Assembly: GCA_030018135.1 (NCBI GenBank)
Contig: JASEGJ010000001.1
Location: forward strand, 1 to 64,000
From: Candidatus Hodarchaeaceae archaeon
GTDB lineage: Archaea; Hadarchaeota; Hadarchaeia; Hadarchaeales; Hadarchaeaceae
DNA length: 64,000 nt
Direction: 5' to 3'
The notes under the pieces: generated by a model
The model's input: the letters and a program-made list of their open reading frames with translations, nothing else
Database searches by the model: none
What the model was told of the DNA's origin: nothing
Shown: piece by piece, positions 1 through 64,000 of the stretch
Numbering within the stretch: position 1 is the first letter of the stretch
Layout: each line of letters opens with the position of its first letter
Position numbers and translations under genes: made by a program

Positions 1-571
1 TCAGCCTGTCCTTGATGGTTTCGAACAACCGCTCGATGTAGTTTCGACCTCCGCCAGAGAGCACGATGTGCTCAAGTCCGAGCCTTCGCGCCGGCCAGCG
101 ATACCAAGGGCCACCATCGCTGATGAGAACCGGCTTGCCCTCGCAACGCCGGAGGCAGCGTTTGAGGAACTGCAAAACATCGACCGACTCCTTGTACCTA
201 GAAATGTGCACCCCAACGATTTCGCGATTTTCTGGGTCTATCGCCGCAAAAACCCAAATTTGGCCTTCTCTTGTGCTGACGTTCGTTTCGTCGACGACGA
301 GAAACCTCCTTCGTCTTTTTGAAACAATGGATTCCCCGATTTCAGCACCCACCCGCTGGAACCAGTACCAGACCGCCGACTTCGCCACTTTAAGCCCAAG
401 ATCCCTCAGCAACCACGCCGTTTGCTCAAAGCTCGGCCCATGCAAGTAAAGGTAGCAGGCGAAGACCTTCGCCTCAAGCGGTTTCTTGTTTCTTTCAAAA
501 ACTTTTTCAGCTACTCCTCCAAGAGCATATGGGAGGAGGGCGGACAAGAACTCTTTGAGTTCCGGTTGCAT
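1..571 (-). mobile_element. DDE transposase (IS6/IS240-like), C-terminus cut off by window edge
   Basis: Reverse translation from ATG at 571: MQPELKEFLSALLPYALGGVAEKVFERNKKPLEAKVFACYLYLHGPSFEQTAWLLRDLGL...RRFLVVDETNVSTREGQIWVFAAIDPENREIVGVHISRYKESVDVLQFLKRCL...VLISDGGPWY...GGGRNYIERLFETIKDRL; DDE-type motifs. This open frame has no stop in the window and is not in the ORF track. Confidence 0.8.
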
Positions 572-752
572 GGATCAAACCTCCTTTGCATTGTTCACCC
601 CTCCTCCCGGTCAAATCTCCATTGACGATGGATTATGGTTCAAAAATTAAAGCCTTATTTGAACGGCACCCCTCGGGATTTAGCAAAGGGTTATATATGC
701 TCCCGCTTTACGAAATATGGCTATCGTGCTCATCGAGTGAGAGGGATGGAAC

Positions 753-1505
753 ATGGCTTTTGTACCACCTGGTGCAGGCTACGACAGGGCAATCACAGTC
801 TTCAGCCCTGACGGCAAGTTGTTCCAAGTTCAATACGCCCAGGAGGCGGTCAAGCGCGGTTTGACCGCCCTCGGCATCAAGGTCAACGAAGGCGTGGTTT
901 TGGCTGCGGAAAAGCGAGTTCGGAGCAAGCTGGTGGAGGAAGTGTCGATAGAGAAGATCTTCCAAGTAGACGAGCACATCGGGGCGGCCGCATCCGGCTT
1001 GATTGCGGACGCAAGGGTGTTGATCGACCATGCGCGCATTGAGGCTCAAATCAATCGCCTGCGCTATGACGAGCCCATCAGCGTGCAATCGCTGGCGAAG
1101 CGCATAGGCGACCTCAAACAGCTATACACCCAGCACGGCGGCGTGCGACCGTTCGGCGCAAGGTTGCTCATCGCAGGCGCCGATGCCGATGGTCCGCATT
1201 TATTCGAGACGGACCCGAGCGGCGTTGTTGCGGCTTACAAGGCTCAAGCGATAGGCGGCGGGGCGACGACGGTCACCGAAACTGTTGAGCGCCGATACGA
1301 GGAGGGGATGGGGCTGGACGACGCGATCCTGTTGGCACTGGAATCGCTGCGCGCGGTGGTCGAGGGCGAACTTGAGCCGGATAAGGTGGAGATGGCGATC
1401 ATCCCCGCGAAGACCAGAAAGTTTAGGAAGTTGACCCTGGACGAGATAGCCAAATACGTGCGGCAGCTCGGCCCCAAGGCTCCAGCCAAACCCGCCAAGG
1501 AGTAG
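753..1505 (+). CDS. psmA: Proteasome alpha subunit
   Basis: [36 protein letters not shown]... typical 20S alpha N-terminus; TATA-like ttatatatgc about 60 nt upstream. Confidence 0.97.
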
Positions 1506-1516
1506 CGGGATTACGT

Positions 1517-2209
1517 ATGGTCCGATTAGAGGATGCGGTAATTGCTAGGTTATCGAGCCATGGCACTACATTTGAAGTCCTCGTCGATCCGGAGCTCGCA
1601 TTGTCCTTGAGGTCCGGCCAGGGCGTCGATATGCGCAGCGTTCTGGTGATCGACAAGATCTTCAAGGATGCGAAGAAGGGCGACAAGGCATCAGACGAGA
1701 TGGTGCAGAAAACCTTCGGGACCACCGATGCGCTGAAGGTCGCGGGGGAAATAATCCGCCGGGGCGAGATTCAGATAACCACGGAGCAGCGCCGCAAGAT
1801 GCGGGAGGACCGGTTGAGGCAGGTCGTGGCGCTGATCTCGAGGAGGGCGATTAATCCCCAGACCGGCTTACCGCACCCGCCGGCGAGGATCGAGGGCGCG
1901 ATGGAAGAGGCCGGCGTACACATCGATGCCCTAAAGAGCGCGGAGGAGCAGCTCCCCGCGATCGTGAAGGCCTTACAGCCCATCCTGCCCCTAAAGTTTG
2001 AGGTTCGAAGGGTAGCCGTCAAGATACCCCCAACCTACACCGGCAAGGCTTGTAGGGTGGTAAGGGGGTTTGGAGCGGTCAAGCAGGAGCAATGGCTCGA
2101 TGATGGCTCGTGGGCTGCCGTCGTCGAGATCCCGGCCGGCGTGCAGGCGGAATTCTTCGACAGGCTCAATGAGCTGACGAGGGGCGAGGTGCAAACAAAG
2201 GTGCTTTAA
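1517..2209 (+). CDS. Ribosome maturation protein SBDS/Sdo1
   Basis: Archaeal SBDS-like sequence, position between psmA and rrp4 as in the conserved exosome superoperon. Confidence 0.93.
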   Translation: MVRLEDAVIARLSSHGTTFEVLVDPELALSLRSGQGVDMRSVLVIDKIFKDAKKGDKASDEMVQKTFGTTDALKVAGEIIRRGEIQITTEQRRKMREDRLRQVVALISRRAINPQTGLPHPPARIEGAMEEAGVHIDALKSAEEQLPAIVKALQPILPLKFEVRRVAVKIPPTYTGKACRVVRGFGAVKQEQWLDDGSWAAVVEIPAGVQAEFFDRLNELTRGEVQTKVL

Positions 2210-2905
2210 ATGCTGCACGTACAAAATCGTGAGTTAGTCATGCCCGGTCAACTGCTCGCGGAGGGCGGATACATAATTAATGAGGGGGCGTTTCGTGAGG
2301 GCGGCCGTGTTTATGCCTCCGTCGTCGGACTCGCTGACATACACGGGCAAAAAATCCGAGTCATCCCCCTGCGGGGGCGCTACATCCCCAAACATGGAGA
2401 CATTGTAATAGGCGTAGTCATAGACACCCATTACTCCGGCTGGATTTTGGACCTGAACTCACCCTACGTTGGCAACCTCTTCGTCTCGGACCTATTGCGC
2501 AGAAAAGTCGACCTCGTAAGGGAGGACATCGGTCAGTATTTAGGTATAGGGGATGTAGTGGTGGCAAAGATAAAGGACGTCAACGAACTCATGCGAGTTC
2601 AGCTTGAAGCGGGTGAGCCGAGCATGGGTAGGGTCGCTGGGGGTAAGCTGGTGGAGGTGGTGCCGACGAAGGTCCCGCGCATCATCGGGCGGAAGGGGTC
2701 AATGCTAAACGTGCTTCAAAGCGTGGGCGGGTGCCGGCTCACGGTGGGGCAGAACGGACGCGTGATGATATGGGGGGACGACCCGCGGAGGGTAAACGCC
2801 GTGATCGAGGCGTTGCTCATGATCGAGCGCGAGGCGCACACATCGGGCCTAACCGACCGGGTGCGCCTCATGCTGGAAAAAGTAAAATCGGAGGGAGGAG
2901 AGTAA
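2210..2905 (+). CDS. rrp4: Exosome complex RNA-binding protein Rrp4
   Basis: S1/KH architecture (VVPTKVPRIIGRKGSMLNVLQ); operon context. Confidence 0.95.
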   Translation: MLHVQNRELVMPGQLLAEGGYIINEGAFREGGRVYASVVGLADIHGQKIRVIPLRGRYIPKHGDIVIGVVIDTHYSGWILDLNSPYVGNLFVSDLLRRKVDLVREDIGQYLGIGDVVVAKIKDVNELMRVQLEAGEPSMGRVAGGKLVEVVPTKVPRIIGRKGSMLNVLQSVGGCRLTVGQNGRVMIWGDDPRRVNAVIEALLMIEREAHTSGLTDRVRLMLEKVKSEGGE

Positions 2906-3631
2906 ATGGAGAAACCTGAAAAACTTATTGTAGACGGCAAACGGCTTGATGGCCGCGCGCCCGATGAGCTACGGCCCCTGAAGATACAGGCGGGGGTTTT
3001 GAAGCGGGCGGATGGCTCGGCTTACGTCGAGCTGGGTAAAAACAAGGTGCTCGCTGCAGTTTATGGGCCGAGGGAGATGCACCCGCGGCACCATCAGCAG
3101 CCGGATACTGCGGTGCTCAGATGTCGCTACAACATGGCGCCATTTTCGGTTGAGGAACGGAAGAGGCCGGGGCCGGACAGGCGCTCGGTGGAAATCTCCA
3201 AGGTAGCGAGGGAGGCGCTCGAACCGGTGGTTTTCCTCGAACTCTACCCGAGGTCCGCAATTGATATCTTCATAGAGATACTCCAAGCGGATGCGGGAAC
3301 GCGCACAACCGGGATAACCGCAGCTTCCGTTGCACTCGCGGACGCGGGCGTGCCGATGCGAGATCTCGTCTCGGCAGTCGCGGTCGGCAAGGTGGACGAC
3401 ACGATAGTGTTAGATCTAACGAAGGAGGAGGACCAATGGGGCACGACCGATATGCCGATAGCCTTGATGCCCAGAAAAAAACTCATAACGTTGCTGCAGA
3501 TGGATGGCCACTTCACACACGAGGAATTCAAGCGGGCCCTCGCCCTTGCATTTAACGGCTGCGAGCAAATTTATGAGGCGCAGAAACGAGCTCTAAGGGA
3601 GAAGTATTCGGTTAAACCTGAGGAGGAGTGA
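2906..3631 (+). CDS. rrp41: Exosome complex exonuclease Rrp41
   Basis: RNase PH fold sequence [52 protein letters not shown]. Confidence 0.96.
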
Positions 3632-3635
3632 GCGA

Positions 3636-4400
3636 ATGTACGAAATAGTTTCAAGTGTCAAGCGCGACTACATCGTCGACCTCGCGCGCCAAGGAAAGCG
3701 CGTCGATGGGCGAGCTCTAGACCAGTGCCGGGATGTGTCGGTGGAAACCGGCCTGATAAAATCCGCTCAGGGTTCCGCGCTGGTAAAGCTCGGCAGCACC
3801 CAAGTATTGGCGGGCGTGAAGCTGGAGCGCGTCGAGCCGTTCCCCGACACCCCGCCCAGCGGCGTACTCATGGTAAACGCTGAATTGCTTCCGCTGGCCT
3901 CCCCGACGTTCGAGCCCGGACCACCCGACGAGAACGCCATCGAGCTGGCCAGGGTGGTTGATAGAGGCATACGCGAATCCGGGGCGATCGACATAGATAA
4001 GCTCGGGATAACCCCCGGCGAGGAGGTTTGGGCCGTATTTATTGATATTCACGTATTGGACCACGACGGCAACCTGATAGACGCCTCCGCGCTGGCGGCG
4101 ATAGCCGCGCTTTGGAGCATAAAAACCCCAAAGGTTGAGGGTTGGACGCTCCCGGAGTTTCCGATTGTAAAAAAGCCAGTGGCTATAACCATGGCCAAAA
4201 TCGACGAGAAGCTGATGGTCGACCCGTGTCTCAGTGAAGAAAACGTCATGGATGCACGGGCGACCGTAACGACGGTGGAGGATGGCAGCATCTGCGCGAT
4301 TCAAAAGGGCGGCGTGGGCTGTTTTACGCGTGAAGACCTCGAGGCCGCATACGAGCTAGCTCGAGCTAGGGCGGAGGATCTCCGAAAGCATATCGGGTGA
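3636..4400 (+). CDS. rrp42: Exosome complex component Rrp42
   Basis: RNase PH-like, RVDGRALDQCRDVSVETGLIKSAQGSALVKLGSTQVLAGVKLE. Confidence 0.95.
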   Translation: MYEIVSSVKRDYIVDLARQGKRVDGRALDQCRDVSVETGLIKSAQGSALVKLGSTQVLAGVKLERVEPFPDTPPSGVLMVNAELLPLASPTFEPGPPDENAIELARVVDRGIRESGAIDIDKLGITPGEEVWAVFIDIHVLDHDGNLIDASALAAIAALWSIKTPKVEGWTLPEFPIVKKPVAITMAKIDEKLMVDPCLSEENVMDARATVTTVEDGSICAIQKGGVGCFTREDLEAAYELARARAEDLRKHIG

Positions 4401-4404
4401 TCGC

Positions 4405-4680
4405 GTGGGGCGGACGAAGAAGGTTGGGCCTGCCGGCAGGTTTGGCCCGAGATACGGTACCAAGGTACGCAAACTCATAGCCGAGATAGAGCGCAAGCAA
4501 AAGCAGGCGTATGAGTGTCCAAGTTGTGGCGCGGTAAAAGTCAAGCGCTTGAGCATGGCCATCTGGCAGTGCCGCCGCTGCGGGACAAAATTTGCGGGTG
4601 GGGCGTATGCACCCTCCATGCTGGCGAGGAAGCCGGTTGAGGTCCCCGGCGAGAAAGGGCGGAGCGAGGGGATGGTCTAG
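4405..4680 (+). CDS. rpl37ae: 50S ribosomal protein L37Ae
   Basis: GTG start; C-x2-C...C-x2-C zinc ribbon; MGRTKKVGPAGRFGPRYGTKVRKLIAEIE. Confidence 0.95.
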   Translation: MGRTKKVGPAGRFGPRYGTKVRKLIAEIERKQKQAYECPSCGAVKVKRLSMAIWQCRRCGTKFAGGAYAPSMLARKPVEVPGEKGRSEGMV

Positions 4681-4812
4681 ATGTACAGGTGTAGCGGCTG
4701 CAATAGGACTTTCGAAAAGATTGAACAGGGATCCACCAAATGCCCGTTCTGCGGCTCGCGTGTTTTGTTTAAAATGCGCCCGGAGGTCGTCCGTAAAGTT
4801 AAGGCGAAGTAA
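4681..4812 (+). CDS. rpoP: DNA-directed RNA polymerase subunit P
   Basis: Read directly (too short for the ORF track): MYRCSGCNRTFEKIEQGSTKCPFCGSRVLFKMRPEVVRKVKAK*. Confidence 0.93.
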   Translation: MYRCSGCNRTFEKIEQGSTKCPFCGSRVLFKMRPEVVRKVKAK

Positions 4813-5322
4813 ATGTTGGTCACCACATCTAGGCGACCTAGTCATCGCGCGCGACTGCTCGGGAGGGAATTGATAAGGGTCCTGCCGAACGCCGAATATG
4901 TACCCCGTGGAATCAAGACCGTGAGAAGGCTTGCCTCGCTCGCCAGTTCAAAGGGCCATGAACTCGTCATGATCATCAATAGCCGCGAGGGACAGCCGCG
5001 AGAACTGCGTTTTTTAAACGCTTCCGTAGGTTGGAGGTGGTTTGATGCTCGAATCGAGTTGCGCGAAGTTGAACTTCGGGGGGACCTCGGTCGAAAAGTT
5101 AGACTCGCAGATGTGAGAATCGTCGCGGCCGACTCCGTCAGGGCGCAAAATCTCGCCCGCCTGTTGAGCAAACTCTGGGGCCTGCCATTGTCGGAGGGGC
5201 CATCCGGCAATGGGGCTGTTGTTTTAGTGACCTGCAACGACGGGCTCAAAGTTCAATTTCGGGCCCATCCGAAGGCTGAGTTAGTTGGGCCGGTGCTATA
5301 CGTAAAAAACTTTAGCGAGTGA
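4813..5322 (+). CDS. Brix domain protein (ribosome biogenesis)
   Basis: MLVTTSRRPSHRARLLGRELIRVLPNAEYVPRG; operon context. Confidence 0.88.
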   Translation: MLVTTSRRPSHRARLLGRELIRVLPNAEYVPRGIKTVRRLASLASSKGHELVMIINSREGQPRELRFLNASVGWRWFDARIELREVELRGDLGRKVRLADVRIVAADSVRAQNLARLLSKLWGLPLSEGPSGNGAVVLVTCNDGLKVQFRAHPKAELVGPVLYVKNFSE

Positions 5323-5326
5323 TCCG

Positions 5327-5587
5327 ATGGTAAAGGCAAAAAGGGCGGGCGCGAGCATCGAGCTTGCCTTCGAGAGCGCTAAAGTTGCGGATGCCGTCCA
5401 TCGCTCCCTAAAACCGGAGGAACTCCTGCCTGAATCGGCGGGGTGCAAGGTCAGCATCACGCGCACGAAAAACGTTTTATGCTTGGAGATAGATGCAAAG
5501 GATACAACCGCCCTGCGCGCGGCCTTGAATTCATTCCTGCGTTGGGCAACGGTTGCACGGGATATGATCGAAACGAGGAGGGATTAA
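5327..5587 (+). CDS. pcc1: KEOPS complex subunit Pcc1
   Basis: Short Pcc1-like protein between Brix and prefoldin genes. Confidence 0.8.
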   Translation: MVKAKRAGASIELAFESAKVADAVHRSLKPEELLPESAGCKVSITRTKNVLCLEIDAKDTTALRAALNSFLRWATVARDMIETRRD

Positions 5588-5956
5588 TTGGAAGAATTGC
5601 CCCCGAGCCTGCGCCACCAGCTGGCGCAGTTCCAGCAGGTCCAGCAGCAGGCTCAAGCCCTGATGGCTCAAAAACAACAGCTTGAACTAGCCCTAAGGGA
5701 GACCGAGCGAGCACTTGAAGAGCTGGGGAAGTTGCAGGAAGGGGCGACGGTTTACAAGAGCGTCGGCGGGATTTTGATCAAGGCCGAACAGGCCAATCTA
5801 ACCAAGGAGCTAACCGAGCGTAAGGAAACGCTTGACCTAAGGATAAAGACCATCGAACGTCAAGAGGGGCGCGTCGTCGAACGCCTGAGGGAAATGCGAG
5901 AGAAGCTCCAAGAGGCGCTCAAGGCCAGGCAGCCCACCGGCGGCGAGGCCGGATAG
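5588..5956 (+). CDS. pfdB: Prefoldin beta subunit
   Basis: TTG start; coiled-coil QLAQFQQVQQQAQALMAQKQQLELALRETERALEEL. Confidence 0.92.
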   Translation: MEELPPSLRHQLAQFQQVQQQAQALMAQKQQLELALRETERALEELGKLQEGATVYKSVGGILIKAEQANLTKELTERKETLDLRIKTIERQEGRVVERLREMREKLQEALKARQPTGGEAG

Positions 5957-5977
5957 AAATTTTTCAATGGAATTTCC

Positions 5978-6958
5978 ATGAAGGAAATCGCGGGGTTTTT
6001 AGCGGATGCCTCCAGGCGCGGGCAGCGAATTCTGGTGCTCTGCCACCACAACGCCGACCCGGATGCGGTTGGCAGCTCGCTTGCGCTCGTTGATGCGCTC
6101 AATCAGCTAGGTGCACGGGCCCGAGCTGGCGTCTCCGAAAGCATCGGCCGCGTTGCCCGAAGCGTTCTGGATGCCATTGGGTTGGACATCCCCATCGACC
6201 CCCCGCTCGACGCCGACATCATCGTATTGGTAGATACATCTAGTTTAGAGCACCTCGGAAAGTTGGGAGAACAGGTAAAAGGGGTACAGGCTGAGCTAGT
6301 CGTCATCGATCACCACAAACCGGTCGAGGAAATGCAACGTCTGGCGAAGCTCTACCTCGTGTTGGAGGATCAAACTTCGCAGTCGGAGGTGGTACTGCAG
6401 TTGATCCGCGAGCTCGGCGCCGAACTAAAGCCGGAAATGGCATTTCTATTGCTGGCCGGCATAGTGAGCGACACCGGGCAATTCAGGCTTGCCAAGGAGG
6501 CGACGTTCGAGGCGGTCCATGCACTTGTCGAGGCTGGGGCCAATTACCGACGCGTGTTGGGGGCGCTGAAGTTGCCGGAGGACCTATCTAGACGCGTCGC
6601 GTTGCTAAAGGCCGCCCAGAGGCTGGAGCTGCATCACATCCGCGGGTGGATAGTTGTTCTATCCGAGGTGGGCTCTTTCGAGGCGGACGCGGCGGCGATG
6701 CTCATCAGGATAGGCGCGGATGTCGCATTGGTCGGGTCAGAGGACAAGGGAAAGATAAGGATATGCGCTCGCGCGAGGGAGGGATTGTGCGAGGAAACTC
6801 ACCTGAATTTAAGCGACTTAATGTCGGAGCTGGCAAAAAGCTTTTGCGGCGCTGGCGGGGGGCATGCGGGCGCGGCGAGCATGAATGGCGAGGGCAAGCT
6901 CGCCGAGGCAAAAAAGCAGGCGCTGCAGATGCTGCAGCGCATGTTGGAGCCAAAATAG
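5978..6958 (+). CDS. DHH family phosphoesterase
   Basis: HNADPDAVGSSLALV, VIDHHKP, GGGHAGAAS motifs. Confidence 0.92.
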   Translation: MKEIAGFLADASRRGQRILVLCHHNADPDAVGSSLALVDALNQLGARARAGVSESIGRVARSVLDAIGLDIPIDPPLDADIIVLVDTSSLEHLGKLGEQVKGVQAELVVIDHHKPVEEMQRLAKLYLVLEDQTSQSEVVLQLIRELGAELKPEMAFLLLAGIVSDTGQFRLAKEATFEAVHALVEAGANYRRVLGALKLPEDLSRRVALLKAAQRLELHHIRGWIVVLSEVGSFEADAAAMLIRIGADVALVGSEDKGKIRICARAREGLCEETHLNLSDLMSELAKSFCGAGGGHAGAASMNGEGKLAEAKKQALQMLQRMLEPK

Positions 6959-6965
6959 CCCATCG

Positions 6966-7901
6966 GTGGTGGAGGTGGCCATCCTTCCTCGGGATGTAGC
7001 GGACCTAGAGCGCAGCGGGTATCGCTTCGTCGGCGGGCATAAGCATGGGGCGGTAAAGATCTGCCATTGGACGAGGAAAAGCCTGCTGGATCGTGGGGTC
7101 TGTTATAAAGAGCAGTTCTACTGGCGGGAGCTGGGCGTGCGGAGCCACCGCTGCCTGCAGCTGACGCCGAGCCTGCCCTTCTGCGATCACAAATGCGTGT
7201 TTTGTTGGCGAAATGTTGAGGTGACCTACCCGAGCTGGGTCGGCGGGGTAGATGGGTCGGCTGAAATCCTGAGCGGCGCGGTTCAAGCGCAACGGCAGCT
7301 GTTGAGCGGGTTTAAGGGCAACCCGAACACGAACATGCGAAAGTGGGTGGAGGCACAGGAGCCGAAGCACTGCGCGATATCCCTCGCCGGGGAGCCGACC
7401 ATCTATCCGGAGGTGAGTGGGCTCATCGAGGAGTGTCGCAAATGTGGCATGACGAGCTTTTTGGTCACGAACGGACTGCACCCGGAGGTCTTAAGGGACA
7501 TGGCCGAGCCCACGCAACTCTACATTTCCGTTGTCGCCCCAGATAGGGAGACATATGAAATTGTTTGCAGGCCGCAGGTTCAAGGTGGTTGGAGGAAGTT
7601 GAACGAGAGCCTTGAACTCATGCCCTCCTTTTCGTGTCGCAAGGTCATCCGCCTTACAATGGTCAAGGGGTTAAATCTCAAGGACGCGGCGGGCTATACG
7701 AAGCTCATCGAGCGGGCCAAGTGCGACTACATCGAGGTAAAGGCTTACATGCATGTCGGCTTCGCGCGCGCGCGGCTTAGCTTGGAAAACATGCCAAGCC
7801 ATGGGGAGATCAAGGACTTCGCGGCGGAGCTGGCGGGGGAGGGCGGCTACGAGATCGTCGATGGATCTGAGCCAAGCCGGGTCGTATTACTAAAGCGTTG
7901 A
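6966..7901 (+). CDS. taw1: tRNA 4-demethylwyosine synthase (TYW1/Taw1), radical SAM
   Basis: CDHKCVFCWRN radical SAM motif and SLAGEPTIYP; conserved start likely GTG near 6966 rather than ORF start 6885. Confidence 0.9.
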   Translation: MVEVAILPRDVADLERSGYRFVGGHKHGAVKICHWTRKSLLDRGVCYKEQFYWRELGVRSHRCLQLTPSLPFCDHKCVFCWRNVEVTYPSWVGGVDGSAEILSGAVQAQRQLLSGFKGNPNTNMRKWVEAQEPKHCAISLAGEPTIYPEVSGLIEECRKCGMTSFLVTNGLHPEVLRDMAEPTQLYISVVAPDRETYEIVCRPQVQGGWRKLNESLELMPSFSCRKVIRLTMVKGLNLKDAAGYTKLIERAKCDYIEVKAYMHVGFARARLSLENMPSHGEIKDFAAELAGEGGYEIVDGSEPSRVVLLKR

Positions 7902-7944
7902 AAACAAAAAGAGAGGGAAGATGCCCCTCGGCGATGCCCTTTCC

Positions 7945-9057
7945 CTAGCCCCTCCGAGGCATCCTCTCCCTCCATCTTTGCCTTATGTTCTCCATAAATT
8001 GCTCGCGATGTTGGAGGATGTTTTCCCAGATTCCCTCCTCCATCAACTCGTGCTTCATGTTCTCCCACTGGTGCTTCCACTGGGTCCATTCCTCCTTGAA
8101 CTTCGGCTCCCACTCGCTTGCGCGTTCGAGGATTATCTTCGCGTTGAGCAGGTGCATCCTCGCGGCATGGATCAGGCCGAGCGCGTTTTGAGTGTTGTTA
8201 TCCTCATATGCCGCTGCAGCTTTGTCCCTGAGCTCGATCGCCACTTCGACTAGCCGCTCGGCCGCGCGCCTGCCGGGGGCATTTTCTGGTGCCCCCTCTA
8301 GCATCATTTCGACTTCCGACAGTAGTATCTCGAACTCACCTAGCGCGTTCTCGAAGCCAGCGGCCCAGTTCGGGGGCCTTATCGTATTTACCTTGGCCTC
8401 GACGTTCACCTTGATGTCCACGTCGACGAGCATGTTGTCGATGTCCAGGTACGCGAAAAATGGCTTGCGGATGCGCGCGCGATGGCGCTCCGCTATATTT
8501 TCGAGCCTCCCCATTATCAGGCGCAGGTGCGCCCTGATGTTTTCCCGCAGCTCGGGCGAGGCTGCTTGCCATCCCCGCACGTAGTTCTCGATCTCCCCGA
8601 TCTCGTCCTCGACCTCCCCTTGTACCTCGGGCAGGTCCGCCAGATCCTCCTTAAGCCTTTCGGCCAACTCCCGGCAGAGCCTTAACTGCACCAAGCCTAT
8701 CCCCGGCATCTGCTCCTGCATCCACCTCACCGCCTCCTTCCTTGCCTCGACGTCACCGGGCGCGACCTCGTGCATCCTCGTCACGAACTCCTCTAGGATT
8801 CGCTTGTACTCGAGGCCTTTCCCGCGCTCAGCCAAGCGGGCGTACTCGCCCCAGCGCTCCCTCATCTGATCCTCGGTGTTAATCCTTCTGATTCGCTCGC
8901 CGAGTCGCTCGAGCCCGTAGAGTGGGTGATCGGGGTCGACATCTATTGCATCAACCGCCACCGGCACCGCCGTCGTCACACCAGCCGATACGGCGATTAT
9001 CGTTATCACCGCCACCGCTGCAATCCCTCTTTGATCCAACCTTCTCATTTTCCTCAC
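7945..9057 (-). CDS. Secreted/membrane-anchored helical protein (DUF5667-like)
   Basis: N-terminal hydrophobic signal GIAAVAVITIIAVSAGVTTAVPVAV then VDPDHPLYGLERLGERIR. Confidence 0.6.
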   Translation of the reverse strand: MRKMRRLDQRGIAAVAVITIIAVSAGVTTAVPVAVDAIDVDPDHPLYGLERLGERIRRINTEDQMRERWGEYARLAERGKGLEYKRILEEFVTRMHEVAPGDVEARKEAVRWMQEQMPGIGLVQLRLCRELAERLKEDLADLPEVQGEVEDEIGEIENYVRGWQAASPELRENIRAHLRLIMGRLENIAERHRARIRKPFFAYLDIDNMLVDVDIKVNVEAKVNTIRPPNWAAGFENALGEFEILLSEVEMMLEGAPENAPGRRAAERLVEVAIELRDKAAAAYEDNNTQNALGLIHAARMHLLNAKIILERASEWEPKFKEEWTQWKHQWENMKHELMEEGIWENILQHREQFMENIRQRWRERMPRRG

Positions 9058-9331
9058 CTTTTTTGTTCGGGTTCAGCTCCCCGCGCCGCCCCTATCGCGC
9101 GCGCGGCTCATCGATTCCACTTAAACCTCGGGTTGAAGGGGTACTTAAAAAATCTCTAAAAACCGTCCATTTTTCCATATTTTAAAGTCTTTTTTGGCTG
9201 TATTTTTTAAAAACTTAGTTTTTTAATACTCCAATTCGTTCATATTCGGGTTATTCCAAATATTTATGTGATAACTGCTTTTTATTTACTTTCTCGAAAC
9301 GCTTTTATCAGCGCTCGCCATATGGCATTTT

Positions 9332-9766
9332 ATGACCCTTCGCGAGGCGTTCGGCTTGGTTGCGCTGGTCGTGGTGCTCCAACTTTGCCTAGGTATTTTG
9401 ATTTACGGGCCGCTCAAACCCGCACCGGGACTGGAGCTGTACTCAATCATCGTCGCGGTGCTCGTGATGGCCGCCGTTTCCAGCTCGATCGTCGTCGCTT
9501 TGTACGCCGTCTTCAGCCGCTACGCCGCGGAGCGCGCGGTGAGGGTTGCGATGATGACCCTGACGGAGGACGAAAGAAAGGTGCTTGAGCTGATAATGCG
9601 GTCCGGCAGCGAGGTTCGCCAAGATCAACTCAGACGGCAGTTGGACTTTTCGAAGTCGAAGCTCAGCGCCCTCATCAACAACCTCGAGCGAAAGGGCGCA
9701 ATAACAAAGATGCGATATCATAAGACCAACGTGCTCAAGCCGACGAAGGAGTTCGCTGGCTGTTGA
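9332..9766 (+). CDS. Membrane-anchored winged-helix regulator
   Basis: Two TM segments then wHTH LTEDERKVLELIMRSGSEVRQDQLRRQLDFSKSKLSALINNLERKGAITK. Confidence 0.75.
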   Translation: MTLREAFGLVALVVVLQLCLGILIYGPLKPAPGLELYSIIVAVLVMAAVSSSIVVALYAVFSRYAAERAVRVAMMTLTEDERKVLELIMRSGSEVRQDQLRRQLDFSKSKLSALINNLERKGAITKMRYHKTNVLKPTKEFAGC

Positions 9767-9828
9767 GGTCCGGCCGCTTCGGAGGAATGACACGTTTTTT
9801 GAACATGAAGCGATGAATTAATGGGGAT

Positions 9829-10452
9829 TTGATGAAGAAAATCGTGGAACGGATGCGTCGCCACTTTGACGCCCAAGAGAAGCTGCGCGAACAGGTGCTC
9901 GAAAATTCGCGGCAAGTGGTTAGGCTTTCCGCTCGGGCGATAACCGCGATGCACCGCGGTGATTCAGCCACAGTTAAGGAAATGATTAGCCAGGCTAAGG
10001 AGGGCATCGCTACCCTGGCGGAAGCCGTTAAAGCCGAACCCCACCTCGCAGATTCCGGCACGATCTTGGCGGCCTATCAGGAATACTGCGAAGCCGTTTT
10101 GATGCGCGCGTTAATCGAGGAGGGGAAGATGCCCGAGCCGGAGGAGATGGGCGTCCCGTACAAGCCCTACCTCGCCGCCCTCGCGGACGCGGCGGGCGAA
10201 CTCAGGCGCCGCGCACTCGACCTAATCAGGGGCGACGAGGTCGATGCGGCGGAGCGCATGCTTAAGCTGATGGAGGACATCCTCGAGCTGCTGATGGAGT
10301 TCGACTACCCCGATGCCATCTTGCCCGGCATGAAGCGCAGGCAGGATATGGTCAGGCATGTGGTCGAGAAGACGCGGGGGGATCTAACGACCGCGATAAG
10401 GCAGCAGAAGCTGGAAAGCGCCCTGAGGCGCTCCGAGCGGGCGAGGAAATGA
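9829..10452 (+). CDS. Translin family protein
   Basis: Helical translin-like sequence (MKRRQDMVRHVVEKTRGDLTTAIRQQKLESAL). Confidence 0.75.
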   Translation: MMKKIVERMRRHFDAQEKLREQVLENSRQVVRLSARAITAMHRGDSATVKEMISQAKEGIATLAEAVKAEPHLADSGTILAAYQEYCEAVLMRALIEEGKMPEPEEMGVPYKPYLAALADAAGELRRRALDLIRGDEVDAAERMLKLMEDILELLMEFDYPDAILPGMKRRQDMVRHVVEKTRGDLTTAIRQQKLESALRRSERARK

Positions 10453-12029
10453 AATTCGACACCCGGAAGATCAGGGCGAGGGCCGAGAAGGACTTCGAGC
10501 GCGCTTGGCTCGAGAGCGCCGAGCTGATAGAAAAACGGGGAAAATTTTTTAGGCTGTCGAATAAGCGCATGCCACATCCGCTTTTCGACCTCATAATCAA
10601 AATCAGGCAGACCATGCTTGAGCTGGGCTTCGCCGAGGTTTTCGTGCCCACGATAATCGAGCGCGGCGAGGTGTACTTGCAGTACGGGTCGGAGGCGCCC
10701 GTCATCCTAGATCGGGTGTTCTTCCTCGCGGGCTTGGATCGCCCCGACATCGGGTTGAGCAAGCGGCGGATTCAGGAGATTCAAAAGTTCATACCCGGCT
10801 TCAAGGACGTAAAGCGACTCCAAGGTATACTCAGGCGCTACAAGCGGGGCAAGATCGGGGCGGACGAGCTCGTGGAAGTCATGGTTAAGGAGTTAAAAAT
10901 AGAGGAGGGCCATGCGACGGCGCTGATCTCGCTCTTCGAGGAATTTAAGGAGCTTGAACCGACCCCGACGACCTTGACGCTGAGATCGCACCTCACCGCG
11001 GGCTGGTTCTCCGTGCTGCGCGAGATGAGGCGCCGCGAGCCGTTGCCCATCCAGCTTTTCTCGATAGGTCCGAAGTTCAGGCGCGAACAGAGGCTGGACG
11101 AAACACACCTTTATGACTCCTGGACCGCCTCGCTCGTGGTGATGGCGGAGCGGATGAGCCTCGAGGACGGCCAAGGGCTTGTAAAGGACATCCTCGACAA
11201 GCTCGGGTTTGATGACATCAAGTTCGAGGTGAAGGCCGCGACCTCGAAATACTACGCGCCGCAGACCGAGTTTGAGGTCTTCGTCAAACATCCGAAGACC
11301 GGCGAGTTTTTAGAGGTGGGCGATGCCGGCTTTTACAGCCCGGTGGCGCTGAGCAGGTACGACATCCCCCACCCCGTCTTCAACTTCGGCATGGGGCTCG
11401 AGCGCCTCCTCATGGTGATGACGGGCGAGAGAGACATGCGGGCGCTAGTGTACCCCTACCTCTACAGGGGGACCGCCTTCTCTGACGCTGAAATCGCTGG
11501 CATGCTGAGGATCGAGCGCGGGCCGACGAGCGAGGCGGGCAGGCGAATTGCCGAGGCCATAGCGAGGGTCGCCGAGGAGCATGCGGACGAGCCGAGTCCA
11601 TGCGAGTTCAAGGCGTTCGATGGCGAGCTCTTCGGCAAGCGGGTCAGCGTCAGCGTTGTGGAGCCGGAAAGCGGAACAAAACTCATCGGGCCCGCCGGCT
11701 TTAATGCCATCTATGTCCACGAGGGCAACATCGTAGGCCTGCCGCCGAAGGGGTGGGAGCAGGATAAATTTCTGCAGGAGGTTAAAAAACGCGGCATCTC
11801 GACCGGCATTCGCTACATCGATGCGTTCGCGGCGCTCGCGGCGCACGAGATCGAACGGGCGGCTAGGCGGGGCGAGCGTGAGGTCAAGGTGCGGGTGCGC
11901 GCGGCGAAGTTGCTGAGCGACATCAACTTGGCCCTCGATGAGGTCGCGCAGCGCTACATAACCGACAATAAAAAGCGAATCGATGTTAGAGGACCTATAT
12001 TCACGACCGTCGTGGCGAGGATCGGTTGA
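10449..12029 (+). CDS. sepS: O-phosphoseryl-tRNA(Cys) synthetase
   Basis: Class II aaRS, MKFDTRKIRARAEKDFERAWLESAELI...GKFFRLSNKRMPHPLFDLIIKIRQTMLELGF; FGMGLERLLMV motif 3. Confidence 0.93.
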   Translation: MKFDTRKIRARAEKDFERAWLESAELIEKRGKFFRLSNKRMPHPLFDLIIKIRQTMLELGFAEVFVPTIIERGEVYLQYGSEAPVILDRVFFLAGLDRPDIGLSKRRIQEIQKFIPGFKDVKRLQGILRRYKRGKIGADELVEVMVKELKIEEGHATALISLFEEFKELEPTPTTLTLRSHLTAGWFSVLREMRRREPLPIQLFSIGPKFRREQRLDETHLYDSWTASLVVMAERMSLEDGQGLVKDILDKLGFDDIKFEVKAATSKYYAPQTEFEVFVKHPKTGEFLEVGDAGFYSPVALSRYDIPHPVFNFGMGLERLLMVMTGERDMRALVYPYLYRGTAFSDAEIAGMLRIERGPTSEAGRRIAEAIARVAEEHADEPSPCEFKAFDGELFGKRVSVSVVEPESGTKLIGPAGFNAIYVHEGNIVGLPPKGWEQDKFLQEVKKRGISTGIRYIDAFAALAAHEIERAARRGEREVKVRVRAAKLLSDINLALDEVAQRYITDNKKRIDVRGPIFTTVVARIG

Positions 12030-12089
12030 GAGTCTTAAATCGATGCCCCAGCTTATGTATTTACAACTTGAACAACTTCTGAACTGACC

Positions 12090-12689
12090 TCAGTCCCATG
12101 CGCCCCGTTCCAGCGGGTTTTTCGGGTCCCAGAGTTCGGCTATCAACAGTCGGTCGTATTCCACCGCGTCCAGGGCCTCCACGATCGGTCCAAAATTCAC
12201 ATCGCCTTCGCCGGGGGGCAGGTGGTCATCCCATGAACCCTTGTTATCGTGCACGTGGACGTGGGCTAGATGGCGCCCGATTTTCCTAATCATGTCGGCG
12301 ATGCTCTCCTCGGGAGCCTTCACGCCCTTTCTCCGCTTGGCGATGTAGGCATGGCCGATGTCAAACGTGATGCCGAGCCCCTCAAAGTCCTGAGCCAAAA
12401 GCTTGAGTTCGTCCGCATCCGAATAGGGGTAGTGGGCGCTGTCGATGTTTTCTGGCGCGAGGGTGACCCCCCTGTCGCTGGCGTACCTCAAACATCCCCC
12501 AATGAAGTCCTTGTACCAATTTTTGGTTTTATCGAGCACGACTCCGAGCTCCGGGATTGGGCAGCGGCCGGGGTGAACCACGACCACGCTGCCATCGAGG
12601 ATGCTGCAGACATCTATGCTCTTCTTGACCTGGGTTAACGCGAGCTCCCTGAGGACTGGGTAATGGCTGGCGGGGTTGAGGTCCTTGAA
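12090..12689 (-). pseudogene. C-terminal part of a xylose isomerase-like TIM-barrel (AP endonuclease 2 family) protein split by a TnpB element
   Basis: Reading frame ...TLFKDLNPASHYPVLRELALTQVKKSIDVCSILDGSVVVVHPGRCP...; N-terminal half is at about 14402-14614. Confidence 0.8.
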
Positions 12690-12834
12690 AAGGGTGGTCT
12701 TGTCAACAGCTGGGGCAAAACGTTAGCTTTGCATACAATGTTAGCAACGTTAACGTAAGATTTGTTACATATATAACAATACTTTCGGCGACTTCTCCCC
12801 GAAAGGCGCTTGAACACCATTTCAAAAAGGTGGT

Positions 12835-14382
12835 TTGGGGCGGTCAAACATGCAATACACGGTTAGGGCGCTGGTCGATCCGCACGGCAACGAGGCTAGG
12901 CTCGACGCAATCTGCCGAACCTTCAGCTCGATGGTGCGCACGGCCTACAATCGTCTCCCGGAGAACAAGCAAACGGACGAGATTGTAAGGTCGCTTCAAG
13001 TGCGCTACGGCGTCGAGAACTGGCGCTGGTGCCAGTGGGCGATAGCTCGGGCCCAAGGAGTCATCCGATCGCAGAAAGAACTCCTACCGCTTTACGCTGA
13101 GATGTACGCGCAGAAGATTGCCAGTGTCAAACAGAGGATGGATAGGGTTGTTGATCCGCTCAAGAAAGCGGGTTTCAAAGCTCGTATCGAAAAGCTCGAA
13201 CGCAAGAAGGCAGAGGTTGAAAAACACCTCGCTGCCGGAACCGTGCCGAGAGCTGTGTTCGGTTCCAGAAAACTGATGGGGGAACTGTCGAAGGGCAAGG
13301 GTTCGCGCGAGGGGTGGCGCCGCAGGCGCTCGAACCAGTTTTTCAGCGTTGGTCAAGCCAACCAGAATGGCAATGCGAATACTCGGATAGTCAAGCATGA
13401 GGACGGCTACTCGCTCGAGGTGCGGAACTGGCCGAGCGGAGACTTTGAAGTCGGGTTGCGCGTGCCCGGATACTACAAGCGCTTGCTCGATGCCGCGCTG
13501 GGTTCGGGCGTTGCATACTCGGTGCGTGTGAAGCGAACCGAGCGGAATTACCAAGCGCTCATCTCATTCGAGGTCAATGAAACACCCCTGCAACCTTGGG
13601 ACGGAAAGCGGGTCGCCGCAATCGATGTCAACCCAGCGGGGATAGCCGTCACAGTGGTCACGCCCGACGGGAACCTCTTCGCCTCGCGCTGGTTCCATGA
13701 GCCCGCCCTAGTTCACGCTCGCACGGAGAAGCGCTCGTGGCTTGCCGCGAATCTCGTCAAGCGGGCCTTCTGCTGGGCGAAGGGCTACGGGTGCAACGCG
13801 GTCGTTGTAGAGAGGCTTAAGTTCGGGACGGTCCAAGAGGGCAACCACCGCGCCAACCGGGCCTGCTCGAACTTCCTGCGGCGCAAGCTCATAGAGCTGA
13901 TAAAGTTGCGGGCTCTCAAGCTCGAATGGGTATGTGCGGAGGTTAACGCGAGTTACTCCTCAATCACGAGCGAGCTCAAGTACGGCAAGCAGTTCTCGTG
14001 CTTCAACGGGCACCAGCCCGCCGCCCTCGTGCTCGGGAGGCGTGCGCTTGGATACGGCGAACGACTGAACGTGAAGCAGCTTGAGAAACTCCCCAAGCGC
14101 CGCCGTGCTCACGCTGCTCGGATCATCTCATCACTTTACGGTCATCGGCACGAACTCCTGATGCCCCGCCCTGGCACCGATGGAAGGATGCCCTGCGGGG
14201 ATGACAGGGGGGAGAGTGCCTTTGACGAGCGGGTCACATCCCACACCGCTGTTACCTTGGTTCTGCCGAGGTTGAGCGTGATGCTCGGCGGTGGATGTTG
14301 GCCGGATGAGGGCCAAGCTAGAGGGTATGGAGTTAACCCTCCCCCCTGCGAAGGGGTCAAACTAGGAAGCGTTGGATGTTAG
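12835..14382 (+). CDS. tnpB: TnpB-family RuvC-like nuclease (IS200/IS605 OrfB)
   Basis: RuvC-I VAAIDVNPAGIAVTVV, RuvC-II NAVVVERLKF, RuvC-III-like region SCFNGHQPAALVLGRRALG; C-terminus after about residue 440 probably overlaps the element's right-end RNA. Confidence 0.85.
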   Translation: MGRSNMQYTVRALVDPHGNEARLDAICRTFSSMVRTAYNRLPENKQTDEIVRSLQVRYGVENWRWCQWAIARAQGVIRSQKELLPLYAEMYAQKIASVKQRMDRVVDPLKKAGFKARIEKLERKKAEVEKHLAAGTVPRAVFGSRKLMGELSKGKGSREGWRRRRSNQFFSVGQANQNGNANTRIVKHEDGYSLEVRNWPSGDFEVGLRVPGYYKRLLDAALGSGVAYSVRVKRTERNYQALISFEVNETPLQPWDGKRVAAIDVNPAGIAVTVVTPDGNLFASRWFHEPALVHARTEKRSWLAANLVKRAFCWAKGYGCNAVVVERLKFGTVQEGNHRANRACSNFLRRKLIELIKLRALKLEWVCAEVNASYSSITSELKYGKQFSCFNGHQPAALVLGRRALGYGERLNVKQLEKLPKRRRAHAARIISSLYGHRHELLMPRPGTDGRMPCGDDRGESAFDERVTSHTAVTLVLPRLSVMLGGGCWPDEGQARGYGVNPPPCEGVKLGSVGC

Positions 14383-14401
14383 CAAAGTTAACGTTTTCTA
14401 G
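14160..14401 (+). ncRNA. Putative omega-RNA (reRNA) at right end of TnpB element
   Basis: GC-rich potentially structured 3' region overlapping the tnpB C-terminus, e.g. GAGGGT...AACCCTC pairing near 14320-14342, ending at the element/flank junction; position as in known TnpB systems. Confidence 0.4.
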
Positions 14402-14614
14402 GAACTCCCAAATGGTCGCATGGACTGAAACATCGAGCTCATAGGCATCTATCAGCTCCTTAAAGTCGCGGACAGCGCCGGGCTCAAAGTCGGGCGAGAA
14501 GTGCGGCACATCGCAGATTATCTCAATGCATTTGAAGCTGAGTTCAGCCGTGGCCCTTATGGCTTCCTCCATCGTCGCATTTACAAACAGCAGGCTGGAG
14601 AGCCCGAGTTCCAT
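14402..14614 (-). pseudogene. N-terminal part of the interrupted xylose isomerase-like TIM-barrel protein
   Basis: MELGLSSLLFVNATMEEAIRATAELSFKCIEIICDVPHFSPDFEPGAVRDFKELIDAYELDVSVHATIWEF. Confidence 0.8.
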
Positions 14615-14649
14615 GTGTCCACCCCATTTTTGAGGCTCTATCGGTTTCG

Positions 14650-15090
14650 CTATGGTTTAAGGACATACGGATTGAGCACGAGTTCCGAGACCAAAGTTTT
14701 CTCGACCGCGCGCTTCATTTCGAAGCCGTGCAGCGCCTGCACGACCACCTCGCAGAAGACCGTCACCACGCCCTCGATCAGGTGCCCTGCTACCGTCCTG
14801 GAGTCGTTCCCGCCGGCGATGTGGAGGTGGACCTTCGGCTTGCCCTCGAGTTCGCTGACGTTGCCGTTGCCCACGACCTCCAAGTGCTCGCGGAAATCGC
14901 GCTGGCAGCCGCGCCTGAAAATTAGGGTGCACTCCTTCAGCGCCCCGGCGGCCGAGAGGATGACGCCGCTTTTTATGCCCTCCTTCAGACACGTCCTCTC
15001 TACCCGCTCGACTATCCGCTCGCCCTCATCGAGGCGGATGACGAGAAAATCCCCGATCCTCTTGTACTGCAAGTCGAACCCCCGTACCAC
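14650..15090 (-). CDS. PPC/DUF296 domain DNA-binding-like protein
   Basis: GDFLVIRLDEGERIVERVERTCLKEGIKSGVILSAAGALKECTL...HLHIAGGNDSRTVAGHL. Confidence 0.85.
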   Translation of the reverse strand: MVRGFDLQYKRIGDFLVIRLDEGERIVERVERTCLKEGIKSGVILSAAGALKECTLIFRRGCQRDFREHLEVVGNGNVSELEGKPKVHLHIAGGNDSRTVAGHLIEGVVTVFCEVVVQALHGFEMKRAVEKTLVSELVLNPYVLKP

Positions 15091-15121
15091 GATGCCGCCA
15101 CCAGCTTAAAACGTTTGGACT

Positions 15122-15784
15122 TCAGCCGGATTTCATCGCCCGCGTGGCGAGCTGATGGGCGACGCGAAGGGGCTCCGGCAGGCGGTGGTCGCGCGTAGTA
15201 TGCAACACGATCTTGATCGCCGTCTCCAGCGAGAGCTTATGTCCAACGCTCACGTAAACCGGCCTCGAGCCCGGCTGCGTTCGAAGCACCGCCCCTACGA
15301 CCTCCCCGTCGTCTTTAAGCAGCGAGTACGCGCCCCGCTCCAGCTCCGGCTCCTCGGCGCTTCCGCAAAGCCTGCCCTTCGCCGCCCCCAGCGTCGGTTT
15401 ATTCAGCGCTACCCCGAGGTGGCACGCCAAGCCAGCCCTGCGGGGGTGGGCCAACCCCTGGGCACCGACCATGTAGACATCCGCATCGACGCCCCTCGCC
15501 GCCCTCAACATCCCCTCGAGCTCGCGAAACGCCAGGAAAGTCGGGATGTACGGGAACCTCAGCTTGACGGCGACCGCCCTTTGCCTCAAGACCCTCAAAC
15601 TTTCGTAATCCAGCGCGGCGCAGGCGGCGTAGGCTCGGTCCCCTCGGGGGAAGGAGATGTCGCAGCCAGCAACCGTTTCCAGCCTTCGGATGCGGTCCTC
15701 GGCGATCACCCGCTTGGCTATTCTTTCCTGCAGCCTCGCCAGCTCGTCGAGGTCCAGCTTGGAAGGCTTTAAGATGGGGAGCAT
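15122..15784 (-). CDS. nfi: Endonuclease V
   Basis: VAGCDISFPRGDRAYAACAALDY...YIPTFLAFRE...CHLGVALNKPTLGAAKGRL...PVYVSVGHKLSLETA. Confidence 0.93.
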   Translation of the reverse strand: MLPILKPSKLDLDELARLQERIAKRVIAEDRIRRLETVAGCDISFPRGDRAYAACAALDYESLRVLRQRAVAVKLRFPYIPTFLAFRELEGMLRAARGVDADVYMVGAQGLAHPRRAGLACHLGVALNKPTLGAAKGRLCGSAEEPELERGAYSLLKDDGEVVGAVLRTQPGSRPVYVSVGHKLSLETAIKIVLHTTRDHRLPEPLRVAHQLATRAMKSG

Positions 15785-15833
15785 TGAGCCACCGGCCTCT
15801 TCGAATACTTATACCCTCCCGCCATAATTTTAA

Positions 15834-16025
15834 CTGGGTGTCGGCCTGCGCGCGAGGGGGCCCAAGTGCAAGCTTTGCGGGAGGGCGATCCAGATCATGA
15901 GCTACGACGCCGCCTACGTCAAGATCCTTAGGCCCGGCGAGGCGAGGGCGAGCTTCATCTGCTGGAGGTGCACTGAAGGGCTGCCGGGCGACAAGCTCAG
16001 GGAGGTCATGCCGGCCCAAGGGTGA
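15834..16025 (+). CDS. Small zinc-ribbon protein coupled to primase gene (start codon unclear)
   Basis: Reading KCKLCGRAIQIMSYDAAYVKILRPGEARASFICWRCTEGLPGDKLREVMPAQG*; TGA overlaps GTG start of next gene (GTGA); only CTG available before the first CxxC. Confidence 0.5.
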   Translation: MGVGLRARGPKCKLCGRAIQIMSYDAAYVKILRPGEARASFICWRCTEGLPGDKLREVMPAQG

Positions 16026-17110
16026 TCTACTTGGCCAAAGCCACGCCCGAGGACCATGCGCTCATGACGCTCGCGATAAAGCGGCGGGGCAAGTTCGTCG
16101 ACCTACCGCACATCCAGGAGAAGCTGTCGCGCGACGCCGGCAGGAAGTTCTCGGAAAAGGAGGCCCTCGAGATCCTGAACTCGCTCGTCGATAAGGGCTG
16201 GGCCGAGGAGAAGGCGGAAGAATACGCCATCACCGACGCTGGCCGGGAGTGGTTCGAGGGGCGATGGCGCCAAGTCAGCAGGGAACTCAACCAAGATTAC
16301 CTCAAGGTCTATCGAGCGAAGCGATATTACCCTCATGTCGTCGACGCCCTGCTGGGGTTCTGCAAGGACCGCTATGTCTCGGTCTTCAGGCTCTTCACCG
16401 AGCGGGCCTGGCTCCAGCGCAAGCTCGGGCCGAAATACATCACCATAAAGAGCGAGCGCGACGTTCAGCAGTGGCTCGACATCCACGGCATAGACTTCAT
16501 CCCCTACATACACAAAATAGGCGAGGACAGGCCCGACTGGTTCGTCATCGACTTCGACGCGGGTAGGAAGGTGACGATGGAGCAAACGAAGGAGGTGGTG
16601 AAGAAGGCCTACGGGGTGCTGAGGGGCTACGGCATCGAACCTGCGATCAAATTCTCGGGTTCAAGGGGCTATCAGATATGGGCGCAGTTCGAACCACACG
16701 AGCTGCCCCGCGACTACAGGCCGCTCGAGCTCAAGGCGGGCAAGCGCGAGCGCAACCCGTTCAACTTCTACGCCGACATCGTGCGCTTCGTCGAGGCGAG
16801 GGTGGCAGAGGGCCTTCCCGGGCTGACCACGGCCGAGACCGCGAAGAAGGAGGAGCGCGTCGACAAGGTCTTGCTGGACGCCTCGATTATAAAGCCCATG
16901 GGGGACGTTCGGGCGCCCTACAGCATGCATTATAAAACCGGCCTGATCTCGATGCCGCTGGAGTTCAAGGAGTTGGGGCGCTTTAAGCCAGAGGATGCCG
17001 ATCCGGAGCTGGTGGCCGAGCGCTACCAAAAGCGGGGCAACGAGTTCGTGCTCGAGCCGACGGACGGCGGGGAGCTTTTCAAAGCGGTCGTCGAGTGGTG
17101 CAAAGCCTAG
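16022..17110 (+). CDS. Archaeo-eukaryotic primase superfamily protein (PriS / LigD-PolDom-like) with N-terminal wHTH-like region
   Basis: WFVIDFDAG (metal-binding), KFSGSRGYQIWAQF, RAPYSMHYKTGLISMPL motifs; N-terminal about 80 aa helical wHTH-like. Confidence 0.8.
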   Translation: MIYLAKATPEDHALMTLAIKRRGKFVDLPHIQEKLSRDAGRKFSEKEALEILNSLVDKGWAEEKAEEYAITDAGREWFEGRWRQVSRELNQDYLKVYRAKRYYPHVVDALLGFCKDRYVSVFRLFTERAWLQRKLGPKYITIKSERDVQQWLDIHGIDFIPYIHKIGEDRPDWFVIDFDAGRKVTMEQTKEVVKKAYGVLRGYGIEPAIKFSGSRGYQIWAQFEPHELPRDYRPLELKAGKRERNPFNFYADIVRFVEARVAEGLPGLTTAETAKKEERVDKVLLDASIIKPMGDVRAPYSMHYKTGLISMPLEFKELGRFKPEDADPELVAERYQKRGNEFVLEPTDGGELFKAVVEWCKA

Positions 17111-17130
17111 AGCAACGGTAGCAGGCCCAA

Positions 17131-17304
17131 CTATCGCTTTAACACCCTCCAGACCCTCACCGCCTCGGCTATAGCGGGCCTTCCCTCAACGAACATCTCC
17201 ATCGCCCTGTGCTTGCCGGTCCATTGGATCAGCCTCGGTTTGGAGATTCGCCTGCCCACGCACCTTATCTTCTCGGCTTCGATGCGCTCATTGCTCTGGC
17301 TCAA
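17131..17304 (-). CDS. Small basic protein downstream of RHH regulator
   Basis: TTG start overlapping the upstream gene's end; MSQSNERIEAEKIRCVGRRISKPRLIQWTGKHRAMEMFVEGRPAIAEAVRVWRVLKR*. Confidence 0.5.
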   Translation of the reverse strand: MSQSNERIEAEKIRCVGRRISKPRLIQWTGKHRAMEMFVEGRPAIAEAVRVWRVLKR

Positions 17305-17650
17305 CCCAGCCCTCCTGCCATAGTTCCATTAAGATCTCGTTGACCAAGCTCATGTCTATGCGTAATGCATCGCTTATTTCGTCCGCCCTCACGCGTTCCT
17401 TGCCCTTTAGATATTCCCTGACCTCTGCTTTAGCCTGCCTTTTCGTCACATCGCGGTAGGTTATCACCTCAAGCCCACGGAGGTGCTCGGCGTGGTGCTT
17501 TATCGCCTCCCTTATCGCCTCAGCCTTTGAGACACCCAGCTTTTTCGTGATCAAATTCAGCTCGTCCTCGCGCTCGCTGAGATCAACGGGATAAACATAC
17601 CTCCGAGTTTTAGCGTCCACCATTTCTTCTCCGGTATAAGATTTATACAA
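17288..17650 (-). CDS. Ribbon-helix-helix/wHTH-like regulator (antitoxin-like)
   Basis: YVYPVDLSEREDELNLITKKLGVSKAEAIREAIKHHAEHL. Confidence 0.6.
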   Translation of the reverse strand: MYKSYTGEEMVDAKTRRYVYPVDLSEREDELNLITKKLGVSKAEAIREAIKHHAEHLRGLEVITYRDVTKRQAKAEVREYLKGKERVRADEISDALRIDMSLVNEILMELWQEGWVEPEQ

Positions 17651-17694
17651 AAGTATAAATATTTATTACCCCTCCTGCATTCCTGTTAAGATTT

Positions 17695-17928
17695 GTGTGT
17701 AAGTGGTTTATTGGCGGAAAACATGATGGTCGGGAGGTATTTTACACCACTGAGCAAGTAGCCCGGGCGCAGGAGAAGGCGAGGAGGCTCGGGGTTTGGG
17801 CGTCACCGCTCGAGGAGGAACGCGAGCTTAAGCAGTTCGGCGGGTCGCTCGTCGTCTCAATTCCGAAGGCTATGGCGAAGTCCCTGAACCTGGCGCCTAG
17901 GCAGCGGGTGAGGATAACGCCTGACTGA
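17695..17928 (+). CDS. SpoVT/AbrB-domain protein
   Basis: C-terminal LKQFGGSLVVSIPKAMAKSLNLAPRQRVRITPD. Confidence 0.7.
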   Translation: MCKWFIGGKHDGREVFYTTEQVARAQEKARRLGVWASPLEEERELKQFGGSLVVSIPKAMAKSLNLAPRQRVRITPD

Positions 17929-18146
17929 GCAGGGGATCTCGATCACGAAGAGCAGAAAAGAGGTTCATTGATGCTTAACCTTGCTATTTGTTCAAATGAA
18001 ACAAAACCCGTCGTTTTTTCTTTATAAAAGTTCATTCCAGAGTGTAGTTTTATTAATCGGAATAAATGGCCCCTCTCCCGAATAGCCGCCAAACGATTTC
18101 AGCCTTGGGCAAAACCTTGCCTAGGGCCTTCCTTACGGGTCTGAGC

Positions 18147-18454
18147 CTATCCCTTCGGAATCCAATTCACGACGATGCGCTTGATCGCACCATCGACGAA
18201 CACCAAGGGTGGATGCGGGCATGGCATTCGGGCCAGGTCTAGACCATGCTCTGGCCCGACCTCAAGAGAGTGTTGTAGAGGTCGGCCCTCACCTCGCCTG
18301 GGATACTTTGACTCGAGAAAACTAGGATGTCTAGGTCGGACTCGGCCGGCTTCCACTCGCCCCGCATCGATGAACCGAAGGGGAGGATCCGAAGCTGAGG
18401 ATATTTGCCATGCGCCCGCCTTATGAATTCCTCTAGGAAAGGCGCGGTTGTCAT
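18147..18454 (-). pseudogene. Minimal (MNT-type) nucleotidyltransferase, frameshifted near C-terminus
   Basis: ILPFGSSMRGEWKPAESDLDILVFS...LLRSGQSMV* then HGLDLARMPCPHPPLVFVDGAIKRIVVNWIPKG in another frame. Confidence 0.6.
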
Positions 18455-18794
18455 GGTTCCCCTTCGCGAAATTCCAAGTTATTTTTGAAAACCCGATATG
18501 CCCAAGAAACATCGATCTCGCCCATGTCCTCGTGCTTGATCCCAAGCGTGTGGCGTAGCTCGTGTATCACGATCTTGGCGAAAAGCTTCGGGTCAAACCC
18601 AAACCAGGAGGCCAGTAAACGGCTAGCCACTTTTTCTTGAAGGAAGAAAAGCCATCAGGAAAGGGCGAAGCTCGACTGTTAAACACGTTAACTTGATACC
18701 CGTTGGGATCCACGTGTTCGCGCTCAAAGCAGGCTAGGATGATTCTTTCGAGTTTCCTTGTTTCAATTTTTGTCGTGTTTTTTATTTGCATCAA
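18451..18794 (-). pseudogene. Zinc metalloprotease, frameshifted
   Basis: MMQIKNTTKIETRKLERIILACFEREHVDPNGYQVNVFNSRASPFPDGFSSFKKKWLAVYW then shifted frame ...FDPKLFAKIVIHELRHTLGIKHEDMGEIDVSWAYRVFKNNLEFREGEP*; HExxHxxGxxH motif; stop overlaps NTase ATG (ATGA). Confidence 0.6.
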
Positions 18795-18825
18795 GCCTTT
18801 TTGTGAACTTTATAGGTGTCAAGAA

Positions 18826-18846
18826 CCGCCGGTCAAAGACCGGCGG
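18826..18846. repeat. Perfect hairpin 1 CCGCCGGTCAAAGACCGGCGG
   Basis: 9-bp arms, AAA loop. Confidence 0.9.
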
Positions 18847-18897
18847 CATGAAATGGTTCGACTTCAGGATACTAACTCAGCTACGAGCTACGGGTTA

Positions 18898-18918
18898 CCA
18901 CCAGTCAAAGACTGGTGG
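18898..18918. repeat. Perfect hairpin 2 CCACCAGTCAAAGACTGGTGG
   Basis: 9-bp arms, same core GTCAAAGAC, compensatory arm changes relative to hairpin 1. Confidence 0.9.
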
Positions 18919-18979
18919 AATTCTTTCTTTAAAGTTTACGAAGAAACATTAATTAATGTCTTTTCTTAATGTTTAAAAT

Positions 18980-19858
18980 GTGCAAATAATGAGATTTTGG
19001 GTTCTCTCGGGGAGCGAAGAACATTGGGAGAGAGCATTAAAAGAAAATAAGTGGGGTGTGGGACCTAATCTGAAAAAACGTTGGGATAAGCTCTCACCGG
19101 GAGACGTTTTAGCTTTTTATGTGAAAGCCCCAATAAGCGAAGTAATTGGCTTTGGTATTGTGGAGCAGTCAGCTGAAGAGAATACACCTTATTGGCAGGA
19201 AGAGGTGGAAAGCAATCAGGTTATTTGGCCATTCAGGTGGTATTTTAGAATCGAACATCTATGTGAGAAGCCGTGGAAGGAGAATAAAGTTTTCATTAAG
19301 GATTTGAAGATAGAAATCCGCGCTGGGCTTAACTCTTTGACAAACAAGGATGTCATAAGTTCTCTGCTTACAAGGGCTAACGTGGCATGGAAAATTGATG
19401 TTTCACGCCTACTGGCTCCTGAAATAATTAGAACCGCAAAAGTGGAAGAGAAACCCGTTCGCGTGCATGATAAAATCAGAGATATGATACGTGAGATAGG
19501 TGAAGTGGATAATTGGATAGCTGAAACAGAGTATCCAATAGAGGATCTAGGCGATTTAGATGTTGTGTGGAGAAGGATCCCAACGGGCAATCCGACATAT
19601 GTATTCGAAGTACAGATCGGCGGCGATATCTTTCAAGCTTTGGTAAAATTAAAACACGCATTTGACGAGTGGAATAGCATCCCGTTTTTAGTAATAGACA
19701 AAAAATTAAGGAAAAAAGCTCGGGATAATATAGGAGGGGCATTCCACCAAATAAAGGACAAAATAAAGATCATAACCACCGAAGAAATTGAGGAATTGTA
19801 TAACATCCAAAGTAAAGATAAACAAATCAAAGACAGATTAAAATCTCCCTTTTGCTAA
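18980..19858 (+). CDS. EVE-domain protein with C-terminal PD-(D/E)XK-like nuclease domain
   Basis: N-term MRFWVLSGSEEHWERALKENKWGVGPNLKKRWDKLSPGDVLAFYVKAPISEVIGFGIV; C-term GDLDVVWRRIPTGNPTYVFEVQIGGDIFQALVKLKHAF. Confidence 0.7.
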   Translation: MQIMRFWVLSGSEEHWERALKENKWGVGPNLKKRWDKLSPGDVLAFYVKAPISEVIGFGIVEQSAEENTPYWQEEVESNQVIWPFRWYFRIEHLCEKPWKENKVFIKDLKIEIRAGLNSLTNKDVISSLLTRANVAWKIDVSRLLAPEIIRTAKVEEKPVRVHDKIRDMIREIGEVDNWIAETEYPIEDLGDLDVVWRRIPTGNPTYVFEVQIGGDIFQALVKLKHAFDEWNSIPFLVIDKKLRKKARDNIGGAFHQIKDKIKIITTEEIEELYNIQSKDKQIKDRLKSPFC

Positions 19859-19908
19859 TATTCCGTAGATTTTTGGAAGAGTTATTTTCATGAAATCCGG
19901 GCGAAAAC

Positions 19909-20670
19909 ATGCAGTCCTTCTGCCCTGTAAAGCTCGCCGACGACATCGAAAAAATCGTCGCCAAAGGGGAACTCAGAAAGTACTACCGCACGGCTAGGCC
20001 CGGCAGGTGGTATGGGGGCATAGCCAGCGCCGACTGCTGCGGCTGCTGCTTGCGATGCGTCTTCTGTTGGAGTGGCGCGCCCCGAGACAGCTCCGAAATC
20101 ATAGGAAAGTTCTACACGCCAGAACACATCCTCAGCAAGCTCGACGCCTGCGCCCGCAAGTTCGGCTACTCGCAGCTCAGGATCAGCGGGAACGAGCCGA
20201 CGATAGGCAAAGAGCACCTGCTTAAGCTCCTCGAACTCGTCCAGCAGACCGACTACTCCTTCATCCTCGAGACCAACGGCATCCTACTCGGCCACGACAA
20301 GGACTACGCTCAGCAACTGTCGAAGTTCGACAAGGTCCACGTTAGAGTCTCGATTAAAGGCGTCAATGAGCAGGAGTTCTCAACCCTTACCGGTGCAGCC
20401 CCCGAAGCATTCGAACTTCAGCTCAAAGCCCTGGGCAACCTCCTCGACGCAGGTGTCTCCTGCCATCCCGCAGTCATGCTCTCCTTCAGCCCCCGCGAAG
20501 GCCTCGATGAACTTTCGAGCAGGTTAAACGAGATTGATCCGAGCCTGTCGAAAAATGTGGAGGAGGAATACGTATTCTTATATCCCCATGTCGTCGAGAG
20601 GCTGAGGCGCGCGGGCTTGAGGCCGAGGGTAGCTTATAGCCCGAGCGGCATACCTCAGGAATTGGTATGA
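19909..20670 (+). CDS. Radical SAM protein
   Basis: CCGCCLRCVFCWSG cluster motif, LRISGNEPTIG, FILETNGILLG. Confidence 0.85.
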   Translation: MQSFCPVKLADDIEKIVAKGELRKYYRTARPGRWYGGIASADCCGCCLRCVFCWSGAPRDSSEIIGKFYTPEHILSKLDACARKFGYSQLRISGNEPTIGKEHLLKLLELVQQTDYSFILETNGILLGHDKDYAQQLSKFDKVHVRVSIKGVNEQEFSTLTGAAPEAFELQLKALGNLLDAGVSCHPAVMLSFSPREGLDELSSRLNEIDPSLSKNVEEEYVFLYPHVVERLRRAGLRPRVAYSPSGIPQELV

Positions 20671-21005
20671 TAGAGTCGTACGATTTCGGCCGAATCGTGG
20701 TCGATGGTCGGGTTTACACCTCGGACGTCATCATCTTCCCAAATCGCATCAGGAGCGACTGGTGGCGGAGGGAGGGGCACAGGCTGTACATCGACGACCT
20801 CGAGGATGTCGTGAGGGAAAGGCCGGAGGTGCTCGTGGTCGGCACCGGCTACTCGGGGCTCATGGAGGTGCCCAAGGAGACGGCAGAATACATCAGGTCG
20901 AAGGGGATCGAACTCGTAGCCGAAAACACTCAAAAAGCGGTCGAAGTTTTCAATGAGCTCTCCAAATCGAAAAGGGTGATCGCCGCCCTACACCTAACGT
21001 GCTAG
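20667..21005 (+). CDS. Mth938-like domain protein
   Basis: YDFGRIVVDGRVYTSDVIIFPNRIRSDWWRREGH...VVGTGYSGLMEVP. Confidence 0.85.
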   Translation: MIESYDFGRIVVDGRVYTSDVIIFPNRIRSDWWRREGHRLYIDDLEDVVRERPEVLVVGTGYSGLMEVPKETAEYIRSKGIELVAENTQKAVEVFNELSKSKRVIAALHLTC

Positions 21006-21054
21006 CGGCTGGACCTTGGTCCGAGGTCTCGTCGCGGCCGGCCAGTGTTTCCAC

Positions 21055-21062
21055 CTTATAAA
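21055..21062 (+). promoter_or_regulatory. TATA-like element (cttataaa) upstream of Cas2-like gene
   Basis: cttataaa about 28-35 nt before ATG at 21090. Confidence 0.5.
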
Positions 21063-21089
21063 TCGCCCCCGCCAAAGGCACGGCGGACG

Positions 21090-21401
21090 ATGTCTGAGGT
21101 AAGACGAGGGATGGCGATGGCATACCTGCTCATTTTCGACCTGAAGGGGGGCAACACCGCCGGTAGGAGGCGGGTGAACAGGTACCTGAGGAAGGCCGCG
21201 AGGAGGGTTCAACAATCGGTGTGGGAGTTCAAGGACCTGCGGGCACTCATGGGCGCTGCCCGGCTGATATCGGCCGTCGGGGGGCGCGCGATGGCATTCG
21301 TCAGGGGGGACGCGCTCGTTTTGGAAATGTCTGAGGTAAGACAAGTCCTGAGCGACGCCTCGGGTAAAATATCAAGCTCGAAGGGGAGATGTCTTAGGTA
21401 A
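21090..21401 (+). CDS. Orphan Cas2-like protein (ferredoxin-fold); start 21090, or 21111/21117
   Basis: MAYLLIFDLKGGNTAGRRRVNRYLRKAARRVQQSVWEFKDLRALMGAARLISAVGGRAMAFVRGDALVL: Cas2-like beta1 + RRRxNRxLRK + RVQQSVWEF; no cas1 or CRISPR in window. Confidence 0.6.
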   Translation: MSEVRRGMAMAYLLIFDLKGGNTAGRRRVNRYLRKAARRVQQSVWEFKDLRALMGAARLISAVGGRAMAFVRGDALVLEMSEVRQVLSDASGKISSSKGRCLR

Positions 21402-21648
21402 GACATCCTCCGACCCGCGAACTTCCTTGCCAAACGCCCGGATGATTTCGTACAAGTGGGTGGCGTGCCGCGATTTAGCGTGTCTGAGGTAAGACAAGAT
21501 GTCTTAGTTAAGACACCAATTTTAGCGCGCGTCTTAGGTAAGACATATCGACCTCGGAGTTGTCTTACGTAAGACACGATGCAAGGTTGAGGGCTGTCGC
21601 GCGAAACATCAAAGGGGCGAGGGTCTGTCCCATGTCTTAAGTAAGACA
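21091..21648. repeat. Irregular array of eight 16-bp palindromes, consensus TGTCTKANNTAAGACA
   Basis: Copies at 21091-21106, 21328-21343, 21390-21405, 21481-21496, 21500-21515, 21530-21545, 21561-21576 (perfect TGTCTTACGTAAGACA), 21633-21648. Confidence 0.95.
21481..21546. repeat. 66-bp three-palindrome block, copy 1
   Basis: tgtctgaggtaagacaagatgtcttagttaagacaccaattttagcgcgcgtcttaggtaagacat, identical to 31525-31590. Confidence 0.97.
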
Positions 21649-21701
21649 TGCCAACAAGCCGACTTCAATGCGAGGTCGAGCGCGACCACGAAATTTTTCG
21701 G

Positions 21702-23141
21702 CTACGGGAGGCTATACGCGACCCCCTCCTCAGGAACCATAGCGTTCTGAACCTCCCTCGCGAAAATCTCCGACCCCCTCGTGTGGACGGGGATCACCCG
21801 CTTGGGGTCGACCTGCCCGATGACCTCGAAAACCTCGTCGCGCGACAGGTGGCCGGAGCTGTGGAAGTAGCGATAGCTCAGGTTGAAGTGCTCGAGCCAG
21901 GACTTGAACCTCCTGAAGTCTATCGCCTGCTCCTCGGTGATGGGCTCGCTCGCCGCGTGGATGTAGACCCCCCGCCTCGGCTTCAAATCGACGAGGTTCT
22001 GCAAGCTGTAGAAGTCCATGTAGATGATCAGCTCGTCCATGTGCTCCCTTATCCAGTCGCACCGCCTGCTGTCCTCGAGCGCCAAGAGCTCCCTCTCCCA
22101 CTTGTGGTACTCCCTCTCGTCGTAGCTCCCCAGCTCCCTCTGCCCGACGTACACGACGAACTCATCCAAGCCGATGCCTATGATGTCGGACAGCTCCCTG
22201 ACGTAGTACGCGAGCTTTGTGGGCAAGGCCAGCCTGCGCCCGGCCATCGAGGCAACCTCACAAAATGTGCGAAGCCTATCGAAGTCCCTGGGCGGGAAAT
22301 CCACGAACACCGGTTGACCGGCCGCCGCCCCCACCGCCTCGAGGCTCCTGCGCCCGACCTCCTCCTCGCTCTCGAGCTTAGGCTGGGGCCTCCCAAGCAG
22401 TCGCTCGATCAGCTGATCCTCCTCGCCCTCCTCAACCCTCGTGCCCTCGATGATCAGCACGTCGATGTCCTCCTCGGAAACGCTCCGGATGAACTCCCTC
22501 GTCAGCCCGGCCCTCGGTCCGTGAAGCCTGAGGTCGCCGGTGTACGCTATCGTGCCCTCGCTGGCGTGAATCAAACAGCCGCAGGCACCCAGGGTCGAGT
22601 GGTCGACCTCGAAGGACCTTACCTCCAGCCCGGCTTCTTCGGGCGACCTAAACTCCCGCTCGAATTCCTCCCACTTGTTTGGGGACACGTACTCGCCGAA
22701 TGGCCTTACCTTGCCATAGCAGTACTCGCTGTCGAAGCCGCCCCGGGAGCTCTCCTGATATGCCTTTATTATCCTTCGGGCTGCGTCCGTGCAATAAACT
22801 GGGACTCGCCAGTCCAAGAACGGTATGCAGCCGGCGTGATCTAGGTGCGGATGGCTGAGCAGCACCCCATGGATCGACGGCTCAACGTATGCCATGCCGG
22901 TTGGCTTGAGGAGGTCCTCCCTGTAGAGCCCGCCCAACCTCGGCACCAGCTCGAACTCCAAGTAATCGTTGAGCCCGCTGGATGTGCGGGGCTGGAGGAA
23001 CTCAGCGTAGTACTTGCCCATCCGCGCGAAGTTCAGGCCGAAATCCAAGAGCAATTTGATGTCCCGGTCCTCGAGGAGGATCTTGTTGCCGCCTATCTCG
23101 TTCACGCCGCCGTAGAAGGTTAGGGTCGTCACCCGATCCAC
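21702..23141 (-). CDS. Metallo-beta-lactamase fold ribonuclease (RNase J/CPSF-like)
   Basis: SHPHLDHAGCIPFL, YTGDLRLHGPR, FHSSGHLSRDE, VIPVHT motifs. Confidence 0.88.
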   Translation of the reverse strand: MDRVTTLTFYGGVNEIGGNKILLEDRDIKLLLDFGLNFARMGKYYAEFLQPRTSSGLNDYLEFELVPRLGGLYREDLLKPTGMAYVEPSIHGVLLSHPHLDHAGCIPFLDWRVPVYCTDAARRIIKAYQESSRGGFDSEYCYGKVRPFGEYVSPNKWEEFEREFRSPEEAGLEVRSFEVDHSTLGACGCLIHASEGTIAYTGDLRLHGPRAGLTREFIRSVSEEDIDVLIIEGTRVEEGEEDQLIERLLGRPQPKLESEEEVGRRSLEAVGAAAGQPVFVDFPPRDFDRLRTFCEVASMAGRRLALPTKLAYYVRELSDIIGIGLDEFVVYVGQRELGSYDEREYHKWERELLALEDSRRCDWIREHMDELIIYMDFYSLQNLVDLKPRRGVYIHAASEPITEEQAIDFRRFKSWLEHFNLSYRYFHSSGHLSRDEVFEVIGQVDPKRVIPVHTRGSEIFAREVQNAMVPEEGVAYSLP

Positions 23142-23252
23142 CGCGATATTAACTGAGCGAATTCAAAAATAAGAGCGTATACCCGCTCGTCACTTCAAGC
23201 ATTGTTTTTCCCTTATAAGGGGTTCTGGGCCAACAGCCCGGCGGGAGACACG

Positions 23253-23582
23253 ATGGTGAGAAGGCTCCATTACCAAACCGAGGAACCCGTCACCACCGAT
23301 GAGCTCGAGCTGTTGAAGAAGGTCAAGGAGAGCTACAACGCGATGCACAGGCTGAGCAGCCGGAGGATTAGGCTCTGGAAAAAATCTGACATCCTCGAGT
23401 GCTTGGAGCCGCGGGACGCCGTCTGGGGTTTCACCACCGTCCGCGACGACGGGGAATCTGTGGTCCGGGCGATAAAGGAGATGTCGAGGGCGGCGCCGCG
23501 GTTGACCTGGATCTTGTACGATGAGGGCTCGGCCGGGGGCGGGGAAGCGGTGATCAAAAACGGGGAAATCGTGCATCAATAG
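23253..23582 (+). CDS. Conserved hypothetical protein
   Basis: MVRRLHYQTEEPVTTDELELLKKVKESYNAMHRLSSRRIRLWKKSDILECLEP; TATA-like cccttataagg upstream. Confidence 0.6.
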   Translation: MVRRLHYQTEEPVTTDELELLKKVKESYNAMHRLSSRRIRLWKKSDILECLEPRDAVWGFTTVRDDGESVVRAIKEMSRAAPRLTWILYDEGSAGGGEAVIKNGEIVHQ

Positions 23583-23718
23583 CGGAAAAGTGCTCGAGGC
23601 CGACGGCGAAATCCGGCTTGGGTTAGAAGGGCAAAAATTGCTCGCCAGTTGCCCCACGGGCGAAAATGGCCCGAGGTCTAGCTCGGTGCAACCTTTATAG
23701 GTCGAGGCAAAAATCGAC

Positions 23719-24774
23719 TTGGGGTTGGGCTTGATCCTCACCTTTGAACAGGAAAAAACGATCATAAGAGCGCTCCTGCGGAAACTCGGCGCATCCGAGA
23801 AGGAAGCCGACGCCACGGCCGAAGTTTTAGCAGAGGGGGACCTGCGCGGCCTGGGCTCCCACGGCATACTAAGGCTGCCCTACATTTTGCGCGGGTTGAA
23901 GCGGGGGACGATAGCAGCTCGCGCGAAAGTGAAAATCGTGCGGGAGACGCATGCCACCGCGCTCATCGACGGCGGGCACGGGCTGGGCCACTACGTCGCG
24001 ACGAGGGCGATGGGGCTCGCCGTCGAGAAGGCGAAAAAGCAAGGCATCGGGGCGGTGGGCGTGTTCAACTCGAACCACTTCGGGATCGCCGGTTATTACG
24101 CGGAGCTGGCCATGCGCGAAAACATGATAGGCGTGGTGACGACGACGACCGACGCGCTGGTGCACCCTTGGGGCGGAGTGGAGCCCCTGCTCGGCACAAA
24201 TGCCCTCGCCGTAGGCATACCATCCGAGCCGCCCGTGCTGCTCGATATGGCGATGAGCGTCGCGGCCCGCGGCAAGCTGGTCGACGCCATGAAGCGGGGC
24301 GAGCGGATACCCGAGGGCTGGGCGATAGACAGCGAGGGCAAGCCGACGACGGACCCAGCGGAGGGCCTGCGGGGGGCGCTGAGCCCATTCGGCGGCGCCA
24401 AGGGCTACGCGCTGGCGTTCGTGCTGGAGCTGCTCGCCGGGCCGCTCGTGCGCGCCGGCGTCGGGCGGGGGGTGAAGGGGACGCTCGAGCCGGTGGAGGA
24501 CTTCTGCACGAAGGGGGACTTCATGATCGCCGTCGACCCCACGGCGTTCGTCCCGCTCGAGGAGTTCGAGTCACGCGTTCAAGAGTTCATCGCCGAGATC
24601 AAGAAATCCAAGAAGGCGCCGGGCGTTTCGGAGATAATGATCCCCGGCGAGCCGGAACTCAAGGCGAGGGAGCGAGCGTTGCGGGATGGCATCGAAATCT
24701 CTGAGGAGGTCTGGGGAGAGCTGAGGCAGATCGCGCAGGAGTTGGGCGTCGACATCGAGAAAATCGCCGCATGA
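23719..24774 (+). CDS. Malate/L-lactate dehydrogenase family (Ldh_2) oxidoreductase
   Basis: LRGLGSHGILRLPYILRGL..., GVFNSNHFGIAGYYAELA, PWGGVEPLLGTNALAVGIPS. Confidence 0.92.
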   Translation: MGLGLILTFEQEKTIIRALLRKLGASEKEADATAEVLAEGDLRGLGSHGILRLPYILRGLKRGTIAARAKVKIVRETHATALIDGGHGLGHYVATRAMGLAVEKAKKQGIGAVGVFNSNHFGIAGYYAELAMRENMIGVVTTTTDALVHPWGGVEPLLGTNALAVGIPSEPPVLLDMAMSVAARGKLVDAMKRGERIPEGWAIDSEGKPTTDPAEGLRGALSPFGGAKGYALAFVLELLAGPLVRAGVGRGVKGTLEPVEDFCTKGDFMIAVDPTAFVPLEEFESRVQEFIAEIKKSKKAPGVSEIMIPGEPELKARERALRDGIEISEEVWGELRQIAQELGVDIEKIAA

Positions 24775-24817
24775 GCGACATGCCGCGACGACCCAATCGT
24801 CGCCGTCGCCCACAAGT

Positions 24818-26149
24818 TCAAAGCTTGCGCAGGATGGCCTCCGCCGCGACGACCAGCGGCTCGATGCAATCGCTGACGGGCGGGGCGTAGCAGTACTCAA
24901 TTTGCGCGAGTTCCTCTACGGTCATGCCCTTCTTGATCGCGAGCGCGAGCAGGTTGATGCGCTCCGCCGTGCCCTCCGTGCTCAACACCTGCCCGCCGAT
25001 TATCCTGTGCTCGCTCGGCTCGACCAGGAGCTTTACCACGATGGGCTTAGCCCCGGGATAGTAGCGGGGCCTGTTCATTGCCCTTATTCTTCCGGTGATC
25101 GGATCGATGCCGGCCTCCCTGGCGCTGTGGGTAGTGGGCCCGGTGGATGCGACCTCCAAACCGTACGCACAGGTCACGACTGTGTTGAGCGTGCCCTCGA
25201 ATATGGCTTCGCCGCCGGCCGCATTTGTGCCGGCGACCTTGCCCATCCGTATGGCGGTCGTCGCGAGCTGGCTCAATATCGGGCGCTTCGTTATCAGGCA
25301 AAAGCTCTCGGCACAATCTCCCGCCGCGTAAACGTCGGCGGCGCTCGTGCGGAGATACTTGTCCACCCTGATCCCGCCGCTCTCGCCGAGCTCTATGCCC
25401 GCCTCCCTCGCGAGTTGGACCTCCGGCTTAACGCCAGTGGCGATTATCACCAAGTCGACCGGCAATTCCTGTCCTCCTGCAACGATCGAGCGTACCCGCT
25501 CATCGCCGCGGATCTCCTGTACCACCTGCCCGCAGAGGATATCGATGCCCTTCCCTCGCAGGAGCTTGGCCACTAAATCCGCCATGTCGGGATCCAGCAT
25601 GCCAGGTAGAACGGATGGCAGCGCCTCCACGATGGTAACGTCCAAACCCCTTTCCCTGAGCGCGGCAGCGGTTTCTATCCCTATCGGTCCAGCACCGATG
25701 ACCGCGGCTCGCTTTGCCCTCCTCAACGCCGAGATTATGGCTTGGCCGTCCTCGATCGTCTTGACTGAGTGGACGTTCCCCAGATCGATGCCGGGTATGG
25801 GCGGCTTGAAGGCATAGCTACCGGTCGCCAGCACAAGTGCATCGTACTCCAAGCTCTCGGGCCTTCGCGCCCGAATCGCTGAAACTTCGACCGTTCGATT
25901 GCGTACATCTAAAGCGATCGCCTCGGTCGCCGTGCGCACATCGACGTTCTCCAGCGGTGACGCTGGCTCGACCAACCTCCCGATATCAGGTACCTCGCCC
26001 CCGATCGCGAAGGGTATGCCGCAGGGGTGATAAACGGCGTAAGAGCGGCGCTCGATGACCGTTATCCTAGCCGTCCGATCGGTCTTGCGCGCCGCCGACG
26101 CAGCCGTCAACCCCGCTGATTCAAAGCCGATGATGACTACATGCCTCAA
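24818..26149 (-). CDS. FAD-dependent pyridine nucleotide-disulfide oxidoreductase (CoA-disulfide reductase/NADH oxidase-like)
   Basis: VVIIGFESAGLTAASAARKTD; YHPCGIPFAIGGEV; VIGAGPIGIETAAALRERG; DVYAAGDCAE. Confidence 0.88.
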   Translation of the reverse strand: MRHVVIIGFESAGLTAASAARKTDRTARITVIERRSYAVYHPCGIPFAIGGEVPDIGRLVEPASPLENVDVRTATEAIALDVRNRTVEVSAIRARRPESLEYDALVLATGSYAFKPPIPGIDLGNVHSVKTIEDGQAIISALRRAKRAAVIGAGPIGIETAAALRERGLDVTIVEALPSVLPGMLDPDMADLVAKLLRGKGIDILCGQVVQEIRGDERVRSIVAGGQELPVDLVIIATGVKPEVQLAREAGIELGESGGIRVDKYLRTSAADVYAAGDCAESFCLITKRPILSQLATTAIRMGKVAGTNAAGGEAIFEGTLNTVVTCAYGLEVASTGPTTHSAREAGIDPITGRIRAMNRPRYYPGAKPIVVKLLVEPSEHRIIGGQVLSTEGTAERINLLALAIKKGMTVEELAQIEYCYAPPVSDCIEPLVVAAEAILRKL

Positions 26150-26152
26150 GTT

Positions 26153-27394
26153 TTATCCCATATCCGACGATCTGGCCTTAGACTGGCGCTTGGCCCGCGT
26201 TAGCATCTCGACCACGGGCATCGATTTCCCCGAGAGGAAGCTCACGCACGCGCCCCCGCCCGTGCTGATGTGCCCAATTTTATCCGCCACGCCCGCCGCC
26301 TGGGCTGCGGCCACCAAATGTCCCCCGCCTATTATCGTGAACGCCCTAGAATCAGCCATAGCCCTCAGCAATCCCAACGTCCCCCTCGCGAACGCCGGAT
26401 TCTCGAACATCCCAAATGGACCGCCGGCGACTATGGTCCTTGCACCCGCCATTACCCTAGAGTACCCACCTATCGTCCGACTGCCCACATCGCATATCAG
26501 CAGTTCGGTGGGAAGTTGCTCCAAGGTTAGCTCCCTCGGCTCCCCGTGGTCGTCGACGACCAAATCCACGGGCATCTTTATCCTCTCGCCGTACATGGCT
26601 AGCAGTTCCCCGGCCTGCGCGATCTCCGACTTAAAGCCCCTCTCGAGTAACAAGTTTAGGTTGGGTTTGCCTATATCCCGCCCCGCAGCCGCGAGAAAGA
26701 CCTGCCCAACCAAGCCTCCGGTGAGCAACTCATCGACCGCCCCGTTGTCGAACGCGTTCTCGATTATCCTGAGCGCGGTCTCGACCTTTGCGCCGCCCAT
26801 CGCATAGATGCAGGGTCGCTCCGGCTTGAGCGCCCTGCTCAGCCCCTTGATCTCGCGTTCCATCAAGCGCCCCGCGAAGGTGGGCAGCACGGCGGCGAAG
26901 CCAACCAACGACGGTTGGGAGCGATGTGCGGCTGCGAAGGCATCATTGACATACACATCGACCAGTCCAGCCAAGGTGCGGACGAGGTGAGTTTTAGCAA
27001 GCTCATCCGCCGGGCGGCTGAGGACCTCTTCGGCGCAGAAGCGTACGTTCTCCAGCAGAAGTATCTCGCCGGGTTTTAGGGCTTTTATGGCCTGACGGGC
27101 CGATGGCCCGAAGACATCCGCGATGTACTTGACCTCTTGCCCGATGACGTTTCTCAGCTTTTCGGCATGTTTTTCGAGCGTCGTGAAATCCTCGTTGCCC
27201 GGGCGCCCCTGATGGGCCAGCACGACGACCCTAGCTCCCATTTGCGAGAGTTCCTTCAGCGTGGGAACGCACTCGCGAATTCTGTTATCGCCGAGGATCT
27301 CCCCGGTCTTGGGATCGAGAGGCGAGTTGATGTCCACCCGCACCAGGACTGTCTTGCCCAGGACATCGGCGTCATCCAGCGTCGGAAATTCCAA
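26153..27394 (-). CDS. pgk: Phosphoglycerate kinase
   Basis: LVRVDINSPLDPKTGEILGDNRIRECVPTL...GGAKVETALRII; C-term VVAGGPFGMFEN. Confidence 0.95.
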   Translation of the reverse strand: MEFPTLDDADVLGKTVLVRVDINSPLDPKTGEILGDNRIRECVPTLKELSQMGARVVVLAHQGRPGNEDFTTLEKHAEKLRNVIGQEVKYIADVFGPSARQAIKALKPGEILLLENVRFCAEEVLSRPADELAKTHLVRTLAGLVDVYVNDAFAAAHRSQPSLVGFAAVLPTFAGRLMEREIKGLSRALKPERPCIYAMGGAKVETALRIIENAFDNGAVDELLTGGLVGQVFLAAAGRDIGKPNLNLLLERGFKSEIAQAGELLAMYGERIKMPVDLVVDDHGEPRELTLEQLPTELLICDVGSRTIGGYSRVMAGARTIVAGGPFGMFENPAFARGTLGLLRAMADSRAFTIIGGGHLVAAAQAAGVADKIGHISTGGGACVSFLSGKSMPVVEMLTRAKRQSKARSSDMG

Positions 27395-27404
27395 CCCCTA
27401 CACC

Positions 27405-28427
27405 TCATTTGACTATGCCTAGGGCCTCGTTGGTCTTACGTATCGATCGCATCGCGTCCCGCTCGAGTTCTGTTGCGGCCCGGATCGCGTCGATGTTTTC
27501 AGGCACGACTATCGCCTCGTTATGCACCTGATATACGAGGTAGAACTCATCTTCCTTAACGGAGGCGATGTCCTGCCAAACCGCGACCTCCCACAGATCA
27601 GCCCTAGGCCTGCCCAGGTCTCGCATGAGCTCGATGACGCTATTCAGCCCCTGAAGTCCATCGGCTGCGCGGATGAGCAGGATCCTCGGGGCCTCCGCCA
27701 GGGTCTTTATGACCGTCTCGATCTTGGCCTGTTTTTTCAGCTCGACCACCGCGAAGTGTATGTGGCTTAAGTTGTACGGGCCCTTGGCCGCCATCGTGAC
27801 GATGTCCAGCTCGGGCATAACGGTTTGGACGTCCGGGCCCTGATGGCTGGGCACGTGCGTCTCGGGCACCACGGTGTTGATTATCCCCCCCTTGTGGCTC
27901 TCCCAGGGATCGACGGCGCGTCTCAGCAACACGGCCCGCGCCCTCTCGATGCCGTGCGCACGGTGAATCGCACCCAGTACGCGGCAGAGGCCGGTGGTGT
28001 TGCACGAGACCACGCGCAAGAAGTCCTTGCCCAGCGCCTCGCGGTAGTTGCACTGCGCCACAAACGAGGCCTCGACGAGTTCATGTTTTTCCCCGCCCTG
28101 AAAAATCGCCTTCACGCCCGCCTTTTCGTAGAGGGCTTTGTTCTTCGCGCCGATCCCGGCAGGGGTGCAGTCCACCACGACATCGACCTTCTCGAGCAGG
28201 TCGTCCAATGTTCCAGCAACTTCGACGCCGCCCTCGCGCATTTCATCGGCGGCTTCCCCCAGCGAAGCGTAAATCGGATACCCCTTCTTTGCCGCGACTT
28301 GGATGCGATAATCGGCTACGACATCGGAGACGCCGACCAATTTCATATCCTTTTGAAGCGCGACGGCATCCGAAACCCTTTTGCCGATAACCCCATAGCC
28401 ATTGACCCCAACCCTCACCCTTGCCAA
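27405..28427 (-). CDS. gap: Type II glyceraldehyde-3-phosphate dehydrogenase
   Basis: VGVNGYGVIGKRVSDAV; VSCNTTGLCRVL; archaeal type. Confidence 0.95.
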   Translation of the reverse strand: MARVRVGVNGYGVIGKRVSDAVALQKDMKLVGVSDVVADYRIQVAAKKGYPIYASLGEAADEMREGGVEVAGTLDDLLEKVDVVVDCTPAGIGAKNKALYEKAGVKAIFQGGEKHELVEASFVAQCNYREALGKDFLRVVSCNTTGLCRVLGAIHRAHGIERARAVLLRRAVDPWESHKGGIINTVVPETHVPSHQGPDVQTVMPELDIVTMAAKGPYNLSHIHFAVVELKKQAKIETVIKTLAEAPRILLIRAADGLQGLNSVIELMRDLGRPRADLWEVAVWQDIASVKEDEFYLVYQVHNEAIVVPENIDAIRAATELERDAMRSIRKTNEALGIVK

Positions 28428-28562
28428 AATCTCACCCAGTTTCCCACGTTAGTAAAAGTTCGGCTCGTATAAAACTTTATCGCGGATTCTGCGGTCCAAA
28501 AATGACCGAAAGGCTTAATTATTCAAAATTGAAAATTAATCGATCTTGAATAGGGTGAGAGA

Positions 28563-29212
28563 GTGCGAGATTTGCCGGTCCTCCTAGAGCTCGTTCGCGC
28601 TGGGGCGCACTTGGCACCGCGCCGACTCACCACCAAGGAGTTGGCCCGCAGACTAGGAATGTCCCAACCAACTGCGGCGCGCAGGTTGGCGGATCTTCAA
28701 GAGCGAGGCTTGATCGCCCGCAGGCTTGGACCGAGGGATCGAAACATAAGTCTGACACCGACGGGCTTGGCAACCTTGCGCTCGTTGCACTTAGAACTGA
28801 GTGCGGCCTTGGGTGAGAAGCCCCGTGCGATGGAGCTGGTGGGACAGGTTGTCTCAGGCCTCGGCGAGGGAAGCTACTACGTGAGCCAAGAGGGGTATCG
28901 GCGGCAGTTCAAACGCGAACTCGGGTTCGAGCCCTACCCCGGGACGCTCGACATCAGGCTTGACAAAACTTCGCTCGGACTCCGGGCGACGCTCTCGGAG
29001 CTGCCCGGCAAGCGCATCGAGGGCTTCAAGGTGCCCGAGCGCACCTTCGGACCAGTTGTGTGCTTCCCGGCCATCCTGCGCGGAACTCGGGTTGCAGTGA
29101 TCCTGCCGTCTCGCAGCCATCATACCGACGTGATCGAACTCATAGCCCCCAAAAACCTGCGCAGGAGTCTAAGGCTCGCGGACGGGGACGCCGTGAAGGT
29201 CGAGGTGAGAAT

Positions 29213-29216
<4 letters not shown>
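28563..29216 (+). CDS. ribK: CTP-dependent riboflavin kinase with N-terminal HTH
   Basis: HTH ARRLGMSQPTAARRLADLQERGLI; C-term FEPYPGTLDIRLDK...HHTDVIELIAPKNLR. Confidence 0.93.
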
Positions 29217-30362
<1,146 letters not shown>

Positions 30363-30366
30363 GTAA

Positions 30367-30780
30367 TTGGTCAAGTTAGGAATCGTGGCGTCAGAATTTA
30401 ACTGGGATATCTGCGGACCGATGCTAGAGTTCGCGAGGCGACATGCGGCTTTCTTGGAGGCGGAGGTCGTTGCGGAGGTGCTTGTTTCGGGCGTTTTCGA
30501 GATCCCGTTGGCGGCCAAGAAGCTCGCGGAGAGGCAGGACATCGATGCCGTGGTCACCCTCGGAGCGGTGATAGAGGGCGAAACCGCACACGACGAGGTG
30601 GTGATGCAGCACGCCGCGAGAAAGCTGATCGACCTAGCGGTGCAGTACGGCAAACCCGTCGCGCTCGGCATCTCGGGCCCGGGGATGACCCGAGTGCAGG
30701 GCCTAGAGAGGGTGAACGAGTACGCGAGGCGGGCGGTGGAAGCGGCCGTCAAAACGGCGAGGAGCTTACAGAAGGTGTGA
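30367..30780 (+). CDS. ribH: 6,7-dimethyl-8-ribityllumazine synthase
   Basis: VKLGIVASEFNWDICGPMLEFARRHA...VTLGAVIEGETAHDEVV. Confidence 0.94.
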   Translation: MVKLGIVASEFNWDICGPMLEFARRHAAFLEAEVVAEVLVSGVFEIPLAAKKLAERQDIDAVVTLGAVIEGETAHDEVVMQHAARKLIDLAVQYGKPVALGISGPGMTRVQGLERVNEYARRAVEAAVKTARSLQKV

Positions 30781-31451
30781 GCTTGAACCCTAAAGTCGGC
30801 GTCTTGGCGCTCGGGTCGCACGAGGAGAGGCACGGCGCGGCCCTGCCGCCCGATACAGACGCCAAGCTCGCATCGCACGTCGCGCTCGAGGCCGCCAAAC
30901 GGGCCGGCGCGAAGTTCCTGGGCGTACTTCACTCGTCCTACGAGCTGCCGGACGTCGACACCGGTCGCCACCAGACGCTCGAGCAACTCCTCGATGAGCT
31001 CAGGGCAAGGCTGCTCTCGGCCAAGCAGGTGCTGGGCATTTGTGCGGTCGTCTTGGTCAACGGTCACGGGGGCAATGAACCGTTGCGGGAGCGCCTGCAG
31101 GCGCTCGAGCGAGATCTCGACATGCACGTCGCGTTCAACAACGCCATAGTTGAATTCGAGGGGCCTCACGCCGCCACCGGCGAGCTCAGCATGGGGGCTG
31201 CGATAGGCATCTGCGATGGCTCGAGGCTCGCGGAACACCTGAACTTCAGCAGCCACCCGGAAGTCGGGTTCGTCGGGCTAGAGGGCGCACGGAGGCGCTA
31301 TGCATGGGCAGAGCGACATGCGCAGGAGGTGAGCAGGCAAGGTGTTCGGGTGGACAAGTCCTTGGGCGTCGAACTCGTCGAGCGAGCGGTGTCGGATGTG
31401 ATCGAGGACATCCGCAAACTTTCGAATTTTTTGGGCGAGAGAGATTTTTGA
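30777..31451 (+). CDS. arfB: Creatininase-family ArfB-like FAPy deformylase (riboflavin pathway)
   Basis: GSHEERHGAALPPDTDAKLA...NGHGGNEPL...FEGPHAATGELS; last gene of rib operon. Confidence 0.85.
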   Translation: MSLNPKVGVLALGSHEERHGAALPPDTDAKLASHVALEAAKRAGAKFLGVLHSSYELPDVDTGRHQTLEQLLDELRARLLSAKQVLGICAVVLVNGHGGNEPLRERLQALERDLDMHVAFNNAIVEFEGPHAATGELSMGAAIGICDGSRLAEHLNFSSHPEVGFVGLEGARRRYAWAERHAQEVSRQGVRVDKSLGVELVERAVSDVIEDIRKLSNFLGERDF

Positions 31452-31468
31452 TACAAGTGTATCAAAAA
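31445..31468. terminator. Perfect inverted repeat TTTTTGATAC-AAGT-GTATCAAAAA at end of rib operon
   Basis: 10-bp arms overlapping the arfB stop codon. Confidence 0.35.
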
Positions 31469-31524
31469 TAATAAGCCTTCGCCGACGGTTTTCTGCTTAT
31501 TTGCTAATCGCCCTAGAGAGACGA

Positions 31525-31590
31525 TGTCTGAGGTAAGACAAGATGTCTTAGTTAAGACACCAATTTTAGCGCGCGTCTTAGGTAAGACAT
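31525..31590. repeat. 66-bp three-palindrome block, copy 2
   Basis: Identical to 21481-21546; palindromes at 31525-31540, 31544-31559, 31574-31589; in convergent intergenic gap. Confidence 0.97.
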
Positions 31591-31605
31591 CCGCCAATTT
31601 AAATG

Positions 31606-32604
31606 CTAAAATTCTCTTTTGATGGTAAAGTCTGCAAGCTCGAGCAACAGTCGCCTCGCCCTAGAGTCGGACAACGCCTTCAATTTCGACTTCGCGGAAG
31701 CCACCAATTCTCTGGCCTTATCTGCGGCATAGCCTATCGTTCCCGTGCGCTTTAGTACCTCGATTGCGGCCACGATCTCTGCTTCAGACGCCCGCTTGTT
31801 GCCGAGCGAGCGCAATAGGATTGCCCGATCCTTCGGTGCCGCCGCCTCAAGCGCGCGGACCACCATGAGCGTGCGCTTGCCCTCGCGGATATCGTTGCCT
31901 ATCGGCTTGCCGAACTTTTCCCGCTCACCGACGATGCCCAGCATATCATCTTGGATTTGAAACGCGATACCTACGAGCCTGCCGTATTCCGCGAGCGCCT
32001 TCACCTGCCTCGGCTTGCCATTGCCGAGCAAGGCCCCAACCCTCGCAGAGGCTTCCATGAGCGCGCCAGTCTTGCTGCTCACCATCTTTAGGTATTCCGT
32101 CTCGCTGACGTCATCGCGCCCCCCAAAAAGCATGTCCAGCGCCTGCCCCTGACATATCTCGAAGCTCGCCCTGCTCACCGTCTCGAAAAGCTCGACGACC
32201 CTGTCGCTCGGTAGATCTAGCCGCTTGGCATTCGCGGCCACCGCCTCGAACACCTTGGCAAAAAGTGCGTCACCGGCAATGATCGCGACGGGCTCCCCCC
32301 AGATCGTGTGCACTGTCTTGACGTTGCGTCGAAATTCATCCCTATCCATGATATCATCGTGGATGAGCGTGAAGTTGTGCAACAGCTCAAGTGCAGCGGC
32401 GGCCTCCATCGCATCTTCTACCCTGCCGCCAACCGCCTCGCACGAGAGCAGTGCTAGACAGGGGCGCAGTCTCTTGCCGCCGGCCTCCAGCAAGTGCCTC
32501 GATGCCCTCGCTAGGACCTCTGGCTCAGCGTCGCGCGGGAACCACTCATCGATCTCCTTTTCAACTTTTCTGGTCATCCCCTGCAGGTATTTCATCAATT
32601 CCAT
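31606..32604 (-). CDS. idsA: Polyprenyl (geranylgeranyl/farnesyl) diphosphate synthase
   Basis: LIHDDIMDRDEFRR (FARM) and FQIQDDMLGI (SARM). Confidence 0.93.
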   Translation of the reverse strand: MELMKYLQGMTRKVEKEIDEWFPRDAEPEVLARASRHLLEAGGKRLRPCLALLSCEAVGGRVEDAMEAAAALELLHNFTLIHDDIMDRDEFRRNVKTVHTIWGEPVAIIAGDALFAKVFEAVAANAKRLDLPSDRVVELFETVSRASFEICQGQALDMLFGGRDDVSETEYLKMVSSKTGALMEASARVGALLGNGKPRQVKALAEYGRLVGIAFQIQDDMLGIVGEREKFGKPIGNDIREGKRTLMVVRALEAAAPKDRAILLRSLGNKRASEAEIVAAIEVLKRTGTIGYAADKARELVASAKSKLKALSDSRARRLLLELADFTIKREF

Positions 32605-33948
32605 TTAGCCACTCAACCTTAGACACTCGCCGTTCTGCAAAATGTGCAACTGCCTATCGGAGAATCCCAACTCACGCCCGACCCCTGCCATTATTTTCAG
32701 TTTATCCAATGTGCAATGGCACGGCACCAAGTGCTCGGGGTTTATCATCTCTATGAACTCAACGACATCGCGCTTGCCGGCGTGGCCGGAGACGTGGATG
32801 TCTTTACGGACGCGCGCGCCCTGAGCGCGCAACTTGGTCTCGAGCAACTCCCTATTGGATTCGTTTATTGGGTTCGGAATCGTGCTAGCGGAGAAGATCA
32901 CCTCATCACCGCTCCTAATCTTGAGCGGGAGTTCCCCATCCGCTATTCGGGTCAGCAAGGAGGTCGGCTCCCCCTGATGGCCCGTGACCAAAAGCACATA
33001 ATCGTCCCTAGAGCCATCTATCTCCCGCAAGAGGTTATGCACGGCGTTCGGGCGCCCGTGGATGTGCAACTCGGGCGGAAAATCCACCAAGCCGAGTTTG
33101 GAGGCGATCTTGCAATAAGTGTGCAACGACCGCCCCAATAAAACCGGTGTGCGCCCGATATCAAAGGAAATGTCGACGATTGACTTAATGCGAGTGATGT
33201 GCGAGGAGAAAGTCGTCGCAAAAATTGCGCCGCTATTTGAAGTTGCCTCCGTCATGACCTCCCTCAGCATGTCCCTCGCGTGCGCCTCAGAGGGCGTCGG
33301 CCCAGGCTCGTCCACCCTGACCGCCCCCACCAAGGCTGCGCACAATCCGTCCTTGGCCAACCTTTTTAAGCGGTCGTAGTCGGTGGTATAGCCGAGCAGG
33401 GGCTCATCGTCAAACTTGAAGTCGCTCGCGCAGAGCACCGAACTGTCCGAACCCTGAACCAGCACCAAAGCCGTCTGCAGGATGCTGTGCGTCGCGCCTA
33501 TGAACTCCAATCTAATATCACCAACATCGATGGCATCGCCCGGCATCGCTGTCTTAAACTCGTTCCCGACCTCAAACGTGCGTTCCTCGCGTACTATCTG
33601 CTTTGCGAGCTCTACGGTGAAGGGCGTGCCGTAAATCGGCGCATCGTACGCATGCGCCAGCTTGCCTACCGCGCCTATGTGATCGAGGTGTCCATGGGAG
33701 AGGACAATCGCCAAAACCTCGCGGTCAAGTATGAGCGTGTCATTCGGTATGCAATTCATGTTAATCAGTTCCCTCCTGCCCATTCCGCTGATATCGATGT
33801 CCTCAAATCCGAGGATGCTATCGAGCCTGATCCCCATATCGACCAAGACGTATTCGCCATCGAACCCAATCGCGGTCATGTTCTTGCCCACCTCACCGAG
33901 GCCGCCCAACGGGAGAATTTCAACCGTCATTCCTGCCCCTCCTGCCAA
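32605..33948 (-). CDS. rnj: Archaeal RNase J family ribonuclease
   Basis: [56 protein letters not shown]. Confidence 0.92.
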
Positions 33949-35011
33949 ACTTCTCCAGATCTAAGCCACGGGCCAAAAACCAATCGCGCGTCGTCCCCGT
34001 GACCACAATCTCCGCCCTCTTAAAATCACCGACGTGCGAGCAACCAAGCAGAAACATGGCGACGCGGAGCTGGTCAATGAAGCTCTTTAGCCAAGTCAAG
34101 ACCGCTAGTTTGCCGCGCGCTGCAGATCTCAGAAGTGGGAGCGCCACGCCCACCATATCCGCACCTAGCGCCAGCGCCTTCGCCGCATCTACTCCATTTC
34201 GCAGGCCGCCGCTCGCGATGACCGGCACATCGACCGCCTCAGCGACCTCCGCGGTGCAAACTGCCGTTGGAATACCCCAGTCCCAAAAAACATCACCCAG
34301 ATTTGCCTTCGAGGCCGAGCGAAGGGCCTCAACGCCCGCCCAGGAGGTGCCGCCCGCCCCGCTGACATCTACCGCGGAAGCGCCCGCATCTACAAGTTTT
34401 TTCGCCACCCGCGCGCTTATGCCCCCTCCCGTCTCCTTCGCGATCACCGGAGCATCGAGCGCGGCACAGATCTCCGCGAATTTTTTGAGACAATCTCGAT
34501 ACTTAGGCTCCCCCTCCGGCTGCGCCACCTCTTGCAACGGGTTCATGTGGATGGAAAGCGCGTCCGCATCTATCATCTCCAACGCCTTTCGGGCCTCCGC
34601 CGCGCCGCAGCCCTGGGCCAGCTGAGCCATGCCCAAATTGCCGATGAGGAGGATGTCCGGCGCAACGCTGCGGACATCGTATGTTTTCGCGAGCTTCGGG
34701 TCCTCGAGCGCTGCGCGCTGGCTACCCACGCTGAAGGCGAGACCTAGCTCCTGTGCTACCTGACCCAACGTCAGGTTCAGTTTACGACCGCGCGGGTGGC
34801 CGCCCGTCATCGCGCAAATCATCACGGGCGCTTTCAGCTCTTTCCCCAAAAACGTGGTGCGTAGGTCAATGTCCTCCAAATTTAGCTCCGGCAATGCATT
34901 ATGCACGAGTTCTACGTTCTCGAAGCCGGTAGTCTTGTTGCGCGCCTCGACATCCTCGCGCAAACATATATTGATGTGGTCAAGTTTCCGACCCACGGTT
35001 TTTTTACCCAT
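33920..35011 (-). CDS. fni: Type 2 isopentenyl-diphosphate delta-isomerase
   Basis: [56 protein letters not shown]. Confidence 0.95.
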
Positions 35012-35015
35012 GCGA

Positions 35016-35813
35016 TCATCCCATCGTTATCATGGTACCGAGCCCCCGTTCGCCGAGTACCGCGCGCCTCAAAATGTTTGGCTTCGCGGCATTAATGATC
35101 TCTGCCTCCACAGCGTGCTCGGCGAGCGCCAAGAGCTCCCTGACCTTATTCGCCATCCCGCCCGTGACATCCGGGCCGCCTGCCGCGCTAATCGGCTCGG
35201 CGATCCCCGGCCAACTGGTTGGCGTTATCGTCCGTATCAACTTAGCACTTTTTCGCACTTTTGGATTCGCGGTGTAAACTCCGTCGACATCGACGCAGAC
35301 TATAATGCGAGACGCCCCGAGTTCCCGCGCGAGGTGGACGACGAGCTGGTCGCCCGAGAGGATGCCCATGCCCCTGCTCAAATCCGGCACAGCATCGCCG
35401 TACAAAACTGGCACGATGCCGAGCTCGAGCAGTTTGCGCGCTGGCGTCAACTCCATGGATTTGATCCGCCCGTCGATGACCGTGGTACATGCGGACGGCT
35501 GAACCGCCATGGCCGGCAAGCCAGCCCTCTGAAGGGCTTCGACGACATGGGCATTGAGCTTCTCCATGGCCCGATGAGTGAGCGAGAGGCCAATTAGCTG
35601 CCGCTTGTCCCCGTAGCCTCCAGCGATACCATATTTAGATGCCATCGGATGCCCGAACGAACCGCCGCCGTGCACAATTACCAGCGGCTCCTTCGCAGCC
35701 GCCAATTCCCCGGCGAGCCTCCTGAGCGCGGCGCGCCTAACTGAGAACTTCCTGCGCTTGTCGGTTATGACGCTGCCGCCGAGCTTTACTATTAGGGGTT
35801 TCGTTTTAATCAC
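35016..35813 (-). CDS. ipk: Isopentenyl phosphate kinase
   Basis: [19 protein letters not shown]...[20 protein letters not shown] start 35813 overlaps upstream stop (GTGA). Confidence 0.92.
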
Positions 35814-36652
35814 CTGATTACCGCAATCGAGCCGTAGCCGACGACCTGCGGCATCGGTCCAGCAGTATCGCCGCTGGTCGCATATTTTAGCAGCTTGGCC
35901 CTCTTCGCCCCCAACTCCACAGCGGCACACAGCATGGCCGCGACAGGACCAGACCCACACATGCTGATATCCTTATCGTAAACAGTTCGCAGTAGGCCTC
36001 GCCAGTCCAAGGCTAAGATTTTATCTATAGCCATCCTGTCCTTTGCCGCCGCGGACTGTTGGAGCTCGTAGTGCGTGAAGTCCGTGGACGCGAGGATGAC
36101 GGCGTCCCCCTTCGCCACCGCCTTGGCGATGGCCCCTCCGACCTCCCTGCTCGTCTCCTCATCCTGCATCATCATGCATATGGGCACGATGCCGAACCGA
36201 TCGCCGAAAAGGTGCTGCAGGAAGGGGAGCTGCACCTCAAGTGAATGCTCGTGCGCGTGCGCGACCTCGTCGACATCAATCAAATCCGACCCCTTCCCGA
36301 TCGCCTCGGCCAAAGGGCGATCTATCCCAACCTTGCCCAGCGGCGTGAACCACTCGCCGGATGTCATTATGGAGACCCCCGAGCCCACGCCCGTGTGATT
36401 TGGGCCTATGATCACGACCGACTTCGGCCTGCCATCCCTAGCAATGTAGGCGAAGCCGTGGGCCGCGACAGGGCCGGAATACATGTAGCCCGCGTGCGGC
36501 GAAACCAATCCTATCAATGAACGCTCGCCGGCCGAGACCCGCGGCACCTCGCCGGGGCCATGGGCGTGGGCATAGCACCATTCGATCTGCTCCCTGAGCG
36601 AACTGGCATCGCCCTCGTAAAACGTCCCGGCCACCGCAGGTCTACGCGTCAA
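35810..36652 (-). CDS. MEMO family protein (AmmeMemoRadiSam system protein B)
   Basis: RRPAVAGTFYEGDASSLREQI...LVSPHAGYMYSGPVAAHGF...IGPNHTGVG. Confidence 0.92.
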   Translation of the reverse strand: MTRRPAVAGTFYEGDASSLREQIEWCYAHAHGPGEVPRVSAGERSLIGLVSPHAGYMYSGPVAAHGFAYIARDGRPKSVVIIGPNHTGVGSGVSIMTSGEWFTPLGKVGIDRPLAEAIGKGSDLIDVDEVAHAHEHSLEVQLPFLQHLFGDRFGIVPICMMMQDEETSREVGGAIAKAVAKGDAVILASTDFTHYELQQSAAAKDRMAIDKILALDWRGLLRTVYDKDISMCGSGPVAAMLCAAVELGAKRAKLLKYATSGDTAGPMPQVVGYGSIAVIR

Positions 36653-36656
36653 GCGC

Positions 36657-37283
36657 TCACCGCTCGGGCTTCGTCTCGAACTCCTCCACCGAGACGCCGA
36701 ACTCCTGATCCGGCGCCAGCTCACCCCGCTCGCGCAGGACCTGCCTCGCTAGGAGCCAGTAGACGAGCGCGAGTGCCTTCCTCCCCTTGTTGTTCGTGGG
36801 GATGACCAAATCTATGTCCGCGGTCTCGTTGTCGGTATCGCAAAGGCCGACTATGGGTATGCCGACCTCGGCGGCCTCGCGCAGGGGCTGCTCATCCGCG
36901 ATGGGATCCGTCACCGTGAGCACGCTCGGCTCCATGTAGCCCTTGTAGGAGGGATTTGTAAGCGTCCCCGGGATGAACCTGCCCGGCATGACGACCGCGC
37001 GCGTTACCTCGCCGAACTTTGTCGCCGGCCTCTGCCCGTACTGCCTAGCCGAAACGACGAGCACGCGCTCCGGCTCGAACTTTGCCAAAAACTTGCCCGC
37101 TAGGCGAACCCGCTCGTCCGTCTTACGCACATCCAACACATAAAGCCCATCTGGCCTAGCACGATAGATAAAAGGCACCATGGCGCCCGTCTTCTGCCTT
37201 GTGCCTATGTGGACCCCGCTGGAGAGGTACTGGTCCATATCTATGAGCACCTCGCCACCCTCTACAAAGTCTCCTACTTCCAT
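36657..37283 (-). CDS. rps2: 30S ribosomal protein S2
   Basis: [41 protein letters not shown]. Confidence 0.95.
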
Positions 37284-38572
37284 GGCAACTCCCCCATCCT
37301 TGCTTGTTCTCCTAACTCCTCCTCAATGCGGATGAGCTCATTAAGCTTGGCCACGCGCTCGCCGCCGACCACGCCGGTCTTGATGATCGGACACTCGAAG
37401 CCGACCGCTAGGTGCGCGATCGTTTCGTCGGAGGTCTCGCCGGAGCGATGCGACATCACGGGCACGTAGCCGTGCTGCCTCGCCAGCTGGACCGCGACAT
37501 GCGTATCGCTCAGCGTGCCTATCTGGTTCGGCTTTATCAGCACTGCATTTGCCGCGCCTAGTTTAATTCCCTTGCGTATTCTGGCGACGTTCGTGACGAA
37601 GAGGTCGTCGCCGCATATCAGGCACCTCTTCGCCTTTTTTGTAATTTCCGCGAAGGACTCAAAATCGTCCTCGCGCAGCGGGTCCTCGACGTAGAAGGGC
37701 TCGTATGTCTCGATGAGTTCAAGCACGAAATCTATTTGCTCACCGGTGTCGCGTGCCGCGCCCTCTCTTTTGTATACGTACTTTTTCTTCCCTGAGTCGT
37801 ACAGGCCGCTCGCCGCGAAGTCCAGCCCAGGTCTGATCTTGAAGCCCATCTCCTCGCTGATTTCCTCGCATGCCCGCGCCACGAGCTCTAAAGCCTCAAC
37901 ATTGCCCAAGTTTGGGGCCCAAGCGCCCTCATCGCCCTTCCCGCCGGTGAATGTCCCGTCCTTGGCCTCGATCAAGGCCCTAACCCTTCGGTGAACTTGC
38001 GAGTTCGCGAAAGCTGCATCGACAAATCTGCCGGCGTCAGTCGGGATGACCAAAAATTCCTGGATATCCGGCGCCATTCGGCCGGCATGAGCCCCACCGC
38101 CCAGCACGTTGCCGAGCGGATACGGCAATTTGGTCGCTTGCTCGCCGCCCAAGTACTTGTAGAGGGGTAAATTGAGCGCGGCGGACGCGGCCTTCGCGAC
38201 CGCCATCGAGACCGCGACCGCAGCGTTGCCGCCGATCCTGCTCAAATCGGGCGTGCCGTCCAGCTTCCGGAGCAAGGCGTCGATCCGTTTTTGATCGGTG
38301 ACCTCCATGCCGACGAGTCTTGGAGCGACGACCCTTTTAACCCCCTCGACGGCACCATCGACGCCGCCCTTGGGTAAAGCGGTGACCTCGTGCCTGCCCT
38401 TGCTCGCTCCGCTCGGGGCCGCCGCCCTGCCGAAGCCCACCTTGGTACCTACCTCGTCCTCTGCCACGACATCCACCTCTACGGTCGGGTTGGCACGGCT
38501 ATCGAGGATCTTGCGCGCGGATATGCTGCTGATTATCGCCCGCACTTTTATCGCCACCCAAGACATCATCAC
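37274..38572 (-). CDS. eno: Enolase
   Basis: [19 protein letters not shown]...[12 protein letters not shown]-like; [27 protein letters not shown]. Confidence 0.96.
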
Positions 38573-38644
38573 CGAGGTTTAAGTAGCTACCTCGAGCGCT
38601 GGCAAAATGATTTAAGCAATTCAGTTCAAAACATTTCCGATGAA

Positions 38645-39391
38645 ATGCGGGCCACCGTCATCATTCCGGCGAAGAACGAGGGCCCCACCATCGCGAAGGT
38701 CGTGCAAGCTGCAAAGCAATCCCAATCGGTCGATGAAGTTATCGTCGTGGATGGCCATTCTGATGATAACACCACCGAGGAGGCGCGTAAGGCTGGAGCT
38801 AAAGTCGTGATGCAATCGAAGAGGGGCTACCCGGCTAAAGGCATAGCTATGCGGGACGGCCTCCGGGCGGCGCGCAACGACGTGATCGCATACGTCGACG
38901 CGGACATCGTCAACATGGAGCCCAACATGATCGAGCAGCTGCTGGAGCCGATAATGAAGGGCGAGGCCGACTTCGTCAAGGGCACCTTCGAACGAGCGGG
39001 GGGGAGGGTGACGGAGCTTGTCGCTAAACCCCTCTTAAAGATGTTCTTCCCGGAGGCATCTGGTTTTTCGCAGCCGCTCGGCGGGGAAATCGCCGGCAGG
39101 CGGTGGGTATTCGAGCAAATAAAGTTTGAGGAGAATTGGGGCGTCGACATCGGCATCCTAATAGATGTGGTGAAGATGGGCGCGAGGGTCAAGGAGGTTC
39201 ACATAGGTTTCAAGGACCACATAATGAAGCCCCTCCTCGACCTGCAGGAAATGGCCTATCAGGTGGCGGAGGCCATAATAAAAAGGGCCGAGGCCGAAAA
39301 CGCCTTGAAGAGCGTCGCCTGGATATCCCGCCCCGCGAGCAAGATCACCCATCACGAAGGGGCCGAGGCTGAAAAACAACAGGAAAATTAG
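38645..39391 (+). CDS. GT2/GT81-like glycosyltransferase (GpgS-like)
   Basis: ATVIIPAKNEGPTIAKVVQAA...VDADIVNMEP...SQPLGGEIAGRRWVFEQIKFEENWGVDIGILID. Confidence 0.8.
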   Translation: MRATVIIPAKNEGPTIAKVVQAAKQSQSVDEVIVVDGHSDDNTTEEARKAGAKVVMQSKRGYPAKGIAMRDGLRAARNDVIAYVDADIVNMEPNMIEQLLEPIMKGEADFVKGTFERAGGRVTELVAKPLLKMFFPEASGFSQPLGGEIAGRRWVFEQIKFEENWGVDIGILIDVVKMGARVKEVHIGFKDHIMKPLLDLQEMAYQVAEAIIKRAEAENALKSVAWISRPASKITHHEGAEAEKQQEN

Positions 39392-39442
39392 AATGGCTCA
39401 AAAAGCAGGAGCCCTAAAAATGCTGAAAGGTGGCGAGGGACT

Positions 39443-40081
39443 TTGCGGCTCATAGTCTTTGATTTCGATGGGACGCTGATGGACGGCAGGCTCATCGACG
39501 TCCTCGCCCAACGCTTTGGCTTTGAGGAAAAGCTCATGAAGGTGTTTGAGAGCACGGTTCCGGGACACGTACAATCGTTAAAGGTCGCCCGATTGTTGAG
39601 GGGCATTAAACTGCAAGATGTGCTGAAAGCGGCCCGAAACTTAAGATTCATGCCGGGCGCCCGTGAGGTCCTCAATGGCCTTAAGGTCAAAGGCTACATC
39701 ACGGGCATAATAAGCGATAGCTACAAACGAGCGATCGAAAGCGCGGTCGAGGGATTGCCCATCGACTTCGTGATGGCGAACGAGCTCGCGGTGGAAGACG
39801 GAACTCTGACGGGCGAGATACGGATGCCGCTGGGCTGGGCGAAGGATGAGGACTGCCTAAGGCACTCCGTCTGCAAGCTCACGGCCCTACGGGAGGCCGC
39901 GAGGCGCTATGGCGCGAGCATGGATGAAACGATCGCGGTCGGCAATGGTGAGGTCGACATCTGCATGGTCGAGGCCGCGGGCTTGGGGATAGCGTTCAAT
40001 CCCAATTCCTCAAAACTAAAACGAGTTGCGGACGTCGTGATAGAGTCGAGGGATTTAAGGCCGATATTGAACTATGCCTGA
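39443..40081 (+). CDS. HAD-family phosphatase (SerB/GpgP-like)
   Basis: VFDFDGTLMDGRLIDVLA; ISDSYKRA; AVGNGEVDICMVEAAGLGIAF. Confidence 0.85.
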   Translation: MRLIVFDFDGTLMDGRLIDVLAQRFGFEEKLMKVFESTVPGHVQSLKVARLLRGIKLQDVLKAARNLRFMPGAREVLNGLKVKGYITGIISDSYKRAIESAVEGLPIDFVMANELAVEDGTLTGEIRMPLGWAKDEDCLRHSVCKLTALREAARRYGASMDETIAVGNGEVDICMVEAAGLGIAFNPNSSKLKRVADVVIESRDLRPILNYA

Positions 40082-40162
40082 ACAGTTCACGTTTCCATCG
40101 CAATTTTTAAAATATATCAAATTTGATTATCAATAACGATATTATGTGTTAATGGTGATACA

Positions 40163-40708
40163 ATGGGACATTTGCATCTCGTTAAACACTGGATGAAACA
40201 CACTGCTGCCGCCCCAAAGGGCTTCCTTCGGTATTATGTCCTAGAACTGCTTAATGCGAAGCCCATGTCCGGCTCGGAACTTATGGGCGAAATTAAAAAA
40301 CAAAGCGGAGGATGCTGGAAGCCCAGCCCGGGTTCTATATATCCCCTCCTAGCGTGGTTGCAGGACGAGGGGTACATAAAAGAAGTGTCAACCGAAGAAG
40401 GTGGGAGAAAGCGATATGCGCTCACCGACAGAGGAAAAACATTCTTTGAGGAGCACCTGAAAATAAAGAAGGAATTCCGCAGAAGGCTGAAGTTCTTCGC
40501 CCCGCCATTCTTTGGACCGATGTGGCTCGATCTCCACTCCGGGAGGGCAAGCGAGTTGCGAGAGGCCATGAAAAAGTTGGTGATTGCGCTATGGAATTTA
40601 AGGGGCAGGCTCGAAGAAAAATATATAGAACAAGCGGTGGCCGATGCCAAAGACGTGCTTAACCGAGCTGCCAAGGAAATAGAGGAAATAAATAGGAAGT
40701 TGGGGTGA
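40163..40708 (+). CDS. PadR family transcriptional regulator
   Basis: RYYVLELLNAKPMSGSELMGEIKKQSGGCWKPSPGSIYPLLAWLQDEGYIKE. Confidence 0.92.
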   Translation: MGHLHLVKHWMKHTAAAPKGFLRYYVLELLNAKPMSGSELMGEIKKQSGGCWKPSPGSIYPLLAWLQDEGYIKEVSTEEGGRKRYALTDRGKTFFEEHLKIKKEFRRRLKFFAPPFFGPMWLDLHSGRASELREAMKKLVIALWNLRGRLEEKYIEQAVADAKDVLNRAAKEIEEINRKLG

Positions 40709-40724
40709 CGAAACGACCGACGAA

Positions 40725-41713
40725 GTGAAAGCCGAGGGGCTGACGAAGATCTTCAATAGGGACTTGGTGGCGGTGGACCACATTGACTTCAGCGTGGGGG
40801 AGGGCGAAATCTTCGGCTTTCTCGGCCCCAATGGAGCTGGCAAAACTACCACGATCAACATGTTGATAACGGTGATAAAGCCAACCGAAGGGCGTGCGGC
40901 GGTGTGCGGATTCGACATCGTGGAGCAAGCCGGCGAAGTTAGGAACCGCATAGGTGTCGTCCCCCAAGAATATACCGCAGACGAGGATTTGACGGGATAT
41001 GAAAATATAATCCTGTGCGGGGACCTCTACGGCATCCCGCGGGAGGCCTCAAAGAAGCGTGCGGCTGAACTTCTAGAGCTTGTCGAACTAACGAGGTTCA
41101 AGGACAGAAAGGTCGAGACGTACTCGGGAGGCATGAGGAGGAGGCTGGAACTCGCCTGCGGCCTAATAAACAGGCCCCGCGTGCTATTCTTGGACGAGCC
41201 AACATTGGGCTTGGATGTCCAGACGAGGGCAACAATCTGGAACTACATTAGACTGCTCAAGGAAGAATTTAACATGACACTCTTCATGACGACCCACTAC
41301 CTCGAGGAGGCAGATGCCCTCTGCGACAGGGTGGCGATAATCGACAATGGCAAAATAGTGAAAGTCGGCAATCCCAACGCGTTGAAGGAAAGCCTCGGGG
41401 GAGACATAATCACCCTAGGTATCCAAGGGAAAGATGTGGGCATCACGGAATTTGTTAAAAAATTCCAAAGGTGAAGGAGGTGAAGAAGCAGGATAACACC
41501 TACTGGATTAAGGTTGAGGACGGGGAGGAAACTGCCCCGCTGATAATAGAGGCCATAAGGAACATGGGGCACGCCGTGACGAGGCTCTCCCTGACAAAGC
41601 CCACCCTCGACGAGGTGTATCTCGAGTACACCGGTAAGTCGATGAGGGAGGAACAGGAGGAAAGGGCGAACATCTGGAGCCGAAGAAGGACGATAAGAAA
41701 GGCGAGAACGTGA
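40725..41713 (+). pseudogene. ABC transporter ATPase, C-terminal domain separated by a frameshift/stop at about 41470
   Basis: Walker A GPNGAGKTTT, YSGGMRRRLE, FLDEPTLGLD; continuation ...VKEVKKQDNTYWIKVEDGEETAPLIIEA...PTLDEVYLEYTGKSMREE in another frame. Confidence 0.75.
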
Positions 41714-42551
41714 GCCAAGACGGAAACTCCACGAATCCCCTGCACGGCCTTTGGGCTTTGACTCACAGGGAGCTGAAGAAATGGTAGAAGGAACCGCTGC
41801 TGCTCTTCATATCGGTGGTTCAACCGATAATTTGGATGGGTCTCTTCGGCAAGGCGATGAACATAGGCACGATCTTTTCCAGTCCAGCCCTTCCACCGGC
41901 GGCGGCAGAACAGGTTATGAAGAGCACCTTCGGCACCGCCGACTATTTCTCCTTCGTGGCCGTTGGCATGCTTTCCTTCGTCGTGCTGTTCACGACCATG
42001 TTCAGCGGCATGTCGATCGTTTGGGACAGACGTTTGGGCTTCCTGGGCAAGGTCCTAAGTGCCCCTGTCGCGAGGGGATCGATACTTTTTTCAAAGGTTT
42101 TTTCGGCTGTGATAAGGTCCCTGGTCCAAGCGGGCATAGTCCTTTCCGTCGCCTTCTTGCTTGGTTTACGCCCGGGTCCAGATTTCACCCCAATAAATTT
42201 GCTGGGAGTTTTCGCTGCCCTGTTCCTGATGTGCATCGGGCTATCCTCGATTTTCCTTTTGATAGCCATACGCTCCAGTAGGTGGGAGACCCAGATGGCG
42301 GTGATGAACCTTTTGAACCTGCCGCTCCTCTTTACGAGCAACGCCTCTTCCCGACCTCCTTGATGCCAAACTGGCTGAGGTTCATATCGAAGATAAACCC
42401 CATAACCTACGGCACCGATGCGGGGAGGCAACTCCTCCTCTACCAAACGAATACATCCCAGCTGGCCTTCGATTTCGCGTTCTTGGGCGCGTTCGCCGCC
42501 ATCTTCTCGGCCATCGGTATCTTTCTCTCGTGGAGGTACCTAAGCAAATAG
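41710..42551 (+). pseudogene. ABC-2 type permease with in-frame TAG and a downstream frameshift
   Basis: GTG at 41710: VSQDGNSTNPLHGLWALTHRELKKW*KEPLLLFISVVQPIIWMGLFGKAMNI...LPLLFTSNA//LFPTSLMPNWLRFISKINPITYGTDAGRQLL; TAG at 41785-41787, frameshift at about 42349. Confidence 0.8.
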
Positions 42552-42559
42552 ATTTTTGA

Positions 42560-42654
42560 TGGTGGGGCCGCCGGGATTTGAACCCGGGTCTCCAGCACCC
42601 CATTCCAGATCCAAAGATTAGCTGGGAGGATTGGCCAAGCTACCCTACGGCCCC
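42560..42654 (-). tRNA. tRNA-Pro(GGG) with about 17-nt intron, CCA encoded
   Basis: GGGGCCG...CGGCCCC A CCA; T-arm CCGGGUUCAAAUCCCGG; anticodon stem CCAGC/GCUGG; removing AAUCUUUGGAUCUGGAA (42603-42619) leaves loop UUGGGGU. Confidence 0.75.
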
Positions 42655-42887
42655 GTAATAAGGTGAAGGGCTGGTTATTTATTACATTAAGTTTTAAGCA
42701 GACCGAGGTTCCTTTGGCTTAAATCGCCGCCATCTTAAGGTACCTCTTTCATCTCCCCTCAAAGAAAGCATGAGCACCTGAGTAAAGCCATTGCGCGATT
42801 CGAAAAGCTTGGTTGTTTCCACCATAACGCAGGGCATCCGACACGGTTTGGCGGTGCCCGGCGCCGCCTGTGTTGATCACGAATCGT

Positions 42888-44222
42888 TTATCTTGGCTTC
42901 ATGTAGCCCCACTTGTCTAAAGCCGCCTTCAGCTCCTTGTGGGTCTCCGCATATTCGTCCAAACCGATGCCTTCCCTGTACGCCTCGATGGCCTGCATGA
43001 CCGCCCTCGCCCCGGCCTCTATCCCCATGGGATGGCCCTGCGTCCCTCCACCCAGTTGCAGGACGATGTCCATCGTCCCATAAATGTCGAACAACTCGGG
43101 CAAGAGCCCGGGATGGAGGCCCCCGGAGGCAACTGGCAGCATGGGCTTTATCCTCCCCCATTTTTGGGGCATTCTTAGGCCCGGTATCTCGCCCACTTCC
43201 CGCTGCGTGATCATCTCCTTGATGGCGACTATCTCCCTCTTCTCGCCCGCCAGCTTTCCAATGACTGTGCCTATGTGGAACTGGTCTACGCCCATCAACC
43301 TCATCAACTTCGCGAGGTAGAGCATCGACATGCCGTGCTTAGGGTTTCTCGTCATCATCGCATGCATGGCCCTATGGCCGTGTATGGCCATGTCGTAATC
43401 GTGGGCTAGTTCGACCGCGGTCTGCACCGCCGTAAAACCGCTGACCACGACATCCAGCATGAAATATTTGAACCCGTGGTCGTGGACGAGCTTTATCCTC
43501 CTCTCGAGCTCCTTTAAATTCGGTGCCGTAACGTTGAGGAACGCGTCCTTGACATCTCCCGTCTCCTTCTCGGCCTTGTCCCTATACTTGGCGACGAGCT
43601 TTACCCTCTCCTCAAACCTGTTAAACTTCTGGCTCGTGAGGTTTTCATCGTCTTTGACGCAGTCCATCCCGCCCCTCCAAATCGCATACCCCACCTTCGC
43701 GGCATGCTCAAGGGCTGTGTACCCAATTTTCGGCTTCGGGACCACAGCGGTGACGGGTCCAGATTTCCTCCTGAAGATCCTTTTTATAACGTCCTTTCCG
43801 TGGGTCGGTCCTTTGAAATGTTTTATGTATTCCGGCGGCAGCTCGGCGTCCAGCAGCCTCAGGTTTTTCACCGCTTTCATGCCGTAGATATTGCCGCCGA
43901 ACCCGCTCATCATACCCGGGACGGACCCCTCCTCGAAGATCAAAAGAGGATAAGCTATCTTCGCATAGTTTTCGTCGCAGTGGTATGCGTACGCCTTCGT
44001 CTTGGGCAAAAGTTTGGGCAGCTCGGTTAAGGTGGTCCAAGTGCCGGACGAGCTCTCGGAAGCTATCCTGCCTATCGCATCCTCCTTTGTTATGCCCGGG
44101 GCCGGCTCGTAATAGAAAAGCACCTTGATGTCGGTCCTTGACGGCTTATATTTGGTATTTATGAACTCGTGGTACCACTCGATCTTCATGTTTTCAAACC
44201 TCCCCAAAGTTTTCATAATCAA
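42888..44222 (-). CDS. rbcL: Form III ribulose-bisphosphate carboxylase large subunit
   Basis: GGMDCVKDDENLTSQKFNRF; HGHRAMHAMMTRNPKHGMSM; PVASGGLHPGLLPELFDIYGTMDIVLQLGGGTQGHPMG. Confidence 0.93.
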   Translation of the reverse strand: MIMKTLGRFENMKIEWYHEFINTKYKPSRTDIKVLFYYEPAPGITKEDAIGRIASESSSGTWTTLTELPKLLPKTKAYAYHCDENYAKIAYPLLIFEEGSVPGMMSGFGGNIYGMKAVKNLRLLDAELPPEYIKHFKGPTHGKDVIKRIFRRKSGPVTAVVPKPKIGYTALEHAAKVGYAIWRGGMDCVKDDENLTSQKFNRFEERVKLVAKYRDKAEKETGDVKDAFLNVTAPNLKELERRIKLVHDHGFKYFMLDVVVSGFTAVQTAVELAHDYDMAIHGHRAMHAMMTRNPKHGMSMLYLAKLMRLMGVDQFHIGTVIGKLAGEKREIVAIKEMITQREVGEIPGLRMPQKWGRIKPMLPVASGGLHPGLLPELFDIYGTMDIVLQLGGGTQGHPMGIEAGARAVMQAIEAYREGIGLDEYAETHKELKAALDKWGYMKPR

Positions 44223-44245
44223 TTTTTAGGTTTAGCATATCATCT

Positions 44246-44446
44246 TTACCGCTTGAACTTGGCTATCTCGCCGGTGAAGTCCACGCTCGTGAGGAGCATG
44301 GAGCGGCAGCAGTAGCGCTTGAGGCCGAGGTCGTTCAAGACGCGCTCCGGACTCTCCCCCTTCGCCACGCGGCGCCCGAACTCCTCGTACTTATCGCCCA
44401 GCAACTTACCGCAGGTGAAGCAGCGAATCGCCCTCAGGTGGCTCAC
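44246..44446 (-). CDS. rpoN: DNA-directed RNA polymerase subunit N
   Basis: [19 protein letters not shown]...[21 protein letters not shown] start overlapping rps9 stop. Confidence 0.93.
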
Positions 44447-44841
44447 CTGTATGATTTTTGGAATTTCGCCCTGGCCCCGGGGCCGCCGGGCTTTTTCGGC
44501 TCCTTGAAGCGCACATCGCTCTTTATCAGCGTCCAGTCGTACTGCTTGAAGAACTCGCGCAGCTTGGCATCCCCCGACCACTCGATCAGTCCCCGCGCAA
44601 TCGCCGTTCGGGCGGCGTCGGCCTGACCCATGAACCCGCCGCCTGTCACGTCGACTTCTATGTCGACCCGCTTCGCGATCTCTGGGGCGAGCACTAGCGG
44701 CTCGGAGATGCGCAGGCGGGCCAGCTCCGGCTCATAAACGTCGATCGATCGTTTGTTGACAAAAACCTTCCCCTTTCCATCCCGCACAGTAGCGCGAGCG
44801 ATGGCGGCCTTCCTCCTTCCGACGGCTAGGACAACCTTCAA
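44443..44841 (-). CDS. rps9: 30S ribosomal protein S9
   Basis: [23 protein letters not shown]...[10 protein letters not shown]. Confidence 0.95.
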
Positions 44842-44850
44842 GTTTATCCC

Positions 44851-45276
44851 CTAAAATTTTGCCCCTAGGTGTTTGCTAAGCTCCGCAACCCTAATAAAGC
44901 GTTTCGTGCCCAAGCGCTCTAGGCCAGCCCCGGGGATGGCCTCGAGCTTCTTGCCCTTGAACTCTGGCGGCACGCCGACATGTACCTTAAGGCGGCGGTA
45001 CGCATTCCGCCCCCGCGGCTTGTCGAACGGCAGCATGCCCCGGACGGTGCGCCTCACCCAGTCGTCCGGGCGCCTGAAGTGGAAGGGTCCCCTGCGCGGG
45101 TTGACCAGGTTTCGAACCTCGAGCCAGGCATCGTAACTATCGAACGTCGCCTTCCGCCTGCCCGAGATCACGGCCTGCTCCGCGTTCACGATTGTGACCT
45201 GCTCGCCCTCGAGCAAGCGCTTCGCCACGAAGCTCGCCATCCGCCCGAGGATCAAATCGGTGGCGTCGATTATCAT
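44851..45276 (-). CDS. rpl13: 50S ribosomal protein L13
   Basis: IIDATDLILGRMASFVAKRLLEGEQVTIVNAE. Confidence 0.95.
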   Translation of the reverse strand: MIIDATDLILGRMASFVAKRLLEGEQVTIVNAEQAVISGRRKATFDSYDAWLEVRNLVNPRRGPFHFRRPDDWVRRTVRGMLPFDKPRGRNAYRRLKVHVGVPPEFKGKKLEAIPGAGLERLGTKRFIRVAELSKHLGAKF

Positions 45277-45280
45277 GCTC

Positions 45281-45658
45281 TCACTCCATCAATATGACGT
45301 CCCTGCCATCAGGGTTTTGTTCGAGCAGCTGCTGGATCGTTAGGGCCCTGCCCTTGGCCTCGACGATCTTGCAACGCGCAGCGCGGGAAAACTTGAAGGC
45401 CGCGACCGAAATCGGGTGGTCGAGCCTGCCGGCGGCCAAAACTTTCCCGGGCACGACCACGATGCTGCCCTCTCGAGCATAGCGGTTTAGATGACCGAGG
45501 TTGACCTCGGCACGGCTCCTGCGGGACCTAGCTAGACGCCCCGCCAGATCCTGCCAGAGGGAAGCCTTCAGCTCCTTCCCCTTGGAGCGAAGTTGGCGCA
45601 CCAGCCTGCGCAGCGCGGGGTTAGTCGGGCCAGTTGGTTTTGGCATCTTTAACACCAC
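45281..45658 (-). CDS. rpl18e: 50S ribosomal protein L18e
   Basis: KPTGPTNPALRRLVRQLRSKGKELKASLWQDLAGRL. Confidence 0.94.
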   Translation of the reverse strand: MVLKMPKPTGPTNPALRRLVRQLRSKGKELKASLWQDLAGRLARSRRSRAEVNLGHLNRYAREGSIVVVPGKVLAAGRLDHPISVAAFKFSRAARCKIVEAKGRALTIQQLLEQNPDGRDVILME

Positions 45659-46437
45659 TTAACATATCGACACACTTTTTGAAAGCGTTCTAATAAGCTT
45701 ACCCTTAATTGGTTACGATGCTGTTCAAATAAACGCCTCCACCCAAGCTTTTAATCCACCCCATCGCCCGATAATGAGAACCTGTGGCGATATGCCGTCG
45801 TCGTGGGGCACGCCGCTGGTGATCCAAGAAACGGCAAGTTCAACGTCGATGCGGTCTTTCGGGCGGCCGGCGTCGATGGGGCGCTTCACGCGCCAACGGA
45901 GAACCACCCTATCTTCATCTCGGGCTCAATAGACGTGTCCGAGGAGACCTTCCACTCCTACACGCCGCCAAATCCGGTGATCACCGTAAAGGTGCTAAAG
46001 CATCGGGACAGGCATATACTTTCGATAATTGTACTGATCGCGATCGTCGCCTCCCTCGCCGCATGGAGGATGAGGTTAGGTGGAGGGAGGCGTTCCATGG
46101 ACTTAAGATGGTTTCCCCCCATCTAATAAGAATCGAAGATATAACGCGCGACCAAGCCGGGGATTTGGTCGTAAAAGTGGCACGCTACAGCCCTCGGCCC
46201 GGGCAGGTGACGCAACCAGCGGTAACCAGCCCGGTCCACATAGTGAAGATTGAAAGGACGGATAGGGAGATACGTTTTGAAATTGTGGAGTTACCTTACA
46301 GGCCGGACATCAGGCCAGTCTGGCCGAAATGATAATCAGTTCAGACATCGATATTTTGCCCTTGATATCCCGGCCGCCCACGCTCAAGCGGCGGGAAGCG
46401 ATTTCCCGGCAGACCGAAAGGGTATCCCGACAAAACG

Positions 46438-46611
46438 ATGCCGACCATAAGACCGGATCGCGTAGTGGCGTCGGAGTGGAAAGATTGCGAGACCTGTGGA
46501 GCTCCTCTCGGTCCCCCAGAGTTCGTGAACTACAACATCCACGAGGAGGCTTGGCGAGGCAGTTTCAAACTGCCGCACCCAAAACAGCACGTATACAGCA
46601 GATTTCCGTGA
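46438..46611 (+). CDS. Small CxxC protein, hypothetical
   Basis: MPTIRPDRVVASEWKDCETCGAPLGPPEFVNYNIHEEAWRGSFKLPHPKQHVYSRFP*. Confidence 0.35.
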   Translation: MPTIRPDRVVASEWKDCETCGAPLGPPEFVNYNIHEEAWRGSFKLPHPKQHVYSRFP

Positions 46612-46764
46612 AAGCGCCGTGGAAACGGCTTAGAGGACTATGATGCGGTATTAGGGGTTTGAACTCAATTTGTACCCTCTGGAGATTTCTCTTATCTTAA
46701 GCGACCTCTATTTCATGGGGGCAAAGAATTTTTTACCATGAGAACGAATTGAAAAAGGTAAAAA

Positions 46765-47330
46765 ATGAAAAACTTCAAAGCAATCATGTTTAATAAGAAA
46801 GCTTCTGATCCAAAAAACAAACCTGATCAGATTTTGGGAAGCCTGGCATTGGTGCGAGGACAAAACATTGCCGATGTTGGAGCCGGGGGCGGCTATTTTT
46901 CTCTAAGATTTGCGGAAGTAGTGGGCCAGAGGGAAAAGTGTATGCGATTGACACCAACCTCAAATTTTTAGAATTTGTCAGTGAGGGTGCTAGGAAGAAA
47001 GGGTTAGATAACGTCGAGACAATACTCGCCACGGGAGATAGGTTGAATTTGCCTGAAAAAAGTATAGATCTGGTTTTTATGCGCAATGTAACTCACCATA
47101 TCCCGAATAGGGTGGAATATTTTAGAAATCTAAGGAACGCTATGAAACCGGCAGGTAGAATTGCCATTATAGAATATAAGCAAGGCGGACGTTTTAGCTT
47201 TCGTGGGTTTTTTGGTCATTACATAAAAAAGGAGATCATCGTTGAAGAAATGGCAGAGGCCGGATATCAATTGGTAGAGGATTTTGATTTTTTGCCGGAA
47301 CAATCCTTTACAATTTATCGTAAAAAATAG
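46765..47330 (+). pseudogene. Class I SAM-dependent methyltransferase with frameshift
   Basis: LGSLALVRGQNIADVGAGGGYFSLRFAEVVG // GPEGKVYAIDTNLKFLEFVSEGARKKGLDNVETI...IDLVFMRNVTHHI split at about 46925. Confidence 0.75.
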
Positions 47331-47469
47331 CGCAAGTTTTAACAGCGATTCGGGGAATAAATACGTTTGTTAAGCCGCTTTTTATCTCCCAAAAAAATTA
47401 CAGCTTTATTACAGCTCTTTTCGTAAAAACTACGTGGAAAATGCCCGGACAACCTCATGAAGCCTATGG

Positions 47470-47554
47470 TGCGGGGGCGGGGATTTGAACCCCGGAACCC
47501 CTACGGGACAGGCTCCTCAAGCCTGCACCTTTGACCATGCTCGGCCACCCCCGC
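47470..47554 (-). tRNA. tRNA-Leu(GAG)
   Basis: GCGGGGGUGGCCGAGC...CAGGCUUGAGGAGCCUG...GGGGUUCAAAUCCCC...CCCCCGCA; long variable arm. Confidence 0.9.
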
Positions 47555-47618
47555 ACAATTTCAACATACGTCAAGCGGCTCTAAAAAATTGTCTGAACTG
47601 CCACAAGTCGGTTGAAGA

Positions 47619-48404
47619 TCACAACTTCTTCACTTGTTTTATGAACTCCTTGCACTTGCCCTCGAGCGCGTCCAGCGCCTTGAGCAGGATCTGCTCCGAC
47701 GGCAGGGCGCCGGTCGACTCGATGCGAAAGATGAACTTGTCCTCGTGGTGGCCGATGCGGATCGCCTCCCTCGGGCAGGCCTCGACGCATGCGTTGCACA
47801 TTATGCACTTCTCGACATCGACGACCTTGAGCTTGCCGTCGGAGAGCTCGAGTATGTTGCGGGGACAGCGCTTGACGCACGCGCCGCAGGCATCGCAAGC
47901 CCTCTCGTCCAGCTCGAAGGTCGGAACGTATTTATAAGCTACGATGCCCGGCTGCCACTTCGCGTGCTCCCTGCCGAAACCTAGGCGGGCGATCGCGGTG
48001 AACTCCAGCCGCTGCCCCTCGTCGAGCCTCACGAGCGGAATCGAGCCGCTGACCGGCACGACTTCATTGTCGGAGGACTTTAGGTCGCCGCTGAGCACCG
48101 TCGCCGGCCCCTCTCGCTTGAGCGTCAAACTAACGCTGCACCTAGGGCAGCTCCCCTCCTTGCAGCCGCACTCGTCGCGCAGCAGGTAGCCATCAGGCGT
48201 GCGGAGGGGGACCAGCGCGAGCTGATGCGCCAAGATCTCGTCGTACATCGCGGAATCGTTGACTAGGAACTCGACCTCGTCTATCGCCATTATGGGCACC
48301 TCCCGAAGCATCGCCCGACGAAGCGCGTTCGCGAACGCCGGGTTCGCGCCGGAGAGCACGAACTCCATCTCGTCGCCCACCAGCTTTCGGATCTCGAGTT
48401 CCAT
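47619..48404 (-). CDS. rpoD: DNA-directed RNA polymerase subunit D with 2x4Fe-4S ferredoxin domain
   Basis: ANPAFANALRRAMLREVPIMAID; CDACGACVKRCP and CIMCNACVEACP. Confidence 0.95.
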   Translation of the reverse strand: MELEIRKLVGDEMEFVLSGANPAFANALRRAMLREVPIMAIDEVEFLVNDSAMYDEILAHQLALVPLRTPDGYLLRDECGCKEGSCPRCSVSLTLKREGPATVLSGDLKSSDNEVVPVSGSIPLVRLDEGQRLEFTAIARLGFGREHAKWQPGIVAYKYVPTFELDERACDACGACVKRCPRNILELSDGKLKVVDVEKCIMCNACVEACPREAIRIGHHEDKFIFRIESTGALPSEQILLKALDALEGKCKEFIKQVKKL

Positions 48405-48966
48405 TTGACCACCCTAAAAATCACTTCGGTGACCTCTCTCTGGAAAAGCGATTTAAAAAGCGTTTCGGCGAGCTGTCTCGGGGCTGAAAATGATGGCTGA
48501 TGCAGCCCAAATCGACGCAACGGAAATGCCGATTGCAATGGGCGATTTGAGATGAACGAGGAGCAGTTTATTCAGCTCTTCGAATACTCGGGGTGAGGAC
48601 GCATGGATTTAAAGAACTCTCGCCCGAACTCTTTCTTGAGAATAACCGGTATTTATTCGTGTTAAGGATGTGCCTTGGTCCGTCGCATGGAGGGCTAGCT
48701 CGTGAACTAAATGTGGCTAAGGATTGGGCCAGGCATACCGAGGCTGGAAGAAATGTAATTTTGAAAAAGGAAATTGCGAATAGACACAAGAAAAATCACA
48801 TCGCTATGAATCAGAAGAAGATAACGTTGGGGCGGGCTTTAGAGTTTTGGAGGCATTATTGTTTATCTGCAAGGTCAAAATTTGTCAATGTTGAGGTGAG
48901 GTTCAAGCCCCTTCTTAAAAATAAACTCAAAAAATGCCTCCTTTGCCAAAATCTCTTATACACGTC

Positions 48967-49356
48967 TTATACACGACGACCTCTTCTTCCCCCCTTACGT
49001 CGGACCCCATCATGGGGGGTGGGTGTTGTGTCCTCTATCCGTCCTATCCGCAGGCCCGCCCGCGCCAAGGCTCGAATCGCCGCCTGCGCCCCTGGGCCGG
49101 GGCTCTTGGAGCCGCTCCCGCCGGGCGCGCGAACCTTGATGTGCACGCCCGTGAAGCCCCTCCCCATGGCCTCCTCGGCGGCCCTAGACGCTGCCTGCAT
49201 CGCAGCGTACGGCGAGGATTCCTCGCGGTCCGCCTTGACTATCATGCCGCCAGACCAGCGCGCCACCGTTTCAGCGCCGGTCAGGTCGGTGATGTGAATG
49301 ATCGTGTTGTTGAACGACGAGTAGATGTGCGCCACCCCCCATCTTCCATCCGCCAT
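48967..49356 (-). CDS. rps11: 30S ribosomal protein S11
   Basis: [32 protein letters not shown]. Confidence 0.96.
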
Positions 49357-49358
49357 GT

Positions 49359-49904
49359 CTACTCCTCCCCTCGCCCTGTCTCTCCCTGCGCGCCCTGCTC
49401 GACCGCCGCCTGACCCTCGGACGGCTGCGCCACGAACGGCGACCCGGGCGTGTGGCCTATCGCCCCCTCCTCATCAGCCGGTACTAAATAGCTGGGCACC
49501 GTCACCCGCCTGTCGCCGATCGAGATGTGGCCGTGCAATATCATCTGCCTAGCTTGACTGGGGGTCTTGGCGAGGCCCTTCCTGAAGACGAGCGTCTGAA
49601 GGCGACGCTCCAAGAGGTTCTCGACCTTCAGGCCGAGTACATCGTCGAGCGACGCATCCTCGCCCACCAGGCCCAGTCTCCTGAGCCTAGCCAGCAATTG
49701 CCTCGCCTCGAGTTCGGCCTGCGGTCCGGACGCCGCCAGCAACCGCCTCGCCTGGCGCCTGAATTTTCGCAAAAGGGTCTCGGTCCTCCAGATCTCCTCC
49801 TTGCGGCGCAGACCGTACTGCCGGAGCAGCTTGTCCTCGGCGTCCATGCGGTCCTTTTCCCACGGGTGGGATGGCCTGAGGTACTTCTTGCGCTGGCGCT
49901 TCAC
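49359..49904 (-). CDS. rps4: 30S ribosomal protein S4
   Basis: [37 protein letters not shown]4 domain. Confidence 0.95.
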
Positions 49905-49908
49905 GGTA

Positions 49909-50403
49909 TCACTCCTTCTTACCCTTCGCCGCCTTGGCCGCTTCCTCGCGCATCCTGATCTCCTTGCGCTTGACGCCGACAGTCATGCCCTTTCTGCCGG
50001 TCGTCCGAGTTCGCTGGCCCCGCACCGGCAAGCCGAGTTCGTGCCTTATGCCGCGCCGACTGCGTATGCGGCGCTCTCGGCCTATGTCGGTCTGCACGGC
50101 CATGTCGATGTCCGCGCCTAGGAGGTGCAGGTCCTTGCCCGTCTCGAAGTCCTTCCTCCTGTTTAGCATCCAGCCGGGGATGCCGTGCTCGCCTGGGCGG
50201 CGAATGACATCCTCAAGCCTCCTGACCTGCTCCCTGCTCAGGTCGCCCAGCTTGGTAAAAGGGTCGACTTCCGCGGCGTAGGCCACGGATCGAGCGAAGG
50301 CGACGCTAACCCCCTTGAGGTCAGCTAGGGCTAGCTGAACACGCTTTTCGCCCGCTAGGTCCTTGCCCGCTATCCGCACTATGTGCTTGAACTCCTCAGG
50401 CAT
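49909..50403 (-). CDS. rps13: 30S ribosomal protein S13
   Basis: FKHIVRIAGKDLAGEKRVQLALADLKGVSVAFA...VRGQRTRTTGRKGMTVGV. Confidence 0.95.
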   Translation of the reverse strand: MPEEFKHIVRIAGKDLAGEKRVQLALADLKGVSVAFARSVAYAAEVDPFTKLGDLSREQVRRLEDVIRRPGEHGIPGWMLNRRKDFETGKDLHLLGADIDMAVQTDIGRERRIRSRRGIRHELGLPVRGQRTRTTGRKGMTVGVKRKEIRMREEAAKAAKGKKE

Positions 50404-50459
50404 GCTATCGCCAGGAAATCTGTTTACATTTGTCCGAGCACCTATTAAACATTAGAGGA

Positions 50460-50561
50460 TGGCGCCGGGGCAGGGATTTGAACCCTGAAGGCCCGCGAGG
50501 GCCACGAGCTTTCCGTCCAAGGCTCCAGGCTCGCCCTTTGGCCAGATTCAGGCACCCCGGC
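50460..50561 (-). tRNA. tRNA-Ser(GGA) with about 12-nt intron, CCA encoded
   Basis: GCCGGGG...CCCCGGC G CCA; long variable arm; anticodon stem CGAGC/GCUCG enclosing CUGGAGCCUUGGACGGAAA. Confidence 0.75.
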
Positions 50562-50676
50562 ACCTAATAAAAAATATACTTTATCTTTAGTTTAAAACAA
50601 CAACTAGGCAACGCTTTAGAACTCAGTTGATATTCCGATACTTCCCCTTTAACGCTAGGAACGAAATCGTGATGCC

Positions 50677-51672
50677 CTATTTCCACTTCCTCGGATATGT
50701 GCCCGGCGACATCACCACGCGCTCCGGCTCGGCAACTATCCCATGGTCGGCATCGCAGATCTGCCTCGATGTCATCGTCGCCCTAGCTAGGGATATGAGC
50801 TCGCCCTTCAGCGTCATCAGCGCGACTAAATCTCCGGGCGAGATGCCCGTCTCCACCGTGAGCACGCCCGGCGCGGCGAGGCTGGCGCCGTGGCAGAGCG
50901 CGTCCACCGCCCCATCCCGCACGACGAGCTTGGGCAGGTGCCGCACCGCCGCCTCGACGGGCAAAATCGTCCTGCGGAGATGCTCCTCCGCGCCCCCCTC
51001 TCGCCAAAACGCGTAAGCGTCCGCCAAGTCGTGCAGCTTGACCAACGTCTCATCCTCGCGAAACGGTCCCGTGCGCGTTCGCCGAAGCTCCGCCATGTGG
51101 GCCCCGCAGCCCAAGGCCTCGCCCACGTCGACGCAATACTTTCGCATGTAGGTGCCCGCCTCGCACCCCACCCGGAGCAACACGTCCCTACCCCCGCGCT
51201 CGAGCAACTCTGTATAATAGATCCGCCGCTTGCGGAGAATTCTCCTGACCGCCGCGCGCACGGGAGGACGCTGGTAGATCTCCCCCTCAAACTCCTTCAG
51301 CGTCTGCTCGAGTTCGTGATCGGACACATCGCCGTGGAGGTGCATCAGACAAACATATTCCTTGCCGGCCGGCAGCAGCGTCTGGACCATCTTCGTCGCG
51401 TCCTCGAGCGCGATCGGCAACACGCCGCTCACCTTTGGGTCCAGCGTGCCGCCGTGGCCAGCTCCCTTTACCATCAGCAGTCGCTTGACCCACGCTACGA
51501 CCTCGTGCGAGGTCGGCCCAACTGGCTTGTCGAGGTTTATGACGCCCAGGCGCATGTGCTCCCTTATCGGCCTTTTGCCCGGCTCGCAACCGTAGCCCGG
51601 GTCGGTGACATCCTGAGCTCTAACGAGCACCTCGCGCACCACATCGGACGGCAGCCTGCCCACCGTTAACAC
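50677..51672 (-). CDS. cbf5: tRNA/rRNA pseudouridine synthase Cbf5 (TruB family)
   Basis: GVINLDKPVGPTSHEVVAWVKRLL...GHGGTLDPKVSGVLPIAL; PUA domain. Confidence 0.95.
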   Translation of the reverse strand: MLTVGRLPSDVVREVLVRAQDVTDPGYGCEPGKRPIREHMRLGVINLDKPVGPTSHEVVAWVKRLLMVKGAGHGGTLDPKVSGVLPIALEDATKMVQTLLPAGKEYVCLMHLHGDVSDHELEQTLKEFEGEIYQRPPVRAAVRRILRKRRIYYTELLERGGRDVLLRVGCEAGTYMRKYCVDVGEALGCGAHMAELRRTRTGPFREDETLVKLHDLADAYAFWREGGAEEHLRRTILPVEAAVRHLPKLVVRDGAVDALCHGASLAAPGVLTVETGISPGDLVALMTLKGELISLARATMTSRQICDADHGIVAEPERVVMSPGTYPRKWK

Positions 51673-51677
51673 CCGAC

Positions 51678-51911
51678 CTATAAAAGACCTGCTGCCTCAA
51701 ACGCTTTTCTGACATCCTCATCCGAGGCGCCCTCTGCTATCCCGAGCTTGTTTAGCAGGGGCTCGAGGTGCCGCACATTGCACCGACGCCGCTTGACGTT
51801 GGGCCCGCTGATCAAAACATGGGTCTTGTCAACGACCCCGACGACGACGCACCTGTTTCCCGCCTCGCGCCCAGCTATCTTCACGCAGACCCTTCCAATA
51901 TCTAAGACCAT
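51678..51911 (-). CDS. rpl14e: 50S ribosomal protein L14e
   Basis: MVLDIGRVCVKIAGREAGNRCVVVGVVDKTHVLISGPNVKRRRCNVRHLEPL. Confidence 0.93.
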   Translation of the reverse strand: MVLDIGRVCVKIAGREAGNRCVVVGVVDKTHVLISGPNVKRRRCNVRHLEPLLNKLGIAEGASDEDVRKAFEAAGLL

Positions 51912-51913
51912 TT

Positions 51914-52450
51914 TTATTTCCTCCGTCCGATGATGAACTCGACCGCGAGTTCGAGGATGCGCCCCGTCTCCTCGGCCGTCCAACGTTCGGTGTTGAGCAC
52001 GAGATCGAACACTGAACAGTCGTGAACGTCTATCCCATAAAACCGCTTAAAGCGCCTGGCCTCGCTCCGCTCGCGCCTCGTCGTCTCGGCCATGACCTCC
52101 TTGTAATCTCGGCGTTCGCGGCGAGCTATGCGCCGGACGCGAACCTCGAGCGGGGCGGTCAACAGAATTTTAACGTCCGCGCCCTTCGCCATCCAGCCGG
52201 CCAAGCGCGCGTCGATCAGCACATTACCCTCCCTGGCGAAATCGGCGGTCCGCTGGTCTATCTGCCTGTCTATCTCCGGGTGGCGCTCGGCGTGGCGTGA
52301 AAACTCATCAAGGGTCATGCCCCGCTCCTTGGCGAGTTGCCTGAAAATGGTGCCCGCCGAAACGTACTTGAGCCCAAATTTCTTCACCAACGCTTGTGCG
52401 GCAGTAGTCTTACCCGCGCCGTGCAAACCGCTGATCGCGATCACCGTCAT
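51914..52450 (-). CDS. cmk: Cytidylate kinase
   Basis: IAISGLHGAGKTTAAQALVKKFGLKYVSAGTIFR. Confidence 0.93.
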   Translation of the reverse strand: MTVIAISGLHGAGKTTAAQALVKKFGLKYVSAGTIFRQLAKERGMTLDEFSRHAERHPEIDRQIDQRTADFAREGNVLIDARLAGWMAKGADVKILLTAPLEVRVRRIARRERRDYKEVMAETTRRERSEARRFKRFYGIDVHDCSVFDLVLNTERWTAEETGRILELAVEFIIGRRK

Positions 52451-52454
52451 GCCC

Positions 52455-52730
52455 TCACGCCCGGGCTGCTTCTTTGATCACTTGGCGCGCGCAGGCTGGG
52501 CAGAGATGTCCGCCGTACGGGCGATTGGGCCTGCGCGAGGACCTCGGCAGCGCGCGCAATTCGCTCGACCTCAGGCGTGGTACCCCGCCGAGCTGGCGCC
52601 CGCACATCGCGCATCTCGCGACGCCCACCTTCCCCTCCTTGTAGTGAACGACCGCGTGCCCGCCTGGTGTGCGGATAAAGCGCCTCTTGTATGTCCTCGA
52701 GCGATGCCTTCGCGCCGGCAATCTAATCAC
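52455..52730 (-). CDS. rpl34e: 50S ribosomal protein L34e
   Basis: RRHRSRTYKRRFIRTPGGHAVVHYKEGKVGVARCAMCGRQLGGVPRL. Confidence 0.93.
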   Translation of the reverse strand: MIRLPARRHRSRTYKRRFIRTPGGHAVVHYKEGKVGVARCAMCGRQLGGVPRLRSSELRALPRSSRRPNRPYGGHLCPACARQVIKEAARA

Positions 52731-53544
52731 CTATAAACAACTTCCTCCAAATCGATGAAAACCCGAAGTAGGAGACCAAAAACCAGCTGAGGAAACCGCA
52801 GGAGGCCCATAGACCATAGAATGGGAGGGGTAAGCTGAACGGCAGCCAAGCCACGACCCACCCCTTATACAGGCTGCTCAACCAATACCAGAAAATAAAG
52901 TAGGGAACGATGTAGATGATCGCGGGCTTGAAGGTCTCCATCATCATTTGACCCTGAAGCCCATAGATGCGCTTTTGGTCCTGCTGCAGCTTGTAAATGC
53001 GCTTCATGTCCTTCTTGCGCTGAGCGTCCATCAGCTCCTTCCTCCAAGCGTCCACCTCCGCTTTAACTTGCTTTACCTTCGCCCAATTCACGACTTTCTT
53101 CGTGATCAACGTAATTACGAGGCTAAAGATGACCGCAAGCAGGAGGATGAAGAATATCGCCCGCTCATAGATGAACGGCAGAACGATGTCCAATTTGCCC
53201 GCGATGAGCGATATATCTGCCCGCAAGGTTCGGATGTTGTCCTCCCTGGGTGACCGCTGGAGCGAGGTAAATGCCTGTTTTATGTAATTGTCTAGATCGT
53301 CGTTTTCGAATTTATTTTCGCTCATATTTTTATACAAGGCAAATGCCTCCCCCAAAGCTGACTGAGCCCCGGCGCTATCCCCCCTTCGAAGGGCTATGAT
53401 GGATGAGTCGATCCTGTTCAGCAGGTGCCAAAGGGTCTCCTGGTCGCCCTTGGCCACCTGCTGGGAAGATGCCGTCGTAAATCCGGCACATAGCAGAAGG
53501 CCGACTATGAACGAAATCACGAATATCCTGCGCACGAGTTTCAC
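52723..53544 (-). CDS. EMC3/DUF106 (Oxa1/YidC-like) membrane insertase
   Basis: TM + coiled coil VDAWRKELMDAQRKKDMKRIYKLQQDQKRIYGLQGQMMMETFKPAIIYIVPYFIFWYWLS. Confidence 0.88.
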   Translation of the reverse strand: MKLVRRIFVISFIVGLLLCAGFTTASSQQVAKGDQETLWHLLNRIDSSIIALRRGDSAGAQSALGEAFALYKNMSENKFENDDLDNYIKQAFTSLQRSPREDNIRTLRADISLIAGKLDIVLPFIYERAIFFILLLAVIFSLVITLITKKVVNWAKVKQVKAEVDAWRKELMDAQRKKDMKRIYKLQQDQKRIYGLQGQMMMETFKPAIIYIVPYFIFWYWLSSLYKGWVVAWLPFSLPLPFYGLWASCGFLSWFLVSYFGFSSIWRKLFIGD

Positions 53545-54116
53545 CTCAACGCCTCCACCATCTCTCCCACAGCTTCACTGAGCCTACCATCCCTATTTTT
53601 AATTATCCTCACCGTGGCGCCGACCATCGCTGCGTACGCCATCGCGATCGCGCGATTGAGCTGCTGGTGCTCCGCTATCTCGGCGATGAGTTCCTGGTCG
53701 CGGCGACGCGCCATGTCCTTCGTGCGGCGGGCGATCACCTCTTCGGGCGGCGCCTCGATGATGAGGATGGATTCCGGCTTGAGGCCCTCAAGCACCCACC
53801 GTGGGAGCCCGGGCAGATACCCCTCCGGCTTCTTGATCGAGCAGTGCGTATCGAGCAATACCAATTTGCGCTTTGCCATTTGGGCAATCCGCTCGGCGGC
53901 TCCGCGCTGAATATCGCGGTATACATCGGCCGGCAGCTTTCGCATTTCATCCCGATCACATGCGCCAGTCCGCCTGCGCGCCAACTCAAGCATGACATCA
54001 CCATAGTTGACCAACTCGTAGCTCAAGCCAGCCGCCCTTAGCTTTCCCAGCGCTTCGGCGATAACCGTGCTCTTTCCAACGCCCGGCACGCCCGTCACGA
54101 CGATCAGTTTATTCAC
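53541..54116 (-). CDS. adkA: Archaeal adenylate kinase
   Basis: VVTGVPGVGKSTVIAEAL; DTHCSIKKPEGYLPGLPRWVLEGL. Confidence 0.93.
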   Translation of the reverse strand: MNKLIVVTGVPGVGKSTVIAEALGKLRAAGLSYELVNYGDVMLELARRRTGACDRDEMRKLPADVYRDIQRGAAERIAQMAKRKLVLLDTHCSIKKPEGYLPGLPRWVLEGLKPESILIIEAPPEEVIARRTKDMARRRDQELIAEIAEHQQLNRAIAMAYAAMVGATVRIIKNRDGRLSEAVGEMVEALR

Positions 54117-55464
54117 CGAAGAACCTCCTTATAGCTGGAAACATCTCTGTTACGCGCTCCCTAGTTATCTCCTCATAGAGTCCGTACAAGATGCCGACCG
54201 TCAAAAGGATACCCGTGCCGCTGCCCAACGCGCCCGTGAAATCCGCGAGGGCCGCAATTAAGCCCACGAATGCCCCTCCCAGCAGCGTAACAGTTGTGAT
54301 GTAGCGTCCGATTACCCGCTCCATTATCCTGATATCCCGACGGAAGCCGGGTATCAACATTCCGGAGCGGTCGAGTTGCTGAGCTACGTCCCGCGGACCC
54401 ATACCTGTCATCTGGATCCAGAGCCATGCGAACCCCACGCAAAGCAACACCAAGATCGCCAAGTAGACACCTGCCTGAAGCGGGTTTTCCACCACTTCGA
54501 CGATTCCATGTGTAGGCTCGATGTAACGAACGACGCCGCCGAGCGGCAAGAACCTCGAGAGTATTTGGATGTTGGCGAATATCGTCATGGCCAGAATTAC
54601 CGGAATGACCGATGCATATAGGAATTTAATGGGGTAGCGCCCACGAACACCGCCAAATCGTCCATATGCGAGCGGTATTTCGACACGCATGCTCTCCGCG
54701 TAAACAACTATGAAAAAGACGATGAGCGTAGCGAGCGCGCCCATCATGTTGGGCAACTCCCTCCTGAAGAATGCATCATATAACCCGCTCCCAGAGATCA
54801 ATGCTTCGATGAATTTTATTATCGCACCCGCCGTTTGGTCGATATAAACTGTCGATTTCATCGGATTGAACGCCTGCCAAAATATCGTGGCCGAAACGCC
54901 CGCTGCGATGAAAAGGCTGATGCCGCTGCCGAACCCGTATTTCGAGACGAGTTCGTCTAAGTAGATCACTATGATCGCGCCCAGCGCGAGCTGAAAGACC
55001 AAGAAGACTATCTTCGATGTGCCGAACCCTAGACCATACCAGCCGCCCAGCACGAGCATCGATGCCTGAAATACACCTAACAATATTGCCAAGATCTTCT
55101 GAACGCCTGTGAAAAGCGCCCGGTCCCCCGGCTTGCTGAAATCGAGATTTATTAACTTGCTGCCCACCAAGAGCTGCATCACGATGCCCGCGGTGACGAT
55201 CGGGCCTATGCCGAGCTCCATGAGGCTACCGGCATGACTCGCGAGCACATACCGCAGATGCCCAAAGAAGCTCTCGGTCTGTCGCTCTATCCCATACAGA
55301 GGTATTTGAGTCATCACCAAAAAGAGGATCAGGGTCAAACCGGTCCACAGGAACTTCTCCTTGAATGAAACGTGGCGCTTTGGAACCTCGACCTCCGGTA
55401 TCTTCCTAACAAGGGGCTCAAGCGCGTAAAGCTTCGATTTTGGCTTCTCTAGCTCTTCCTCCAT
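54109..55464 (-). CDS. secY: Preprotein translocase subunit SecY
   Basis: Ten-TM SecY; IPLYGIERQTESFFGHLRYVLASHAGSLMELGIGPIVTAGIVMQLL. Confidence 0.97.
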   Translation of the reverse strand: MEEELEKPKSKLYALEPLVRKIPEVEVPKRHVSFKEKFLWTGLTLILFLVMTQIPLYGIERQTESFFGHLRYVLASHAGSLMELGIGPIVTAGIVMQLLVGSKLINLDFSKPGDRALFTGVQKILAILLGVFQASMLVLGGWYGLGFGTSKIVFLVFQLALGAIIVIYLDELVSKYGFGSGISLFIAAGVSATIFWQAFNPMKSTVYIDQTAGAIIKFIEALISGSGLYDAFFRRELPNMMGALATLIVFFIVVYAESMRVEIPLAYGRFGGVRGRYPIKFLYASVIPVILAMTIFANIQILSRFLPLGGVVRYIEPTHGIVEVVENPLQAGVYLAILVLLCVGFAWLWIQMTGMGPRDVAQQLDRSGMLIPGFRRDIRIMERVIGRYITTVTLLGGAFVGLIAALADFTGALGSGTGILLTVGILYGLYEEITRERVTEMFPAIRRFFGE

Positions 55465-55470
55465 TGTTCT

Positions 55471-55911
55471 TCACCCAACGACCGCCCTACCGCCGGCCTC
55501 TTCCAACTTTCGCTTCGCTTGCTCCGAAAACTGCTTGGCGGTGACCTCAATCGGGCGCGTTACGTGGCCGCCGCCCAGCACTTTTTCGAACCCGAGCTTT
55601 GTGGCATCCACTACAAACCTATCCCCTTCGCGCCTTGCCGCACCCCCCTGCACGAACTCATCTAAATGCTCATCCAGATCCCCTACATTGATGGCGCTTA
55701 CAACCCTACTGACCTCCGATGGACGCACGAAGCCGTGCTTGCCGAAGTGGTTTGGCATGTACTTGAGGATGTAGGGCCACTTCTGCTTATGGCCGCCGCT
55801 CAGGCCCCTTCCCCCTCTTTCGCCTGCGCCGCGGCCCCTTTTGGCGCACCCGCGGCCCATCGTGCGCGATCCGCGGCGCTTCCTACTTTTTCGACGCCTT
55901 CGAACTACCAT
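55471..55911 (-). CDS. rpl15: 50S ribosomal protein L15
   Basis: RRRKSRKRRGSRTMGRGCAKRGRGAGERGGRGLSGGHKQKW. Confidence 0.94.
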   Translation of the reverse strand: MVVRRRRKSRKRRGSRTMGRGCAKRGRGAGERGGRGLSGGHKQKWPYILKYMPNHFGKHGFVRPSEVSRVVSAINVGDLDEHLDEFVQGGAARREGDRFVVDATKLGFEKVLGGGHVTRPIEVTAKQFSEQAKRKLEEAGGRAVVG

Positions 55912-55919
55912 GTAATCGC

Positions 55920-56408
55920 CTAAATCATGCGGAGTATCAACTCGTTTATCTTTTCCCCGCGATAGCCCAATGAGCCCATAGCCTTGAACGGTCGCTTCGT
56001 CGCCTCATAGCCCTTGCTGGGCGGATGCAGGCGGAACACCTTTTTAAGCCCCGGTAATGTCGACAACTTGGCCTCGCCCCTGTAGATGGCTTCGGCAAAT
56101 TCACCGATCGATGAAAACCGTGTGTTCGACTTGACATATTCGTCGCTCAACCTCGCGTCGCCCTCCAATCTCCCGCGTTTGCGCAAAAGTGCCTCAAGCA
56201 CCTCTCGCCCGATCTCGCCCCATGTGATCATATCCTTTGCCTTTTGCAACATCCCCTTATAGGTCGGATCGTCATCGATCACGACGCAGTGATTGACCCG
56301 CGTCAAGCCAAGCACCCGCAGGGTTTCTCGAACGTCCTCGCGCGCTCGGACGCTCCCCCTGACGCGAACGGCCGCGAGCTTAGCCACTTGCCTCACCCGC
56401 TGGGCCAA
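55920..56408 (-). CDS. rpl30: 50S ribosomal protein L30
   Basis: LAAVRVRGSVRAREDVRETLRVLGLTRVNHCVVIDD. Confidence 0.94.
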   Translation of the reverse strand: MAQRVRQVAKLAAVRVRGSVRAREDVRETLRVLGLTRVNHCVVIDDDPTYKGMLQKAKDMITWGEIGREVLEALLRKRGRLEGDARLSDEYVKSNTRFSSIGEFAEAIYRGEAKLSTLPGLKKVFRLHPPSKGYEATKRPFKAMGSLGYRGEKINELILRMI

Positions 56409-57057
56409 TCACCACGCGCTTCATGTATGGCTCGCGCAGGGCGACCTTAGCTGTTTGCCTCAACGCATCGAATGTTGCTAAAGCAAAGTTTAAAGTCGTG
56501 CGCGTTTGACCTCGCGATTGCGCCCATACGTCCTTGACGCCCGCTAGCCGCAACATGATCTTTGGCACCTCGGCGGTGGCCAAGCCAAGTCCACGAGGTG
56601 CCGGCCTTAACGTCACATATACGCTACTGCTGTGCCCGGTGACCTCAAATGGCACCGAATGCGGCCTCCCGCAACCGCACTCCCAGCTTCCGCAACCGCG
56701 GGCCACCTCCACGATATTTAGCTTCGCAACCGTCACAGCTTTGCGTATCGAGGGGCCAACCTCGCCTCCGCTCTCGTGCGCAACGCCGATAAGGCCATCC
56801 CTGTTCCCAACGACGGCTATCGCCCGATATTTAGTTCTACGGCCGGACTTGTGCATTCTTTGAACCATGCTTATGCCAAGGATATCTTCCTCAAGGTTCG
56901 GCACTAAGGCATCCACGATCTCGGGCTCCTTCGGCCGCTGGCCCTTGCGCAAAATCTCGGAGATGCTAGTTATTCTGCCCTCCCTGACCGCCCGCCCGAT
57001 CGAGGTGCGCGGCTGCCAAAGCTCAATGTCGAACTTCTCCCTCATATCGGCCACCAT
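56380..57057 (-). CDS. rps5: 30S ribosomal protein S5
   Basis: KYRAIAVVGNRDGLIGVAHESGGEVGPSIRKAVTVAKLNI. Confidence 0.95.
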   Translation of the reverse strand: MVADMREKFDIELWQPRTSIGRAVREGRITSISEILRKGQRPKEPEIVDALVPNLEEDILGISMVQRMHKSGRRTKYRAIAVVGNRDGLIGVAHESGGEVGPSIRKAVTVAKLNIVEVARGCGSWECGCGRPHSVPFEVTGHSSSVYVTLRPAPRGLGLATAEVPKIMLRLAGVKDVWAQSRGQTRTTLNFALATFDALRQTAKVALREPYMKRVVIGPAGEASG

Positions 57058-57643
57058 GTTGTGTAACTATTGCCTGCTTGATTTGATTAAAGTGTTCAGG
57101 CAACTGCTCCGGCGCGAGCCCTCGCTTTAAATAATTGGAAAATCTAGAGCGGTAAGCGTCTTCATCATCAGATTTTAACTTGGCGGCATACTGAGCGATG
57201 CACTCGCTCCGCAAACGCCCCTCGTCCGGTAAAATATTCCCACCGTGAGGGATTTGCAGACCTGCATCTAAAGCACCCTTTAGCGCAGCGAAGACCTTCG
57301 CCCCGGCGGTCGGGCTGTGCATGCCTATATCCAAGACGCACTCGCCCGTACCAGCCTTTAGGGAGCGGTAACCACACAATAAGCCAACTAAATAAGCGGC
57401 GGATGTGTTTGCGGTATGGCCCTTCCAGCCAAATTTAGCGAGTTCCTTTGAATGTGCGGCGGCCAACGTCAAATCGCCTGCAGGGGTTGCACGTATGACT
57501 TGAGCAACAATATTTTTAAGCGAAACCCGAACGACCAAGCGAGGCTTGCCTGAGCGCAGGAGTTTAAGTCTATGCCTATAGTCTGTTTTGCCCTCCCGCC
57601 TGCGCCTAAACTGCACCCGCCAAGCCGGACCGATTTTCGACAT
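57023..57643 (-). CDS. rpl18: 50S ribosomal protein L18
   Basis: RRRREGKTDYRHRLKLLRSGKPRLVVRVSLKNIVAQVI. Confidence 0.94.
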   Translation of the reverse strand: MSKIGPAWRVQFRRRREGKTDYRHRLKLLRSGKPRLVVRVSLKNIVAQVIRATPAGDLTLAAAHSKELAKFGWKGHTANTSAAYLVGLLCGYRSLKAGTGECVLDIGMHSPTAGAKVFAALKGALDAGLQIPHGGNILPDEGRLRSECIAQYAAKLKSDDEDAYRSRFSNYLKRGLAPEQLPEHFNQIKQAIVTQHGGRYEGEVRH

Positions 57644-57644
57644 G

Positions 57645-58094
57645 CTAATCCCTCAATACTCCGCGCTCCCGGAGATAGGCCTCCAAATGGGCCTTGCTTT
57701 TAAAGGAGTTGCCTTTGATCATGCGGTAAAGTCTTCGATACCCCTTCGCGTCGATCGCGCCCTTTTCCTTGAGCTCGCGTAACCTGGCGCGAAGAGGCCG
57801 CACCGTGCGAATCCATACCTCCTTTTTTGGCAGCCTAGCTTTGGCCGAACCCTTCCTGCTTCCGATGCCACGCTGCCTGCCCTTCTTGCGCTTCGCCGCG
57901 CGTTCGCGAGCCCTTGCGTGGCTTATGGCCCGCTCGGGACGCGCCTTGATAACGCCATCGTGAATCAAGCGCTGGATGTCTTCGCGCGTAATCGCGGTTG
58001 AAACATCAGCTATGCGGGTCGGGTCTACCCAAACTCTGTTGACCCCAACGTTCAGAATTTTAGCCGCTAACCTTCTCTGCGTGCTCAGCTTCAT
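57645..58094 (-). CDS. rpl19e: 50S ribosomal protein L19e
   Basis: MKLSTQRRLAAKILNVGVNRVWVDPTRIADVSTAITREDIQRLI. Confidence 0.94.
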   Translation of the reverse strand: MKLSTQRRLAAKILNVGVNRVWVDPTRIADVSTAITREDIQRLIHDGVIKARPERAISHARARERAAKRKKGRQRGIGSRKGSAKARLPKKEVWIRTVRPLRARLRELKEKGAIDAKGYRRLYRMIKGNSFKSKAHLEAYLRERGVLRD

Positions 58095-58461
58095 ACCTCT
58101 CGCCTCCTGGATTAAGCACCCTAATTCCGAGCTCCTTCGCCCGGGCAAGGATCCGCTCGCGCTTATGTCTGCCCACGCCGGATGCTATCCTAATCGCCTG
58201 TTTACTAGGACTTACTCGTTCCACATCCTTTGGGTTATTTATTATGACTTCGGTTAGCCCAGATGGATGGAGCCCGCGCGTGGACCTCGGCAATCTGTAA
58301 CCGACCGAGGCCACGGCCGGCTTGCCCTTCCTGCCAAGGCGCATCTTACTATCCCTGCCCCGCGGGCGTCGCCACTTCTCGCCCAGCTTCTTAAAGCGGA
58401 ACCACTCCTGGCGCCTGAACTTCGGCATGCGCCGTTTTTTCTCTTCGATAGATTTTCGCAT
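58060..58461 (-). CDS. rpl32e: 50S ribosomal protein L32e
   Basis: KFRRQEWFRFKKLGEKWRRPRGRDSKMRLGRKGKPAVASVGYRLPRSTRGLHPSG. Confidence 0.94.
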   Translation of the reverse strand: MRKSIEEKKRRMPKFRRQEWFRFKKLGEKWRRPRGRDSKMRLGRKGKPAVASVGYRLPRSTRGLHPSGLTEVIINNPKDVERVSPSKQAIRIASGVGRHKRERILARAKELGIRVLNPGGERYEAEHAEKVSG

Positions 58462-58464
58462 CGC

Positions 58465-59007
58465 TCACGCCCTCTCCACGATATATATGCCATCCTGAAA
58501 GATTCTTGGATCGCGCCGTTTTATGTACGTGGCCTGCTCGATGTTAAATGCTGTTTGCCCGACATCCTCCTTGTTGAGGCCCTCGACAATTATCTCATCG
58601 TCCTTAACCTTTACATCCGCGTCACCAACCACCTTCGCAACCCTAGGACTCCTCTCGCCCAAGAAGTTGTGGATTAACACCTGCTTGCCCTCCACCTTAA
58701 CTGTTATCGGAAAATGCGCGTATGATATGCGAAGCTTGTAGGCAAAGCCTTCCGTGACCCCCTTTACCATGTTGAGTAAGTGAGATTTGATCGTGCCCAC
58801 CGCCGCATGTTGCCTTCTGCGCGGAAACGCTGCCGCGATCAAGATCGATTTTCCTTCCTGCTCCAAGTTTACCCCTGGGATATCGATTGTTCTCTCCAGT
58901 TTGCCCTTAGGCCCGCGAACTTCTATGGTCCTACCGCTAAGCTTGACCTCCACGCCATCTGGCACCATGACCTCCTCTCGAATTTGTGCCGCCGCCATCA
59001 TTAACAC
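58465..59007 (-). CDS. rpl6: 50S ribosomal protein L6
   Basis: EVMVPDGVEVKLSGRTIEVRGPKGKLERTI. Confidence 0.95.
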   Translation of the reverse strand: MLMMAAAQIREEVMVPDGVEVKLSGRTIEVRGPKGKLERTIDIPGVNLEQEGKSILIAAAFPRRRQHAAVGTIKSHLLNMVKGVTEGFAYKLRISYAHFPITVKVEGKQVLIHNFLGERSPRVAKVVGDADVKVKDDEIIVEGLNKEDVGQTAFNIEQATYIKRRDPRIFQDGIYIVERA

Positions 59008-59133
59008 CCTGCTTCATTAAACTCGCTCTATTTTCTCATCCGCTTTATTAAACCTCTAGTCGATGTAAGAGGTTCAAACTATAGCATCTATTCGCAGGAG
59101 TATAAAACAGGTTTTGCCCGGTCGAAAATGGGT

Positions 59134-59523
59134 TTAATAAACGTACACCAAGAGTCTCCCGCCCGTGCCCTGTTCCCTCGCTTGGACATGTGCCATAACG
59201 CCCTTGGGCGTTGAAACTACCAATATCCCAAAACCCGTCGCGGGCAGGTACCTTTTCTCCCATTTCTCATAATCGCCGCGCTTTACGGCATGGCGAGGTT
59301 TTATCGCGCCGCAGCTATTGATCTTGCCAAGTAGCTGTATCCTGAACTTTCCAGCCTTGCCGTCGTCGATGAACTCAAATTCTCCTATGAAGTTCTCCTG
59401 CTGCATAACGCGTAGAACATCTGCGATAAGTTTTGATGCCGGGGCTACGATGACTTCCCGCTTTCTAGCCCTTTCGTAATTCCTTATTGTTGAAAGCGCG
59501 TTGGCGAGCGGATCCATTAGCAT
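59134..59523 (-). CDS. rps8: 30S ribosomal protein S8
   Basis: [39 protein letters not shown]. Confidence 0.95.
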
Positions 59524-59531
59524 CTAAACAC

Positions 59532-59678
59532 CTAACTATATTTTTTGAACCCCATCTTAGGCGCGATTTCCCTGAAACACCTGCGGCACAAGCTCAGCCC
59601 ATGGCATTGGTAAACTGGCCCATGCCTGCCGCAACGCCTGCATTTGTGCGCGCCCTTGCCAAATTTTTGTTTTGTCAT
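59532..59678 (-). CDS. rps14: 30S ribosomal protein S14
   Basis: Read directly (too short for ORF track): [48 protein letters not shown]. Confidence 0.93.
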
Positions 59679-60193
59679 CATAACACCTGGACGCCAAACT
59701 TCTGGCTGATGAAGTTTATTGCCTCTTCCCCTGTAATGCGATGAACCGGCGGTATTTTACGCGTTTGACGCCGCCTGTGCTTAATGCGGTAACCAGGCCT
59801 ACAAAGCGTGACGCAAACGTCCATGCCAAAAATACCTATCTCGGGGTCATATTCAACGCCTGGGATATCTATGTGTTCTTTGATGCCAAATGAGAAGTTC
59901 CTCCCATTGTCAAAGGAATCCCTTTTTAGACGCTTTTCCACCGCTTCTAACAAGCGCTTCAAAAGCGTTGCCGCTGGTTCGCCTCGCAGGGTAACTTTGC
60001 AGCCGATGGGTTCGTCGCTCTTGATGCCGAAATCCCGGATGGTCTTCCTCGCGAAGCATCTAGCCGGCTTCCGTCCGGTGAGCCGCCCTAGCACCTGTTC
60101 CGCCTTAGTGAGTTTGTCCCCGCCCTCGCCTACGCCTATGTTCAAAGTTAACTTCTCGATCCTTATTTCGCGCATGGGATTCATGAGCTCCAC
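59678..60193 (-). CDS. rpl5: 50S ribosomal protein L5
   Basis: [42 protein letters not shown]. Confidence 0.95.
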
Positions 60194-60930
60194 CTACATG
60201 AGATAAGTGGCTTCTCCTTTCCTATCACGAAGACATGATCCTCGGGCGCCTGAAAGTTTGTGCCATCGGGTGCCTGAAGGATAACAATATTGGGCTGAGT
60301 GCCCTCGATTAGCTTGATATCAACGATTTTTCCGACCCTGCCGACGTTTGCGCCCCCTGTGACGAGCGCGAGAAAATCTTTCTCAAACGGGAGCCGCTCG
60401 GCGACCTTCAGGCTTGGGAGGGTTAGCTTTGCAACATCCCGAGGCTTAAACTCCGCGAAGTCGCCGACGAGCGTTTGGCCGTCGTGAAATGTAAGCTGTG
60501 CTCGCTTGCCTCGGATGATGTCCTTGCGCACAACCTTACAGAGTTTGAAAGATGCCTCAGTTTGTGGAATCTCGCGCATGATCAAGCGTCGCCTCGTATC
60601 CAATAAAACCCTATAGCCGCGATTGATCTTCGGCAACTGCACGACATCCATTAGGCCGATTGGGAACTTCGGATCGCGCCTGACTCTACCATCCACGAGG
60701 ACATGCCCCTCGGCAAGGATTCGATCGGCTTCGCGGGCAGTTCGAGCTAAGGTGAGGTAATCGCGCAAGAGGAGGCTAAGCGGTATCGAGCCATCGCCGG
60801 GGTGCGGCCCGGGCGCTGGTTTTGCGGTCCAAACGATCGATTTGCGCGACAACTTAAGCGAAGTCGATGCGGCGAACCTCTTGAGGTGCCTACCCTGACC
60901 CTTTCTTGCCAACTTTAGACCTCCTATCAA
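60181..60930 (-). CDS. rps4e: 30S ribosomal protein S4e
   Basis: HLKRFAASTSLKLSRKSIVWTAKPAPGPHPGDGSIPLSLLLRDYLTLA. Confidence 0.95.
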   Translation of the reverse strand: MIGGLKLARKGQGRHLKRFAASTSLKLSRKSIVWTAKPAPGPHPGDGSIPLSLLLRDYLTLARTAREADRILAEGHVLVDGRVRRDPKFPIGLMDVVQLPKINRGYRVLLDTRRRLIMREIPQTEASFKLCKVVRKDIIRGKRAQLTFHDGQTLVGDFAEFKPRDVAKLTLPSLKVAERLPFEKDFLALVTGGANVGRVGKIVDIKLIEGTQPNIVILQAPDGTNFQAPEDHVFVIGKEKPLISCRWSS

Positions 60931-61267
60931 GTATTTTGTCGCGCTCCTTATCGGGCTTGAGCTTAATGACCATCACCTTTGAAGGGCTCACCGGCCTGGG
61001 CACCTCGGTCCCGTCAGCTTTTCTCGTGGCGGCCCCAGCCACAATAATGCGGCGGCGCTTGGTATCGACCTCGAGAACGTCGCCTTCAAGCTTCATAAAG
61101 TCACCGCGCATCACCCTTACCTTGTCTCCCTTTCGCACCGGGATCGAACGAAACCCATGCTTTTGCCTGAGTTCCAAGCTAAGCGGCACCGCGAGGTGCT
61201 TGTGCCGAACGTGCAGAGGCGCCGCATGAAGCCTTTTGCGTTGCTTTCTCGGCTGCCTGCTCACCAT
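60890..61267 (-). CDS. rpl24: 50S ribosomal protein L24
   Basis: LRQKHGFRSIPVRKGDKVRVMRGDFMKLEGDVLEVD. Confidence 0.94.
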   Translation of the reverse strand: MVSRQPRKQRKRLHAAPLHVRHKHLAVPLSLELRQKHGFRSIPVRKGDKVRVMRGDFMKLEGDVLEVDTKRRRIIVAGAATRKADGTEVPRPVSPSKVMVIKLKPDKERDKILDRRSKVGKKGSG

Positions 61268-61275
61268 AGGATCAC

Positions 61276-61701
61276 CTACACCACGATCGAGGCTATGCCA
61301 GCTACCCGGGGCCAGCGCTCGGCCGCCTCTCGAGCAATCGGCCCCCTGATCTCCGAGCCCCTTGGCGCGCCCTCGGGGGTTATCAACACCGCGGCATTGT
61401 CCTCAAACTTTATCCGCATGCCATCCGAGCGGCGGTATTCCTTCGTCTGTCTGACTATTATCGCTTGAACCACCTGCTTACGCACCTCCGGCGTACCCTT
61501 CTTGACCGAGGCCACAACTCGGTCGCCGACGCCTGCCTTTGGCATACGCCTGCGCACGCCCTTGTAGTCGACCGCCGATATTATCTGCAGCTCCTTTGCG
61601 CCAGTATTGTCGGCGCACGTCAGTCTGGTGCCCGATAGCAACGTCCGCACTGGCGTAACTGGTGTAACGCCGATCGCGAAGCCCGCACCCTTCTTGCCCA
61701 T
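61276..61701 (-). CDS. rpl14: 50S ribosomal protein L14
   Basis: [54 protein letters not shown]. Confidence 0.95.
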
Positions 61702-61702
61702 T

Positions 61703-62020
61703 TTACCCCCCCAGCCTCTGCACCACCACAAACGACTTGGTCTTACTCAGCCTCCTGCACTCCATAACCCTCACTTTGTCGCCCACGCGCGCATTTATGC
61801 AGGGGGGGCTATGGACATGGAGCTTTGAGGTGCGCCGCTCGTAGCGCTCATACTTCGCGACCTTGCGCATGTACTCAAGCTCAACGGTGACGGTTTTCGA
61901 TGTCTTATCGCTTGTGACGGTGCCCTCGAAAATTCGACCCCTAACGGAGAGCGTGCCGTGAAACGGGCAGTTCTCATCTGAGCACCTCTCCTTCGGAGGC
62001 TCGATGTTAAGGCCGACCAT
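61703..62020 (-). CDS. rps17: 30S ribosomal protein S17
   Basis: [56 protein letters not shown]. Confidence 0.94.
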
Positions 62021-62023
62021 AGT

Positions 62024-62323
62024 TTACCTCCGTTTTTTGACCCTCTCCTCTGGATTGGCGACCAATCGCGCGCCGTCCACCTCGATCTCCTCGCCGCTAG
62101 GCAGCATTATCCGAAATGTAGAGTTGACCTTCGGCACGATCCTGGGCTTGTCCACCTGCTCTATGACCAACATGTCACGGGTTTCGTCGATTATCCTACC
62201 GTAGGTGCCTATCAGCCCAGAGTCCGAGCTATTCACTACTCTCGCATCGAGGCCTATGAGCTCGTGCCGCAGCACATTTCGCTTGGTTATCGGCATAACA
62301 ATCATCCGCGAACTATAGAGCAC
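62024..62323 (-). CDS. rnp1: Ribonuclease P protein component 1 (Rpp29); start may be 62305
   Basis: HELIGLDARVVNSSDSGLIGTYGRIIDETRDMLVIE. Confidence 0.9.
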   Translation of the reverse strand: MLYSSRMIVMPITKRNVLRHELIGLDARVVNSSDSGLIGTYGRIIDETRDMLVIEQVDKPRIVPKVNSTFRIMLPSGEEIEVDGARLVANPEERVKKRR

Positions 62324-62405
62324 TCACCCTATATCAGGGTGGGGTCCATGACACACCATCCCTTGATGGTCTTGAGTTCCACCCTTTAAAATGTTATATA
62401 TTCGC
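62324..62405 (-). promoter_or_regulatory. Putative structured 5' leader of rnp1-S17-L14 operon with mutually exclusive helices
   Basis: Minus-strand order GGGTGG(62384-62379) - hairpin ACCATC-AAGG-GATGGT(62370-62355) - CCACCC(62342-62337) - AGGGTG(62330-62325); TATA-like atatataac just upstream on minus strand. Confidence 0.4.
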
Positions 62406-62499
62406 CCCGAAAAGCTCGCCAAAAAAAAAGCATCGCACTATTCAAAATCATCGCGTCAGTCGAAATATGCCTTTCTGGTTAGGGATACCAAGTGTTGGT

Positions 62500-62790
62500 T
62501 CACTTTATGTCTATCATATCGGGCGAGAAACCCATCTCGATGAGTGCCTCTTTAACCCTCGCTTTGTGGTCCCCCTGGAGTTCTATCTTGCCATCCTTCG
62601 CCGTTCCACCACAAGCCAGCTTGGACTTTAGATTCTTCGTCAACTCCTTAATATCGAGCTGTTTCTCGTCAATGCCCTCAACGATTGTTACCTTTTTTTT
62701 GAACTTTCGTTCTATTGAATACACATTTATCCGCTGTTGCTCGCGTGCGATCTCCTCGCACACGCAAAGCTCCTTGGGTAACCCACACAC
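62500..62790 (-). CDS. sui1: Translation initiation factor SUI1/eIF1
   Basis: [58 protein letters not shown]. Confidence 0.93.
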
Positions 62791-62811
62791 CTTACATACT
62801 TCTGGCAGCTA

Positions 62812-63033
62812 TCATGCACCTCCTTTCCTTTGAGTTTCCTTCATTATCGTCAGTATCCGCGCTATTGTGTGTCTAAGTTCGCGAATCCGCCCGGGGTTTT
62901 CAAGCGAACCACCTGCCGCTGCGACTGCGCGCTCCCTTGCCAGCTCCGCACGGAGTTCGCGGAGCTTTGCTTTCATTTCCTCTATGCTCATATCACGGAT
63001 CTCATCGGGTCTGAGTATCGCCACCGTCTTCAC
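62812..63033 (-). CDS. rpl29: 50S ribosomal protein L29
   Basis: [29 protein letters not shown]. Confidence 0.93.
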
Positions 63034-63721
63034 CCTCTTTGGCTTCCGTGAATTGTTCCCCCGGCCCCTCTACAACCGCTCCCTCGGTCGCTTGGGCTTC
63101 GACCTCGGCCGGCTTGGCCCCGGCTTTCTCCTCCATCAATCGAATCTCATCCGGCAAGTGCACATCTGGGGGCATTATCCTTACTTTAACCCCCAAAATA
63201 CCCGGCTTTAACTTTGCCGTCGCATAGCCGCAACTTACGAACTTCAACGCTGGCTCACCCGCTTTCTTGAGATAACCGTCATAAAAGCGTGCCCTGCGCG
63301 AGCGCTCGCCAGATAGCTTGCCCGAGATCACTATTTCCACGCCCCTAGCACCAGCCCGCATTATTCGGCGCAAAGTCGCGTGCCCAACTCGCCTGAAGTT
63401 AATTCCCCGTTCAAGTGCAAATGCTATACGCTTGGCCATGATGGGAGCACAGAGTTCTGGCGCTTTAATCTCCACTACCTCTATCTGCGGATTTTCCACC
63501 CCATATTTTTGTGCCAGCTCGTCGGTCAACTGTTTAATGCTGCGCCCCTTCCGTCCGATGACCATGCCCGGACGCTCAATATATAACGCAATGCGGGTAC
63601 CGATCGGGATGCGCCTTATGTCGGCACCCCCGTATCCAGCCCTTCCAAGCTCCTTTTCAAGATATTCCTCGAGCTCGGCCCTTTTCAAGCCTTTTTTGAT
63701 GAAGATGCGCTCTATTGACAT
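63002..63721 (-). CDS. rps3: 30S ribosomal protein S3
   Basis: KH domain [34 protein letters not shown]. Confidence 0.95.
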
Positions 63722-64000
63722 TATGCCGCCTCTCTTGCTATTATTTCTACATTTGTGGTTGGCTTGTTGAATGACGTTGTCCTTGCGAATGCTCTGGGCT
63801 TAAATCCCGGTATGACTATGCCCTTCTGCGCGCTCGCGTGGACGATGCGTAGCTTTTCTGGATCGAGGCCTTTATACTTAGCATTTGCTTCCGCATTCTC
63901 TAAAATCTCTAGTATCGCACCCGCCGCCTTGACTGGATATTGACCAGCATCCCAACTTGGAATGGCTCGCCTATGTGCTAACTTTTTGCGATGGCGTCTG
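63721..64000 (-). CDS. rpl22: 50S ribosomal protein L22, N-terminus beyond window
   Basis: Read directly: [92 protein letters not shown]. Confidence 0.9.

Follow-up and report, generated by a model that had tools for sequence, protein, structure and literature searches.

A putative single-chain, modification-dependent restriction endonuclease of EVE-PD-(D/E)XK architecture in a hadarchaeal genome

The stretch of hadarchaeal DNA analyzed here (64,000 nucleotides, the window) carries a gene at 18980-19858 that a preliminary description read as an EVE domain fused to a PD-(D/E)XK-like nuclease with an E-x-Q motif, situated in a low-GC island. The locus raises the question of what such a protein does, that is, whether its two halves are indeed a reader of modified bases and a nuclease, what kind of active site the nuclease would have, and how the gene came to be in this genome.

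Two predicted domains on one chain

The gene and the parts of its product, with residues numbered from the GTG codon, are:

18980..19858, forward strand: EVE-PD(D/E)XK fusion gene, 292 aa as listed, GTG start
ATG at 18989, forward strand: alternative, likelier start of the same gene, giving 289 aa, based on homologue starts
18989..19393, forward strand: predicted EVE domain, a modified-base reader of the PUA superfamily, residues 4 to ~138, from profile and Foldseek matches
19394..19459, forward strand: linker, residues 139-160, with low model confidence at 150-160
19460..19855, forward strand: predicted PD-(D/E)XK-like nuclease domain, residues 161-292, from AlphaFold, Foldseek and the family alignment

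The open reading frame is present on the forward strand as first described, with 292 aa and a GTG start, and residues 194-212 read D-V-V-W-R-R-I-P-T-G-N-P-T-Y-V-F-E-V-Q, as had been written. We take the frame to be real since it is kept across tens of homologues, archaeal and bacterial, and since four tests gave above-chance matches of its N-terminus to EVE models or structures. The N-termini of the homologues (MNYW.. or MRYW..) align with Met4 of the window protein, which makes ATG 18989 a likelier start than GTG 18980 and probably the true one.

By profile searches and by predicted structure, the N-terminal half is an EVE domain, as had been proposed. The NCBIfam model PRK00809 (EVE/UPF0310) matches residues 4-110 with an E-value of 1.6e-7, which does not reach the 139 bits that the model sets as its cut-off for a whole protein. 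A phmmer search with the window protein reached the EVE protein PH1033 (E 8e-4), and a profile built from 15 homologues reached PH1033 in the PDB (E 5e-6). The Pfam EVE model (PF01878) gave no match in a scan of the window protein itself and matched 10 of the 15 aligned homologues (best 2.4e-8). The AlphaFold model of the whole protein (mean pLDDT 87) contains an EVE/PUA fold, with Foldseek matches to PH1033 (3.7e-7), MJECL36 (2e-6), VcaM4I (6.7e-6), YTHDF2 (2.2e-5), and ASCH (3.1e-5). Structure prediction, which the preliminary description had named as a check on both halves, therefore yields an EVE fold for the first.

For the second half, a model of residues 160-292 (m4e29b4b571da, pLDDT 92.7, pTM 0.85) runs helix-strand-strand-strand-helix-strand (H3-17, E21-28, E32-39, E48-53, H58-72, E75-80), which is the alpha-beta-beta-beta-alpha-beta topology of the PD-(D/E)XK core. 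No sequence match covering this domain was found in Pfam, NCBIfam, PADLOC, or the PDB, and a Pfam GCN5L1 match under the cut-off (0.0037), which falls on a helical stretch, was set aside as chance. The best Foldseek match is the R2 retrotransposon endonuclease (2.1e-3, probability 0.98), and MUS81, Can2, EcoT38I, VRR_NUC, and Card1 are further top matches. All of these E-values are weak (2e-3 to 0.3), and the top matches are mostly PD-(D/E)XK proteins, with several non-nucleases and unrelated folds listed. Because unrelated folds occur among them, the assignment rests on topology, conservation (in particular an invariant Asp194 and Glu210), and structural matches together, and from these we predict a PD-(D/E)XK-like nuclease fold for the C-terminal half, in agreement with the earlier suggestion.

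Readers joined to the C-terminal domain and a proposed function

As judged from the sequences of its homologues, the C-terminal domain is a portable effector of archaea and bacteria that has been paired repeatedly with different readers. It is joined to EVE in the window protein, in the Hadarchaeota genome G003, and in several archaea, as well as in bacteria of the Chloroflexi, Acidobacteria, WOR-3, Stahlbacteria, Omnitrophota, and Kryptonia. Elsewhere it follows a reader related to the TgMcrB N-domain or YTH-like (L004, L034, L035, and L030; PDB 6p0f, E 0.005), another PUA-like module starting S-F-x-H-P-H (hhalign to the EVE alignment, E 3.2e-5), Mrr_N (L051, E 7.5e-25; L059, E 1.5e-8), or zinc-ribbon-like N-termini (L056 and L060, under curated cut-offs). 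A distant relative carries an OGG-like HhH region (L014; Pfam OGG E 6e-5, under the curated cut-off), and the domain also occurs alone as a short ORF of 126 aa (L076-L078). On a tree of 48 rows the N-terminal types require 11 changes, against a minimum of 5 and a value of 22.8 for shuffled labels. The HhH-bearing relative (genome G029, 697-1911, 405 aa) adjoins a large SNF2/PLD helicase and a methyltransferase.

We propose that the window protein is a putative single-polypeptide, modification-dependent (type IV-like) restriction endonuclease, a reading that we consider likely on the strength of sequence, predicted structure, and analogy. In the proposed mechanism, the EVE domain would flip out and read a modified base in invading DNA, by analogy with VcaM4I and other EVE proteins, and a flexible linker would carry the PD-(D/E)XK domain, which would cut nearby. 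What is observed is that a reader and a predicted nuclease fold share one chain, that the fold keeps its invariant Asp and Glu, that its relatives are fused to several readers, and that the gene has a patchy distribution, a foreign composition, and a variable genomic slot. From this we infer that cleavage would depend on metal, that the target would be DNA and not RNA, that a particular modification would be read, and that the protein would act in defence. In favour of the proposal, and in line with the link to modification-dependent restriction drawn at the outset, the readers to which this effector is joined (EVE, TgMcrB-like, Mrr_N, and another PUA-like module) are of kinds that type IV enzymes employ, and the tree shows repeated changes of reader; the weak fold matches of the C-domain (best E 2e-3) count against it. 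In the literature we found no report of modification-dependent cleavage tested on the family of this C-domain.

Proteins of this general kind are already known by prediction, since Bell, Wolf and Koonin (2020; PMC7641849) predicted type IV enzymes of the EVE-PD(D/E)XK and YTH-PD(D/E)XK architectures, and an EVE-HNH modification-dependent endonuclease, VcaM4I, has been characterized (PMC7897488; PDB 6yex). With the EVE-PD(D/E)XK class the window protein shares the joining of reader and nuclease on one chain and the predicted restriction of modified DNA; compared by class architecture rather than by member lists, it differs in a C-domain that lacks the ExK lysine and is matched by none of the models in Pfam, NCBIfam, or PADLOC. 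VcaM4I has the same one-chain arrangement, but its nuclease is HNH whereas that of the window protein is PD-(D/E)XK. The type IV enzyme Mrr is related through its Mrr_N, which is joined to the C-domain of the window family in L051 and L059; the window protein itself lacks Mrr_N, and Pfam does not recognize the C-domain as Mrr_cat (PF04471) or as any other family in the members scanned. The N-domain of Thermococcus gammatolerans McrB (PDB 6p0f) and the YTH-PD(D/E)XK enzymes have a related reader on the sister proteins L004, L034, L035, and L030. McrB, however, is a GTPase that recruits McrC, whereas the window family carries its nuclease on the same chain and has no NTPase.

EVE domains bind modified RNA as well, which also counts against a type IV enzyme. 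The protein might instead be an RNA-directed nuclease or toxin, in which EVE would recognize a modified base of tRNA or rRNA and the attached nuclease would cleave RNA in a response to stress or in abortive infection, an alternative to which we give a low probability. Modified RNA is bound by the EVE and YTH domains of other proteins, many EVE proteins were placed in toxin-antitoxin contexts (Bell et al., 2020; PMC7641849), and the C-domain has among its Foldseek matches Can2 and Card1-type domains, a fold that can act on varied nucleic acids. The effector nevertheless also occurs joined to Mrr_N, through which a type IV restriction enzyme binds DNA, and to a module resembling the m6A-DNA reader of TgMcrB. 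Moreover, an antitoxin-like partner is not consistently adjacent among the homologues.

Origin and surroundings of the gene

The GC content of the gene (0.40) is the lowest among the 44 long ORFs of the window (mean 0.586, sd 0.044), and its third-position GC is 0.40 against 0.72 (sd 0.085), so the gene is indeed more AT-rich than its neighbours; the island in which it had been placed shrinks to one gene and a flank of ~1.9 kb at 50% GC (17111-18979). In the closest relative, G005, the genes corresponding to the two flanks are 82% and 80% identical; different genes occupy the slot they enclose, and the EVE gene was not found there. Horizontal acquisition, suggested earlier from composition, is well supported by the combination of the compositional outlier and this slot. 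Further counted toward it are the patchy presence of the gene family in Hadarchaeota (3 of 28 genomes examined) and the positions of the three copies at three separate places in the tree, where the window sequence has no well-supported neighbours. The family also occurs in 7 of 29 genomes of the phylum of G193, in 64 of 398 genomes of the archaeal phylum of G150, and in several bacterial phyla; single-protein queries, which reach close relatives only, found no homologue in phages, plasmids, or IMG/VR viral contigs.

The neighbouring genes in the window encode endonuclease V, an RNase J-like hydrolase, a radical-SAM-like protein (weak match), and a conserved 362 aa protein that is primase-like by eye and has no PDB match. 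With regard to a methyltransferase beside the gene, the flanking genes matched other families, the 362 aa protein was unmatched, and small ORFs lay outside the comparison. A defence island was not found around the window gene, and neighbour scans of homologues were mixed. A few homologues adjoin restriction genes (L081, HsdM/HsdS/HsdR; L092, type IIG; L098, an SNF2 helicase and a methyltransferase), which speaks for the type IV reading; many lie among housekeeping or metabolic genes, which, like the position of the window gene outside an island, is counted against it. Because generic helicases and AAA proteins raise the PADLOC tallies near homologues, we claim no enrichment. In the host assembly (1.1 Mb, 93% complete) the m5C methyltransferase family PF00145 was not found, which is compatible with a cytosine modification as the target and is not proof of it; another contig of the assembly has one weak PF01555 match and an interrupted PF02384 gene.

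The many homologues outside defence islands would also suit a DNA-repair endonuclease of thermophiles whose targets are bases with damage or chemical alteration and not the modifications of viruses, as would the OGG-like HhH fusion of the distant subfamily. We think this unlikely, however, since a repair enzyme should be more stable than the foreign composition and frequent reader swaps indicate, and since the distribution is patchy even within a single archaeal phylum (the 64 of 398 genomes) and in Hadarchaeota.

Several features near the gene are recorded here in their own right, beginning with one short element:

18817..18936, no strand assigned: mini-element with two subterminal IS200/IS605 hairpins, ~44 bp upstream of the GTG and not part of the enzyme

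Its hairpins are CCGCCGGTC-AAA-GACCGGCGG and CCACCAGTC-AAA-GACTGGTGG, with nothing coding between them, and a second copy (91%) lies at G000:C1:34428-34541. Comparable hairpins lie on both sides of a tnpB-like gene in G015 (L108) and adjoin a tnpA-like gene in G011 (L107), both genes being named by eye. There is no evidence that this element, a remnant made up of a pair of ends and present in other places too, mobilized the gene. Between it and the start codon, an imperfect inverted repeat at 18928-18977 (27-nt arms, 81%) could be an operator or promoter feature. Reverse-strand remnants occupy 18147-18794 upstream, and a 71 aa ORF at 18239-18454 resembles a truncated nucleotidyltransferase (GSS...DLDIL motif by eye). 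For RNA structure, the EVE-nuclease region gave only sub-threshold Rfam matches. Palindromes of 16 bp, TGTCTNANNTAAGACA, cluster in the window at 21090-21650 and 31525-31590 and in the host genome at G000:C41:13693-13927 and C44:8443-8640. They belong to a dispersed repeat of ~70 bp (66 bp identical between 21481-21546 and 31525-31590), their pattern has 34 forward and reverse matches in the host genome against 0 for a reversed-pattern control, and the family is nearly absent from other Hadarchaeota. The cluster at 21.0-21.7 kb looks like an insertion or expansion because its two flanking genes are directly adjacent in G005. The tRNA-Ile that ARAGORN places on the reverse strand at 42560-42654 has the anticodon AAT, which is unusual in an archaeon, and the tRNA may be mis-called or intron-containing. 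Next to the EVE-nuclease homologue in L072, an anaerobic ribonucleotide reductase gene (6889-10599, reverse strand) is split by a LAGLIDADG intein.

Proposed active site of the C-terminal domain

Residue conservation was counted over the 54 homologues of the family alignment, and the positions of interest are:

19466..19468, forward strand: His163, first helix, 51/54
19529..19531, forward strand: Glu184, strand 1, 50/54
19559..19561, forward strand: Asp194, strand 2, 54/54, proposed metal-binding Asp
19607..19609, forward strand: Glu210, strand 3, 54/54, proposed metal-binding Glu
19613..19615, forward strand: Gln212, at the usual Lys position, variable among homologues and never Lys
19652..19657, forward strand: Lys225-His226, helix B, 51/54 and 52/54, proposed relocated catalytic Lys

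Other conserved positions of the domain are D229 (53/54), W231 (49/54), G253 (51/54), and H256 (48/54). The acidic pair typical of the superfamily, an invariant Asp and an Asp or Glu on strands 2 and 3, is present as Asp194 and Glu210, and in the model Lys225 lies on the helix that follows. The canonical lysine two residues past the Glu occurs in none of the 54 sequences.

BglII has an E-x-Q active site, and the window protein likewise has Gln at this position, which had led to its being read as a BglII-like catalytic variant. Across the family, however, position 212 is Q in 30 sequences, H in 14, S in 4, N in 2, E in 2, C in 1, and V in 1. Thus E-x-Q is one state of a variable position, the Gln is unlikely to be a defining catalytic residue, and BglII-like catalysis is ruled out as the family signature. 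Since Gln212 is unconserved whereas Lys225 is kept, a migrated lysine is the likelier explanation. We propose that Asp194 and Glu210 would bind metal and that Lys225 would most likely replace the missing strand lysine, the catalytic lysine having probably moved to helix B as in the R2 endonuclease, a view based on conservation and on the R2 analogy. In R2Bm the catalytic lysine, Lys1026, sits on a helix and not on a strand (PMC10499050). The R2 endonuclease (PDB 8ibz, 8gh6), the best fold match of the C-domain, differs in being part of a retrotransposon protein, and we found no sequence similarity between the two. Counted against the type IV reading is that Lys225 is missing in L058, L059, and L060, and that the distant HhH-fused subfamily (L007, L010, and L014) does not keep it, with Gln-Lys at 225-226 in L014 and L007.

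There is, in our estimate, a small chance that the C-domain defines an unnamed helix-lysine nuclease family, a plug-in cutter on at least five reader types in archaea and bacteria. Its chief task would then be incision at altered bases, shared by immunity and repair, with some of the readers serving the repair of damaged bases, as the HhH/OGG-like fusions may suggest. That it is a PD-(D/E)XK fold devoid of catalytic activity, with a part in DNA binding or dimerization only, might be argued from the canonical strand lysine missing in all 54 homologues but is very improbable, since dead copies usually lose such residues and here Asp194 and Glu210 are invariant, and Lys225, His226, and Asp229 nearly so, in very diverged sequences.

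New with respect to the type IV enzymes predicted before are a delimited nuclease family, absent from the libraries searched (Pfam, NCBIfam, and PADLOC), with its invariant residues, the arguments for a lysine on the helix and against E-x-Q, and the repeated pairing with different readers of modified DNA. If the type IV reading is correct, an uncatalogued nuclease family with a relocated lysine would join the archaeal and bacterial type IV enzymes, and a single effector would have been combined anew with EVE, YTH-like, Mrr_N, and other readers. The family would then be a natural collection of compact one-chain enzymes in which to look for new modified-base specificities, and the window gene would be a candidate defence gene for the Hadarchaeota, the nearly unstudied archaea of the hot subsurface.
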